This document shows, one piece after another, positions 1-64,000 of a DNA stretch of 64,000 bases. The DNA is from Branchiostoma floridae. Taxonomy: Eukaryota > Chordata > Leptocardii > Amphioxiformes > Branchiostomatidae. Each line of letters starts with the position of its first letter. Positions within the stretch are counted from its first letter, which is position 1. Made by a program: the position numbers and the translations under genes. Location: positions 961,604-1,025,603 of the forward strand of contig NC_049982.1 in NCBI RefSeq assembly GCF_000003815.2. Direction: 5' to 3'. The notes below the pieces were generated by a model. That model saw only the letters and a list, made by a program, of their open reading frames with translations. It was not told the origin of the DNA and ran no database searches.

Positions 1-560
1 CAGGTGAGCCCTTCATGTGTGGGGAGTGCATGTACCGGACAGACTCCATGTACTCGCTGCAGATGCACATGAACACCCATTTGAAGGAGATAGCTACAGT
101 GTGTGAACCTGCGTGTGAGCAGAGTCAGAACAACAGTTCCACCAACATTGAGCCTAACCAAGAGAACATGGCCGCCAATAGCAACTCCTGTTGGGACAAC
201 ATAGCCACCAACAATGAGGCCATCCACAACAAGATGGCCACCAACATTGAGCCTCTGAGCCAGCACTAGATGGTTGTCAAAAGTGAGCCCAGTCAGGACA
301 ATCTTATGGAAACCCACACAAATGATGTTTGTGAACGTTCTGACTACAGTGAGTAGGACAAGAGTCAAGTGAAAGTTGGTGTGAAGAATGTGACCTCAAT
401 ACTTTTGTCGAGCATGGACTGAGGAACAATTGGTATGTCACACGTTGCCATTCATGTGTGGAGTGTGCGGCCAAAGGGCATCTTCCAAGCATGTGCACCA
501 GTTGGATGCGCACATGATGACCCACACCAGCGAGAAAACGTTCCAAAACTTCCACCTGAA
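1..560 (+). pseudogene. Decayed C2H2 zinc-finger gene copy (3' half)
   Basis: The first 270 bases encode one finger (CGEC...H-M-N-TH) and a Glu/Ser/Gln/Asn-rich stretch that match finger 6 and the start of the repeat linker of the gene at 5080-6831. A TAG at 267-269 ends this frame. At 330-545 the sequence again resembles 6415-6640 of that gene (a finger with GVCGQRASSKHVHQLDAHMMTH), but with stops and frame changes between the blocks. The 11-residue repeat array is much shorter here than in the intact gene. It is best read as a tandem duplicate that lost coding capacity; its 5' part lies outside the window. Similarity was judged by eye. Confidence 0.75.
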
Positions 561-612
561 AGATCTGTTGTGTATTCTACATGTAGTTAGTTGTGCTGTG
601 CCTAGGTATATA

Positions 613-1190
613 CGAGGGGCGTTCAATAAGTAATGCCCCTGACTCATTTTCCATAGCAGGAGATAAATGAAACTTGACACAGTTATTAGTCTTTCTCTAT
701 ATAGGAACCACCTAGAGTTATGAATTTCTCCCATTGTTTGATGCATCTCTGGACACCGTTTTTGTAGGGCACCCCAGGTTGGTCCTCCAACAGATACCTC
801 ATCAATGACAGAAGAGGGACGACCAGGTCTGGGAGCTGTTTCCACAGACTTCCGGCCATGTTTGAATTCAGGATGCCAGCGTTTTACAAGGTCATATGAT
901 GGGGCATCATCACCATAAGTTTCTTTCATTTCATCAAAAGTCTCCTTTGGTGTGCGTCCTTTCAAATACAAAAACCGAATCACTGCGCGACACTAAACTG
1001 GCTCCATTTCACACCTGGCTCATTTCACACCTGACTCAGTTCAAACACCTTTAAATCAGAAACTACTAATAGTTCAGAGCTGGTTTTTGCAACAAAACAT
1101 ATAGAGATATTAATCATTATACATGTTAAATTTTGTCTAGATCAGACAACTGAAAGTGGGTCAGAGACATTACTTATTGAACGCCCCTCG
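613..1190 (-). mobile_element. Internally deleted mariner (Tc1/mariner) element
   Basis: The ends are inverted repeats starting CGAGGGGCGTTCAATAAGTA, flanked by TA on both sides (611-612 and 1191-1192), the target duplication expected of Tc1/mariner. The minus strand from about 1010 to 790 encodes the N-terminal helix-turn-helix part of a mariner transposase (MIRFLYLKGRTPKETFDEM at its start, then DLVKRW..F..GR.SVE...RPGRPS). The 578 bp are less than half the usual length of about 1.3 kb, and the catalytic DDD region is missing, so the copy cannot move itself. Confidence 0.85.
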
Positions 1191-1205
1191 TAGGTGTTAC
1201 TTTAA

Positions 1206-2154
1206 CCCTATTCAGACCGGGGGGGGGGGGGCTTTTGAGGCCCGCGCCAAATTCGATGTCCTATAACGTAAGAACGCCTTACGCTAAAGCCACCAAATTT
1301 GGTGAGTTTTCCTAAAATATTGTTGGCAACAATTTTGCGAAGTTTGACAAATTTCCCATTTTTTCGTGTTGCCATGGCAACCGTTTGTTGACAGGCAGTT
1401 TTGCCAAAAATCACTATTTTTGGTTTTAACAATGTATTTTTCACATTTATTTGCTATATTACTGCTATTTTGTTACATAAATAAAATATTATATTATTTA
1501 GCATATCTTTCGTAATTATATATGCATAAATTATGCTAATTTGATGACGTCATCAGCCCAAAATCCAAGATGGCGGACCGTATGGCCAGATCAAGAATAA
1601 CAAGCTAATTATCCCTTAAAATTTGTAACTACCTGGTATTTTTTCATCAAAAACCATCTAAATGAATGGATTTAGTCTATTTCCATTGCCCTTTATGATT
1701 ATTTGTTGCAAAAAAAGTACTTTAAAAAATTCAAGGTGGTGGATATAATATGGCGGAGCCTAACTCGTACCTTAGATGTGCATGACGTCATTTTGTGACG
1801 TCATTATGACGTCATCCATGTTGCTATTGGCAATACAAGTCGTAATAAACATTATTATTCTGTTATCTGCACTTGTTGTTACATTTTTTGTAGTATAACT
1901 TGAAGTTTTCTGAGAATACCCTGTTTTCATGGGTCCGGCCAATATAATCAAATTGATGACGTCATAATTACGTCATTTTACGTCAACGTAACGTCAAACG
2001 TCAAATACGTGTCAGATATTATGTCGATATCATCTCCTGAAAATTTGGTGGCCCTACGGCACGTTGTTCAAGAGTTAGAGGACTTAGAAGTGGAGGGCCT
2101 CAAAAGCCCCCCCCCCGGTCCAGGGATGACCAAAAAAGCCCGGTCTAAATAGGG
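1206..2154. mobile_element. piggyBac-like nonautonomous element (MITE), 949 bp
   Basis: Both ends carry CCCTATTCAGACCGG / CCGGTCTAAATAGGG, flanked by TTAA at 1202-1205 and 2155-2158. A TTAA target and ends beginning CCC are the piggyBac signature. Subterminal G/C runs and AGGCCTCAAAAGC repeat in inverted order at both ends. There is no transposase reading frame. The interior contains at least five TGACGTCA palindromes (near 1545, 1783, 1797, 1807 and 1963). A shortened relative in opposite orientation is at about 29938-30546. Confidence 0.8.
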
Positions 2155-2158
2155 TTAA

Positions 2159-2633
2159 GTTTAGTGTAATATGAGGCCATACGTCAAGGTGACTGATTTT
2201 CATGATACAACAGCCTTAAGTAGTGTAGTCATGGGACAGCAGGGAAATAGCATTTGGAATAGAATATTCAAGGTTTCTTCCCTGGCAAAATAGGCATTTT
2301 GGCTTTCTATTGTTTTTTCATAAATGAACTAGAGTTCAACAACTTCATACCTTAGGCAAGTAATTTTGTGTAATTACAATGCAAATAAGTATTTCATTAG
2401 CATGATTTATATGAATTCATTATCTTCTCTTTCCCAATCACATACGTTGTAAATGTTTTTCCTCAGGAAACTTTTGTGCATTTACCATTTTCAAATAAAT
2501 TACGCAAATGATGTCAAAATTTGCATAATCTATGTTTGATGATGCTCATCTCTATCCAACCTTCATGTGTGACTAGTATGGATATGTCATCATTTACCAG
2601 TACGGTATTATACAGTTTTGTCAGTAATTGTGC
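2159..2633. other. Intergenic stretch, nothing recognised
   Basis: AT-rich sequence without a convincing reading frame, splice-site pair or repeat family recognised elsewhere in the window. Confidence 0.5.
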
Positions 2634-3042
2634 TAGCCTGGGTACCATACGGATAGTAGTTCGCTCCTATGTTTGCTTCTGCTATCCGTCTGGAGCCTTG
2701 AACATTCAAACCTTTTGGTGGTAACGTCAGTTAATAAGCAAAGTAAGGAATGGGTTCTAGTCTCAGCACTCGTTCGATGACAACAGCTTCTCCGGTGTTG
2801 GAACACCGGTTCGAACGAGCGTTTGAACCCATTCCATAATTCGCTCATGAGTAGGGACCAATCAGCGCCTGCTTCCGAAATTTGGACGATTCCAGACGTT
2901 AAGATGGTCCGCGTTCCCAGACGGAAACACAGAGATCGAAGCGACTGTATATAGTGTACAATGAATGTCAGAGCAGGAAGCGACTGTTTATAGTATATAA
3001 TGAACGCCGGAGCGAACTACTTTCCAGATGGTACCCAGGCTA
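2634..3042. mobile_element. MITE with TAGCCTGGGTACCAT ends (long form)
   Basis: Inverted ends read TAGCCTGGGTACCATACGGA and the complement of ATGGTACCCAGGCTA, followed inward by GTAGTTCGCTCC / GGAGCGAACTAC. Two shorter relatives lie at 9176-9234 and 23181-23333. No transposase frame is present, and I could not define a target duplication. Confidence 0.7.
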
Positions 3043-4440
3043 TAATTGTGCAGAATTAGGGTATAATTTTCATTACTCATATCTGTCAATGTTCTCTTGA
3101 GCATTAGTCACATATGTACAAGTACGAAATTTCTGTATAACCAAGGAGCTTAAAAATCCTCGGTATAACACAATATTAAAATATTAATTTTACTCTTTAT
3201 TTAGTACGTCAATGAAGGTCAGACATCCAGGTAATAAGATACGCCAAAAAGCAGTTACTCAAACAACTGGATATGATTTTGGAATTTTAATAGTAGTTAT
3301 GCAAATGAAATCTATTCCTGGAGTAGTTTGTATAACGTTAATTGACATAGCATTACATTGGTCTTTGTTAAAGTCCTGGTCAAAAATCATTTATTTTCAT
3401 TCATCCCTTCTTGACTTATATCCTGTTTCATACACTTTGCAACTGAAATGCCCCCTTCTAGATCGAGTACTCCGTGGTTTAGCAAGCGAAAGTAGTGCGC
3501 CAGCGGTCACTACGGAGGATGGTACTAAGGCTACACTTCTAGTCTTTAGATCACCCAAAGAAAGCTAGCTGTAAAACTTATGTTACTGCATTCCTACAAG
3601 AAAAACTTACAAATCTACAAATGAGCCAAGGAGGTTTTGTTCATAGCAAAGAAAACCAGGTCATGCCCACTCCCCTCGATGAGAATGTTGGGACTCTTTT
3701 ACGTCTGGTGTTTTGATGCTAAAGGCTACCCTGGGCACGAGATCACCCACTCCAGATGATGACCCTTGACCTCTTGGTGTTCGACAAAATTGGAAGGAAG
3801 AACGGAAAGCTATCAGATCAGAGTGATTATACAAAGCTATATTGCGGAGTAAGGACTATTTTTGTCACGATGGAACAACATTAGCCTTTTTTGCCACTCT
3901 ACCTTAACTGTTACGCCGATTAAGGTGAGTTGTTTACGGAGTTTGGCGGTGTTGTTTGGACTCTACTATGTTTTTCATGGTGGGAGGGGGGCGATGTGTA
4001 AAAATCACAAACGCCGTCACCGTTCAGGCTATTGACACACTCAGTGTGTCACTGATTTGGGATTTACTCATCTGTAGCCTTAAAAAGTGGTGTCCACCAG
4101 TGCTTAAGGGTGTTCAGATACAGGTACAGGTACGCAGATATTTAGGTCCGAACCTGTACCTAAACAATTTTTCAGGTACGGTTAACCGGGGTATTTAGGT
4201 ACACTGCCGTATGGATAACATCCGTGCGGGCGTTTCCAAAAGTTTCCAACCATGCTGTAAATCGTTCAAAGCAGCTGCAAAGTAAGCAGGTATATCCCTT
4301 AGATTTTTTAAACATATCAGAAAACGTATATTATGCCAACGTCAGTTCCAAGGTAAAAGAAGATGTGAAACAACAAAAATGAAGAATGTAAATTGTTTGG
4401 TATTACATACTCTGTGTGTTTTGTCATTTGTTCAATTTTC
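3043..4440. other. Intergenic stretch with repeat fragments
   Basis: 3206-3290 resembles the flank of the hammerhead-containing repeat family seen at 24360 and 36360 (shared CCAGGTAATAAGATACGCCA, then an AACTGGATATGATTTTGG block). 4105-4200 carries alternating GGTACAGGTAC / ACCTGTACC units like the hAT-type element family at 40463. No gene is supported. Confidence 0.5.
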
Positions 4441-4534
4441 CTGACCACTAAGATTTCAAAATGAAATCAATTTTTTTTTGTCAAACTGTTTTTTTTAAAT
4501 TCTCGCATCAGTTTGGGGTTTGCAGAGGATTCAT

Positions 4535-4535
<1 letters not shown>

Positions 4536-4580
<45 letters not shown>
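4536..4580. repeat. TA/ATATAC microsatellite
   Basis: Alternating TATATA with occasional ATAC/ATGT interruptions, directly abutting the SINE that follows. Apparent reading frames rich in YIYI here are artefacts of it. Confidence 0.9.
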
Positions 4581-4581
<1 letters not shown>

Positions 4582-4582
4582 G

Positions 4583-4965
4583 TGGGACCGCGTGGCACGA
4601 TCGGGAGCGCGTTGGTCTCAGGCCCGAGAGGTCCCGGGTTCAAATCCGCTTGCCGTGTCACCGATCTTGTGCCCTTGGGAAAGGCACTTTACACGACTTT
4701 CCTCACCTAACTCACGTGTAAATGAGTACATAGCTGCGGCTAGTGGCAGTGACAGGCCTTTGTTGTGGCGACAGGCCATAGGGGCATCATCAGGCCATAG
4801 ACACCATCTTCAAAATGTGTTCCTTCTTCCGATGTATATGTATGCTGTAGGTGTAACTTTCCGATCTCATTATATTTCAGAAGGGTACGATGTTGGAAGC
4901 AGTGTGTTAGGAAGGACATCAAGGTGTGCGGTATTGCCATTGTAAACCTGCTGGACAGAGCCACT
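4583..4965 (+). mobile_element. tRNA-derived SINE
   Basis: The head is tRNA-like: GGGACCGCGTGGCACGATCG holds an A-box-like segment and GGTTCAAATCC near 4637 is a B box, the two internal RNA polymerase III promoter elements. It is followed by a body with TTGTGCCCTTGGGAAAGGCA and CTTTACACGA, shared with the copy at 39497-39890 and, degenerate, at about 35071. The 3' limit is uncertain because no target duplication was found. Confidence 0.75.
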
Positions 4966-5079
4966 TGGAAGGAAGCTCATGTGTGAAGACTAGCCGGCTA
5001 CTGCCCACCTGTGTCTCATGGACCCACGATTGGGCCACAAAGCAGTATAATCGACTACTCTACTGGATACTGCTACAAG

Positions 5080-6831
5080 ATGGCATCGGCTGGTAAAGAG
5101 ATCTCGACACGCAAGTGTCCGCTCTGCGAGTTCATCACAACGGAACAACATCAGCTGGAATCACACATGTTCACACATGCCAACCGCAGGCTCATGGCAA
5201 GGCACACTAAGCTTATCATTTGTGAAAAATGCGGATATAGAACACTGAACTTTATGTCTATGGCAAAACACATGAGGACTCACCTTGTCGAGAAACCATT
5301 CTGGGCCGTAGTGGATAGTAACCCCGCTGTGGTTATCTCAAAGTGTCCCCTTTGCAAGTTCACCACGATAAACCAAAGGCAGCTTGAGTTACACATGTTC
5401 ACTCACGCTTATCCCTTTGTTTGTGAACACTGTGGCTTCATGGCACAAGGCAGGAGAACAATGAGAAAACATATGAAGACTCACATCAGCAAGCAACCAT
5501 TTACCAGCAGTGGCTCTAGTACAGAGATGACCCTTTATAGTTGTCATCTCTGTGAGTTCGCCACCACAGACCAAAAAGAGTTTGAGTCCCATGGGATCAT
5601 TCATGTGACTTTCATAGGTGAGCCCTTCATGTGTGGGGAGTGCAGGTACAGGACAGACACCATGTACTCACTGCAGATGCACATGAAGACGCATGTAAAT
5701 GAGACAGCTATAGGATGTGAACCTGTGTGTGAGTCCAGTCAGGACAAGATGGCCACCAACAGTGAGTCCAGTCAGGACAAGATGGCCACCAACAGTGAGT
5801 CCAGTCAGGACAAGATGGCCACCAACAGTGAGTCCAGTCAGAACGAGATGGCCACCAACAGTGAGCCCAGTCAGGACAAGATGGCCACCAACAGTGAGTC
5901 CAGTCAACACAACATGATGGCCACCAACAGTGAGCCCAGTCAGGACAACATGATGGCCACCAACAGTGAGTCCAGTCAGAACGAGATGGCCACCAACAGT
6001 GAGCCCAGTCAGGACAACATGATGGCCATCAACAGTGAGCCCAGTCAGGACAAGATGGCCACCAACAGTGAGCCCAGTCAGGACAAGATAGCCACCAACA
6101 GTGAGTCCAGTCAGGACAAGATGGCCACCAACAGTGAGCCCAGTCAGGACAAGATGGCCACCAACAGTGAGCCCAGTCAGGACAACATGATGGCCACCAA
6201 CAGTGAGTCCAGTCAGAACGAGATGGCCACCAACAGTGAGCCCAGTCAGGACAACAAGATGGCCACCAACAGTGAGTCCAGTCAGGACAAGATGGCCACC
6301 AACAGTGAGCCCAGTCAGGACAAGATGGCCACCAACAATGAGCCCAGTCAACACAACATGATGGCCATCAACAGTGAGCCCAGTCAGCACAATCACATGG
6401 AAACCCACACAACTGATGTCTGTGAGCAGCATGGCGACAGCGAGCTGTGTAGAATGAATGTTGGTGCAAAACCTTTGAAGTGTGGAGAGTGTGACTACAC
6501 AACTTTCGTCGAACACGCGCTGTTTAAACATATCGCTGGCCACTTGTTGCCGTTCATTTGCGAAGTGACTATGTGTGGCCACAGGGCAGCTTACAAGCAC
6601 CAAGACTTAGTGGACGCACACAAGAGGACCCACATTGATGAGGGACCGTTTTTGTGTGGGAAATGTGGGTACAACGCAGGCAGCAAGCATCGCCTCGCAA
6701 AACACATGAAAATCCACATAGGCAGATACTTTGTGTGTGAGAAATGCGAGTATAAGGCAGCTCTTATAGATGATTTCAACCAGCACCTGATGTCCCACAG
6801 AAACTTTACTCAAGTCCTTAGGCCATGTTGA
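5080..6831 (+). CDS. C2H2 zinc-finger protein with 20-unit Ser/Glu/Gln repeat linker, ended by a transposon
   Basis: 583 residues from the ATG at 5080; the open frame runs further upstream, so a 5' exon is possible. Six C2H2 fingers come first (about residues 13-205; for example CPLCEF..H-M-F-TH, CEKCGYRT, CHLCEFATT, CGECRYRT). Then twenty copies of an 11- or 12-residue unit, S-E-P/S-S-Q-D-K-M-A-T-N (about 217-443), then four fingers (about 466-574: CGECDYTT, CEVTMCGHRA, CGKCGYNA, CEKCEYKA). It is probably a nuclear nucleic-acid-binding protein of the large poly-finger class; the target is unknown. The last codons (R-P-C-stop) come from the end of a Harbinger-like element inserted after TTA at 6818-6820. 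A decayed tandem copy lies at 1-560 and further finger sequence at 8490-9072. The linker is internally duplicated DNA, so its copy number may vary between alleles. Confidence 0.85.
   Translation: MASAGKEISTRKCPLCEFITTEQHQLESHMFTHANRRLMARHTKLIICEKCGYRTLNFMSMAKHMRTHLVEKPFWAVVDSNPAVVISKCPLCKFTTINQRQLELHMFTHAYPFVCEHCGFMAQGRRTMRKHMKTHISKQPFTSSGSSTEMTLYSCHLCEFATTDQKEFESHGIIHVTFIGEPFMCGECRYRTDTMYSLQMHMKTHVNETAIGCEPVCESSQDKMATNSESSQDKMATNSESSQDKMATNSESSQNEMATNSEPSQDKMATNSESSQHNMMATNSEPSQDNMMATNSESSQNEMATNSEPSQDNMMAINSEPSQDKMATNSEPSQDKIATNSESSQDKMATNSEPSQDKMATNSEPSQDNMMATNSESSQNEMATNSEPSQDNKMATNSESSQDKMATNSEPSQDKMATNNEPSQHNMMAINSEPSQHNHMETHTTDVCEQHGDSELCRMNVGAKPLKCGECDYTTFVEHALFKHIAGHLLPFICEVTMCGHRAAYKHQDLVDAHKRTHIDEGPFLCGKCGYNAGSKHRLAKHMKIHIGRYFVCEKCEYKAALIDDFNQHLMSHRNFTQVLRPC
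5728..6408 (+). repeat. Coding minisatellite, 20 units of 33/36 bp
   Basis: Thirteen 33-bp and seven 36-bp units of the form AGTGAGCCCAGTCAGGACAA + GATGGCCACCAAC sum to exactly 681 bp, keeping the frame. Variants (Q-N-E, Q-D-N-M, Q-H-N-M) recur in blocks, as expected from unequal exchange. The opposite strand and a second forward frame are also open across the array, simply because each unit lacks stops in those frames. Confidence 0.95.
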
Positions 6832-8489
6832 TTTGATTATATGGATGACATCCTCCGGGAACTCCAAAACTGATGTGAGCGAGCGAATAAAAAAAAAGTT
6901 TGGCCAAAAAAAAAGTTGCCTTCAGTATGAAATCAAAGTGGTCAGGAAGGTTGAACATAGGACTAAACACACATAGTATGGTATACCATGATCCTCTGGA
7001 CCTGAATTTTCTATACTGGTACCTCCCCCAACCAACAATAGATTTTTTTCTTTCCGTCCTTTCACATCTTATTCTTTGACTTTAGATTCATTTTGGCATT
7101 CTATATATGGCATTACTCTCACCTCTCAAATAGAAGTACCCCCTGGAATAAAAGTACCCCCCGGACAAATCTTCAAAATCGAATAAAAGTACCCCCTGGA
7201 ATAAAAGTACCCCCCGGAAAAATACCAAATTGACATGTAAACTGTGTCCATGCTACTTCAGTCCAAGAGAAGATGATAAGCAGGTAGGCTCTTTTTGTAT
7301 ATTTATGCATCAAGTCCATATCAGTTAATTGTATAAATAATGAACAGAATAATTCCTATGTTATTGCACATATTTTCTTTATCTGAGTGTCACACCATCA
7401 ACAAAGATTAAGATAAAAGCAAAAAATGAATGAAAATCAAAATCGAAGACATAAAAAAAGAAGTTTATTTTATGATCATTGTTACAAAATAAAATTTTGA
7501 AGAAAGATTCCAACTTAGTAGAATACCTTCTTCACCACTTGTTGTATTTTCAATGTTGTTGAAACCAAGGAGGTCATAGACACTGCCCCCTATCGAGATA
7601 TAACGGTACTGTAGAAAATATGTCAATATCTCGCGCATTACCGCGAGATTTGGCGTGAGTTGATGAATCCAACATGGCGGATGTTTTCGAGCCGATTGAA
7701 CGCTGTGCTTTATTTTGGAAGGATTTTTTCGTTGCTGGAACATTAAAACAAGTTGACTACGGGTGAAAAGTTGTGGAAAAGTATTGGTAACTTTTTAACT
7801 TGTTTGGTTGGTGGTTAATTTCTGTGTTTTGATAGAGAATTTACGGAAGTGGGTGACTGTGTGTGTAGCATGTGACCTCGATGTTTGAGTCTTTGTTCAG
7901 CGCAAATTTCAAGATTTATGGAAGGTTAAAGATGGTCTAAAACAAAAAGGATACATTTTTTACGAGTCCAGTACCGAATCACTTGGGTTGCGGTATTTTT
8001 GGACCTGAACCGAAACGTTTTTGCAAGTCCAGAACTGGTCCTGCGTACCGGTACGCATCCCTAGGATGTTTGGGTCATAGCGCTAGCGGCAGGGAAATCC
8101 GCGCTGCCTCGTCCGAAAAATAGTGAATTTGAAGCGAAAATACCGCGGAAATATGGGCAGAAAATACCAAAATTTCAATATTTTTGGGGTCCCTGGTTAG
8201 TTAAGAAAGCCCCAATTTGACAAAAAAAAATAAACGTACCGTCTAAAATAAGGACGTACCGGGTGGATTTTGCGGCGGAAAAAAATAAACGTACCGGTAC
8301 GTTTATTTGAGAGGTGAGAGTAGCTATCTGTTTTCTGATACTTTTTTTTTCAATCTACGGAATATTTGTGCTCATTTTACAGCTGCTTTGCACAATTTAT
8401 TGTGTGGTCGAAAACTTTTTTTTTTTTTGGAAATGGCCAAAAATTGGTGCGAGCGCGGATGTCATCCATATAATCAAATCAACGTGGCC
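6821..8489. mobile_element. PIF/Harbinger-like MITE split by a nested element
   Basis: The left end GGCCATGTTGATTTGATTAT at 6821 and the right end ATAATCAAATCAACGTGGCC ending at 8489 are inverted repeats, both followed inward by GGATGACAT / ATGTCATCC. TTA flanks both sides (6818-6820, 8490-8492), the 3-bp TWA target typical of PIF/Harbinger. A complete short relative is at 22044-22199. The interior 7116-8320 is a second element, so the outer MITE is about 460 bp. It supplies the stop and possibly the AATAAA (6886) of the zinc-finger gene. Confidence 0.8.
7116..8320. mobile_element. Nested nonautonomous element with CTCTCACCTCTCAAATA ends
   Basis: The ends CTCTCACCTCTCAAATAGAA and its inverted partner (TTTGAGAGGTGAGAG, ending 8320) are flanked by TA (7114-7115, 8321-8322). 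Short subterminal units of the form AATAAAAGTACCCCC repeat inside both ends; a loose fragment with such units is at 13060-13120. There is no transposase. The middle carries a small ATG-initiated frame at 7674-7766 (starting MADVFEPIERC) and, at 7955-8065, sequence like the hAT-type family (GCGTACCGGTACGCATCCC). Confidence 0.6.
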
Positions 8490-9072
8490 TTAGGTGCGGG
8501 ACATGTGGTTTTGAGACATTGCATAAGGCGGGACTTGCTGGTCATATGAAGATACACGCTGGTGAGGCACCTCGTGGTGAGACTTGCTGAGAAGCCCTAT
8601 TGAGAAACCGTTGTTTAAGTGTGGAGTCTTCCATGTGGTTTAAAAACACCTAATAAGGCCACACCAATTTAATTTCTTGGTTCACGGATTTTTTCATAAA
8701 AAATATGGAGCGAGAGGGCGAAATAAAAATAAAAATAAAAATTGTAAAATGGTTGGGGTAAAGGTAAATGCTAATCCAAAACGTAAAGAATAAAAAGTTT
8801 TCAGCTTGAAAAAAGTACAAAAACACTATAACTGTACAGTAACAGCAGCTGTTCATTGAAAATTACAAAAGTAGTGTCAGTTTTTATGTTTGCTACACCA
8901 GAAAGTTGGTGAACGGTTTCATTATTGGTGAAAATTTGCTGAGTGGTATTTTTATTTTTATTTTTTATCCAAAAAAATAGGAGCGAGCGAATCCGTGAAC
9001 CAAGAAATTAAATTGTTGTGGCCTAAGCGTGCAATGGCCAGACATATGAGCACTCACACCAGTCAGTAGTGT
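8490..9072 (+). pseudogene. Severed 3' zinc-finger remnant of the 5080-6831 gene
   Basis: Directly after the TTA target copy the sequence encodes a standard finger: C-G-T-C-G-F-E-T-L-H-K-A-G-L-A-G-H-M-K-I-H. Skipping the insertion, the frame joins exactly (GTC CTT A + GG TGC). A TGA follows (about 8588), then a linker-like P-I-E-K-P-L-F-K-C and a second finger broken by a one-base shift and by the MITE at 8657-9023. That finger resumes as R-A-M-A-R-H-M-S-T-H-T-S-Q and stops at about 9068. So the ancestral gene had at least two more fingers. Confidence 0.75.
8657..9023. mobile_element. PIF/Harbinger-like MITE with TAA target duplication
   Basis: Ends GGCCACACCAATTTAATTTC and GAAATTAAATTGTTGTGGCC are inverted and extend to TTGGTTCACGGATT; TAA flanks both sides (8654-8656, 9024-9026). 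It lies inside a zinc-finger remnant. The family differs from the GGCCATGTTGATTTG family next door but shares GGCC ends and the 3-bp target. Confidence 0.8.
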
Positions 9073-9298
9073 AGACTAGGGCTGCGTACCTAAACATAAC
9101 ATCAGGTGCAGGTACAGAGGTTTAGGTACAGGTACCTGCACCTCAGGCTTTTGATGATTAATAGATAGGATTTATTAGCCTGGGTACCATCCTATTTCTA
9201 CCGGGGCTCCTTAATACGGATGATACTCAGGCTAAGGATTTATCATAGCGGGTCCAAATTTCTTACAGTGCAGCACAAGCACTACAGGCGTGAGTATT

Positions 9299-9450
9299 GT
9301 GTGGAGTCTTCCAAGTGGTTTAAAAACACCTAATAAGGCCACACCAATTTAATTTCTTGGTTCACGGATTTTTTCATAAAAAATATGGAGCGAGAGGGCG
9401 AAATAAAAATAAAAATTGTAAAATGGTTGGGGTAAAGGTAAATGCTAATT
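9299..9450 (+). repeat. Local duplicate of 8619-8776
   Basis: It repeats both the finger-coding flank (GTGTGGAGTCTTCC) and the first 115 bases or so of the MITE at 8657. The copy therefore arose after the MITE had inserted, by duplication of genomic DNA and not by transposition. It ends abruptly after GGTAAATGCTAAT. Confidence 0.75.
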
Positions 9451-9909
9451 TGAGCCTTGGGACATCCTTCCTCTGAAAATTTTGATCATGATTCATAACA
9501 TTCTAAAACACTATTTCCTTCACTTTGAGGTGCAAATTTTGGGGAATAAAGCAAATTTACTGTCAGACAGGTCATATGCCTGTACCCTGTGCTAACGCTA
9601 TAGTATAAGGGTACGGTCTTCAGGGCATCTTTCTTAAAGTAGGGCGTCCAATGTTAGAACAGCGCGTCCAAAAGACACCTGGATGCCTGTTTGGCTAAAA
9701 GCCTGCTGCACCTATACCTAATCATGAAGAAAACTCCCCCCCACCTGACAGATCTGTTGAGTATAATGATTAGTTTATGCTGTCTCTAAGAGTTTCTAAT
9801 ATTCATGTCTGAATTCAATAAAAGAACTACTCTAAATTTATGCTGCATTGCAGTACAAATCTGTGGCTTTCTGTGTCTAAAATCACATAATGTTATTAAT
9901 ACAACGTTA

Positions 9910-10090
9910 TGATTACACACATTATCACACACACACACACATATACACACACTCACATACACATGCACTGACCTGCACATACATGCACACACACAGTGAC
10001 ACACACACACACAAAGTATTGACACACATACACATTGTCACACTCAAGTACAATTTGTCACAGACACAAGCACTGACATGCATACACACA
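9910..10090. repeat. CA-rich microsatellite
   Basis: Interrupted (CA)n with ACATACAC and TCACAC variants. Open frames on either strand here (His/Thr or Val/Cys rich) are artefacts. Confidence 0.9.
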
Positions 10091-10333
10091 TAAAAGCAAA
10101 CAAATCAGCATACGACGTTCTTGACCACCAAACCAGTATACAACATGTAATTTCGTTGACCAGGTAATTAACATGTTAACAAACGCTTCCAAAACCCTGA
10201 CCTGGACTCCGGGCTGGAGTAGTGATCAGTAGTATACTAGTAATTTACACCCCTAAACAAGAATGAGCCCGTCCTACCAATCAGCTGTTGGGTCAGAGTT
10301 CACCATGTGTTTGTTACCCGCACACCTCATGAC

Positions 10334-13300
10334 ATGTTAGTTCGGACTTCGCTCTTCCAGTTTCTCACAAGGGGCGCGCGCTGCCTTCTCCAGACCAGCG
10401 CAACAACTCGACACGTCCCCGAGTTTCTACCACGCCATTTTAGCAGCAGTAGACACGCCAGGATGCGCCTGGTGTCGTTCAGGGATCGGGGAAGCGATGG
10501 GAAACCTCGGGTGGGTTGTGGTGTTGGTCTTCTTGCTTTGAGTTACTTGTACTACTTGTAGGCCCGCTTTATTTCCACTACAGGGGCAAATTATATCACA
10601 GTATATTATTTAGCGATCGTACATCGCCAAAAATCTGATTGTGTTACAAAGACAGTTTAACTTTCATAATTCGAGTGTGATTCAAGATGCATTTATAAGA
10701 CTAACGTCGTTAGTATTATTTCAACGGCAGCAAAACAAACATGATGATTCAGCCTTTCAAAAATCCGTTCTTGTATCTATGAAGTGATTTTGTTGGGCGA
10801 TCGCGATCTGCAAAATCTCTGGTCGTACAGCGGTCACAGCCACTAGGATAAAGACGTGCACAAGGGATTGTTCTCTCCCCCACCACGAATCTACTCCCAA
10901 TCTGAAATAAAGAACAATCGATATGGAGGAGTAGGGCATTACCGGGAGGGGGCGTGGTCTGTGGGTCTGGTAGGCATTAACGTTAGTGTTTGTTCCCTCG
11001 TCTGGTTCTACACAGTTTTAGCTGTGTGACCGTTCTGCCTCCTTACTGCCATTGAGGAGACACTTGGATTGTATGACAATCGATTTGAAAATTCATTATT
11101 TGTGTGATGTGAATATCAAGTATTAGTTCAACGACAGCAAAACAAACATTTAGCCTTCAAAAAATGGCCAGTGGTTTGGGTAGGTATAAGCCCTTTCACA
11201 GAGATCAAAATGCATGTGCCGTGCCAGGAGTTCTAGGTAATATGTCAAAGGTATGCCCGGATAATTGAAACTTTCTATTTGCATAACATTGTGTAGACGT
11301 TTTTTTTTATGAGGCCTCTACCTTTGACATATTACCTATAGCTAGAATTCCTGTCACTGCACATGGGTTCTGATTTCTGTGAAAGGGCTTATTACCGGCC
11401 GGGTAATTTTGTTTTCTGGCTTCTGCCTCCTTGTTTGTTTGTTTGAACCTTTGTTTATTCATGAAAGCTCAAATCGGCTAGCAGGCCGCTTTTCATTGAG
11501 GTCATGAGGGAAGAGGCAAGGGTCAGATAACAGATACAGTTTACTTCATTAAAGTAAAATGAGTCTTGCTGCCACTGAGTCACTATATATAGTATGAGAC
11601 ACACAAGAACACACTGACGGTGGTTCCCCCCCCGCAGGTTGGAGTGGAAGTAACGGCTGGAGGGGGCGTGGTGGACCTGGCAGCAGCATGCCCTGCCCTC
11701 CCCAGGGACATGTGCGACTTCTTGGCAGCAGGACAGACTGCCTTGGAGGGCGCTAAAAGGTGAGACCTGATTGCACTGACCAAGGTGAAATACATGGAGA
11801 CAAGGAGAGCTGTACTGGCACAACAAAAGGCACAATGACTTTAGTGCAGTCTACAACAGAATAGAGATGCTAAATAGGCAGTAATGTTAGTCATCAGTTG
11901 ATTTCTTATATTATGTTTGTTATACCACCTGTACCAAACCCAGGTTGTGTTTGTTTGTAATACTTTATCAGTGCCCTTGTTGCAGGACAGCACATCCTAC
12001 CCAGGGACCAGATTCACCTCACATCACCTGTTCTAAACCCAGATTGTTTATTTGTTTGTTTGTTTTTGTTTTCTAAGCGCCCTCGAGGCTGGACAGCATA
12101 TCTTACCCAGGGACCAGATCCACCTCACATCACCTGTACCAAACCCTGGTAAAGTCATCTGTGTCGGCATGAACTACAAGTAAGTAAATGTATATACTGT
12201 ACATGGCTGATGTTTTACGCCAAAGGGCACTTATACTGGCATATAATAGATACAGATACAGAAACTGATGTGTTATGCTGAAGCCAGTGAAGGGCGGTTA
12301 TATCGGCTATATAGATACAGATACAGAAGCTGGTGTGTTATTACGAAGGGCACTTATACTGGCTATATAATAGATACAGATACAGGAGCTGATGTGTTAT
12401 GCCGAAGGGCGGTTATACCTAATAAAGAAGCTAGCCATGGTGTGTTATGCCGATGGGCTGTTATACCGGCTATATAGATACAGATGCAGATACTGAAGCT
12501 GTTGTGTTAAGCCAAAGGGCAGTTATCCCTGCTATAAAGACATGTACACAGAAGCTGGACAGGTGTGTTAAGCGAAGGACATACCAGCTATATAGATATA
12601 GATACAGATACAGAAATTGGTGTGTTACTCCAAAGGGCAGTTGTACTGGCTATACAGATACAAATGATATTCTTCAAATTCCAGAGACCACTGTCTGGAG
12701 CAGAACGCACCCATCCCAGAAGAGCCCATCTACTTCTCCAAGTTCGGCAACTCCATCACCGGTCCGGAGGATGACATCATCCACCCGGAGAATAGCGATG
12801 TGAGCTTTCTTTTACACAAACAGGAAATATTTGTTTGTCTTTTGCTTCTTTATTCAGATCTCCATTAGACTTAGCATTAGACGTAAGTAAAATCTATTCT
12901 TCCTGGAGTGTATGATACAAAATAAAGAAATTCAAAATAACAAGATAAAGAATTCTGATATTAAACCAGAGCAGTGTACTTCTCTCACCTGCTTATGTTT
13001 TGCTGTCTATCATACATCTTCCTAGGTGTTTCTTATTCTTATGTTCCAAATAAACACACACTTGGAATAAACGTACCCCCCAGACAAATCTAATAAAGAT
13101 ACCCCTCTGAATAAACATACCTTCCCCCCTTAAAATTACCAAATTAAACATTACTTAAAGTACTAGACTGCTGTTTCTTGCTGCAATACATGTAACCCCA
13201 GGCCCACCCACAAAATTTGATTCATATGCATCCAAGCAGCAGTGTTGCTTTATACAAATGTATATGTAAGCACTGTACTTAAAATGATTTCTTCACAATA

Positions 13301-13572
13301 AAAACAAAAATAAAAATCTTTGTGTAAGAATTAACAAGGTCATACAAAGATGTTGCAGAAGGTTTCTTGATTTTTCTTGAATTTTCTTTAGGTAAGCAAA
13401 TGTTTTCCTCCATGAGAAAACAAACGAACAAGAAAGTTGTATGTAAAAGTCTTCTAATTGCCTGTGTCAGATTCAATAGTTTCTCAAATGTGGTTTTCTT
13501 GTTTTTTTGCAGGAAGTTGACTGGGAGGTTGAGATGGTGGTTGTGATCGGGAAGCAGGGAAAGAACATTAAG
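10334..13572 (+). CDS. FAHD2: FAHD2-like fumarylacetoacetate hydrolase-domain protein, 5' five exons only
   Basis: Coding exons 10334-10510, 11638-11759, 12078-12179, 12685-12799 and 13513-13572 join in frame (192 codons), each with GT/AG borders. Residues 1-45 or so are Arg/Ser/Leu-rich without acidic clusters, like a mitochondrial presequence. MRLVSFRDRG then opens the FAHD2 N-domain. V-C-V-G-M-N-Y-K-D-H-C-L-E is the FAH-family nucleotide/metal pocket signature, and V-D-W-E-V-E (about 174-179) holds the two Glu metal ligands. The family is about 310 residues long; the rest, including the later Asp ligand and the SARDW-type motif, is not visible before the gap at 13882 or in the sequence between later gaps. 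Either the 3' exons lie in gaps or the gene is broken by the LINE downstream. The exact substrate of FAHD2 proteins is not known to me. Confidence 0.85.
11926..12061 (+). pseudogene. Ghost copies of FAHD2 exon 3 in intron 2
   Basis: 11972-12061 repeats the acceptor-side part of the exon at 12078 (CAGCACATCCTACCCAGGGA, then CCAGATTCACCTCACATCACCTG), lacks the end of the exon and its donor, and runs into TTGTTTGTTTG. A further shorter copy (CACCTGTACCAAACCCAGG + TTGTGTTTGTTTG) precedes it at 11926-11960. They are non-functional tandem remnants: no GT donor occurs at the proper place. Confidence 0.75.
12206..12665 (+). repeat. Dispersed minisatellite, about seven units of 60-70 bp
   Basis: The unit contains GGCTATATAGATACAGATAC, then AGAAGCTGGTGTGTTATGCC and GAAGGGCGGTTATAC. 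Single or partial units of the same family occur at about 30765-30895, 42060-42120 and 62930-63060. It lies in FAHD2 intron 3 and is not coding. Confidence 0.75.
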
Positions 13573-13881
13573 GTGTGTTCGGGTTGTTTGTTTATTTTTT
13601 TCCTTGCAGAAAGCATATATGAAGATGGTTCAATGACATTTATGATCTAGTATTCTGTCACAGTGTCATCATCATCATCATTTCACAAATAGTCAAACAG
13701 ACTAAGGCTATGCTATCAGAAAATCTTTCATTTACATGTCTTTACAAATTCACAGGGTTTTTGTTGGACAATGTTGTGAGCTAATGATGTAGACCTTGTA
13801 TCTAAATTCAGGGCAGTGAAAAGAAAAAAAAAATTGTGTAACGTTATGTTCCTGTACAACACACAACTGTATAATGTATCG

Positions 13882-14169
13882 NNNNNNNNNNNNNNNNNNN
13901 NNNNNNNNNNNNNNNNNNNNNNNNNNNNNNNNNNNNNNNNNNNNNNNNNNNNNNNNNNNNNNNNNNNNNNNNNNNNNNNNNNNNNNNNNNNNNNNNNNNN
14001 NNNNNNNNNNNNNNNNNNNNNNNNNNNNNNNNNNNNNNNNNNNNNNNNNNNNNNNNNNNNNNNNNNNNNNNNNNNNNNNNNNNNNNNNNNNNNNNNNNNN
14101 NNNNNNNNNNNNNNNNNNNNNNNNNNNNNNNNNNNNNNNNNNNNNNNNNNNNNNNNNNNNNNNNNNNNN
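13882..14169. other. Assembly gap, 288 N
   Basis: Undetermined bases. Frames across it are meaningless. FAHD2 exon 6 could lie here. Confidence 0.99.
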
Positions 14170-14216
14170 ATGAATGTAACTGGTCCCAACAGAGCCTCCA
14201 GGGACGGGCAGGAACC

Positions 14217-15409
14217 TTTTTTTTTTTTTTTTTAATTTTTTTATTTTTTTTTTATGTGGTTTTTTATTAAAAACAACAACTGTAGTACATTTGTCAAACA
14301 TACATACTAAGACCAGCGTTTGGAGGAATAACATATACTGGTAGGTCTGGACGAATGACATGGGTAGTGGAACAGACAGTAAAGACAAAATACATGAAGT
14401 ACATTTGTCAAACTACTAGGGAGTCTAGGAATATGTACAATATGTTCGTTACTACACTATGATGAAGCATAGAGTAGTCCAACAATATGCAGAGTTCATT
14501 CCAAAGTATCAATAGGAAATATGTACAATCAGTCTACACTTGCTGTCAGTCTATTATGGTATAATCGTTCTTCAAAGTTTTTTTTAAAGACATTAAAGAG
14601 GTTGGTTATATACAGGTGTGGATCATTTATATGCCAGATCCAAGTTTTAAAGATTGCCCATTTTGCCACAGTAACAGTAAAGGTTCTAGTTTTCTGGTCT
14701 TTACAGGTTATTACATGATCAATTTTTCCAAGTAAAATCTCCTGACAAGTAATTTTTATGTTGGGCAATGGCACATATGTGTTAACTAATTCCCAGAAAT
14801 TACACAGTCTTTCACATCTAAAGAACATGTGTTCATAATCCTCTATGCTTCCACTACTACATAATGTACATGTTTCATTATATATATGTCCAGTTTCATC
14901 TTTGATACCCCATTTGTGCAGGTTGTGTGCACATGGTAATATCCGGTGTAATAGTTTGTAGTTTAACTCTGCTAACTTAGTGTCTTTACAGGTCTGTGTG
15001 CTTAACAATCTCCAGATATTTTCCCAAGCCAGGGTTTCAGTAGGAAATGTGGATTGCCATTTTTTACAGCATGTTGGTTCCTTGACCTGTGCCTGCATTA
15101 TTGTACTGTAAAACAATTTGCAGGTGTTCTTACTTTTGATTTGTTTTGTTGTTTTACCATCAAATATATATGGGGTAAGGGTGTTAAGATCTAGTCTTTG
15201 AAAAGGAATTGGGCCTATATGGTTTCTTAAAGCTTTCTTCCATGTAAGAGGTATAGCTTGAAACAGAGTTATATGTTCAATAATACCATTTGGTCTTGTG
15301 TTTAGGTTTAGGTGAGGGTAGTGATCTAGAGACATGAACTTGTCTAAGGGGAATACATCTTTTATGAATATGATGCCTTTTTTTATCCAGGTTGGAAAGA
15401 AAATTGTTT
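14217..15409 (-). mobile_element. LINE retrotransposon, 3' part of ORF2 with poly(A)
   Basis: On the minus strand an open frame of about 290 residues runs from the gap edge to a stop at 14529. It ends in a zinc-binding segment, C-T-L-C-S...E-D-Y-E-H-M-F-F-R-C..L-C-N-F-W, the C-x2-C...H-x4-C pattern found after the reverse transcriptase in L1/Tx1-like and related LINEs. About 310 bp of 3' UTR follows and then a long A tract (T run at 14217-14255 on +). The reverse transcriptase core is hidden in the gap 15410-15983. The element interrupts the expected course of FAHD2. Confidence 0.8.
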
Positions 15410-15983
15410 NNNNNNNNNNNNNNNNNNNNNNNNNNNNNNNNNNNNNNNNNNNNNNNNNNNNNNNNNNNNNNNNNNNNNNNNNNNNNNNNNNNNNNNNNNN
15501 NNNNNNNNNNNNNNNNNNNNNNNNNNNNNNNNNNNNNNNNNNNNNNNNNNNNNNNNNNNNNNNNNNNNNNNNNNNNNNNNNNNNNNNNNNNNNNNNNNNN
15601 NNNNNNNNNNNNNNNNNNNNNNNNNNNNNNNNNNNNNNNNNNNNNNNNNNNNNNNNNNNNNNNNNNNNNNNNNNNNNNNNNNNNNNNNNNNNNNNNNNNN
15701 NNNNNNNNNNNNNNNNNNNNNNNNNNNNNNNNNNNNNNNNNNNNNNNNNNNNNNNNNNNNNNNNNNNNNNNNNNNNNNNNNNNNNNNNNNNNNNNNNNNN
15801 NNNNNNNNNNNNNNNNNNNNNNNNNNNNNNNNNNNNNNNNNNNNNNNNNNNNNNNNNNNNNNNNNNNNNNNNNNNNNNNNNNNNNNNNNNNNNNNNNNNN
15901 NNNNNNNNNNNNNNNNNNNNNNNNNNNNNNNNNNNNNNNNNNNNNNNNNNNNNNNNNNNNNNNNNNNNNNNNNNNNNNNNNNN
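15410..15983. other. Assembly gap, 574 N
   Basis: Undetermined bases inside the LINE. Confidence 0.99.
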
Positions 15984-16459
15984 TGCTTCCTGCTTCGTAA
16001 TGAATAAAAACCTCTTCACTGTTTACGTATCAATGCTCTACTTGCACTGCCTGTAAACAAGAGCATACGTAGTACAAAGTGTTCCTCTAACAAAAATACT
16101 CTATTGGCAATGCTCGCAAACAAAAGTATATGTAACAGAAACTGTTCCTCTGACACACCTGAAATGCGTTTGTAATGCAGTTAGCACCAGGTGCGTCAGG
16201 CATGCGGTCGGTAGACGTTGTGTGCGTCCGGATTACGCCCAACATACGTACCCCATACGAATCTATTCACAGTACTGAAAATTCTATTTCGCATTTCAGT
16301 TGCAATCATACGCATCTCATGCGAAATGAAAACGCTGAAGTCGTAATTCAAACGCCAGATGGGCTCGACGTACAATTTCATTTATTCCAAAAAAATTCCA
16401 AATGTTGGGCGTTCGGCCGCGTATTGACAAAATTTCATTCGGAACTCGCGCGCAGTTGA

Positions 16460-16728
16460 AAATATACGCAGGTGTAAACCCACCTTTAGCCTCTATCAGG
16501 CTCCGCATGTCGTTGGAAAAATAGTGGAAATTGGACAAATGTAGACAAATAACACGCCGGCTGAGTTAGCTGTCCGAAGAGTATGGTTTGCGACGAGTTT
16601 ACTCGGTTGGCATGTTTTCTATCAATATCTGTACAATTTCTGCTATTTCTCCAGCAACCTGTGGAGCCTGGTAGACTTGCATACGGACTTCATGCGGAAT
16701 TGAATACCGGCACGTGTGAACCCACCTC
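16460..16728. mobile_element. Palindromic MITE, CAGGCTCC..GTCGTTGGAAA / GGACAAA family
   Basis: Inverted halves: GCAGGTGTAAACCCACC, CAGGCTCCGCATGTCGTTGG, GTGGAAATTGGACAAATGTA and their partners on the right (TGTACAATTTCTGC, CAGCAACCTGTGGAGCCTGG, CACGTGTGAACCCACC). A second member starts at about 16733 and runs into the gap at 16942. Others are at 30551-31130, 33050-33320 and around the gap at 54157. Confidence 0.7.
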
Positions 16729-16941
16729 AGTTAAGGTGGGGTCACACCTGCGTATATATTTAAGTCCGTATGAGGCGCGCATGGGAGTATTTACCTCCAC
16801 CAGGCTCCACAGGTCGCTGGAAACATAATAGAAATTGGACAAACGTAAACAGGTAACAAGTCAGACGAGTTAGCTGGGTCGCTAACCATACTTGTCGGTC
16901 AGCTAACTCATATGGCATGTTAGGTATCTATATTTGTCCAA

Positions 16942-17239
16942 NNNNNNNNNNNNNNNNNNNNNNNNNNNNNNNNNNNNNNNNNNNNNNNNNNNNNNNNNNN
17001 NNNNNNNNNNNNNNNNNNNNNNNNNNNNNNNNNNNNNNNNNNNNNNNNNNNNNNNNNNNNNNNNNNNNNNNNNNNNNNNNNNNNNNNNNNNNNNNNNNNN
17101 NNNNNNNNNNNNNNNNNNNNNNNNNNNNNNNNNNNNNNNNNNNNNNNNNNNNNNNNNNNNNNNNNNNNNNNNNNNNNNNNNNNNNNNNNNNNNNNNNNNN
17201 NNNNNNNNNNNNNNNNNNNNNNNNNNNNNNNNNNNNNNN
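16942..17239. other. Assembly gap, 298 N
   Basis: Undetermined bases inside a MITE of the GGACAAA family. Confidence 0.99.
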
Positions 17240-17520
17240 TGATCAGAGTATAATCTTCGGTGGCACCGAGGCAGAAAAACCGGTTCATGTCAAGTCCTCA
17301 CGCCACCTCATTATCGAGCACACCACCGGGACAGCCGTGTTGGGCCGAGTCTGCACCGCGTGATTTCTACTCCTCTTCTGCAAGCCACTTGAAGTAGGTA
17401 AATTCAATATAATAGGTAATCGTACTCCGACCGAAAACTATAACTGATGACAACGTTATCTTGTGACATTGTTCATTCTTGAATTCGCCCCAACAAAATA
17501 CTGGAGGTACTGCATGTAGG
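17240..17520 (+). repeat. Dispersed repeat (GGTGGCACCGAGGCAGAAAA family)
   Basis: It shares long stretches with 31165-31440 and, in part, 32095-32230 and 34600-34680 (for example GCCGTGTTGGGCCGAGTCTG and GAATTCGCCCCAACAAAAT). Coding potential is not evident. The family always follows the GGACAAA-type MITE, so it may belong to the same larger element. Confidence 0.65.
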
Positions 17521-17639
17521 TGTGGTCACGTTTATTTAAGCACCTTGTGTGCAATTATTGTTTCGACCGATGTGAGGTGGCTGGATCTCTGTCAGATATT
17601 TGTTAACTTTAATGTGTGTTTTTATTTGCAACTCTAGCG

Positions 17640-19018
17640 TCACGTTCTGACAAGTGAGGGCGGAGCTAGGGGATTGACCAAGGTCAATCTTATTAAACAA
17701 TGCCACACGCGGGCACTGCTGTCATAGCGAGACCCAACAGAATATATACCACCATTGCAATATTATCATTGCAATCATCCAGATGCTGTGTAGACGAAAC
17801 ATATAGTCCATGGGCCAGAGGGGTTTTTGGTACCACCGAGAGGGACAAGTGCTATCATGGATTTTTTGTATTAGTAGGAACTAAAGTTTATTTTAAGCCA
17901 TGATAACCAGTTGTCATGCACAGCTTTCCTACTGTAATCACGTGACCAAGTGACGTCATCCAAATTGACCTGGCCGTTTGGTCATTTATTGAAAAGGACG
18001 AGATAAATATGTAAAACATCAATAATTTCCAATGAAAATTGGTTTACATGTGAAAAATACCACAAGAATTACAAAGTATTAAGTTTTTTGTCGGTATTTA
18101 GCATCTTTAGGAAGTTATGAATCTTTAAAGGCTGATTTTTGGGGTAATTTTTGCGTAAAAATTACATTGTTTACTTTCCAAAACCAGGCATTTATTCAGC
18201 CTGCCTATGTGGCCTTGTTTGATACGTTTTCGTGATTTGCCACATCTTTACCTGCATTTTGGGCTTTAAAGCAACAAAATCCGTCAATTCCAGCAGGAGT
18301 TTCGAGTATTTCAATAATTACACCCAACGGACTTTTTATCAAATTTCTGCGAATATCGCAATGCATCATGGGCAATCCAAGAGACTGTCTATAAACTAAT
18401 CCATGTGGCCGAGTCAAAATGTTGATTTTTCTCAACATTTGGGTAGTAGTAGGGCATTGGTCCATACATAAAAAAATGGCTACGTTTTGGGTAAAGTGCT
18501 GTTCACCGGTTGCCATGGCAACGGCCATTTTTCTAATGGCGATTTTCATCTGTTTATGGTCATTCAGTCGTTTGTATCATCAATCATCATTTGTTGTTGA
18601 TGGTATCTGACGTAATTCCGACTTACTTATTTGGTGTTTACAAGTATAGAATTCTGACCTATTTCCCATCTAATAGCAAAAGATATCTTTAAGTTAGTCT
18701 GAATACGGATACAATTTGTGGAAATCTCACTATTATAACTGAATCAAAAACCGCTGTAAAATGATATCCAAAATGTATCCAAAATAGCTTTTCAGTAACA
18801 AAAGGATGTTTGCTTTTGATACTTGGTGCAAAATAGGCAAAATATAACCTTAATACTGTTGAAAGCATGTTGGCGTCACTGTTGTGTCACGTACTGTTGT
18901 GTCACTATTGTGTCACTATTGTGCCACACTTGGGTCACTCTTAGGTTACTGTTCGGGCATCTTGCCACTTGCGCTATTTTTTAACTTTCAAAAATCGTCG
19001 CGCTTGCTTGTGTCACCT
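17640..19018. other. Intergenic; dispersed repeat fragments
   Basis: 17710-17815 recurs at 21425-21520 (shared CACTGCTGTCATAGCGAGAC and ATCCAGATGCTGTGTAGACG). 18880-18950 contains short irregular repeats of TTGTGTCACTA. No gene is supported. Confidence 0.5.
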
Positions 19019-19857
19019 NNNNNNNNNNNNNNNNNNNNNNNNNNNNNNNNNNNNNNNNNNNNNNNNNNNNNNNNNNNNNNNNNNNNNNNNNNNNNNNNNN
19101 NNNNNNNNNNNNNNNNNNNNNNNNNNNNNNNNNNNNNNNNNNNNNNNNNNNNNNNNNNNNNNNNNNNNNNNNNNNNNNNNNNNNNNNNNNNNNNNNNNNN
19201 NNNNNNNNNNNNNNNNNNNNNNNNNNNNNNNNNNNNNNNNNNNNNNNNNNNNNNNNNNNNNNNNNNNNNNNNNNNNNNNNNNNNNNNNNNNNNNNNNNNN
19301 NNNNNNNNNNNNNNNNNNNNNNNNNNNNNNNNNNNNNNNNNNNNNNNNNNNNNNNNNNNNNNNNNNNNNNNNNNNNNNNNNNNNNNNNNNNNNNNNNNNN
19401 NNNNNNNNNNNNNNNNNNNNNNNNNNNNNNNNNNNNNNNNNNNNNNNNNNNNNNNNNNNNNNNNNNNNNNNNNNNNNNNNNNNNNNNNNNNNNNNNNNNN
19501 NNNNNNNNNNNNNNNNNNNNNNNNNNNNNNNNNNNNNNNNNNNNNNNNNNNNNNNNNNNNNNNNNNNNNNNNNNNNNNNNNNNNNNNNNNNNNNNNNNNN
19601 NNNNNNNNNNNNNNNNNNNNNNNNNNNNNNNNNNNNNNNNNNNNNNNNNNNNNNNNNNNNNNNNNNNNNNNNNNNNNNNNNNNNNNNNNNNNNNNNNNNN
19701 NNNNNNNNNNNNNNNNNNNNNNNNNNNNNNNNNNNNNNNNNNNNNNNNNNNNNNNNNNNNNNNNNNNNNNNNNNNNNNNNNNNNNNNNNNNNNNNNNNNN
19801 NNNNNNNNNNNNNNNNNNNNNNNNNNNNNNNNNNNNNNNNNNNNNNNNNNNNNNNNN
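19019..19857. other. Assembly gap, 839 N
   Basis: Undetermined bases. Confidence 0.99.
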
Positions 19858-20981
19858 CTCTAGATTTCGTGAATGATACATCTGCGATCTCGAACCCAGT
19901 AGTGTCGCAAGCGTGCCCCAAGTGCAGTGAGATACCACCTTAACTATTTCTCTATCCCGGCTATTGGGCGTTCTACCTGCCCAGACCCAGGGCTAGGCAA
20001 GCGTCGGCCTTTTGTTTCGACGTTCGATCTTTCTGGCAGCTGATCGTGAATTGTCTGATTATGACGAGGTAACTAAGCATGTGGCAGTAGACTAGGGCGG
20101 ACGGGAAGCACTGCCAGTGCCGACCGAGGGGAAACTTTTATTACGAAGAAAATAAGGTGCACTGTTACAGGTAACGTTTGTAACTCCTGCCTATGATATA
20201 ACCCTTGGGTCGAAAAAAGCTGTCATTTTTGGCTATCGTAAATGGAGACACAGTAGGGGGTGTGACTGAAAAATGGGTACATGTATATCTATCATTTTCA
20301 AGAAGCCTGAAATGGCATGAAGCATTGGAAAGAATGCTGATTCTAAAGCAAAATATAGAGAACGTTTTCATGTAAGAAAGCTGACAAAATGTCCTGCAGA
20401 ATGAAAGAATATATACTGTTGGTGCAGAAACGTTGACAAAACATTTCATCAACATCTTTCATTGACGTCGTCAAATAAAGATGGTCAGAATGGTGTAAAA
20501 ATGTTTAAAGAGCAATTATCATGTTGCTTTCCTGTATCTATCTGAGGTGAATAAAACGGAGAAACTTCAATGTGGACGTTGACTGGACTTAATGAATAGT
20601 TATACAACATGCATAAATGGTATGAAGTGTGTGGTTATACGACCTAAAACCTGCACGATAAATCAACTGTGATATTAATTAAGCTTAAGATTTGTGAGGA
20701 AAATCATTTTGCAAATACATATATTACATTTATCGGCATTAAATTTTTTGCAAACACCGATGCAATATTTTGGTGTCACAATTAAGAAATGCCTTCTCAT
20801 GAGCGCACAAAATGCCCGTATCGCCTGAGGAAAACTTTTGAGGGAAACAATACCGACATCTCCATAATGATTACCAAGAAGGGACACCTAGCTATAGACA
20901 GACCAGTGTGGCTCTTCTGCATTTTTCTTTGGTCCCCGCATTTATGTCAAACCCACAAGCTGGACAGATCGTTAAAGCCTG

Positions 20982-21330
20982 GGGCACAACCCGCCGTACG
21001 TGCAATTTGTCCGTACGTTTTTTTGTGGAGGCCACGTCCGACACGTATTCCTGAAAACGTGGTGAACGACTGGCAAGAGCAGGGAGGAAGTACGTCAACG
21101 CACGTCACTCGCACGGTTGCGCAAGGTGTAAGTACGTGGTCTGCACGCCACGCCTGGCTGCGAGCGGTTGCGTTCATCGTTCGTTACGGAAGTGGTAGGT
21201 GAGTTGCACGTGCTTACAACGTACGGTCTCTGTGCGATTACGGTCTCTGTTAACGTATGCAGGCCCTACTTACACGTGCTACTTACGTACGGTTTCCTTA
21301 CTCGCATGGTGTAAGTGCGTTCAAGTGCGA
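20982..21330. mobile_element. Partial MITE, GGGCACAACCCGCCGTACGT family
   Basis: The left end matches the complete element at 48490-48814 over at least 60 bp (CGTGCAATTTGTCCGTACGT and on). The matching right end is not seen, so this copy is truncated or diverged. The sequence is unusually rich in ACGT/CGTACG. Confidence 0.65.
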
Positions 21331-21544
21331 TGAACGTAAGTTTTTCGGGGATGTATATATAGGACGACCTTTCAAGGTCTTTCTTTTGGGCGGCTCTGGT
21401 CGAAGCTGCTACTGATGCAACTGACGGGCACTGCTGTCATAGCGAGACCCAACAGAATACCACCATTGCAATATTATTGCAATCATCCAGATGCTGTGTA
21501 GACGAAACATATATAATATCCGGAAAAGTACACAGCCACGCAGA

Positions 21545-21679
21545 AAAACGCACCCATACAAACACAGTGACATACACATACACACACGCACACACACACA
21601 CACGCACACACATACACATAAACACACGCACACACATAACACACACACACACGCACACAGATACACACACACACACACA

Positions 21680-21717
<38 letters not shown>

Positions 21718-21718
21718 C
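21545..21718. repeat. CA/CACG microsatellite
   Basis: About 170 bp of (CA)n with ACGC and ATAC interruptions. Val/Cys- and Thr/His-rich frames here are artefacts. Confidence 0.95.
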
Positions 21719-22043
21719 AGATACTGACAGACAGGGGCGACGCAAGAAAACAGGGCCTCCACATTTCTTGCAGATAATTACCAAAATGACACATCAATGC
21801 GCAACGTGAGGTCATATCATATAATCTCCAAACAAATCCTACGGTAGCATAAGATAGTATGACCATCAGGCGAAGGAGTGTAGTCGGCCTAGGAATGTGC
21901 ATTGGCTTGTAGATTAAGATCAGTGACATTTTCTCAGCGCCTTGTATATTCAGCTACGATAGCCTTGGGCGTTGGCGGTTGATGTATGTTTTCTTTTGAA
22001 GAGCGGACGAATGTAACAAAGGGAACACTAAAATGACTAAGGC

Positions 22044-22199
22044 CATGTTGAGTTGATTCTATGGATGACATCCACGCGTGCATAAAAAAACCTTCCTGAC
22101 CACTTAGATTTCATAATAAATGCAACTTTTTATTCGCACGCTCGCATCAGTTTTTGGATCCTCAGAGTATGTCATCCATATAATCAAATCAACATGGCC
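22044..22199. mobile_element. Short PIF/Harbinger-like MITE (156 bp)
   Basis: Ends GGCCATGTTGAGTTGATTCT and TAATCAAATCAACATGGCC are inverted repeats, with ATGGATGACAT / ATGTCATCCAT inward. It is the same family as the element that interrupts the zinc-finger gene. It has TAA on the left and TGA on the right, so the target duplication is imperfect. Confidence 0.75.
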
Positions 22200-22420
22200 T
22201 GATGTGGAATCCTCCGGATGAATTAGTGTTATTACTGCTTTGTATAGTTCTCTTTGCTTAAGTACTTGATTATGTGCTCATTTCGTTTTCGGTTGTTTAA
22301 AGGAAGCCGCTGCCCACTACGACTGCTCTGCTCTCTTGTGTAATGTAATAGTACAAATTATGTACCGTTCTGTATTGTAAAATAGCACAAATTCAAATAC
22401 AACTACAGGTGAAAGACACC

Positions 22421-25400
22421 ATGTCGCAAGAAGACCACAAATTGAGGCAGCGAATCAGATGTGAGTACAAGTTTCTTTTTTAAAAATCATGTTAGCCAGT
22501 GAAATCGTTTCTAGATGTATTAACAGGGCCATACCAAATTGGCTTCAACAGAGGGCACATGCATGTGTATTTGCGGAAACAGCTTGGGAAATTCAGATTG
22601 TTTCTTTAAATAAAAAACAAAACAAAAACGATCGTCTGGGTCTTTAGGAAGATTTTGTTTGTCATATTGAAGACATTCGGTGAGAGGGATATTTTTATTC
22701 TATGGAATGATCAGACAAATGTCTGTTCTCTCCTGAAGGGTTGGATCTAACTAGCAAGAATGCATGAATAATGGCTATACAGATAACGTAACTGAAATCT
22801 TTTGTACCTTTTTTCCCCCCGACATGTACGTGTTTTCCTCCGCCAAAATAAAGATTCCACTATTGTACTCAATTATGAGAATTTTTTCTTTTTACCTCGC
22901 GTTTACAGACCGCCATGTAGAGAAGATCTACAAGGACCTTGAAGAGGTTTGTACATTCGGTATCGTCTTTACCAGCATTACAGGTTTGGGTTAGAATTAT
23001 CTTAAATTTCTGGTAATCTTCGATTCACCTGTACGTTAGCATGAGTACGTGCGGGATACCACAGCCAATTTACCTTCGTGCAAACGGAGGCAGTGTTTCG
23101 GTTTATTTGTCTCTGTGTGTAACACTAGGGTGGGTCCAAGCTGACAGAATGTGAGACGGAAACAGGTGTGACGGTAACTGTAGCCTGGGTACCATCCCGG
23201 TAGTAGTTCTCTCCGGTAGTTTACTATACTCCTTGTAAAGTAGCTTCTCTGCGATACGTACAAAGACGAACTGTTGGACCAGGAAGAGATTTTCAACATA
23301 GGAGCGAACTACAACCCGGGTGGTACCCAGGCTGTTGTAAATAGAGACATGGGCAGGCTATCCCCACCCTGGTACAAAGTCCCGCAGGACTGAAGCGGGA
23401 AAACTCATGGACAAATTCACAGTTATAACAAGGAACTTTCATCCGATGAAAGATCCGTGGTTATAAATGAATAGAGATACGAAAAATCAGCAAAACTTCC
23501 GAATGGGGTATGAGATGGTGAGTGTGTCCAGGTTTGCATCCAACATGTTGGAAATGCTGACATCGTAATCACGTGAGCGCAAACAACCAATGAACTATTC
23601 TTACTGAGTCCTGTCGTTCTGTCCCAGCTCGGTTACCATGACAACGACCCCCTGAAGGTGACTGACCTGATCACGCTGGACCAGTGGCACTACTTCGGCC
23701 TCGAGCCTGTCGATGCCGCTATCAAGCTACTGGATGTCAGGTAATTTTACCACTTGCACACATCGGCTAAAACCACCCGCACCTTTAATAATGGGTCAAG
23801 AGGAAGAGGCCACCGTTTCTAGCTCCCCGGTTTGCTTGATCACAATAATCATCATGTTTTGATTGGCTTTCCGTGGTACTGTAGCACTTCCGGTGGGAAA
23901 TTCATCATCATCATCATCACGGGCGGGAACTCGTACGAGTTAAAACCGGAAATTCTGCTATAGGAAGTAGAAAAGGGATCTGTGGATTTTCATTTTCATT
24001 GTGGTTAAAAAAGGAATATCTTTTTTCTATCAATCAGGGAAGGCGCGCGGGTCCTGGATGTGGGGGCCGGCATTGGGGGTGCCTCTCGGTACCTCGCGCA
24101 CAAAACCAAGTGTCACGTGACCGCCGCTGAACTGCTTCCCGACAACCACCGCGTGGGGCAAGACCTGACGTCACGCTGTGGCATGACGGGAAGCGTGAAG
24201 CACGTGTGCGGTGACATCATCACTACAGAACTGGGTACGCGTCAGGTTGTGTTTTTCATGGGCGTCTCTTCTGTATCTTTGACACCAAGTTATGACGAGT
24301 TTAAACTTTCATAGATTTGAATTTATCATAGCATGGGCTTTGAAACAAATGCTAGTTAGAGAAGGGTGCGTTGACAAAGACATCCAGGTGATAAGATACG
24401 CCAAATAGCAAATACTCAAGCAACTGGATATGATTTTGGAAACGGTCAGACGTTTCAGGTAGAACCCTCTACCTTTCGTCAGTAACACTGAGCAAGATCG
24501 GGTTGAAGAGCAGGTTTATATCCTAACTATGGATTGATATGCAATAAGAGTCTTCATCGACGTAGAGAAATAGTTTTTGCGAAAGAAAAAGGAGAAAGAA
24601 ACTTCTTCTATAAAAATTATTCTACTGAACAGCTCAGCTCAGCTAGTAACCCTCTTCGTTATATCTTTTTAACTGATTCGTCATGAGCCAGTACAGTCCC
24701 CTGATATCGAGAGATCAAAAGCTGTTTGAAACAAATGCTAATTAAAGGAGATTATGCAAAAAAAGAGCAAAAGCAACTGTTAGGCCATTTCTAATAGCAT
24801 TATTCCACAGGGTACCTTAATTAGGACCTCCACACAAACGGTACATCGAGGCTTTTTGAAATATCTTAACTTGTATCTCTGAATAGATCTTTAAAGGACC
24901 TAAATACAGAACTTGACTCTCAACGTGTAAATTCATTATTTGGTCTTAGGTATTTCTTCACATAATTTATAACTCGTATGAAGTAAGATAACGCTTACGG
25001 ACTACTGACCTTGAATGACCTTGCAGGTAAGCAGGAGTTTGATCACGTGATGAGCTTCCAGGTGATCCTCTATGTGGAGGACAAGCCCCGGCTGTTCCGT
25101 CAGCTCTACGACTCCTTGAAGCCCGGAGGAACCATGTAAGTGCTGTGCTGCTTTTTCAATTTAAAGTTTATTGCAAATTCTTGCCTGTGGGCTAATTGCA
25201 GGTAAAATGAGAGGTACAAACAATGCAAAAACAATATCAAATGTGTCTACTCTAGTCTAAAACTAGTAAAAAGCTAACTATAGATTCTGCGTTATTGGGT
25301 TCGACTCCTTTTTCGAAGCCAGTGGAAGACGAAACATCCCACCTTTTCTATTAGGTGTGGGTTTTGCGAAGTTAGAAGGAGAATTGTTTTCTTTTTGTCG

Positions 25401-26594
25401 GTGAATGTTAAGAAGTTTGGATGGAATTTGGTGGCATCTTCAAACAGCTCTTTTCTTTCGTGATCGTGGAAAGAGCAGTTTGACATTAAATGTGTTTCGT
25501 CTTCCACCATGTTTGACGTGCATTGTTTGCACGCACTTTCACACACAGGTAGCTTCTTTAATGAGCCGAGGGGAATGCAGTGTAACTTCCACCATGGATC
25601 ATGTAGGTCTGTTTCCCGACCCTATGTCGGAGGGACGGTCCTTACCGAAGCTAGATACTGATTTTCATCTCAGCCAAGTTAGGAAAGTCCTGTTCAGTGC
25701 TGTTCACGAGATCGGTGACAACGATAGTGGATTTGAACCCGGGACCTCAGGGTCATGGACCAAACACCATTCAGGTGTCTGGTCCAGATCTCATAGGCCT
25801 TAGTTCGAATCCTGTCGACATGCTATTCTACTGATATTGTGCCCTTATGATTACGAAGGCTTCTAACACGACCTTCCTCTCTCCATATCATCATCATCAT
25901 CATCAGTCACTGCATTCTGCATCTGTAGTCTTTGGAAAGTTCCCACTCCACCCCGGTGCAAAAATGTGTACATGACTTTGTTTGGGGAGGTGAAGGGTAT
26001 CCGCAGGTGATTCAATTTGCAGCCTCTAAACAATGGTTCCCTATACAAAAAAGAGGAGAAAGCAACTGTTATTAACTCAACTTTCTGACGTTACTGGCAC
26101 ACAAACATACCCTCATATGAAAGCCCGACATCTCAGCTATCCGACAAACCACATTTCGGCATGAATCTAACGGTGAAAACTTCAGGGAAACTGAAAGATT
26201 GACCCATGACCTCAAAACCGCACCACAACCCAGTGAGGAGGCCATGTGCTAGGACAAAAAAGTCCCAACTTTATACCCCCTAAAAACCACACAAACTCAG
26301 CTTTTTGGCCCTAATCACAAAGTAGAAACCCTCCCCTGTCACACCCACCTCAAAACTGCCAGGATTTCTACCCATTTGACCAGGAAAAAAATCTTGAAGT
26401 TTTAGGCCCTGAACTATATTCAATTTGCATGGCGGATTGACTGGCGGATCCCCTGAAGGGTGTTGTAAGGAGAGGGTTGGAATCCGCCTTCCAATACCGT
26501 GCCCTAGAGAAAGTGGATAACAACACACTTCTACCATGTGCACATCTTAAAAGGTTTTTTTTTATCTCCATGAAAAATTTGAGATATAGTTTTT

Positions 26595-26625
<31 letters not shown>

Positions 26626-28848
26626 GTTTCCGGATATTTCTTGTCATCATAACTCAAGAACCTCTTGATGGATTGCCATGATATTTGGTATATAGGTAGG
26701 TGTTGGGAAGACGAAGGTCAATGTCAATTTTTGGTTCCCTGGTATGTGACCTTGGTACTGCAGCAGATATTCCGTTTTTTGTATCTATTGACCTGGATGT
26801 GCTATGGTCTTGATTTTTTGTTGGCAGCTAGCTTGTGACGTAGGGAATACGTGGTATATGTTTGGGTCCCCTGGCAGGTTGCTCTGGAACTGCAGAGGCG
26901 TTTATCTCAAAATCTTCTAAGGAGGATAACTGGACAAGGGAACGACAAATTTAGATGATATTTGGTATGTAGGTAGCTTTGACAGAGATGTACATAATCA
27001 AGTGCAAATTATGCAAACTGGCACTTAATTTGCATAATTAATTATCGAAATCTATATTTGTAGTGTTTGCCATTGTGGGACTCAAATACCTGTCATATAT
27101 GTAAATTGTGACTGGTGGAACATTAACAGATATCAATTATCGAAATACGTCCCTAATTTGCATAATTAATGTAAAGTGCTATGATTGTTGTAAATGGTAA
27201 ATTATTGCACGATCAACATTGTGACCAGTGTAAATTATCTAAATGTGTACATAACCAAGCATAGATTATGTAAATGTGGAAATCATTTACATAATCAGAC
27301 TATTTCAAGGAGATATGAGGCCTCCGAACTCTTGCTCTGCTTAGCGCCATATTCTCCTTTACAGATTTTTTGAGGAGTTTTACCGCCTGAAGGATGTTGA
27401 GAACTCTGACGAGCAGGCGGCGCTGGACTTCTTCCTGCTGTGCGTCAACACCATGCCGACTCAGCAAGACTACAAGCAGCTTCTGGAGGACGCCGGCTTT
27501 CAAGTCACGGTCAGGTTTTTCCCACATTACTAAAACTACCCCCCCCCCCCCCACACACACACATCTGTACCCTTGCTTTTGTACTCGCTCTCTCCCCAAC
27601 ACCCTGCCGACTCATCAGGACTACAGACAGCTTCTGGAGGATGCCGGCTCTCAAGTCACGGTGGGGTTTCTCTCGTCATACTTTATTACAAGGGGCTGAT
27701 GTATTGTTTTTCGCATCTTTCTCTCTCCTTCTTTTCCTATTTCTTTCGCTCTCTCACGCCCCTCCCTTCCGGCGCCAGGGGTTAATGTCGACAGTGTGAT
27801 GGTACGATTTAATTTTTTTCTTCTTGTGACGATGACTTTTCGTCTAGATAAATGAGCGGATTTGTTTATTAAGATTCACAGAATGAGACCTGAGAGGTGC
27901 GGGCAGCAGGATTATACATCCTTTAGGTGAAAGGTCACCATTACAGACATGCACAGAATTAGCATTTTGATGCCAATGAAGATGGCTTGCAAAAGTGTAA
28001 GAAGCCTTTTTGTTGGGAAATGTTGGCATTTTGGGGTCGGAAATTATAGGTAGGGGATCTGGCTATTTTATTTCGTGAGAAAAATAGGCTTTCTACCATG
28101 TTTGGAGTGTTTTAGACAGTCTAGAGTATGTATAGTTTGGGTGTTATCAGGGAGGTCAAAGGTCACTAGCGTTTCTTATTCTGTTTGTGGGGGCGCATTG
28201 CGCCGAACCGAATGTTTTCAAAATCGCCATATGCACTCTTTAGAAGTCAGACTTGCCTGCCAATGTGAGATTTTCACCAACTAAACCTTAGGTAGGTGAC
28301 TTTTGACATCCTTTTTCCTACATCTTATGCATGCAACAGGTGCCTGGCAGCCATTAGAGGTCTGTACCCTTTACAAGGCCCACTCCTCCAGCGTACAGTT
28401 CAAACAAGCTATAAACTATAAGAAATAAGCAAATAAAAACTTATTACATTAAGATATTGTAACAAATAAACAGCTATTACAAAATAATAGCCAAACAAAA
28501 CAACAGTAAAGGGATCAATGTCACCAGACCGTGACTAGATACACTAAAGATAAAAACGAATGAAATGAGGTAACTATAGGTTGACTATGTTGGGCAGCAT
28601 TTGCAACAATAATTTGAAGATTCACTGACATAAAGCTATGGCCCCTGCAGGTTCACGACAATTCGGACGCGTACAGCGAGTACACGCACGGGCGCTGGGA
28701 GAACTGGGACCAGCAGCGCGACAAGTACGTGCGGCTGTACGGGGAGGACATGGTGGACGGCTGGCTCAAGCTCATCGTCACCACCAAGAAGCTGTGCAAC
28801 GAGTTCGGGCTGGTGGGAGGGGGGCGCTTCCTCGCGCGTAAAGTCTGA
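22421..28848 (+). CDS. SAM-dependent methyltransferase, SDMT/PEAMT-like, copy 1
   Basis: Seven exons: 22421-22460, 22909-22946, 23628-23740, 24038-24234, 25027-25135, 27365-27509 and 28651-28848, all with GT/AG borders and matching phases, give 279 residues. V-L-D-V-G-A-G-I-G-G (69-78) is class I methyltransferase motif I, which binds S-adenosylmethionine. F-D-H-V-M-S (134-139) and L-K-P-G-G-T (160-165) are motifs IV and VI. The tail (about 215-279, Y-S-E-Y-T-H-G-R-W..G-G-G-R-F-L-A-R-K-V) resembles the C-terminal part of sarcosine/dimethylglycine and phosphoethanolamine methyltransferases, so a soluble small-molecule N-methyltransferase is likely; the substrate cannot be read from sequence. 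CAG|GTGAAAGACACC before the ATG looks like the acceptor of a 5' noncoding intron. Poly(A) signal AATAAA is at 29531. Intron 5 is swollen by a LINE, a SINE and a 0.8-kb repeat that copy 2 mostly lacks. Confidence 0.85.
23181..23333. mobile_element. MITE, TAGCCTGGGTACCAT family (short form)
   Basis: Inverted ends TAGCCTGGGTACCATCCCGG / CCGGGTGGTACCCAGGCT. It lies in intron 2 of methyltransferase copy 1; the matching place in copy 2 (about 41020) lacks it, so it inserted after the duplication. Confidence 0.75.
24444..24487 (-). ncRNA. Hammerhead-ribozyme-like motif (a)
   Basis: Minus strand: CTGACGA, one extra A, stem AGGTAG / CTACCT closed by six bases, then GAAACGTC. The flanks GTTA and TGAC can pair as stem I. 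This fits the hammerhead core CUGANGA...GAAA with a cleavage triplet GUC and a minimal stem III, as described for Penelope-like elements. The extra A before stem II is a deviation. It sits in a dispersed repeat in intron 4. Confidence 0.45.
25153..25550 (-). mobile_element. LINE 3' fragment in methyltransferase intron 5
   Basis: The minus-strand frame from 25546 to 25292 encodes C-K-Q-C-T-S-N...E-D-E-T-H-L-M-S-N-C-S-F, the Cys/His segment that closes many non-LTR reverse transcriptases, and then a stop. A short 3' UTR ends with GCAATAAACTTTAAATTG at about 25153. The 5' part is absent, which is usual 5' truncation. The copy 2 intron lacks it. Confidence 0.7.
25555..25880 (-). mobile_element. 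tRNA-SINE remnants
   Basis: On the minus strand GGTTCAAATCC-like B-box sequence (complement of GGATTTGAACCC near 25731) is followed by the SINE body down to about 25555; 25790-25870 holds another degenerate piece in plus orientation (TTCGAATCCTG, TTGTGCCCTTA). The body (GGACGGTCCTTACCGAAGCT and on) is also found at 43170-43400 in copy 2, so this insertion predates the duplication. Confidence 0.6.
26560..27340 (+). repeat. Dispersed element with AACTCAAGAAC..TGGATGGATTG
   Basis: It shares the order of a TG repeat, ATAACTCAAGAACCTC, TGATGGATTGCCATGATATT, several AT-rich TTTGCATAATTAAT segments and a terminal AGGAGATATGAGGCCTCCGA with 49210-50345; a shorter minus-strand relative is at 35850-36140. 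It has no coding frame and is private to methyltransferase copy 1. Confidence 0.65.
27606..27690 (+). pseudogene. Ghost copy of methyltransferase exon 6 (3' half), copy 1
   Basis: It repeats the end of exon 6 (ACACCCTGCCGACTCATCAG, then GACTACAGACAGCTTCTGGA) up to the donor region, where GTCACG|GTGGGG replaces GTCACG|GTCAGG. It has no acceptor of its own. The second gene copy keeps a shorter version at 43655-43690, so the fragment is older than the gene duplication. Confidence 0.8.
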
Positions 28849-29183
28849 AGACATACTGAGTAATTATACAGGTTTGCGATTATCGCATAGCAAAACCTGT
28901 CTTGAATTTGCTAGGGTCCATGAGTGGCGTCATGTTGGTTGTTAAACCATTTTTAAAGATGGTTCAGTCTACTCGTCTAGCTTTGATGATTATTACCTTC
29001 ACTAAGAAGGTTTTTTGTAGTGTTCTATGTAGCGGTGCAATGTAGTTTGTGACTTGGCAGCATAATTCCAGAAATTATGGGCTGATTGATAATGTAACCA
29101 TTTTTGGTGGTAGATAGGCTCTTCTGCTCAGGAAGAAGTGACATAAGATATTAAGACAGGGTTAAAACATGTGAAGACGAGAC

Positions 29184-29397
29184 ATACTGTAAATGCAGAA
29201 ATGTTCGCGATGGATTAATGTTCGCAGTTTTCGCGGTGACCACTTTACCGCGAAATTAAAACCACCGCGAACATTTTTCTTTAATGGTAGTAGACTGCAG
29301 TCTATGGTGTTGCCGCGAACTTAAATCCACCGCGAAAAGTCCCTTTTCCCGCTACCGCGAAATAAAATCCCCGCGAACTTAAATGCATTTACAGTAT
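29184..29397. mobile_element. MITE, ATACTGTAAATGC family
   Basis: Inverted ends ATACTGTAAATGCAGAAATG and AAATGCATTTACAGTAT; the interior is built of CGCGGT / ACCGCGAA units. Another complete copy is at 59512-59660 and a fragment at 34013-34110. It lies in the methyltransferase 3' UTR region of copy 1; it is not evident in copy 2. Confidence 0.75.
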
Positions 29398-29797
29398 ATA
29401 CATCTAAAGACACAATCGGCCTTAATCTAAATGCATTATTTTCTTACATTATCTTGCCTCATTGTTTAATGTGGGGACTACTCACCATTACAACCCTCCC
29501 TCCCAACATCTGTTTGGAGATTTATGTACAAATAAAACGGGCACTACATCTGAGATGGAAATCAAATTTTTGAAGCGAGTATTTCTGTTTATCTAATGTC
29601 ATTGGTCCATACATGTATATCAATAGGTGAAGCTTTGACAGTTTATTTTTCAAGATTATATTGATTACATTTTTTTTCTATTTGTGTGCAAAGCTAAGCT
29701 TTAAAAGTATGTTTTGTCGAACCATTACGCGAGGAATTCGGTTTCGGGTTCGCGTAAACAGACGACGAAGCTTAATTGCAAAACGTTCTGTAGACAC

Positions 29798-29899
29798 CGA
29801 AGCAGGTGTAGCCAGAGGAACCGTTCTCATTGCAGTTCCAGTCGGCACCGAAAGACGTCGCTGTGCAGAGGTTGCCAGTGAGCACCCTTTCAACAGACA
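29798..29899 (-). pseudogene. EGF-like exon relic behind methyltransferase copy 1
   Basis: Minus strand: TTCTGTTTTGATGCAG precedes a frame encoding L-C-T-A-T-S-F-G-A-D-W-N-C-N-E-N-G-S-S-G-Y, then T-C-F-G and, reading through, a stop at 29774-29772. The counterpart at 45315-45214 has the same acceptor and spacing. One EGF-pattern Cys (S-C-G in the other copy) is Phe here. The remainder of the EGF gene was not duplicated, so this is probably a stranded terminal exon. Confidence 0.65.
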
Positions 29900-29937
29900 C
29901 TGCATCAAAACAGAAGCAGAACGATGATATTTGACTT

Positions 29938-30546
29938 GTTGTCAATAGCAACGTCAATGACGTCAAAATGACGTCATAAAATGACGTCATGAAATGACGC
30001 CATGCGTATCTAAGATACCGGTTGGGCTCCGCCATCTTATATCCACCAACTTGAATTTTCAAAGATATGTTTTTTTGCGACACATAATCGCAAAAGGCAA
30101 TGGGAATAGACTTTGGATGAAAAAATGTCAGGTAGTTACAAATTCTAAAGGATAATAAGTTAGTTCATATGGCCCGCCATCTTGGATTTTGGCCGATGAC
30201 GTCATAAAAGTAGCATGGTTTATGCATATTTAATAATGAAAGATATTCTAGATAACATGAGATTTTATTCATTCAAGAAGGTAGCAGCAGTATAGCAAAT
30301 AAACGTGAAAAATATTATAATTAGAAATAATTGTTAGAACCGAAATTAGCGATTTTCGTCAAAAATGCCTGTCAACAAACGGCAACACGAAAAAATGGCA
30401 AATTTGTAAAATTTCTCGACATTGTTGCCAAGTTAAGTTTAGCAAAACTTATCAAATTTGGTGGCTATAGGGTAAGCCATTTTGGCGTTATGCAACATAA
30501 AAATTTTTGCAGGCCTCAAAACCCTCCCCCCTCCGTCTGAATAGGG
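29938..30546. mobile_element. piggyBac-like MITE, truncated relative of 1206-2154
   Basis: Opposite orientation. The right end CCGTCTGAATAGGG is followed by TTAA (30547-30550). Shared blocks include CTGTCAACAAACGGCAACAC, the ATGGCGG / CCGCCAT segments and clustered TGACGTCA. The other terminus is lost or too diverged to place. Confidence 0.7.
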
Positions 30547-30550
30547 TTAA

Positions 30551-31440
30551 AGTTGTGTTCACACATGCGTGTATAAATCAAGTCCGCACGAGGCCCTTAT
30601 GCAAGTCTTAGCCTCTACCGGGCTCCGTAGGTCGTTGGAAAAATGGTGGAAATTGGACAAATATAGACTCCCCCACGGATAAAGGTGAACAAGCTTTACC
30701 GCCCTGAGGTACGAACTTGGCTACTTGCGTTCTTATTGGCGCGTATCCAATTACCTCAGGATGGTAAAATATAGACACATCTGTATCTGTATCTATATAG
30801 CCGGTATAATCGCCCTCCTCCAGCGTCTAACACACCAGCTTAGCAGGCACGCGCCGCGGCAGCAGCTGGTTATATTACACTGAACGACATGTCACACCTA
30901 ACTCACGTGACTATTGCGTATAACATACCATATAACATAACATGCCAAACGAGTTAGCTGGCCGAGGACTATGGTTTGCCTTCCAGCTAACTCGGTTGAC
31001 ATGATAATTCTCTATGTTTGTCCAATTTTTACAGTAACTATTTTTCCAGCGACCCGTGGAGCCTGGTAATGGCTAAGACTTCCATACGGACCTCATACGC
31101 AATTGAATATGTATACGCACGTGTGAACCAACCTCAATTATATCGCAAGCGCGTTGCATTCAGGGTATGTCCTTCGGTGGCACCGAGGCAGAAAAACCGG
31201 TTCACTTCACGTCCTCACGCCACCTCATTAGCGAGCATACCACCGGGATAGCCGTGTTGGGCCGAGTCTCCACCCCGTGGTTTCTACTCTTTCTCTACAA
31301 TTATAGTAGGTAAGTTCAATAATACGTCATCGTACTCCAACCGAAAACTAAAACTGGTGACAACGTTGTCTTATGACACAGTTCATCCTTGAATTCGCCC
31401 CAACAAAATACTGGAGGTACTGCATGTAGATATGGTTATG
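30551..31440. mobile_element. GGACAAA-family MITE plus associated repeat
   Basis: CCGGGCTCCGTAGGTCGTTG ... CCAGCGACCCGTGGAGCCTG are inverted, with a foreign insert at about 30671-30940 that carries a unit of the GATACAGATAC minisatellite family. 31165-31440 repeats 17240-17520. Confidence 0.6.
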
Positions 31441-31667
31441 TGTATGCATGCACCTGAGGTATCTAGGTCGGCTAATCAAGTATCCAAAGGGAAAAAAAGT
31501 TGTACAATGTGGCATTTATATTTTTGATATATTTTTCTAGTGATATGATATTCTTGGGGCAAAGGCTATGCTTTAAATTGGGTTGGTAAAGCGAGGTTGG
31601 TGGGGTTGTCAACGTTAGACCTGTCAGGAACGGACAGCCAAGCTTCTGAGAAGGCCCACATTGGAGT

Positions 31668-31750
31668 ACAGTCAAACCTGTCTATATCAGGACTGACTCA
31701 AGGGACTGGAGAAATGTGGTCGCTATAGACAGGTGGCCACTGCTACACAT
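31668..31750 (+). mobile_element. pogo/Tigger-like fragment
   Basis: AGTCAAACCTGTCTATA and GGTCGCTATAGACAGGTGGC are typical of the ends of pogo-group Tc1/mariner elements. Only one end is seen. Confidence 0.4.
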
Positions 31751-31794
31751 GATTTCAGTACCTACTGATCTTTCTCACCAAGTAACATTGTCTC

Positions 31795-31932
31795 GATTAT
31801 ATATATATTGTAGTAATAATAATATATATATAAATTGTTGTAGTACACATATATAAATATATATATGCATTATATCTATCTAAATTTATATCTATCTATC
31901 TATCGGTCTATCTCTATATATGTATGTGTTTG

Positions 31933-31973
<41 letters not shown>

Positions 31974-31995
31974 AGATAGATATAGATAGATATAA

Positions 31996-32045
<50 letters not shown>
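31795..32045. repeat. TA / GATA / GA microsatellite
   Basis: Blocks of TATA, TCTA/GATA and an uninterrupted GA run near 31950, ending with a long TA run. It can form cruciforms, since TATCTATCTA and TAGATAGATA arms face each other. Confidence 0.9.
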
Positions 32046-32048
<3 letters not shown>

Positions 32049-32230
32049 GTGTGAAGCCACCTCAGTTATATCGTAAGCGCGTTGCGTTCAGGGGACATGT
32101 ACCGCCGTTAGTACAGAAAAACCGGTTCACCTGTCGCAACCCCAGCTGCGCACCTACGGGCCAGCCATGTTGGGCCGAGTCTGCACCCCGTGGTTTCTAC
32201 GCTTCTCCTACAGGCCAATTGTAGTAGGTC

Positions 32231-34368
32231 AATAGATCGTTTTCACAATGACGTCACAGTCGCGTTCGAACGTTCGAACGGCCATGTTGGATGATAAGCG
32301 GCTCGATCTCCTGATGGCTGTGTGTGCACGTGGTGGACTCGTACGTGGAAAGAAGCCTTTTTTTTTATTCAGAAACAGACTGGATGTTTGTCGTGCTAAC
32401 TGCGAGTTCCATAAACACAGGACACGGCCTACTCGCCGTTTCTATTCAACAATATTACCTACAGTCCGTCTGCTTTTCAATAACTTGATTAAACCACTCT
32501 CCTACCAGCCCACCAACAATAGCCCTGCCGCGGAGTTTGTGCATGCTTTCTTTTATTTTTTGGGAGAAAGTTGGTTTCTGGTACAGGGTATGTCATGGAC
32601 GTATACCATGTTACACGAAAATGTCAGCAAGCTTGTTCTATTTCTTCTTCATAAAACACGGGACATCGCGTCCTGAGCTGTGAATGATATTTTCACCAGT
32701 ACTGCCCCCAATGTTCTGTCGATAATCAAGCGAGGATTAAAAATTGTTTGGCTTGTTCACGAGGAACGAAATTCAAACTTTTTTTTACCCACGATTGTGT
32801 AGCTGGTAGAACAAAACAAAAATTTCTTCAGTCGCAAACTTTACCTAAGGCAAGACAAAACATGTCAATACACCCCTCACGCGCATCTCAATCGTTGTGT
32901 CAGTTTTACGCTCAGCACGGCCCAGTACGCTTACCTAAATGTATGAGGTGAGGTGTGTATTGTGCATACGACTGGTACATGATCATATGAAGAAAAATGT
33001 CAATACGGACCTCATATGGACTTGATATATACGCTCGTGTGACTGCACCTGAAGGATGCGGTCACACATGCATGCGTATACATTCATGTCCGTATGAGGT
33101 TCGTATGAAATTCTTAGCCCCCACCGTGCTCCACAGGTCGCTGGGAAAATAAAATTGGACAAATATATACAGATAACATGCCAGAGGAGTTAGCTAGGTC
33201 GCAAACATACTCCCTCGGCCATCTAACTTCTCTAGCATGTTATCTGAGTGTCTATATTTGTTTAATTCCTGCTTTTTCCCAGTGAGATATGTGAAGCCTG
33301 ATAGAGACAAATATTCTATAGGGACCTCATATGAACTTTGATAAAGATTCTTTATTGAGACACGACAAAGGTACAGAGACTTTCGTAAGGTCTACATGTA
33401 TAACAGAAATACGCACGTGTGACGGCACCCTTTCACAAAACTTTGACAGCCCCTTCCGTATCTCGCACGATTTTAGTATTGAATCGACAAAGTGTGGCGT
33501 GTCTTCCAGCGAGCTTTGCACTTGTGGCGAGGGAAGTTTCTACAAGTCTGGTCGAGTTCTGTCACCTCCATGCCGCGACGGGCACTAAACGCAATTTGGC
33601 ATCTGACTAAACATGTGCTAAGCATTCTCAGAGTTTGAATTTTCAGTATTAAGTGCAACGTTACAGTCTGTCGCAATAACGTCAGCGCTAGCAGCCCTGA
33701 TTCGTATGTTTAACGTTAGTTGATCAACTGAATTGTAATTTTGTTAACAGACCTTTCTAATAGACATGTTGACAAAGCCAAAATACGGAAAAAAGACGCG
33801 CGCACGAACTTATTTAATACCACTATCCCGCTGGCCCCCACTATCCGCTTGCCTCACGGAGTTAGGGTCGGGGAAGCGCTAAATCTTGCCCCTTGTTAGG
33901 CAAGTGGACAGTGAGGGCCAGCTCGTGCGCGCATGCGGTGGGGATTGGTAGCTAGTCCTCTGCACGCCGCCTGTCAGTAAAAAATATCACCCAGGGTAGC
34001 GGGCCAGGTACAGTGAATGATCGCGGTTTTTGCGAGGCCGCTTCACCGCGAACTCTAAACCACCGCGAACACTCCATTTCCCGCTACCGCAAAAGTAAAT
34101 CCTCGCGATCGGCACCAGCATTAGATCGATAAAAAATTGCCATTTTTAAAAGTATATAGATCAAGACGTATTATTGCAACTTTGTCCTGATTATTGCAAC
34201 CTTGGCTACATCACTTAATGATTCACAGAATGGAGACAAAACAGCACACTTGAACCCGCAAGTAACTTTGACAGCGCCGTTCTGTGTTCTAGTCATCCAG
34301 GTTATCATCCAACATGGCGCCCACGCGTGATCGAACGATTTTCGAACGTTCTGTGAAAACGATCTATT
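32231..34368. mobile_element. Element with AATAGATCGTTTTCACA ends, 2.1 kb
   Basis: Imperfect inverted termini of about 65 bp start AATAGATCGTTTTCACA and include TTCGAACG and CCATGTTGGATGATAA. It is inserted in the GGTGGCACCGAGG repeat family, whose later part resumes near 34600. The interior has an unassigned 142-codon frame at 32248-32676, a GGACAAA-family MITE at 33050-33320 and a small hairpin MITE at 33828-33926 (GCTGGCCCCCACTATCCGCT / GGACAGTGAGGGCCAGC). No transposase was recognised. Confidence 0.55.
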
Positions 34369-35070
34369 CAATGATAGCTTCGTGCTTCTGCCGCAAAACT
34401 TCCCTGGGAGCCAGACAGGACCGGGTAGCTAGCGAGGTTTGTTAGCAAGTTTTGTTCCGGGAGCCAAGGCAGTCAGCCCGACAATCTCACATTAGCACTC
34501 CGGGGGAGTTTAAGCCCGAAGGAGTTATCGCTACCCTTTCCCTTTCGGGATAAAGGGTAGGTCCTAGCTGCCCGATCCCGGATGGCTTCCAGGGTACCGC
34601 AAAACTAAAACTGCACTGATGACAACGTTAGCTTGTGACGCAGGCCATTCTTGAATTCGCCCCAACAAAAACGTATATCTAATGCACCTTAGGTATACGT
34701 ATTTAGGTCGTCTAATCAAGTATCCGAAGGAACAAAAAGTTGTACTATGTGCCATTTATATTGTTCTGGTGATAAGATACTATTATGGCAAAGGTTATGC
34801 TTTAAATTTGGTGGGCAAAATGAGGAGGGTGGGGTTGGAAAGAGCTGTTATTATTGGCCAGCCACGTTTCTGCAAGGCCTGTAAACGGTGGCACATTGTA
34901 GTAGTTACACTACATAATTGTAGTGCAGCAGTAGTAGTAGAAGTCGTTATAATATTATCTAACATAGAACAACAATACTGTCGTGTGTAGTAGTTGCACT
35001 ACATAACTGTAGTGCAGCAATAGTAGTAGAAGTCGTTGTCATATGTCTAACATTACAACAACAATACTGT

Positions 35071-35283
35071 CGTGTGGGCTCGGAATTTAGAGATGCCGGG
35101 TTCGATACTCGCCGTGCCACCGACGTTGTGTCCTTGGGAAAGGTACTTTACACGACCTTTGAATTACTCCACCCAGGTGTAAAATGGGGTATCTCAGTCC
35201 GGTCGGGGAGGTAGATACTACCTTTACCTTCTGTCTGTACTCGTGGTACATTTGAAATAAGTAACTAACTTGAGTGCAGTGCC
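35071..35283 (+). mobile_element. Degenerate tRNA-derived SINE
   Basis: The B-box-like GGGTTCGATACTCGCC is followed by TTGTGTCCTTGGGAAAGGTA and CTTTACACGACC, the body seen in the SINEs at 4583 and 39497. Confidence 0.65.
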
Positions 35284-35292
35284 ACATTGTCC

Positions 35293-35820
35293 CACCCTCA
35301 CACTCAGGGTTGACATCGCGGCAAAGCCTAACGATATCACCCCTGACAATTCAGCCAGGGTATTTGGGTATTTGGGGCGCCCTGCTTATGAATATTAATG
35401 AGCTTGCCTGATTTGTCGCGGGCCAATCAGCGACCGGATTGCAAGTTTCGAACAAACAGCGTACGGAGCGGCGTGTACAAAGATCTGTTTATCTTTGCGT
35501 GATGGTAATGTTTTTTTTTTCGTATGCTAGGTCGGTACATGTATACGGTGATGCCGTGGTTACCCTATACCCACAGAACCGACAATGTTAAATTTGGTAC
35601 CTGATAAAGACGTCTGGACGCTGAAAGAACGTTACGCCGGTACTGTTATCTTGCTCTTGAATATTAATGAGTCGCCTTATATGGCGCCTTTCCGAGCTTT
35701 CGACAACAAAAAGCCAGTTGGTTAGAAGCCACGCCCCAAATACCCAAAAACCCTGGCTGAATTGTCAGGGGTGATATCGTTAGGCTTTGCCGCGATGTCA
35801 ACCCCTGAGGTGTGAGGGTG
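35293..35820. mobile_element. MITE with long inverted repeats and 8-bp target duplication
   Basis: Inverted termini of about 85-90 bp start CACCCTCACACTCAGGGTTG / CAACCCCTGAGGTGTGAGGGTG and include GCGGCAAAGCCTAACGATAT. CATTGTCC flanks both sides exactly (35285-35292, 35821-35828). An 8-bp duplication fits hAT or related superfamilies. There is no coding frame in the 350-bp core. Confidence 0.85.
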
Positions 35821-35849
35821 CATTGTCCTCGTCTATCACAAGGCAAAAC

Positions 35850-36140
35850 AAGAGTTCGGAGACCTCATACCTCCATGAAATATTTTGATTATGTTAATGA
35901 CAGGGGGCCCAAAATTGAAAATTGACCTTGACCTTCGTCTTCCCAACACTTACCCACATATCCAAATATCATTACAATCCATCCAGGGGTTGTAAAGTTA
36001 TGCTTACCACAAATATGCGGAAACACAGACAGACAGACAGACAGACAGACACACACACACACACACACACAGACACACACAGACAGACACACACACACAG
36101 ACACACCAAAAACTGAACCTCCATTTTTCATGGAGGTAAA
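35850..36140 (-). repeat. Dispersed element end with CAGA/CA microsatellite
   Basis: Minus-strand relative of 49210-50345: AGAGTTCGGAGACCTCATAC, CCATCCAGGGG, then (CAGA)n/(CA)n and ACCTCCATTTTTCATGGAGG. Confidence 0.65.
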
Positions 36141-36407
36141 TACTGTCATTTCGCATCTGACCTTAGACCCACCATACTACGTCGTTTTAATCAGATACGA
36201 GCATGCTAGAATGTGTTCCAGGCAATTTAACATGTGGCTGCGGCCTCTGTATACAAAAGCTTAGGCAGTGGGCCTATCTGGTCACGCATCATGATCAGCA
36301 ATTTCAACCAAATGGAGAGAATGACAATGGTTCGTTAAATATTTGAATGTATTCTTATGTTTTACGCCAAAAATAGTTACTCAAGCAACTGGATATGGTT
36401 TTGAAAC

Positions 36408-36450
36408 GGCCAGACGTTTCGGAAAGAATCCACTTTCCTTCGTCAGTGAC
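36408..36450 (-). ncRNA. Hammerhead-ribozyme-like motif (b)
   Basis: Minus strand: CTGACGA, A, stem GGAAAG / CTTTCC with loop TGGATT, GAAACGTC; the flanks GTCA / TGGC can pair. It has the same layout as motifs (a) and (c), with compensated stem II differences (AGGTAG, GGAAAG, GGATAG) that keep pairing. The repeat flank CAAGCAACTGGATATGGTTT is shared. Confidence 0.45.
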
Positions 36451-36833
36451 ACTGAAGTGATCTGCAAGAAACAGGTCTTTTATACTCTAACTATGAATGA
36501 AGACAATTTCAGATGTCCAATAGGAAAGGTTGTAAGACAATTCAGACTGAAGACAATTTGGATTCCAAAGAAAACAAAGGTAAGCCAAAGTCAAGCTGAA
36601 GACAATTTGGATTTCAAAGGATATCAAGGCTAAGACACAGTTAATGCAAATGAGTCAATTTGCTCCTGTTGTTTTAGTTACAGGAGCTAAAAGTTTTGTT
36701 GTTGGGGGGGGGGGGGTAGTGCTATGTCCATGTCTTATGTTTTTATTTTGCAATACTGCCGTTACGTTATAGTAGCAGAAGGAGGGGGGGGGGGGCTCTG
36801 GGCTGCAGGGACCTGTTTACATACATATATGTA

Positions 36834-37010
36834 CAGTAGAAGCCAGTTAATTGCACAACGGATGAACGCACACTTCTGTTAACTGCACGGAATTCCAAAA
36901 TCCCAAACCGATGCGGTCCAGCTAGATAACTTCGTATTATTGCACCAGCCGGATAATTGCGCGAAATTCACTGGCAAATAGGCCGTGCAATTAAGCGGCT
37001 TCTACTGTAT
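36834..37010. mobile_element. MITE, ACAGTAGAAGCC..TTAATTGCAC family
   Basis: Ends ACAGTAGAAGCCAGTTAATT and AATTAAGCGGCTTCTACTGT are inverted and flanked by TA, in the style of pogo/Tigger Tc1/mariner derivatives. A second copy is at 41211-41391, in intron 2 of methyltransferase copy 2. Confidence 0.75.
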
Positions 37011-37641
37011 TCTACTTTTGTATTCTACTCCGAACCAGTCTCCAGTGCAACCCGTTTTGGTGTTCCCTTTGTTACCTTAATCCACTCTTTAAAAGAAAAA
37101 AAATCAACCGCCAACGCCCAAGGCTCGCGTAGCTGGATAAACAAGGTGCTGTGAAAATGTCACTGACCTTAAATTCCAATACAAGCCAGTATGCCTCCTC
37201 GCGGAGACCAGGACGCATGTGCAGCGACAGGAATTCTAGGTAATATCTCAAAGGTCAAGTCGCCGAAAAAGAAAACAAAACTCTTCTGGACGCTGTTATG
37301 CAAATAGAAAAAAAACAATGGTGGAAGCAAGAATTTAGACAAACCTCTGGTTGCAAAATCTGTTCCTACATTTTCAGTATCACAAAGAAGCGAGAAGAAG
37401 TCGAGTTCACTTAGTATACTAGTAGAATATGATCCTTGTGTTAGTTGACATTGTAAATATGCCATGTATTTCTCAACTATCATATTGTTGTGACCTGTAC
37501 TTAACCCGTTGGGTATATATATATGTACAATAAAGGTCTTTTTTTTATTCATTCATTGTTTTCTTTTTCGGGGCCTTTACCTCTGACAGATTACGTAGAA
37601 TTCCTGTCGCCGCAAAAGCGTTCTTATCTCTGTGAAGAACA

Positions 37642-38157
37642 TACACACCCCTAGGCCGGCTTCACTCCTCTGCCATGCCAGCTTTTTGATACTATCTTAT
37701 GCTACCGTAGGATCTGCTTGGAGACGACCTGACCCCAGGTTGGGCGGGGATACGGGATTGGTCTGTCCCGAGGCCAAACTAAACAATAGCACGCAAAAAC
37801 GTCCGCACGCAGTGCTGCCTCACCAACGCAATACCCGCTCGCATAATCTATATCATTATCCAGAATTTATTTTGACCACAAATATCCAAAAACACATAGA
37901 CATGCAAACGAACGCGCGCATACACACACAGAGACACGCACAGACACCGAGCGAGGGAGAGAAAGAGATCGAGAATAAGAGAGAGAAAGGGAGGGGGCGC
38001 AAGAAAACAAGGTCTCCATTTTTATTGGAGATAATTACCAAAATGGCGCATCAATGCGCAACGCGAGGTCAGTTAATCTCCAAGCAGATCCTAGGGTAGC
38101 ATGAGGTAGTATCAAAAGCTGGCAAAGGAGTGTAGTCTGCCTAGGAGTGCGCATTGT
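37642..38157. mobile_element. MITE, ATCTCCAAGCAGATCCT family
   Basis: Inverted arms of about 75 bp: CTAGGCCGGCTTCACTCCTC ... CTTATGCTACCGTAGGATCT at left, AGATCCTAGGGTAGCATGAG ... GGAGTGTAGTCTGCCTAGGA at right. Its right part also heads duplication copy 1 (21735-21935). Relatives: 50519-50692, where the arms lie in reversed order. Confidence 0.7.
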
Positions 38158-39422
38158 CTTGGTGATTAAGGTAAGTTACATTTTACAGGTCTATTCAACT
38201 ACCTGAGCCTTGGGCGTTGGCGCTTGATGTTTTGTTCTGAAGAGCGGATGAATGTAACAAAGGGAACACAAAGCCCAAACGGGTTGGACTGGAGACTGGT
38301 TCGACAACCATGCAACCGTTCTGTACATGTTGATTTGGGTGATGGGCGATGGGCACCTTAAAGTTAAGGGGATGTTGTCCAATAACGCAAGATCCTTTGA
38401 CAATGTCCCGAGTTTCACAAATATGTAACTTGTTCTTCGTTATTTTCTATTTATACAAAGACGTAAGGTCGAATTTTGCCAGTCATGGTTATAGATATAT
38501 GTAAACGGGGGTTCCTACAGCCCCCCCCCCCCTTCCACTACAATCAGCATTCCGACACTAAAACACCTGCTGGCGCAAGTGATCCGTCTTTTGCCGGGAT
38601 CACTCTCCAGATCATCAACGCACATTTCACCGAGTAAAGATACTTTGCTGAATTCAGTAAATGTGATGAAATGATTAGGTCCAAGTAGACAACTGTTTTG
38701 TATCAATTTGTGTCAACCCTAATTACAAATCTACATAATTGTAGGGCGTTCACAGGTGGTATACCCGCCCCTACCATTCTTGCATTACCTGATCTCCATT
38801 CAACAGAGGAAGACCCCAGATCGGCCTGACCAGAAACTCAGTACATTGTGTAAGTCCTTTCCGGCACAGCCTTGTAGTTTATGGTTGTAGGGGCTAAGGG
38901 GGCAAGGCTGTGTATTCTACAGTCTTTGGAATGAGCTCGTTTTTGAATGGTTTAGGTCTTGTTTCCCATAGACTGTGTTTCATAATAAGGTCGAATCCTC
39001 AGGATGTATAACTTCGTTAGTTTCCCCATTCTACTAGACAGGGTCTCACTGCGCTCTCGCTGCGACCTAAATTGGATTAGTGTAACCCTTGGCTTCGTAA
39101 TTGAAACGTCATTCAAAATGTAAATATAACTGGAAAGACAACAAAACACGCAAAGCGTAAGCCACAACTACTGTGGAAAGGCAGTAAGTATAACGTAGTG
39201 TGTTTCGATCTAGCCTGTTATTGTTCTTCCTCTTATCATATGTATAGTTGTCTTTGTTTACGTTACAATGTTTTAATTTTATTCTCGGTTGTTTGAAGGC
39301 AACCACAGTGCCCACTATGACTGCCTGACTCTCTTAATGTGTAAAGTGTACTGGTACAAATGTTCTGTTCTGTATTTTAAAATGACATAAGTACCAAATT
39401 GCAACTACAGGTGACAGTCAAC

Positions 39423-42400
39423 ATGTCTAAAGAAGACCACAAGCTGAGGCAGCGAATCAGATGTGAGTACAAGTTTCTTTAAAAAAACTAACATGTGGGA
39501 CCGCGTAGCGCAGTGGGACCGTGTTCGCCCCGTGACCGAGAGGTTGCGGGTTCGAATCCGCCTGACGTGTCACCGATCTTGTGCCCATGGGAAAGGCACT
39601 TTACACGGCTTTCCTCACTATACTCAGGTGAAAATGAGTACCTAGCTTCGACTCACGGTGATTTACAACATTCACCCTGACGGGAGACCTGGCGCATATG
39701 AAAGGGTATGTCACCCCGTAAGGGGCGGTATAACCCTGTCGTGTGTAAACATGTGCGAACACGTGCGATCACGTCGACCGATGATGTATGTTCGTCTGTA
39801 TCTCTGTGGATCTGCCGCTACCAGCCAAAAGCTGCATAGGCAGATCCGTGTAATGAGTTGTATCATTGTCAATAAAGAAATAATTAAATAAACATGTTAG
39901 CCTGTCAAATCGACTCTAGATGTATTACAGGATCTACCAAAAGAGCTTGAAAAGAGGGCGCATGTAGTTAATTTGTGCACACATAGTCGGGCCCAGCGAG
40001 TGTTTGCCGCAGTCGTTACAATTTTTTTTCATTATAAAAAGACGTTGTTGATTAGCATATCATACAAAAATCGACCGCCCAGATCTTAAGGAAGTTTTGT
40101 ATCTGACATATGGAAGACTTGCGGTGTGAGGGATATTTTTTGTTGTATGGAATGATCAGACAATTGCCTGTTATCCCTCGGGGGGGTTGAACTAGCTGGC
40201 AACAATTCAGTGATATACTCAGATAGTTGTTTAGAATCGTAACAGAAAGCCTTTGTATTTTTTTCCTACATGTACGTGTCGGCCAAAATGAAAATTCCAC
40301 TCTTGTATTCAACCATGAGAATATTTCTTTCATCTCGCGTTTACAGACCGCCATGTAGAGAAGATATACAAAGACCTTGAAGAGGTATGTACATTTAGTA
40401 TCTGTCTTAACCAGTTTTTCAGGTTTCTGATAATCTTCGATTCACCTGTACATTAGCATGAGTAGTGGTGCGTACCTAAAGCCCGGACTTGGAATTGGAC
40501 CCCAAATGTTTAGGTCCAAGTCCAAATAAACCTAACTGTCCGGAGCCAAGTCCGGACTTGCAAAAAGCTATCTGTCACTTATATTTCTTTTTTTTGTTCT
40601 AAACCATCTAAAACCTTCCATAGACAGTGAAATTTGCCCTGGCAAAAGACCCAAAAAAATTCATGTTTACACTGGCTGTATATGATTTGCATGTATTTTT
40701 TACATTGCATTTCAATTCATGCTAACATGCAATTTTATATGCACCACCCCCCCCCCTCGTCCTCAAAAAAGAAAAATTTCTAGTGCACATAATACGCAAT
40801 GATGGGTTCAGGTCCGGACTTAAAGTCCGGACATGAATCTGAACTGCTGGACCTGAATCCTGACCTGAACCTGAATATGAGTTTAGGTACGCACCACTAA
40901 GCATGAGCACCTGCGGGATACCACAGCCACAATTACCTTCGTGCAAACAGAAGTATTGTTTCGGTTAATTTGTCTTGGCGTGTGTGGGTCCATGCTGATT
41001 GGCTGTGAGACAGAAACAGGTATAACTAGAGTCTTGTTGGGTGGGCAGGCTGTCTCCACCCGTTTCAAAGTCAGGCAGGACTAGTGAAGCGGGAAAACCC
41101 ACAGGCAGAATGAGCCAGCAATTCACAGTTATGATGAGTAGAACAGGAAATTCGGAAAAAAAATTTCAAATGACGTATGAGATCGTGGATTCCTCGTGAC
41201 AAGCGTGTACAGTAGAAGCCGCTTAATTGCACACCCAATTTGCCAGTACATTTCGTGCAATTATCCGACTAGTAACTGCGACAACAAAGCATAGTTAGTT
41301 AACTGGACCTCACCACCATGGGACTTTGGGATTCCGTCCAATTAACAGAAGTGTGCAGTTATCCGTTATGCAGTTAACTGCCTTCTACTGTAAGTGATAC
41401 ACAGTACTACAACTCCAGGTTTAACCTGCAACATGGCGGACAATACTTACATCGTGATCACGTGAGCGGAAACGACCAATGAAAAATGTTCTTACTGAGT
41501 GATGTCGTTCTGTCCCAGCTCGGTTACCATGACAACGACCCCCTGAAGGTGACTGACCTGATCACGTTGGACCAGTGGCACTACTTCGGCACCGAGCCTG
41601 TCGACGCCGCCATGAAGCTACTGGACATCAGGTACTGAAAATTCAGTTTATTAGCTAACATACACGATAAATACATACGGAGCTAATAATCTTAGTACTA
41701 GTTAAAACCACACATCCAAGACCTTCCTATGATTTCGCTCCCAAACCACCCGCACACATCCAGGACCATCTCACTTCTGCTCCCGACCACTCTTCATTCA
41801 GAACCTTTCCACGCTCTCTGATTAAGCCTTTTCACTAATTCAGGACATATCCTACGATTTTGCTATAGATAACTCCTCCTTAAGCCCCAGTCACACATTC
41901 AGGACATTCTAGGTAGTTCTAGTAACACATGTACATGAAAGTTACAAAAACCGGGCGTATTGCTACAGTGTAACAGTGCCATGGAAACCCACACAAGAGT
42001 CAGCGACAGTCACGAGATCTTACGATTTTGACCGGCCGATAGCACCAACCTTCAAGTTGGCACGCGGCGCGGCAGCAGCTGGTTATATTACACTGAACGA
42101 CCTGTTATACCCAGCTTTTGCACATCTATCTGCAAATGCCCTTTAAAACTAAAAGTGTTCTTATTTTTTTATCAAACAGGGAGGGCGCGCGGGTCCTGGA
42201 TGTGGGGGCCGGTATTGGGGGTCCCTCTCGGTACCTTGCGCACAAATCCAAGTGTCACGTGACCGCCTCTGAACTGCTTCCCGACAACCACCGCGTGGGG
42301 CAAGACCTGACGTCACGCTGTGGCATGACGGGAAGCGTGAAGCACGTGTGCGGTGACATCATCACTACAGAACTGGGTACGGGTCAGGTTGTGTTTTTCC

Positions 42401-44471
42401 TGGTCGTCTCTTTTGTATGTTTTTCACTTATTTGTGACTTTCACCGATTGTAAGTACAGCCGCCTGACATAGACAGCAAAAGCTGTTTGAAACAAATACT
42501 TATCAGTGAATGAGATTATAGAACAGTACCTGTTAGGCGACTTCTAGCATCATTGAACTAAATAAACGGGACCTCCGGAAAATAAATGATATGATCCAGG
42601 CTTCTAAAATATTCGAATTAAGATATCTTACAAATGACAAAAAACAGAAAACGAATCTGAACAAGTGATTTTTTTTCGATATAAGGTATTTGAGTGTATC
42701 CTATGTATTTGTTATCCAAAAGTTTCTTTGGTTAGGCTACCTTTTATTTGTTTGATGTTGATATATATGTCTGGGGTTTTCCTCATATCGCATTAAAAGG
42801 CGCCAGTATAGGCGACATGTCTCGCTTCAAACTTCGTTTGAAATAAAATGACGCCTGAAGACTATTGACCTTGAATGACCTTGCAGGTGACCAGGAGTTT
42901 GATCACGTGATGAGCATCCAGGCCATTTACTATGTGGAGGACAAGCCCCGGCTGTTCCGTCAGTTGTACGACTCCCTGAAACCCGGAGGAACCATGTAAG
43001 TGCTTTTTATGTATCTATCCACTGAGATTTACCACATTCGCTGAAGGATTGACATAACAGGTGACTATCACCGTGTCAAGATGTCAAAATGGACGGAGAC
43101 AATACTGTACGTTTTGATCCACTCAAACGTGTCCGGGGTTTGGCTTACTTCAAACACGGGACCTCCATGTAACGTTCTATCAGAGGGACGGCCCTACCCG
43201 AAGCTAGGTACTCATTTCAGACTGTCTGAAGTTTTAACTTCAAAGAAAATCGTGTAAAGTGTCTCTATAAGGGCCTCTTTCTCACCCCAAACGCCCCATG
43301 TAAGTGCATTTTAATGAGCTAAGATGGATGCAGTGTGACCTCCTATGGATCATATGATATGGGTTTCTTTCCCATTCCTATGTCCTGTCCGAGGGTTATG
43401 GGACTAAATATCTTTACCGTCTTTCTCTACTTTACAGCTGTTTTGAGGAGTTCTGCCGCCTGAAGGATGTTGAGAACTCTGACGAGCAGGCGGCGCTGGA
43501 CTTCTTCCTGCTGTGCGTCAACACCATGCCGACTCACGGGGACTACAGGCAGCTTCTGGAGGACGCTGGGTTTCAAGTCACGGTCAGGCTTTTCCCACAT
43601 TATAAAACTCCCCTCTCATCTTTCTCTTGCTTTTGTACCCGCTCCCTCCACCTCCGTTCTGGAGGACGCCGGGTCTGAAGTCACGGTAACGCTTTTCTCG
43701 TTATACTTCATTCCGAGGGGCTGATGTATTGTTTTCGTCTCTTTCTGTTAAGCTTGCTACCGTATTCTAGCTCTCTCGCGCTCCCTCTTTCCCCCTCTCA
43801 ATCTCTCTCCCCCATATCTAGATCTTATTCTCTGTATGTACATACATGTCTCTAAAAGTATCTGTGTATGTATGTAATTCCAAAGGACTGAAGTGTCTTT
43901 CTCTCACTCCACTTTTTCTCGTTCTCTGGGTGTCTGCGTGAGTTTCTGTAATGCGGTTCACCGTCTCTATGTTCTGTCAGAAGATGACAGACTTCGCCCC
44001 TTCGCCAATACTGCTATTTCGGACCATCGGTCTAGTCTGAGCATGTATGTAAAAGGTTATTTTCGGCATCGTAGACAGAGACAGACTGGCAGACAGACAA
44101 ATAGATCGACAGACAAGCCATTTTGATAAGATTCAGTCAATTTAAAGGTCGATGAAAGTTTCACAATCAGATGAACGATTTCCGTCTTTTGAGTCTCTAC
44201 AACTTGGTCCGGATGCTTCAAGACATAGATGAGTAGATTTTGGCATTTATTGACTAAAATCTTGCTTCTGCAGGTCCACGACATTTCCGACACGTACAGC
44301 GAGTACACGCACGGGCGCTGGGAGAACTGGGACCAGCAGCGCGACAAGTACGTGCGGCTGTACGGGGAGGACATGGTGGACGGCTGGCTCAAGTTCATCG
44401 TCACCGCCAAGAAGCTGTGCAACGAGTTCGGGCTGGTGGGAGGGGGGCGCTTCGTCGCGCGTAAAGTCTGA
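39423..44471 (+). CDS. SAM-dependent methyltransferase, SDMT/PEAMT-like, copy 2
   Basis: Seven exons (39423-39462, 40347-40384, 41519-41631, 42180-42376, 42887-42995, 43438-43582, 44274-44471) with the same lengths and phases as copy 1; 279 residues. Motif I V-L-D-V-G-A-G-I-G-G and motif VI L-K-P-G-G are conserved. After motif IV the two differ: copy 1 S-F-Q-V-I-L-Y, copy 2 S-I-Q-A-I-Y-Y (139-145). In exon 6 F-F-E-E-F-Y becomes C-F-E-E-F-C. These positions line the substrate side in related methyltransferases, so a shifted substrate preference is possible. Both reading frames are intact, which argues that both genes work. AATAAA lies at 44957, where the 3' UTR meets the end of the EGF gene on the other strand. 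Confidence 0.85.
39497..39890 (+). mobile_element. tRNA-derived SINE with target duplication
   Basis: It starts GGGACCGCGTAGCGCAGTGG, has a B box GGTTCGAATCC and the body GTGCCCATGGGAAAGGCACT, and ends in an A-rich AATTAAATA tail. AACATGT repeats on both sides (39490-39496, 39891-39897). Copy 1 has an uninterrupted site after its exon 1, so the insertion is younger than the duplication. Confidence 0.85.
40463..40899. mobile_element. hAT-type MITE, 437 bp
   Basis: Ends TAGTGGTGCGTACCTAAA / TTTAGGTACGCACCACTA; AGCATGAG repeats on both sides (40455-40462, 40900-40907). The matching stretch of copy 1 (about 23037) has a single TTAGCATGAGTACGTGCGGG, the empty site. The interior consists of inverted variants of GTCCGGACTT / CAAGTCC. 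Loose pieces of the family are at 4105-4200, 7955-8065 and 9080-9145. Confidence 0.9.
41211..41391. mobile_element. MITE, ACAGTAGAAGCC family
   Basis: Inverted ends ACAGTAGAAGCCGCTTAATT ... AGTTAACTGCCTTCTACTGT in intron 2 of methyltransferase copy 2; not present in copy 1. Confidence 0.75.
43655..43690 (+). pseudogene. Ghost copy of methyltransferase exon 6, copy 2
   Basis: GTTCTGGAGGACGCCGGGTC and TGAAGTCACG|GTAACG repeat the 3' end of exon 6. After it both genes share CTTTTCTCGTTATACTTCAT-like sequence and GGGGCTGATGTATTGTTTT, showing common origin with 27606-27690. Confidence 0.75.
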
Positions 44472-45205
44472 AGATCAATTTGAAGATGGTTCTTTGATGA
44501 TAATAAAAACTACCTCCACCAATATGGTTATGTTTTCTTAGCGTACTTTGTAGCGGGTGTTTTCGTTTTTTGGTATAACCCCATACATAATGGGTGTGAA
44601 GACAAATTTGAATAAGGTTCTACTCGTCTAGCTTTGATGCTAACTACCCCCACCAAGAGGGTTATGTTTTCGAAGCGTAGCACTACTATGTAGCGGGTGT
44701 TTGTGTTTTTATTCACCATCACCCCAGAAATTATGGATGAAAAGACCAATGGGTGGGTTGATGATATAACTATTTTTGGTGGTGAACAGGCTCTTGTGCT
44801 TAGGAAGAAGTGATATAAGATTTTAAAACAGGAGTCAAATATGTGAAGACTTCATTTTATTTTCTTTGATTATCTTGTCTCATTGTATGATATAATATGG
44901 CAGCTACATATCATTACGACCCTCCCTCCCAACATCTGCTTGGAGACTTATGTACTAATAAAACGGGCACTATATTTGGGATAGACATCAAATGTTTGAA
45001 ACGAAGATTTCTGTTTATTTTGCCATTGGTCCATGCATACATGTATATTAGTAGGTGAAGCTTTGCTAGTTTATTTTTTCTCAATTATTGATATGTTTTA
45101 TTTGTGTGCAAAGCTAAGCTTTGAAAGCATGTTTTGGCGAAACGTTACGCGATGAAACTTTGGGTCCACGTAAACGAACGTAGAAGCCTTTCTGTAAAAC
45201 TTTCG

Positions 45206-48200
45206 TTAGCCACGGAAGCAGGTGTACCCAGACGAGACGTCCTCCTTGCAGTTCCAGCCGGGACCGCAAGACGCCGCAGTGCAGAGGTCGCCAGAGAATG
45301 CCCTCCCAGCAGGCACTGCATCAAAAGTAAAACAGAACAAAATTGCTCATAAGCTGCTTCGCGATTTAAACTGCGCACGCTCAATGAGATACATTGTGGG
45401 TAATATACATACCGAAGTTGAATGGCCATTAGACATAAATGAAACACGTCAGTACTTGCATTAAGAATGGTCTAGACAAAAGATGTCGGCATATTAGTGG
45501 TAGCCACTTTTGACCTGGCACATGCGCAGTTCAGGCCGATGGTCTTTAAGATACATGATTTATCTAATTGCAAATTTAAAGGAATGTAAATTTTTGTATG
45601 ACATTGAGATATCTAAAACTTGGGAACTTATCTTGCACCGACGAGCTGCCTGGGTTTGTTATGTATTTCGTTGTCTGCAATTTCAATGAATCTAAACTTT
45701 TAAAAGAGTGTTACGTACTTTGGCACAGGAAGGCGTCCGGCATGTCCGCACACACCCAGCCGGAAGGACAGGGGTTTGGGTCGCACCAGTTTATATCTTA
45801 AAAGAACAAAATTCAACAGATTCTTAGGCCGAAAAACTAAGTATTCTGTCAGAAGCAAAGTTGAACTTGCCCAAATTTTTGGTTGACAAATGATGGCAAA
45901 TCAATTTGACATTTGATATTTGTAGTTTGTATAGTGCAAAATTTCAGTCCATCTTTTGTGTTGAAAATAACAGCTCAACTTTGCTTTACAATGAACCATG
46001 TTATATGAACGTTCAAGATGGATGACATCTTTGCAACTTTTTTTTTATTTTGGTACTGTTCAAAACAACAGATCCAGTGTGGACCGTTGTTAGCCTGGAA
46101 CGGACGGACGGTATACTGCTTTTGCCTAACTAGTTAACGAAATGTATGGGCGACTGACCGTTGGCAGAATTTCAAGATGATTAGACAGATACCAATCATT
46201 TAACATGTCATACAAAAAGTAAGTACTGTCCTACAGTACATGTATTTCAAACGAAATGAGGAGTTACCTGTTTCACAGCTGTTCCCCGTGAATCCAGGTG
46301 GGCACTGACAGGTGTAGCCGTTCACGTGATCCACGCAGGTGGCGTTCTGAGGGCAGGGAGAGCTCTGGCACTCGTCAATGTCTGAAAGTGGAAATGCAAA
46401 ATAATCTGTTAGATTCAAAGTTCTAAAAATTGGAAGAATACACATTTTATGTAATTATACTCTGTCTGTGAGACTCGAATGTGAAAAACGTTTGATTTGC
46501 CTAGTATAGGATTGACCACCTATTTTGACACTCTTATAAGGCTAAGTTCTTTCACCATGCATTCGGTAGGTTGTGAGTTCGATCCCTGGGCGAATCACAT
46601 CAAAGACTTTAGAATGGTACATGCTGCTTTCTCAACTTATGATTCAGCGTTTCAGGGGAAGGGTATACGTATGGTGGTTAAGTTGAACACGCCGACCACT
46701 ACCAGTGAACCAGTCACCTGCTTTAGTGACTGCATGAACAGTTGTGTGGCCCATGTCTACAGATAAGAATGAAGTATGGGTACATAATCTGTTTACTACT
46801 GGACTTAAGCTCACATTTTTTTCAATCATATATGTTTTATAATCTGGTTACATTTTCTGTTGGTTTCCCTTTAAAACTGAAGCAGGATTTTTAGTAACCC
46901 TCCGGACATCGTTATTTAGACCAGTCCCATAAAATCCTTCCTGTACCAGACGGTGCTGGACGTCGCTAATCCCCGCACTATTTTCTACTCACATATATGG
47001 CACCTGTCTCCGAACCAGCCGGGCTCACACCGACAGACGTAGTACGGCTGGTGATCACAGTTGTCGTGGCAGGAGTAGTACGTCTCGTGATCCTCACAGG
47101 TCCCGTGGACACAGGGAGAGCTACTACAGCTGCTGGGTTCTACAGAAAGCAAACACAGTATCGTGGTATGTGCATGAAATGCGTCTAGATTAACATCGTC
47201 ACAATAATCCACATCCACCTCATCACCAACATCGTCATTTTTATCATCTTCATCAACATCATCATCATTATCATAACCATTTCGGGTGTGTCGCATGGAT
47301 CAATCAAGAACGTAGTATTTGCATCCAAAACAATTGAGAAAATTATTCCTTAATCTCCCTGAGATTCAGTGAATGTGCATTAACCAGAAGCATTGAAATC
47401 AAAGATAATACTACTCACTAGGGGCAGTTATCAACCAAAACGATGGAAAGGAAAGACGTCTTGGTATACGTAAGTTAAGATTATGAAAAAGAGAAAAGAA
47501 ATCATGAGAGAAGTATGAAAGTTAGAAACGATGACCCTGGTCGAGGTTATGTAGATATAAATGTTTTCATGCTTACTTGCGCACAGGGCAAACATGTCGC
47601 TTAGTCCTGCCCCCCGAACTTCTGGGTTACGAGTTACAACATCAACTCCATTTGCGCTGTGGTCAGTGCTCCAGTTGGGACGGTAAACGAAAGTGTCGTG
47701 AAGGGCGGGACATAGTTGAGCGGTGTTCGTTGTGCACAGGTGGGCGGACAGGATCAGGAGAATAGCGTTGCTGATTTCATCGGCACTACTCGTTATGCAG
47801 CCTGGCGCCCAAAGTTGACNNNNNNNNNNNNNNNNNNNNNNNNNNNNNNNNNNNNNNNNNNNNNNNNNNNNNNNNNNNNNNNNNNNNNNNNNNNNNNNNN
47901 NNNNNNNNNNNNNNNNNNNACCAATGTTCACTGGCCAGTATCCCTCCTTACATAGGGAAAGAATTACACATACACACACAAACTGAACAGAAACATCGTG
48001 TGTTTAGTTTGAGTCCTACTTCCAGACTAACCTTGCATAATCGTTCCGCGTCCCCTGGGACTCGGTCTGCGCATGTGTACTGAACAGTGGATGGAGACCT
48101 ACTCTAACAAACAATAACTCCCGTAAATTAGTAGCCTGTTCCATTGACCCTATGACCTGTCATGTCTGTCTGATCAACAACTTGTTCTGTCACCTCTGAT

Positions 48201-51200
48201 GACCTGTACTTCCTGCCATTTCGACAGGTCATTTCCCACACACTGCATTCAAATGACTTATGCATTGGACTAAACATCCCGTCCATTCTTCCCTAGGCTT
48301 GATTTGTTTAATGTTCGCCTCTGGTAACATGGAAAGACACAGAATTCTTTTTTTTAATACTAAACCATTTTGATTGATTGACAATTGCAATCATCGCCAT
48401 TTCAATATTTTTTTTTTTACATTCTTGTTTAAAGAGTGGAAAATGGAGCAGGGGGCCCCATACCCTGACCATGTGCCTCCTTAAGCTAAGGGCACAACCC
48501 GCCGTACGTGCAATTTGTCCGTACGTTTTTTTGGGAGGCCACGTCCGCCACGTATTTCCGAAAACGTTGAGGATGTACAGGGCAGGCGCGTCGCCCGTAC
48601 TGGCACGTATGGGGGGCGAATCCGCAACCTGATTAGATGGCACACAAAGTTTTGCCTGCGCGTAAAGTTCTACGGCGTGTCTGCGTGTTCCAAAGTCCGT
48701 CGGATTCCCTACGAGTTCGTACGGAGGCGGTACTTACCACTTTCGGATCCCAAAAGATTGCCCACGTTTTGGCACGTAGACGGCACGTATTTGCACGTAC
48801 GGCGGGTTGTGCCCCTAGCTTTACCCTAGAGAGCAGATCCTCTGGCAAGCATACTTCTATTTAGAACAGGCGGAAATCAATGCACGAGCGGTTGTCATCC
48901 ATAAAATTACGTCGGTGCGCATGCGGCCTAACTAAACACCAACCCAAACAAACACACAGACCGAAAGCTCCGTAGACGGAGTCAACAATGAGACAGTCCT
49001 CCCCGGCCCAATTACTCATTACTCGTGATGATATTTTCTGGAGAAAAAGTGTCTTATCATCCAGTTTTATGGGTACAAAAATTCCATTCACATTCCAAAG
49101 TAGTCTCTACGAGACCTCCTGGCGGACCGAAAATTAGTAGAAATTGGCTAGGGAATATTGGAGGAGGCATCTTTTCCCCTTCTAAGGACCCGCCATGTCC
49201 ACTGAAAAAATATTTAATAGTTACCTCCATGAAATGTCATGGAGGTTGTTACCTCCATGAAATGTCATGGAGGTTATATTTATTACCTCCATGAAATGTC
49301 ATGGAAGTTATATTTTCAGTAGCGTTTGTGTGTGTGTGTCTGTCTGTCTGTCTGTCAACAAGATAACTCAAGAACGGCTGGATGGATTGGTTTCATACTT
49401 GGTGTGTTGGTAGGGTGCGATGAAAGCTGAAAGTGATTAGATTTTGGGCTCCCTAGCGGCTATCCGTGGTACTGCAGCGCAACTTCCGGTTTTGCTATCT
49501 CGTGCTGTGAACAAGCTATGGTCCCAATTTCTTAGGGGTTAGATAGCTCTTGTGCTCAGGAATAAGTGACATAACTTTGGGCCCCCTAGCGTTTAGTTTG
49601 GGGATAGCAGGGGCATTTTTGTCAAAAACTTCTGAAGCAGATAACTCAAGAAGGGAACAACTGATTTTCACGATTTTTGGTATGTAGGTACCTTACACAA
49701 TGTTGTACAATATAAAATACTAATCATGCAAAATTAGAGTACATTTGCATAATTAATGAGAATATTCTATCATAGCAGTTTTTCCAATGTATCTCCTGTC
49801 CCCGGAATGATATGATCTTGACAATTAGGTTGTAGACAGCTGTCAGCGTCATGACATGGTGGGCCAAGTTTTAGCCCCCTAACATCTAATTTGGGAACTG
49901 CATGGGTATTTTTGTCAAGACATTGCAATGAAGATAACTGCAGAGAGGAATGATGGATTTCCACAATTTTAGGCATGCAGGTAGCTTAGGTTAATACGTT
50001 CATAATGATATACATGTTATGCAAAAGAGGACAGTATTTGCATAATTAATGAGGAAATTTTATAATTCCATTATTTCAATAACTTGACTTCAATAAATGT
50101 AACAAATGTACATTATGATAGATGGAACATAAGCAGATGCCAAACATGCTAATTAGGAACTGATTTGCATAATATTGCAATGATATTTGCTCAATGATTA
50201 ATGATAGGAATTTCGTACTTGACGTGTATGTTAGTCAATGATGAACATCACCATGCATGAATCATGAAAATGTGCAAGTCTGTTGCATAAAATTTACAAA
50301 AGCTTGAATATTTCATGGAGGTATGAGGTCGCCGAACTCTAGTTTAATATTTTTCAGTCTACCAAGAGTAAAAATGAATACTTCTTACCAACGTTAAGGA
50401 GTCACCTTACCACCTAATGGCTGCGTGAACAATGTTTGTACGTGTAATGGATTGTTTTGGCACATTGTGGTATCGCTTGGAAACAATATAACCCTGTAAC
50501 CAAACTGTCAACTACTAATAATCTCCAAGCAGATTCTTCAATGGCATAAGATAGTATCAAACTGGCCAAGGAGTATAGTCAACCAATGGGTGCCCATTTG
50601 CCATGTAGCTAAACACACTCCTAAGCTGGCTTCACTCCTCTGCCAGCTTTTGATACTATTTTATGCTACCGTAGAATCTGCTTGGAGATTAACTACCAAC
50701 GGTTTGGGAGAATTAATTTTAGTGATAAAGGAATTCCATATCACTAGCAATCGCGATGCCACGGCTTCTGCAATGTGATTCACAAACCGTTGCATAAAGA
50801 TAGCTTTTTACTTGCATCACTTGTAGTTTTAGTGCACTCTCCCACAGCAGAGATGAATCTGTGTCGTAGAAACTCCTGAAGGAGTATATTACAACGTTGG
50901 TCCCTCTGATTAGGAGAATGTTTTTATGTAGCTAGTTGGTAACACATGTCTCAGCAGTTTTCTTAGTATATAACGCCTTAGAAAATGAACGCCATGCATC
51001 ACAGAAAAATAATCAAGTCTTAAATACGTGATAATCTATATGGTGGTGATATCGTATTATTTTACCAAACGAAGAATACATGGATTTCCTTCCGTTCATC
51101 GGGTAAAATAATAAAAACTTGATCAATTAAGATCGGACGCGATCGGACATAATCATACGGCTCCATGGTTAATTTCCATCGTCTAGTTAATTGACTTATT

Positions 51201-51363
51201 TAAACACAAAATAACTTAACGTAATTAAGATAGGATAGGCAAGATAGCATAGACATAGACTCATCTACTGTTAAACAGGGAAGCACGACTCTTCGTGTCC
51301 ACCGAGCTTACCTTGTGCGGTCCCACACAGTACCAAGATCGACAGAAGGACGCGAAACCCCAT
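45206..51363 (-). CDS. Secreted EGF-domain protein, partial gene model
   Basis: Exons recognised on the minus strand: 51363-51312 ([17 protein letters not shown], a signal peptide; donor GTAAGC), 47819-47577 (5' end in a gap; ends L-S-D-M-F-A-L-C-A, donor GTAAGC), 47139-46993 (EGF-like, [11 protein letters not shown]...[12 protein letters not shown]), 46381-46268 (calcium-binding-type EGF, D-I-D-E-C...[12 protein letters not shown]) and 45315-45206 ([12 protein letters not shown]...G-Y-T-C-F, stop at 45208-45206). Donors are all phase 1, as is usual for shuffled EGF modules. The EGF folds imply an extracellular adhesion or signalling protein. The domain in the 47.6-47.8 kb exon is not recognised. 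AATAAA on the minus strand near 45071 may end the transcript. Exons may be missing in the gap. Confidence 0.65.
45214..45315 (-). CDS. EGF-like terminal exon of the secreted protein
   Basis: Acceptor TTTTACTTTTGATGCAG is followed by a frame with [20 protein letters not shown], then G-Y-T-C-F. A GT at 45213 would make a phase 1-1 exon of 102 bp; reading on gives a stop after two more codons. The relic 29899-29798 has the same 102-bp spacing. Confidence 0.55.
46268..46381 (-). CDS. Calcium-binding-type EGF exon
   Basis: A symmetric phase 1-1 exon of 114 bp with acceptor TTTCAG and donor GTAACT. Six Cys in EGF spacing; D-I-D-E-C and N...Y-x-C-x-C are the calcium-binding EGF signature. Confidence 0.9.
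46533..46830. mobile_element. Possible SINE-derived fragment
   Basis: TTGTGAGTTCGATCCCTGGG contains a B-box-like GTTCGATCCC, but neither an A box nor the TTGTGCCCTTGGG body is seen. It is weak evidence for an intronic SINE of another family. Confidence 0.35.
46993..47139 (-). CDS. EGF-like exon (laminin/Delta-like spacing)
   Basis: Phase 1-1, 147 bp, acceptor TTTCTGTAG, donor GTGAGT. Eight Cys: an EGF core with an additional loop S-C-H-D-N-C-D-H, ending [13 protein letters not shown]. The extra pair is unusual for a plain EGF repeat. Confidence 0.85.
47820..47919. other. Assembly gap, exactly 100 N
   Basis: A round size suggests a gap of unknown true length. It cuts the exon ending at 47577. 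Confidence 0.99.
48490..48814. mobile_element. MITE with perfect 24-bp inverted ends (GGGCACAACCCGCCG)
   Basis: GGGCACAACCCGCCGTACGT + GCAA is mirrored exactly at the right end. Subterminal ACGT-rich repeats (CACGTA, CGTACG) fill the element. A truncated relative is at 20982. Confidence 0.85.
49210..50345 (+). mobile_element. Dispersed 1.1-kb element with palindromic ACCTCCATGA head
   Basis: It begins with three copies of a perfect hairpin, ACCTCCATGA-AATG-TCATGGAGGT (last copy TCATGGAAGT), then TG/TCTG repeats, AACTCAAGAACGGCTGGATG and alternating AT-rich TTTGCATAATTAAT blocks. It ends CATGGAGGTATGAGGTCGCC + GAACTCT, so ATGGAGGT is at both ends. Relatives are at 26560-27340 and 35850-36140. 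There is no coding frame, and the superfamily is unknown to me. Confidence 0.7.
50519..50692. mobile_element. MITE, ATCTCCAAGCAGATTCT family
   Basis: Inverted ends AATCTCCAAGCAGATTCTTC and AGAATCTGCTTGGAGATT, with TGATACTAT / ATAGTATCA inward. Confidence 0.8.
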
Positions 51364-51590
51364 GATGTAGAACACTTTGGCTACTAACGCTTGGAGGAAA
51401 CAAAGAAGGCCTTGTGCCGCAGCGGAGCTCTGAACGTTGTGGTGAAAGCCCAACGCTGACTGTCAGTTACCAGGAGAGGTTGGATTGTTTGGCGGACGTT
51501 AATGGGTTTGTAGTACTAGTATTTTGAGAAAATAGAGAATGCCTGGTACACTAGCGGACTTGTAAACTTTGCGATGACAGCGGTAAGTTG

Positions 51591-51802
51591 GCGATATAGC
51601 CTCCATAGCAGGCTCTCTGAGGCCTTTTTGGCTCATAATACACATTTTGCTGTCCATTGCTTTTTGTACTGGGTCGCTGATTGCCGGCCGTCGCTGATTT
51701 GTTGGCCCCTCGGAGCGACCCAGTACAAAAAGAAATGGCCAGCAAAAGTGTACTATGAGCAAAAAAGGCCCCAAAGAGCCTGCTATGGAGGCTACTATAG
51801 CC
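51591..51802. mobile_element. Hairpin MITE, about 210 bp
   Basis: Two arms of about 95 bp (ATAGCCTCCATAGCAGGCTC ... TTTTTGTACTGGGTCGCT) face each other around GATTTGTTGG. Arms are about 85-90% paired by eye. It lies just upstream of the EGF gene's signal-peptide exon. Confidence 0.8.
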
Positions 51803-51954
51803 GATTGTGGGTTAAGAGTATAGAAGTGGATTGTTTGGCAAGTGTTAATGGGTTCGTGTAACCATGTAGATGGTAACAATGTACACTCAGATGGTTAACG
51901 GTGGAGGACATATTGGCCTCACCAAGAAGTCTGCAAGGGGATTGATACATATAG

Positions 51955-52088
51955 AATACAACACGGTGTATTCCGTATCGCCCAAGGTATCAGCCCGACC
52001 GCGGGTCGGATCGCACGACGGCCGGATGGTGATCCGACCCGCGGGAGGGCTGAGAACGAGGGTGATGCGGAATACACCGTGTTGTATT
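51955..52088. mobile_element. Hairpin MITE, AATACAACACGGTGTATTCC
   Basis: AATACAACACGGTGTATTCC and GGAATACACCGTGTTGTATT are exact inverted ends, continuing imperfectly to GGTCGGATC / GATCCGACC. The core is GC-rich (GCACGACGGCCGG). Confidence 0.85.
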
Positions 52089-52379
52089 TCATTTATGTCA
52101 TACCCACCTGAGAAAACCCATGTTTTGATGCGAAATGCGTCAGAAGTTGAACAAATTTGGTGCCCTCGAACAATAAGTGTTGCAACAGCAATGTTCCAAC
52201 GTCCGAATCAGGTATTCGAATTGCCAACCACGCCGTATTCGGCCCACTCGAAACAGTTCGATTTATTCGAATGGAGCCTGTGTGACACGCCTTTCGAACC
52301 GGTCTGATACGGAAGTTATGGCCCGGTCCGGAACACCCGTATCGAATGTTTTCGCGTCACAGGTATGACATGAATTATT

Positions 52380-54030
52380 GTGTATGTAAGATTGTATGCA
52401 TATTAACCCTTATAAGTGTCAATATAGTCATAAGTCCTTGTCATCATTTCTTTGGATTTGTTAATGTCGCCTTCTCAAACGCCCGTACAGGCGACGAGAG
52501 GGGCAAAGAATGGACAAAAAAGACCAAGGGCTCTCGGCCGAAATGTTTTGGCCGTGATGGACGTTAGGGTGTCGACTGTCAAATTTTGTTTAAGTCAAGC
52601 AACGACCAAATCACTCAAAATCATTCCACGTGATCCAGGTCGTTATCTAGAACATTTCTCGGATGCATAGAAACAAGCAACGACCAAATCACACAAAATG
52701 ATGATAATCTACATGATCAAAACTAAAACATGTCTCGGAAGCACATGCGAAGAAACAGCAGCGAGGCATTGGAAATCGATTCTTAATGACAATTCAGGAG
52801 AAAATTATAATAGTTAATACAACGAAAGCAAAGGTAACCTAGAATATAACACATCTCGAAACGTGACAGCTTCTTGCAACTATAATCATAGCTTTGATCT
52901 TAGTACTTGACTGTTATTCAAAGCTGCTTTGTCTGCAATTTTTTTTTATTTTCTTATCTTTTATCATATAATTCACTATTTAATTCATTATTACCTGAAT
53001 ATGAGTGTGGACTTCAAAACTAATTGTAGACAGTGACGAAATGTTTATTATATCCATATAAATGCTATGTCATCGGAAAATGAACTGAAAATCTGAACTC
53101 ACAATGTGAGCCATGGAAAGATGACGAAGATGGCACACTTGGCACAAGACTTTATTGTTATGAGGAGGTTCTTTATACCCGGAGCCGCCGCCAAGAAAAC
53201 ACTGTCATAACATATGTAAATACTTGACGTTTTTTGACCGCATCTGAACTGTGGGCAGCGACACCTGTCCTGCAGGACAATGTGAACCAGTCAGAATTGC
53301 CATTAAGAAGGTTTGCAGACGGTCACCAAAACGTCATTGTGAATAAAGCAATGGTTGTGTAAAAAGCTTCTCTTTATTCAGTGACGTACCAACCTGATGA
53401 AACTATTCACAGATGAAAACACTGTCAAGTTCAAACTAAGTTCACGGCATATATGGAAGCACAGGTAATTCTTCACTAATCAACGGGGTCTCTAACAAGC
53501 ATCACTTTGTGATGTACTTCATGAAGTCTCTCTTGCTACTAGAATACAGCCTTTGATATAAGTCATTACACTGTCAATTCTTTGGGTATGTTGTAGTTGT
53601 CCATATGCATATGAGCCATTAGTGGGAAAATTCATCATTGTCATTTTAACAAGAGAGTTTCAGACAAAAACAAAGATGTCATTTTTTTTCATTAGGAAAC
53701 AGAAATCTCCCTTTATGACCTTTTTGGGCAAGATGACACACGTCTGACTGTCTAGCTATATAGTATTATCGTGGACAATGGTCGTAATAGTTGATATACA
53801 TATTCCAACAGTCTATGTACAGAATACTTACAATGTAGCTTTATAGCATTCTTTTGTATCCATGGCACAACAACGTCAGTTCCGCATTTGTCCAAAACAT
53901 CCATCGGCTAGACCTATTTCTGCTGCATCGTCATTTATCTGATGCAACAGCAGAAATGATGAAAATGTTCTAGAAGAAAAAGTTGCTGTTTCATTGAAAC
54001 TATTCAAACAGCAGCCAAGCATTGTCCTCT
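52380..54030. other. Intergenic stretch, little recognised
   Basis: 53220-53390 is a decayed copy of the repeat around 59350-59510 (CTGAACTGTGGGCAGCGACA, CACCTGTCCTGCAG, AATAAAGCAATGGTTGTGTA); its hammerhead-like core is mutated. No gene is supported. Confidence 0.5.
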
Positions 54031-54039
54031 CCTTCCCCT

Positions 54040-55240
54040 CGTATTGGTAGCCTCTACCAGGCTCCGTGGTTCGGTGGTCTAATTGTAGAAATTGGACAAA
54101 TAGAGTCAATAGTACGCTAGGGGAGTCAGCCGGCCGAGTAGGACCATATCCAAACGNNNNNNNNNNNNNNNNNNNNNNNNNNNNNNNNNNNNNNNNNNNN
54201 NNNNNNNNNNNNNNNNNNNNNNNNNNNNNNNNNNNNNNNNNNNNNNNNNNNNNNNNNNNNNNNNNNNNNNNNNNNNNNNNNNNNNNNNNNNNNNNNNNNN
54301 NNNNNNNNNNNNNNNNNNNNNNNNNNNNNNNNNNNNNNNNNNNNNNNNNNNNNNNNNNNNNNNNNNNNNNNNNNNNNNNNNNNNNNNNNNNNNNNNNNNN
54401 NNNNNNNNNNNNNNNNNNNNNNNNNNNNNNNNNNNNNNNNNNNNNNNNNNNNNNNNNNNNNNNNNNNNNNNNNNNNNNNNNNNNNNNNNNNNNNNNNNNN
54501 NNNNNNNNNNNNNNNNNNNNNNNNNNNNNNNNNNNNNNNNNNNNNNNNNNNNNNNNNNNNNNNNNNNNNNNNNNNNNNNNNNNNNNNNNNNNNNNNNNNN
54601 NNNNNNNNNNNNNNNNNNNNNNNNNNNNNNNNNNNNNNNNNNNNNNNNNNNNNNNNNNNNNNNNNNNNNNNNNNNNNNNNNNNNNNNNNNNNNNNNNNNN
54701 NNNNNNNNNNNNNNNNNNNNNNNNNNNNNNNNNNNNNNNNNNNNNNNNNNNNNNNNNNNNNNNNNNNNNNNNNNNNNNNNNNNNNNNNNNNNNNNNNNNN
54801 NNNNNNNNNNNNNNNNNNNNNNNNNNNNNNNNNNNNNNNNNNNNNNNNNNNNNNNNNNNNNNNNNNNNNNNNNNNNNNNNNNNNNNNNNNNNNNNNNNNN
54901 NNNNNNNNNNNNNNNNNNNNNNNNNNNNNNNNNNNNNNNNNNNNNNNNNNNNNNNNNNNNNNNNNNNNNNNNNNNNNNNNNNNNNNNNNNNNNNNNNNNN
55001 NNNNNNNNNNNNNNNNNNNNNNNNNNNNNNNNNNNNNNNNNNNNNNNNNNNNNNNNNNNNNNNNNNNNNNNNNNNNNNNNNNNNNNNNNNNNNNNNNNNN
55101 NNNNNNNNNNNNNNNNNAGTATATTGGTTTGGATAATGGTCCTACTTGGCCGGCGGACTTCCCTAGCGTACTATTGACTCTATTTGTCCAATTTCTACAA
55201 TTAGACCACCGAACCACGGAGCCTGGTAGAGGCTATCGTA
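54040..55240. mobile_element. Element with 100-bp inverted repeats around a gap
   Basis: Left 54040-54156 and right 55128-55240 are inverted and nearly identical (GCCTCTACCAGGCTCCGTGG, ATTGTAGAAATTGGACAAAT, AGTCAATAGTACGCTAGGG). They are related to the GGACAAA MITEs. 961 N lie between the arms. Confidence 0.8.
54157..55117. other. Assembly gap, 961 N
   Basis: Undetermined bases between inverted repeats; long frames across it are artefacts. Confidence 0.99.
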
Positions 55241-55329
55241 TTGGCACAACCGGCATGTTCAATCCAAAGCGTTTTTCAGAAAGGTTCCTTTTGGCTGACG
55301 TCTCCCACATCGAGAGCGTTTAACAAGTA

Positions 55330-57700
55330 GCATAATCCACCCTTATATAGTCATAACCGCCAGCGGTGCTTTGTCTTGTATTTGATAATATCAATAATCA
55401 TTAAAAGACTGTCACTGTATGTATAATGTCTAAAAGCAGCATTTCTGGTTTATATTTTTCCTCTATAGACACAAAACGACTTTGAACTACCAATTCCAAA
55501 CTTCCTATCCGTGGCACTACATTATATTAGTTTCAATTGACACTGTACATTGACATTTTGTATATATGTTAACACTATACAAGGGAGTGTAGGATATATC
55601 AGGAGATAGTTTTATATACACATGCAAAGGACACATGGCACTAGTTAGAGCAAGCGAATGGGGTTCGTTTTGAGACCTGCATATTCCAATTTTGTGAAAG
55701 GCAGCCCTTTTCCGTTTAAGAGAAGTATTTTGAGCTCTTGGACGCATTGGCACTAAATACTATATGGACATTCAGAGGAAAAGCTCTAAAATGTAATGAC
55801 TCATGATAATAAATTAAATTTTATTTATTAGATCTTTGGCAGATATTTCAATCACAAATTCTCAAATACGACTTTTGTTTGAACTTTTGCAACTACCTGG
55901 CTTTTAGTGCCGTGTGCCCTAAATATAAACTTCTCTCTAATTTACTTTGACGCGTCCGAGCTAAGACCACATGATGATTTCCTAAAGTTAAGACACATTT
56001 CATCCCACTTAAAAGGGTTTTTGCAATACCAATTTTTCTGTATATTTCATATATTCAATATCGGTTTATCGTAAACATTGATCATCGTGCTTGTATGTGA
56101 TAAAACAATTGACAACTGACATATCAACAAAATTAATAACCTTTCCGCCGAAAGAATTTTTGTCTCCTTTAGAAGTAGGAAACGTTGTAAGATGTAGTTA
56201 CAAAACAGTACAGAGGAACGTTTATGCTAAATTTACAAGATGCATTTTGAAAATGTTGTTAACGCTAGTTCAACTGCATCCGCTGTTTCTAAAACAAGAT
56301 ACTTAGGGATATCAAGTCACTTGAAATCTTTCAACGCCGTTTAGAAAAAAAAACGAACATAGGTTACCCCGTAGATAAAGGTGAACTAGCGTTAACTGTA
56401 GGGTGTGACGGGGTCGGTTAGTCAAAACGCACACATTAACATTAAGAAAGAACCAGGTTCTCTGAACAGGCGATGAAAAAATATAGGCACGTTTAGGTAT
56501 AGGAAATTAAATGCTGATAAGAATTATCTCGTCATAACACACCGATTGTTTTCAAGCTACTATCATGGAGAGTACTGAATATGCGATATCTACATCACAG
56601 CACACATCTCATCACTAATACGTCCCACAAAAGGCAGGATATTTTTCAATTCAGTTTTATCATACGAACTCATGGTAACATTTCTTCATAAAAAAATGCT
56701 GCCGCGAAGTAAACACCCACGATTATCTCTTCTGGGCTTGTTTCACGTCGTTACGGTGTAACTACTTGGCTAGGAATGTTAAAACATTACAGTCGCTGGC
56801 GAACAAAGTCAGTACGCCGTTCACCATGTCAACAACATGTTGATGACAGAGTTCGATCACAGACTTCAAGTTCTGCAACGTCTCATCCTGCGCAGAACGT
56901 CTCATCCTGAAGCAATTCCATCGTCAATTGATGTCACATTTCAGTGTCTCGTAGCATGGTACGAAGTCATTGTGGTTGCAGTGGTCATGGCCTCCTTATG
57001 TCTATGATCGCAAAGAACCCAAAACAAACCAAACCAAATCGAACAATAACACTCGCCAAATGGCAGTTACTCAAGCATCTAGATATAATTGTGGAACCGG
57101 TCAGACGTTTCGGTTAGCATCCACTAGAAGGTTCTGTTCTTTATGATCAACAGGATCTCTTCAGTGTCACTAAAATACAGTGAATACTATCTGAAACGTC
57201 TGACCGTTTCCAAAATTATATCCAGTTTCTAGATTAATTTCTATTTGGCGTATCTTATTACCAGGATGTCTTAACTTCATCGACGTATCAACGAAAACCA
57301 TTTCATACTGTCCTTTTGTTGATGGAACAGGTGTTTTTAAAACACGACGAAGTAGTGTCGTCTGTATAGGTAGACCGAGCAGTAGACGACGTTGTCTCGA
57401 GGAGTTAACTTCTTCTTCTGTCATTCTCGACCATTGGGTTGAGAGAATTTGAGTTTGACAAGTTCTGCTTCAAATATTCTCTGTTGAGCATCACCTCGGT
57501 AAGTTCTAGAAGTGAATCCAAATCAACGAATGATATTTAAAAGAGTCTTCTCGTTGAAGCAACAGGTGTGTTTAAAACATGAAGAAGTGTCGTCTTTTCA
57601 GGTAGATTGACCATTAGACGATGCTGTGTCGTCAAGGAGCAAACCAAACCGAATAAAAACAACGAATAACATTTCAAAAAGTCTTTCCGTTCAAGGAGAG
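55330..57700. other. Intergenic stretch with one repeat pair
   Basis: 57060-57290 holds two facing, decayed copies of the CAACTGGATATG / AACGTCTGACC family. Otherwise AT-rich DNA without a supported gene; part may be 3' UTR of the GABA-A gene. Confidence 0.5.
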
Positions 57701-57706
57701 GCGTGT

Positions 57707-60700
57707 TTAAAACACAAAGTAGTGTCGTCTGTACAGGTAGGTTGACCAGTAGACGATGTTCAGCACGATAAACAGCGAGGGAAACATGATTCTGGAGTAC
57801 TTGTCGATGTTGTTGGAGTTTTTGATCTGCGGGCGTCTGCCGTACAGGTGATGCAACATGGTCGTCACAGCTGCCGCGAAAGGCGATCTCTCCTTGGCCT
57901 CCCCGTCGTCCATCCCTGCGTCAGGTGGACAGGCGCCGTCGGTGTAGCCCGGCTGGGCAGGGGGTAGGAATGTCCCACGTGACTGGCTCTGGTCTTTGAC
58001 GTCACCCTGAAGCGAAAACGAGGTCTCCTTCCGGGCAGCCTCGTTCTCGATGTCGACGCGCAGGGTGTGCTGGGAAGACACGCCGTTGAGGCCCCCGACG
58101 TGGGCTTCGACGTCATGGCAACGGCACACGTGACACTCCGGCTGTGTGATTGGAGAGAAAGAGAGGTCGATGTTGGTCAGTGTCACTGACGAAGGATAGT
58201 GGATTCTATCCGAAACGTCTGACCGTTTCCAAAACCATATCCAGTTGCTTGAGTAACTACTTTTTGGCGTATCTTATCACCTGGATGTCTAACCTACATC
58301 GACGTGCAATTTGAGGGGTAGATAGTGTGTTACATATGATGTCGAATAATTCTTGTTACTTAGCATGAAATTTCATCTGTGTTGGTAGAATACATTATAG
58401 AGAATTGCTAAAACTTTCCTTCCAACACTAAGATAATGTAGGGACTTACCCCTAAATTTTCGGTCGATCTCCGTCGACCTTGTTCACAGAACGACCCTTT
58501 CTCTCTCCAGTAGTGACGTCAGGAAGACACCACTTTTGCAGGAGGGGTCATAAATATCAGAAAGTCTAGGTTAATTCTTGTTACCTTTTCCTGTTGGCCC
58601 CGCTGACTGGCCTGTTTTTTGGCGATGCCGACGGAGCTGAAGTTGACGATGGCGTACTCCAGCAGCGCCGCGAAGACGAAGAAGAAGCACATGGCCAGGT
58701 ACACGTCGATGGCCTTGATGTACGAGATCTTCGGCAGGGACTCCTTAGCGGCTGAGCTCAGCGTCGTCATGGTGAGTACCGTGGTGATGCCTGGACGTGG
58801 GGAATAATAGGTCGTTTGGATTATGAAAGAAGAAACAAAGACCTTTATTGTCAGTATGAAAGCTCCTCTGTGTTGATATAATCCATATTGAAGTTTTCCA
58901 ACAGTCATACAACACAAAATTTGCTTACTTCGAATTTTCGGTCGCAGATCCGTCAACTTTCGACAGGAGTGATGATTCAATTACACTGAGCACGTGACTT
59001 GGAGACATATACGCAAAGTTCTTATGACCCACAACGTATAATCTTTATAGACTACCAACTACAATCAAAGTGTCTACAGCAAGAATTCAGTCTGTACGAC
59101 AAACATGGGAGTGTTGTAATGACCTAGCGTGACCCTCGCAGGAACTGCTTCCGGGTTAATGAAGAAGCTGACCCAGGAGGAGATGACGAGTAAGATGGCG
59201 GGCAGGTACGTCTGCAGGATGATGAACACCACGTTCCGGTGCAGACGGAAGCTGAACGTCAGTCTAGGGTACTCTCCTGGATTTAAAAAGTAGAATATAC
59301 GCAGTAACGCAAAAGAACAAGGAAGTCTTGGTCTTGACGGCTTTTTTTTCATTGAATGCGTTTGTGACCGCATCTGAACTGTGAGTAGCGACACCTGTCC
59401 TGCAGTACAATGTGAACCAGTCAGAATTGCCCTGAAGAAGGTGACAGACGGTCACCGAAACGTCGGTGAGAATAAAGCATTGGTTGTGTAAAAAGAGTCT
59501 CTTTATTTAGAATACTGTAAATGCAGAAATGTTCGCGGTGGATCAATGTTCGCGGTTTTCGCGGCGACCACTTTACCGCGAAATTAAATCCACCGTGAAA
59601 AGTCATTTTTCTCGCTACCGCGAAATTAAATCCCCGCGAACTTAGATGCATTTACAGTATTAGATACTTACCGGCAATTCATAAAAGTCTATAACAACTA
59701 ATGTCAGTCCCATTTAGAGCATATCGGACCTAATTTGTTAGATGTCAAAGTTTGAAATACCATTTATTTCGGCTAGGTAGGTGGCGTTTTGATATCGTGT
59801 TTGGATGGATCGGGCATCTCACGTGCCCACAAAACGATTGTGATGGTAATGCGAATGCCAACTTAAATGATACATCTGTAAAAGAACTGTTATGAGAAAG
59901 TATACCATTTAAGTTATTTCACATAATTAACACTTTAATTTGTCGAAACTTATGATGTAGCAGACATGCGTTAAAAAGTACAACACAGCTTCCTCCGTGT
60001 ACCAGTTTCGTAGTAGCCGTGGTTCTCTGACGTGGTGAAGCCGCCGATGTCAAACTGCGCGATCTCGATATCCTCCAGCCCGTGGATGGAGGCGTTCCCG
60101 TCCTTCCAGAGAAACAGCACGTCCTGCGTGGTGTAGCCGTCTGGGCAAACATTGATATTGTTATTGGGGGGCCAACTTCTCTCTCATCAGCTTCGCAGCC
60201 AGGGGTCGAATTGCGAGTAGCATACAATAGGCTACTCTCTACCATACTCCGGCTTGGCCGAAAACGTAATAGGGGACTTTTAGAAATAAAAGCCTAGGAG
60301 GAGTTAATAGGCCCAAGAGTCAACTGACCGGACAGACTGCTAGAGACTGACTAAAAGCCCATTGCAACTTATTTGTCCATATTTTACCAAATTCTTCTCA
60401 TTTTTCATCCAACCGACACGTCTGCTTGGAGACTAACACTATGTGGGGTTAAATGGTATGGGTCTTGAGCGGTACCAGTGTCCATTCGACACTCAAGTAG
60501 CCTCAACACGACAGTATTCAGTAATTGCCCCAGATGTATGAATCAGATGGAAGGACCTGCACCGGATGGGCGGGAGTCCTCTGTAATTAAGTAATATGTT
60601 ATGTGAAACCCGTTTGTGTTTATACTGCTGAATACATCAGTAAGTCATTTGTATAAAAGTGATTGTTGGTATTAGTATGAAGCATGCAGATACCTTATTT

Positions 60701-61548
60701 GTCTCAGATCTCGGATACTTACAGCTCTCATACTGCAGCGTGCAGTTCTGCTCGTCCAGGGGATAGTTCCGGAGGTCCATGGTGCAGGCCACCTTTGCGG
60801 TTATTCTGCAAAATAAACGGAGCAAAAATCGCAGCTTGTAGTATGTTCTTACCTGCAAAGACTGTCTGGTTTTGTATCTTCCTACACTAGGAGGCTGTCT
60901 AGTTTTCTTGTGTTTTGAACACCACTTCTAATATTTGTAACTTGTATATCTTATCATGATTGCAATATGCAGTTTTGAACGAAGGTGCTTGGTGGTGCTT
61001 TTGATAGCAAAAGGTTTTGAGTTAGGATCGTTTCCAAGATGCATCGGATTTCCACTTTTCACGAAAAACAATGTCAAAGTCTGCTCAGAATTCTAAAACA
61101 GATTAAGCCTCCTGTTGTTTTTTTAGAGATGAAGAAGGTTGTGTCCATAACAAACCTTTGTCAAACTGAATTACCAAGTTGATGAAGCTATGTCCGGACA
61201 ATTTTCTACTAATTCTTTTTTTACACATAGATTTGTCTATCTATTTATTCATCTGATAAATTCATTGATTGATTGATTGATTCATTCATTCATTCATCGA
61301 GTCAGTTATTCATCCATCCATCCTCACCTCTGCCCGTACAGTACCGTCCCGTCCGGGTGCAGCCTCAGCAGTTTGTTGTCCACCGTGACCTTGTGTAGGA
61401 ACGCCTGTTTGGAGTTCGGGATGAAGAGATCAGGCACCCACAGCCGGTCCGACAGGCGCCCGTCCAGGGTCAGGTTAGCGTTGGTGCCCTCAAAGGACAG
61501 GCGGATATCCTGCCAATACTGCCGAAGGAATATCGTCACCATGTAGTC
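57707..61548 (-). CDS. GABA-A receptor subunit (beta/pi-like), exons 4 to last
   Basis: Minus-strand exons 61548-61328 (221 bp), 60805-60723 (83), 60140-60003 (138), 59276-59124 (153), 58790-58585 (206) and 58141-57707 (435, with stop) join in frame: 411 residues. The sizes 221/83/138/153 are those of vertebrate GABA-A genes. Features: agonist-site strands (W-V-P-D-L-F), the Cys loop [15 protein letters not shown] (13 residues between Cys), M1 after Y-P-R-L-T-F-S-F, M2 starting [19 protein letters not shown]3, a long cytoplasmic loop with C-H-V-C-R-C-H, and M4 ([13 protein letters not shown]). The P-A-R at the inner end of M2 marks a chloride-selective pore. It is a plasma-membrane pentamer subunit. 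Signal peptide and exons 1-3 lie beyond 61548, probably outside the window. Assignment among beta, pi and rho types needs a tree. Confidence 0.9.
58182..58223 (+). ncRNA. Hammerhead-ribozyme-like motif (c)
   Basis: GTCA, CTGACGA, A, GGATAG-TGGATT-CTATCC, GAAA, CGTC, TGAC: stem I (GTCA/TGAC) and stem II (6 bp) both pair perfectly. It is the best of the four copies. It lies in the last intron of the GABA-A gene but on the opposite strand; the following repeat body runs to 58315. Confidence 0.5.
59427..59469 (+). ncRNA. Hammerhead-ribozyme-like motif (d), second family
   Basis: TTGCC, CTGAAGA, A, GGTGAC-AGACG-GTCACC, GAAA, CGTC, GGTGA. Stem II pairs perfectly; stem I pairs with two G-U. The surrounding repeat differs from that of motifs a-c (GAATAAAGCATTGGTTGTGT follows). 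A mutated copy is at about 53300-53340. Confidence 0.45.
59512..59660. mobile_element. MITE, ATACTGTAAATGC family
   Basis: Ends ATACTGTAAATGCAGAAATG / GATGCATTTACAGTAT; CGCGGT / ACCGCGAA interior. It lies in an intron of the GABA-A gene. Confidence 0.8.
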
Positions 61549-61624
61549 CTGGAGTAAAGGAATGAATGGGAAAATTAGGAAATTGACAAAAGTGCGAAAA
61601 CATCAGTGGATGTTTTGAAAAGTG

Positions 61625-62931
61625 CCCGTCAAGAGCCTTGTTAGCGTTGGTCCCCTCGAAAGCCAGGCAGTTATCCTGCCAATACTGCCGAAGGAAGATC
61701 GTCACCATGTAGTCCTGGAAAAAAGAAATGAATGGAAAAATTAGTGAATTGATCAAAATGCGAAAAAATCTGTGGATGTTGAGAAAAGCGATCGTACAGG
61801 GTCAGGTTAGCGTTGGTCCCCTCAAAGGCCAGGCGGTTATCCTGCCAGTACTGCCGCAGGAATATCGTCACCATGTAGTCCTGGAATAAAGGAATGAATG
61901 AATTAGAAAATGGATGGTTCCAAGGAACGAAGGAAGGAAGAAAAGAAGGACCAAAGAAGTATAACTGCAGGTAAGCCTGGAATAAAGGAATTAATGAGAA
62001 AATAAATGGAGACTGTTAAGATATAACTGCAGGTTAGCGTTGGTGCCCTCGAAAGCCAGGCGGCTATACTGCAAATACTGCCACAGTCCAGGAACAAAGG
62101 AATGAATGAGGAAATTGGTTGAACGAGCTGAGAAAGGAAAGGAGAGCAGACGGAAGAAAGGAAAGTATAACAGAAGAAAGGAAAGTATAATTGCAGGTAA
62201 GTCTTTTTGCCCTAGGAAGACAGGCGGCTATCCTATCAATACTGCCGCAGCAAGATCGTCACCATGTAGCTCTGGAATAAAGGAATAGATGAGAAAATGA
62301 GTGGATGGAAAAAGAAATGAAACAAGGGAGGGGGAAGGATGGAAGGAAACTGTGAAATTATAACCCCGGGAAAGCGTCTGTATATTCTCAATAGCTAGGC
62401 GGTTATCCTGTCAATACTGTCGAAGGAAGATCGTCCCCATGTAGTCCTGATATAAAGGAATGAATGAGAAAATAACTGTAAGAATTGAAGTACAAACAAA
62501 TCAATGCATGTTTTGAAAATTGTCGCCTTCCAGAGCACTCAGGTTGACGTTGGTGACCTCAAGGGCCAGGCGGTTATCCTGCCAATACTGCCGCAGGAAA
62601 ATCGTCACCATGTAGTCCTGGAATAAAGGAATGAATGGGAAAATTAGCGTAGGAATAAAAGTGCGAAGAAATCGGTGGATGTTGAGAAAACTTGTAGCTT
62701 TCAAGAGCCTTGTTAGCGTTGGTCCCCTCGAAGGCCAGGCGGTTATCCTGCCAATACTGCCGCAAGAAGATCGTCACCATGTAGTCCTGGAATAAAGGAA
62801 TGAATGAATTAGAAAATGGATGGAAGGAACGAAGGAAGGAAAGAAGAGCAGACGGAACAACGGAAAGTATAATAGAAGAAAGGAAAGTATAATTGCAGGT
62901 AAGTCTTTTTGCCCTCGGAAGACAGGCGGAA
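61625..62931 (-). repeat. Tandem array of partial GABA-A exon 4 copies
   Basis: Copies of the exon's acceptor and first 75-85 bp, with about 90 bp of intron, repeat upstream of the real exon. Exon-start positions: 61714, 61880, about 62089 (internally deleted), 62271, 62446, 62617 and 62786, plus a cut copy at about 62890-62931. Spacing is mostly 166-182 bp. Copies at 61714, 61880, 62617 and 62786 keep the frame [15 protein letters not shown]. None has the exon's 3' part or donor. Confidence 0.85.
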
Positions 62932-63075
62932 GACATCTGTATCTGTATTTGTTTCTATGTCTATATAGTGTATAGCAGGTATAGGGTACCGCCCTTGGGC
63001 ATAACACGCCAGCTTTGCAGACCTGTACGCGACGCAGCAGCTGGTTACGTTACACTGAAAGATCTGTCAGATCTT
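62932..63075 (-). repeat. Single unit of the GATACAGATAC minisatellite family
   Basis: The complement reads GCTGGCGTGTTATGCCCAAG and GGCGGTACCC, with ATACAGATACAGATG at its end, like the units in FAHD2 intron 3. It truncates the last exon-4 copy. Confidence 0.65.
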
Positions 63076-63289
63076 ACCTTTGTATAGCTTACTGCAAATG
63101 TTGTTTAAAATATCTAGTGAGGATGCTCCTGCGAACAATAGAATTCGCCCTATATGATCTCTGTTACATTTGAGCAGTCTGCCTACATAACATGAAATCA
63201 AAACGGCTGATATGAAACCTCTACGTAAAAGGCCATCCATCTCTTAAAACTCCATCTTTATAGATATGTTTCAAGGATCTTCAACTGCG

Positions 63290-63570
63290 ATCATCACTGT
63301 GAGGGTCATAAATGTGATCTAAATGTGAATTTGACAGAAAAAAATCAGAAAATGTGATATAATGTGACATTATGTGACTTCGTTGAAAAATATGTGAAAA
63401 TTTGAAATGTGAAATTTGGAGAAAATGTGAATCAGGAAATGTGATTTTATGTGAAACTAAGTGAAAATATGTGATACTTGAAAAAATGTGATTTACTTAT
63501 GTGAAATAATCGGATCCCAAATCACCAGATTGAAAATGTGAAATGAAAATGTGAACCTATGATCACCACG
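63290..63570. repeat. Irregular ATGTGA-rich tract
   Basis: About twenty ATGTGA/ATGTGAAA words spaced 8-20 bp apart, bounded by GATCATCACTGTGAGGGTCA and TATGATCACC. It is neither a fixed-period satellite nor coding. Confidence 0.6.
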
Positions 63571-64000
63571 AGAAAGAATTTGACCGATGTCGTACATACC
63601 TTGACAGAGACGGGTGTTCTAAATCGAAAGATGTTGGTTACATTGCAGCTGCAATTAATTAAAACCACCACGTTCTATGAAATAAATCAAGGAACAGAAT
63701 AAATTCTCTTTGGTAGCATCTATTGTCGTCCATCAGTGACATGGTCCAAGTACAAGTGTAACTAGGATAAAAATAAGTGTCTGAATATTCCCATTCCTGT
63801 TAGTACATATATATCAGCCTGCAGTGAGGCCTGCACTGATGCGGGAACCGGGTTTGTATCAGTGCTGCGGGAACGTTGGGGATTTATTGGGGTTAAAGCC
63901 GTTTCAGCACTTCCCGAGCAAACATACCTGTCATCTCAAACGGCTTACCGCATCCAGTGGAAAATGATTGAGCGGCAATGAAAGGAAGCCTAGCCGCAGG
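63571..64000. other. End of window, nothing recognised
   Basis: No supported frame, RNA or repeat. 63820-63880 contains short inverted segments around CAGTGAGGCCTGCACTGATG. Confidence 0.4.

Follow-up and report, generated by a model that had tools for sequence, protein, structure and literature searches.

Why should a receptor gene carry a string of decapitated exons immediately ahead of an intact one? This question is raised by a Cys-loop receptor gene located on the minus strand of a 64,000-nt stretch of the Branchiostoma floridae genome (C4:961604-1025603), referred to here as the window. Five of six exon pieces examined from the gene match Pfam ligand-binding or transmembrane domains, with one match falling below the curated cut-off. 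Exon 4 matches Neur_chan_LBD (E 3.8e-13), its best match in the PDB is GABA-A beta-3 (E 9.4e-26), and it is bounded by an acceptor reading ..TTTACTCCAG and a donor reading GAG|GTGAGG at 61327. The intron preceding it, intron 3, is ~3.6 kb long and houses the array of exon copies. A separate feature of the gene lies at 60852 on the minus strand, 47 bases before exon 5, where an acceptor-like site abuts a donor-like site (CTTTGCAG|GTAAGA); the juxtaposition may represent a zero-length (recursive) splice site or may be due to chance.

A preliminary description of the window had counted seven to eight partial copies upstream of the true 221-bp exon, and this count holds, with eight copies of the acceptor region in intron 3, all on the minus strand, of which seven include a recognizable exon head (Table 1). 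The copies are referred to by the position of the first base after the intron end, i.e., 61714, 61880, 61976, 62088, 62271, 62446, 62617, and 62786. A typical unit comprises the exon head preceded by ~80 nt of intron end, and successive spacings from exon 4 outward are 166, 166, 96, 112, 183, 175, 171, and 169 bp. Six of these eight steps agree within a base with the 166–182 bp first proposed, and the steps of 96 and 112 bp do not. Similarly, an acceptor had been ascribed to every copy; the AG is kept in seven of the eight and has become TG in 62088. Across the 75 head nucleotides tested, alignment to the live exon covers 73–75 nt in five of the seven copies with heads, 60 nt in a sixth, and 50 nt in a seventh. 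Matching extends at most through approximately the first 87–92 of the 221 nt of exon 4. As had been described, at least four copies remain in frame: 61714, 61880, 62617, and 62786, of the seven with heads, have no stop in their first 75 bases, and stops are present in the heads of 62271 and 62446. The exon heads are 76–95% alike (5–24% different) among themselves and with the live exon, and the intron parts differ more.

Table 1. Coordinates of the receptor gene exons, the exon 4 copies, and an array in a paralogue (window positions unless a locus is named).
Feature	Position	Strand	Remarks
Exon 5, same GABA-A-beta-like gene	60723-60805	-	83 bp, limits by eye; CAG|AATAACC to GAGAGCT|GTAAGT
Live exon 4, GABA-A-beta-like gene	61328-61548	-	221 bp; live end of the array
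Partial copy 1	61628-61714	-	AG kept; head up to ~87 nt; open over first 75 bases; far end by eye
Partial copy 2	61797-61880	-	AG kept; head ~84 nt; open over first 75 bases; far end by eye
Acceptor-only copy	61977-62001	-	Intron end with AG; first base after is 61976; without exon head
Degenerate copy	62021-62088	-	TG replaces AG; gap in head; far end by eye
Partial copy	62200-62271	-	AG kept; stops in head; far end by eye
Partial copy	62380-62446	-	AG kept; head with one stop and a small insertion; far end by eye
Partial copy	62533-62617	-	AG kept; open over first 75 bases; far end by eye
Outermost clear copy	62702-62786	-	AG kept; open over first 75 bases; far end by eye
131-bp block	62799-62929	.	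88% identity to 62097-62227, 702 bp away; far end resembles a short exon-head remnant (by eye)
Exon 3 of GABA-A-beta-like gene	L009 6718-6785 (about C4:1026718-1026785), just beyond window	-	68 bp, limits by eye
Donor-side array of paralogue L012, downstream of its exon 4	L012 5577-6665 (C4:1863577-1864665)		~17 exon-tail units of 50 bp by TRF

The distal intron part of the units occurs in more than one type, and one type is common to the non-neighbouring copies 61880 and 62786. In addition, recurrence of the 131-bp block is a higher-order duplication. Such mosaic units, together with higher-order duplication, are marks of repeated unequal exchange. A chance origin of the array is excluded by TRF scores of 648 and 559 for its tandem repeats and by a BLASTN E value of 3.7e-51 for its best off-diagonal self-match. 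A search across the 513-Mb genome, in which simple repeats were skipped and eight candidates were scored, gave no match to the entire array other than the array itself; the remaining hits were paralogous exons, a single short copy next to a paralogue, and some short stretches of low-complexity-like sequence.

Mirage minisatellites of the amphioxus Adh3 gene were reportedly described by Canestro et al. in 2002. In the part of PMC3087553 cited here, amphioxus “mirages” are tandem repeats that run across exon-intron boundaries. For example, the globin BflGb6 mirage has acceptor-side units of 150–160 bp that are 81–100% alike, that of BflGb9 has a 157-bp unit on the donor side, and Adh3 units measure 10–72 bp; length instability, and even somatic instability, is described (PMC3087553). 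TnC and PGBD5 are further mirage genes according to the cited part of PMC3902484, and the cited part of the amphioxus huntingtin paper (PMC2206037) mentions tandem repeats and no mirage. In the exon 4 array, a unit that straddles an exon-intron boundary is tandemly duplicated in the manner of a minisatellite, and the array's mosaic and higher-order units are those of tandem-repeat turnover. It is, then, an amphioxus mirage, a kind already published for Adh3, globins, and others, in a new host gene; no published report of this array was found in literature searches that included amphioxus GABA-A genes. Like its relatives, it is a boundary-spanning tandem duplication, a class whose 10–160-bp units may lie on either flank of an exon and in many cases keep splice signals. 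It differs in lying within a GABA-A-beta-like gene and in having heads that are 76–95% alike, compared with 81–100% for the BflGb6 units.

Two other known processes resemble the array in part. Intron gain by tandem genomic duplication is a known route that likewise starts from a duplicated stretch carrying splice signals, but no new intron or exon is apparent in the exon 4 array, and its copies are without a recognizable donor. Mutually exclusive and poison exons also place repeated acceptors ahead of a real exon; here, however, the copies are incomplete and, again, have no recognizable donor.

We consider it very probable that this mirage is an intronic minisatellite whose unit happens to cross the exon 4 acceptor, and that it is a by-product of repeat turnover, not a splicing device. 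A unit running across the acceptor would give most copies an intron end plus roughly the first 75–87 exon bases, and slippage or unequal exchange may have enlarged the array, whose last unit would be the live exon head. Splicing would ignore the copies under exon definition, since only the most downstream acceptor leads into a complete exon with a donor, and growth of the array would therefore be nearly neutral. The anatomy of the array, its broken and mosaic copies, the higher-order duplication, the lack of a recognizable donor, and an edge frequency like that of flanking DNA (see below) bear out the earlier suggestion of debris from unequal crossing-over.

The copies might instead serve as regulatory decoys, competing as acceptors for U2AF and triggering unproductive, stop-bearing splicing that tunes receptor expression. 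Seven of the eight AGs are kept, the pyrimidine share is 0.76–0.88 in the copy tracts versus 0.82 in the true acceptor, and reading on from a copy acceptor towards exon 4 meets a stop at all eight copy positions (seven with AG). Such a stop is a cost following use of any copy as an alternative acceptor. However, every GT on the minus strand from 63000 to 61300 was scored against a donor matrix (GT donors only), and apart from the true exon 4 donor, at 6.27 bits, none exceeded 2 bits. No copy therefore looks includable as an exon, and the GT scan found no acceptor and donor bounding a poison or cassette exon. Full-length, in-frame copies of the mutually exclusive type were likewise not found, with all copies matching only the front of exon 4. 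The preliminary description was thus correct that the copies have neither the exon's end nor a recognizable donor, and its proposal of poison exons is not supported. Also against decoys is the reported lack of disturbance by mirages: in the cited parts of PMC3087553 and PMC3902484, Adh3 data and globin RT-PCR suggest undisturbed regular splicing, and the mRNA is reported undisturbed in TnC. Furthermore, no edge duplication was flagged within 640 bp in 24 of 29 exon 4 homologues, which gives no sign of a conserved role, and exon edges are not enriched for duplications. On balance, regulatory decoys are unlikely.

These last counts come from a survey of tandem duplications at exon edges in 73 loci. 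Receptor loci were drawn from at least 156 genome matches to the ligand-binding domain, and comprised 29 exon 4 homologues, picked by eye from profile positions among the matches listed, plus the best 30 exons among the matches listed; all 14 globin exon matches in the genome were added as a control. Each exon was surveyed with ~640 bp on either side, and its edges were the ends of profile matches, not annotated exon ends. One paralogous exon (L004) was excluded for a run of N over its front part, and one locus (L057) was counted despite looking like a haplotig of another (L049). Local tandem duplication at an edge was flagged in 12 of the 73 loci, or 10 after dropping two (L054 and L065) that only come close. 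Edges were spanned in 15 of 146 cases (10.3%; 13 without those two loci) compared with 10.5% of flank positions, for an edge/flank ratio of 0.98 (bootstrap 95% 0.64–1.31), or 1.05 (0.67–1.44) against flank repeats not touching the exon. By group, spanned edges numbered 6 of 58 in exon 4 homologues (flank 9.4%), 7 of 60 in other receptor exons (11.7%), and 2 of 28 in globins (10.2%). Open frame continues for >120 nt past 42 of the 146 edges, which may be internal to exons, and counts were repeated without these edges (12 of 104) and with a 60-nt limit (7 of 74). Orientation in this filter was guessed from stops, which left 17 loci undecided and contradicted the listed strand at L012 and L046 at least, and the acceptor and donor labels it assigned were accordingly set aside. 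Hence, no enrichment of duplications at exon edges was found among the 73 loci and 146 edges relative to flank, and exon edges do not look like special targets of tandem duplication. Positions inside exons were spanned in 4.3% of cases, a lower rate than at edges or in flank, as expected if selection merely removes exon-breaking duplications.

These values come from a corrected scan that supersedes an earlier, chunked scan of 59 loci. The latter flagged 8 loci and 10 of 118 edges, with ratios of 1.22 (0.73–1.61) against flank and 1.60 (0.86–2.29) against flank repeats not touching the exon; its complexity filter penalized long matches and missed a BflGb6-like control that was recovered after correction. 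An earlier whole-locus self-BLAST flagged 3 of the 29 exon 4 loci and lost some copies. The corrected scan detects repeats like the published globin mirages: 2 of the 14 globin matches have published mirage unit lengths, one (L077) with a donor-side copy 157 bp away and the other (L081) with front-edge copies spaced ~150, 155, and 158 bp. Mirages at 10 of 73 exon loci suggest that they are common in this genome within the families sampled, and their occurrence at edges no more often than in flank argues for a by-product of very active tandem duplication tolerated by splicing.

Other receptor genes have arrays of their own. In a paralogue (L012/L002), a single head copy precedes the live head by 150 bp, and there is also a donor-side array with other breakpoints (Table 1), many of whose tail units show a CAG|GTAAG-like site by eye; the duplication process thus recurs. 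By alignment, six head copies are present at L026, two at L046, five head and five tail copies at L045 (C10:23893946), two head and four tail copies at L036 (C221:567159), and five tail copies at L051, four of them at 121-bp spacing. Breakpoints and units vary from gene to gene, and the arrays are therefore probably of independent origin. Two of these exons, at L045 and L036, are flanked on both sides, with head copies upstream and tail copies downstream, and both arrays have a strong synonymous lean. The run of N at L004 (1369-1468, near C4:442.8 kb), over the front part of another exon 4 paralogue, perhaps hides a further, unassembled array.

A false array, made by collapsed or stitched haplotypes during assembly, is very unlikely. 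The assembly does have gaps and an apparent haplotig (L057 versus L049, with the same exon protein as far as compared), and one globin mirage is called aberrantly assembled in an older draft in the cited part of PMC3087553. Nevertheless, the copy heads differ by 5–24% from each other and from the live exon, the intron parts differ by more, and the same architecture occurs with other units at other loci.

The codon signature of the copies is less easily accommodated by a mirage. Among the four open copies in the window there are 9 synonymous and 4 nonsynonymous changes (P 0.0006 against a synonymous share of 0.23 and 0.03 against 0.40), or 9 and 6 with the live exon included; these P values, like all those of the codon test, assume independent changes, and the changes are not independent. 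The bias is weak for all seven matched copies (13 synonymous, 20 nonsynonymous; P 0.029), where the synonymous share of 0.39 fits the ~0.40 of one-off copying. In some other codon and stop comparisons, copy 62446 was aligned without gaps despite its small insertion, inflating its differences. The value of 0.40 is our own expectation for a single copying from a constrained exon followed by decay, with the live exon changing at silent sites only and the copy at all sites for equal time. In eight segments of six loci, 83 synonymous and 71 nonsynonymous changes were counted, for a nominal P of 2e-14 against a neutral share of ~0.25 and 0.0003 against 0.40; codon pairs differing twice were resolved by the path with the fewest nonsynonymous steps, which leans slightly synonymous. 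This test covers six of the ten clear loci, with L012 and L032 included only in a count by codon position and the two globin loci outside both. The share exceeds 0.40 at L045, L046, and L036, and not at L026, L051, or the window with all copies. Differences at codon positions 1, 2, and 3 number 39, 39, and 96 (11 segments, eight loci), with neither L012 nor L032 showing clear bias.

The bias in the window, 9 to 4 among the open copies, exceeds plain neutral decay and counts against the mirage explanation. It also goes beyond the published mirage accounts, as far as the cited parts extend. Absence of codon-position bias, together with disuse of the acceptors, had been put forward in the preliminary description as grounds for rejecting its own interpretation; the bias is present, so that interpretation was not refuted on this ground. 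A better explanation of the bias than coding by the copies is that they descend from the live exon or exchange sequence with it. A coding role for the copies, or their use as alternative exon heads under selection, diversifying the ligand-binding face as first envisaged, is scarcely credible, since the synonymous bias in its favour is set against the lack of a donor, a stop on reading into the following sequence, stops inside 62271 and 62446, and a first 14 residues that the live exon shares with all four open copies. Under the mirage explanation, new copies drawn from the live head, or exchanged with it, would acquire the synonymous bias, and our reading of the sequences is that live alleles either gave rise to copies repeatedly or exchanged sequence with them. 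Amphioxus heterozygosity is 3.2–4.2% in the cited part of PMC12862219, and live alleles therefore differ enough to supply silent variants.

Residues of the open heads are also relevant to this exchange. The live exon reads D-I-R-L-S, and the open copies read D-N-R-L-A, except for D-N-C-L-A in 61714. Among 27 readable exon 4 homologues of the 29 picked from the matches listed (this exon included), 26 have a polar or charged residue, proline, or glycine at the first variable position of the motif, and I occurs only in this exon, a pattern suggesting that the copies preserve an earlier form of the exon at the D-N/D-I position. The S/A position is uninformative (7 S and 6 A of 27).

A tentative extension, which we hold to be possible without favouring it, is that mirage arrays act as reservoirs from which exon ends pass to the live exon and into which they return. 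With the live head (or tail) as the terminal unit, unequal exchange or conversion could swap a decoy head in and back again, and units that damage the protein would be purged whenever they were live, such that silent, never-translated copies would keep a coding signature. If this reading is true, each array preserves part of the exon's past, like an incomplete fossil record, and is also a lasting supply of exon-end haplotypes. Owing to the synonymous bias, population data could directly test whether silent and live exon ends are exchanged, and the arrays are natural tests of how the spliceosome chooses among many near-identical acceptors.

Two further repeats were observed elsewhere in the window. 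At 5729-6392 on the plus strand is an apparent coding minisatellite, in which a unit of 11–12 residues (ESSQDKMATNS / EPSQDNMMATNS) occurs ~20 times within a single open frame, flanked on either side by cysteines that, judged by eye, resemble those of C2H2 fingers. Finally, a near-perfect palindrome (CCTCCATGAAATGTCATGGAGG) occurs three times in tandem at 49220-49315, and one of these copies contains a mismatch.
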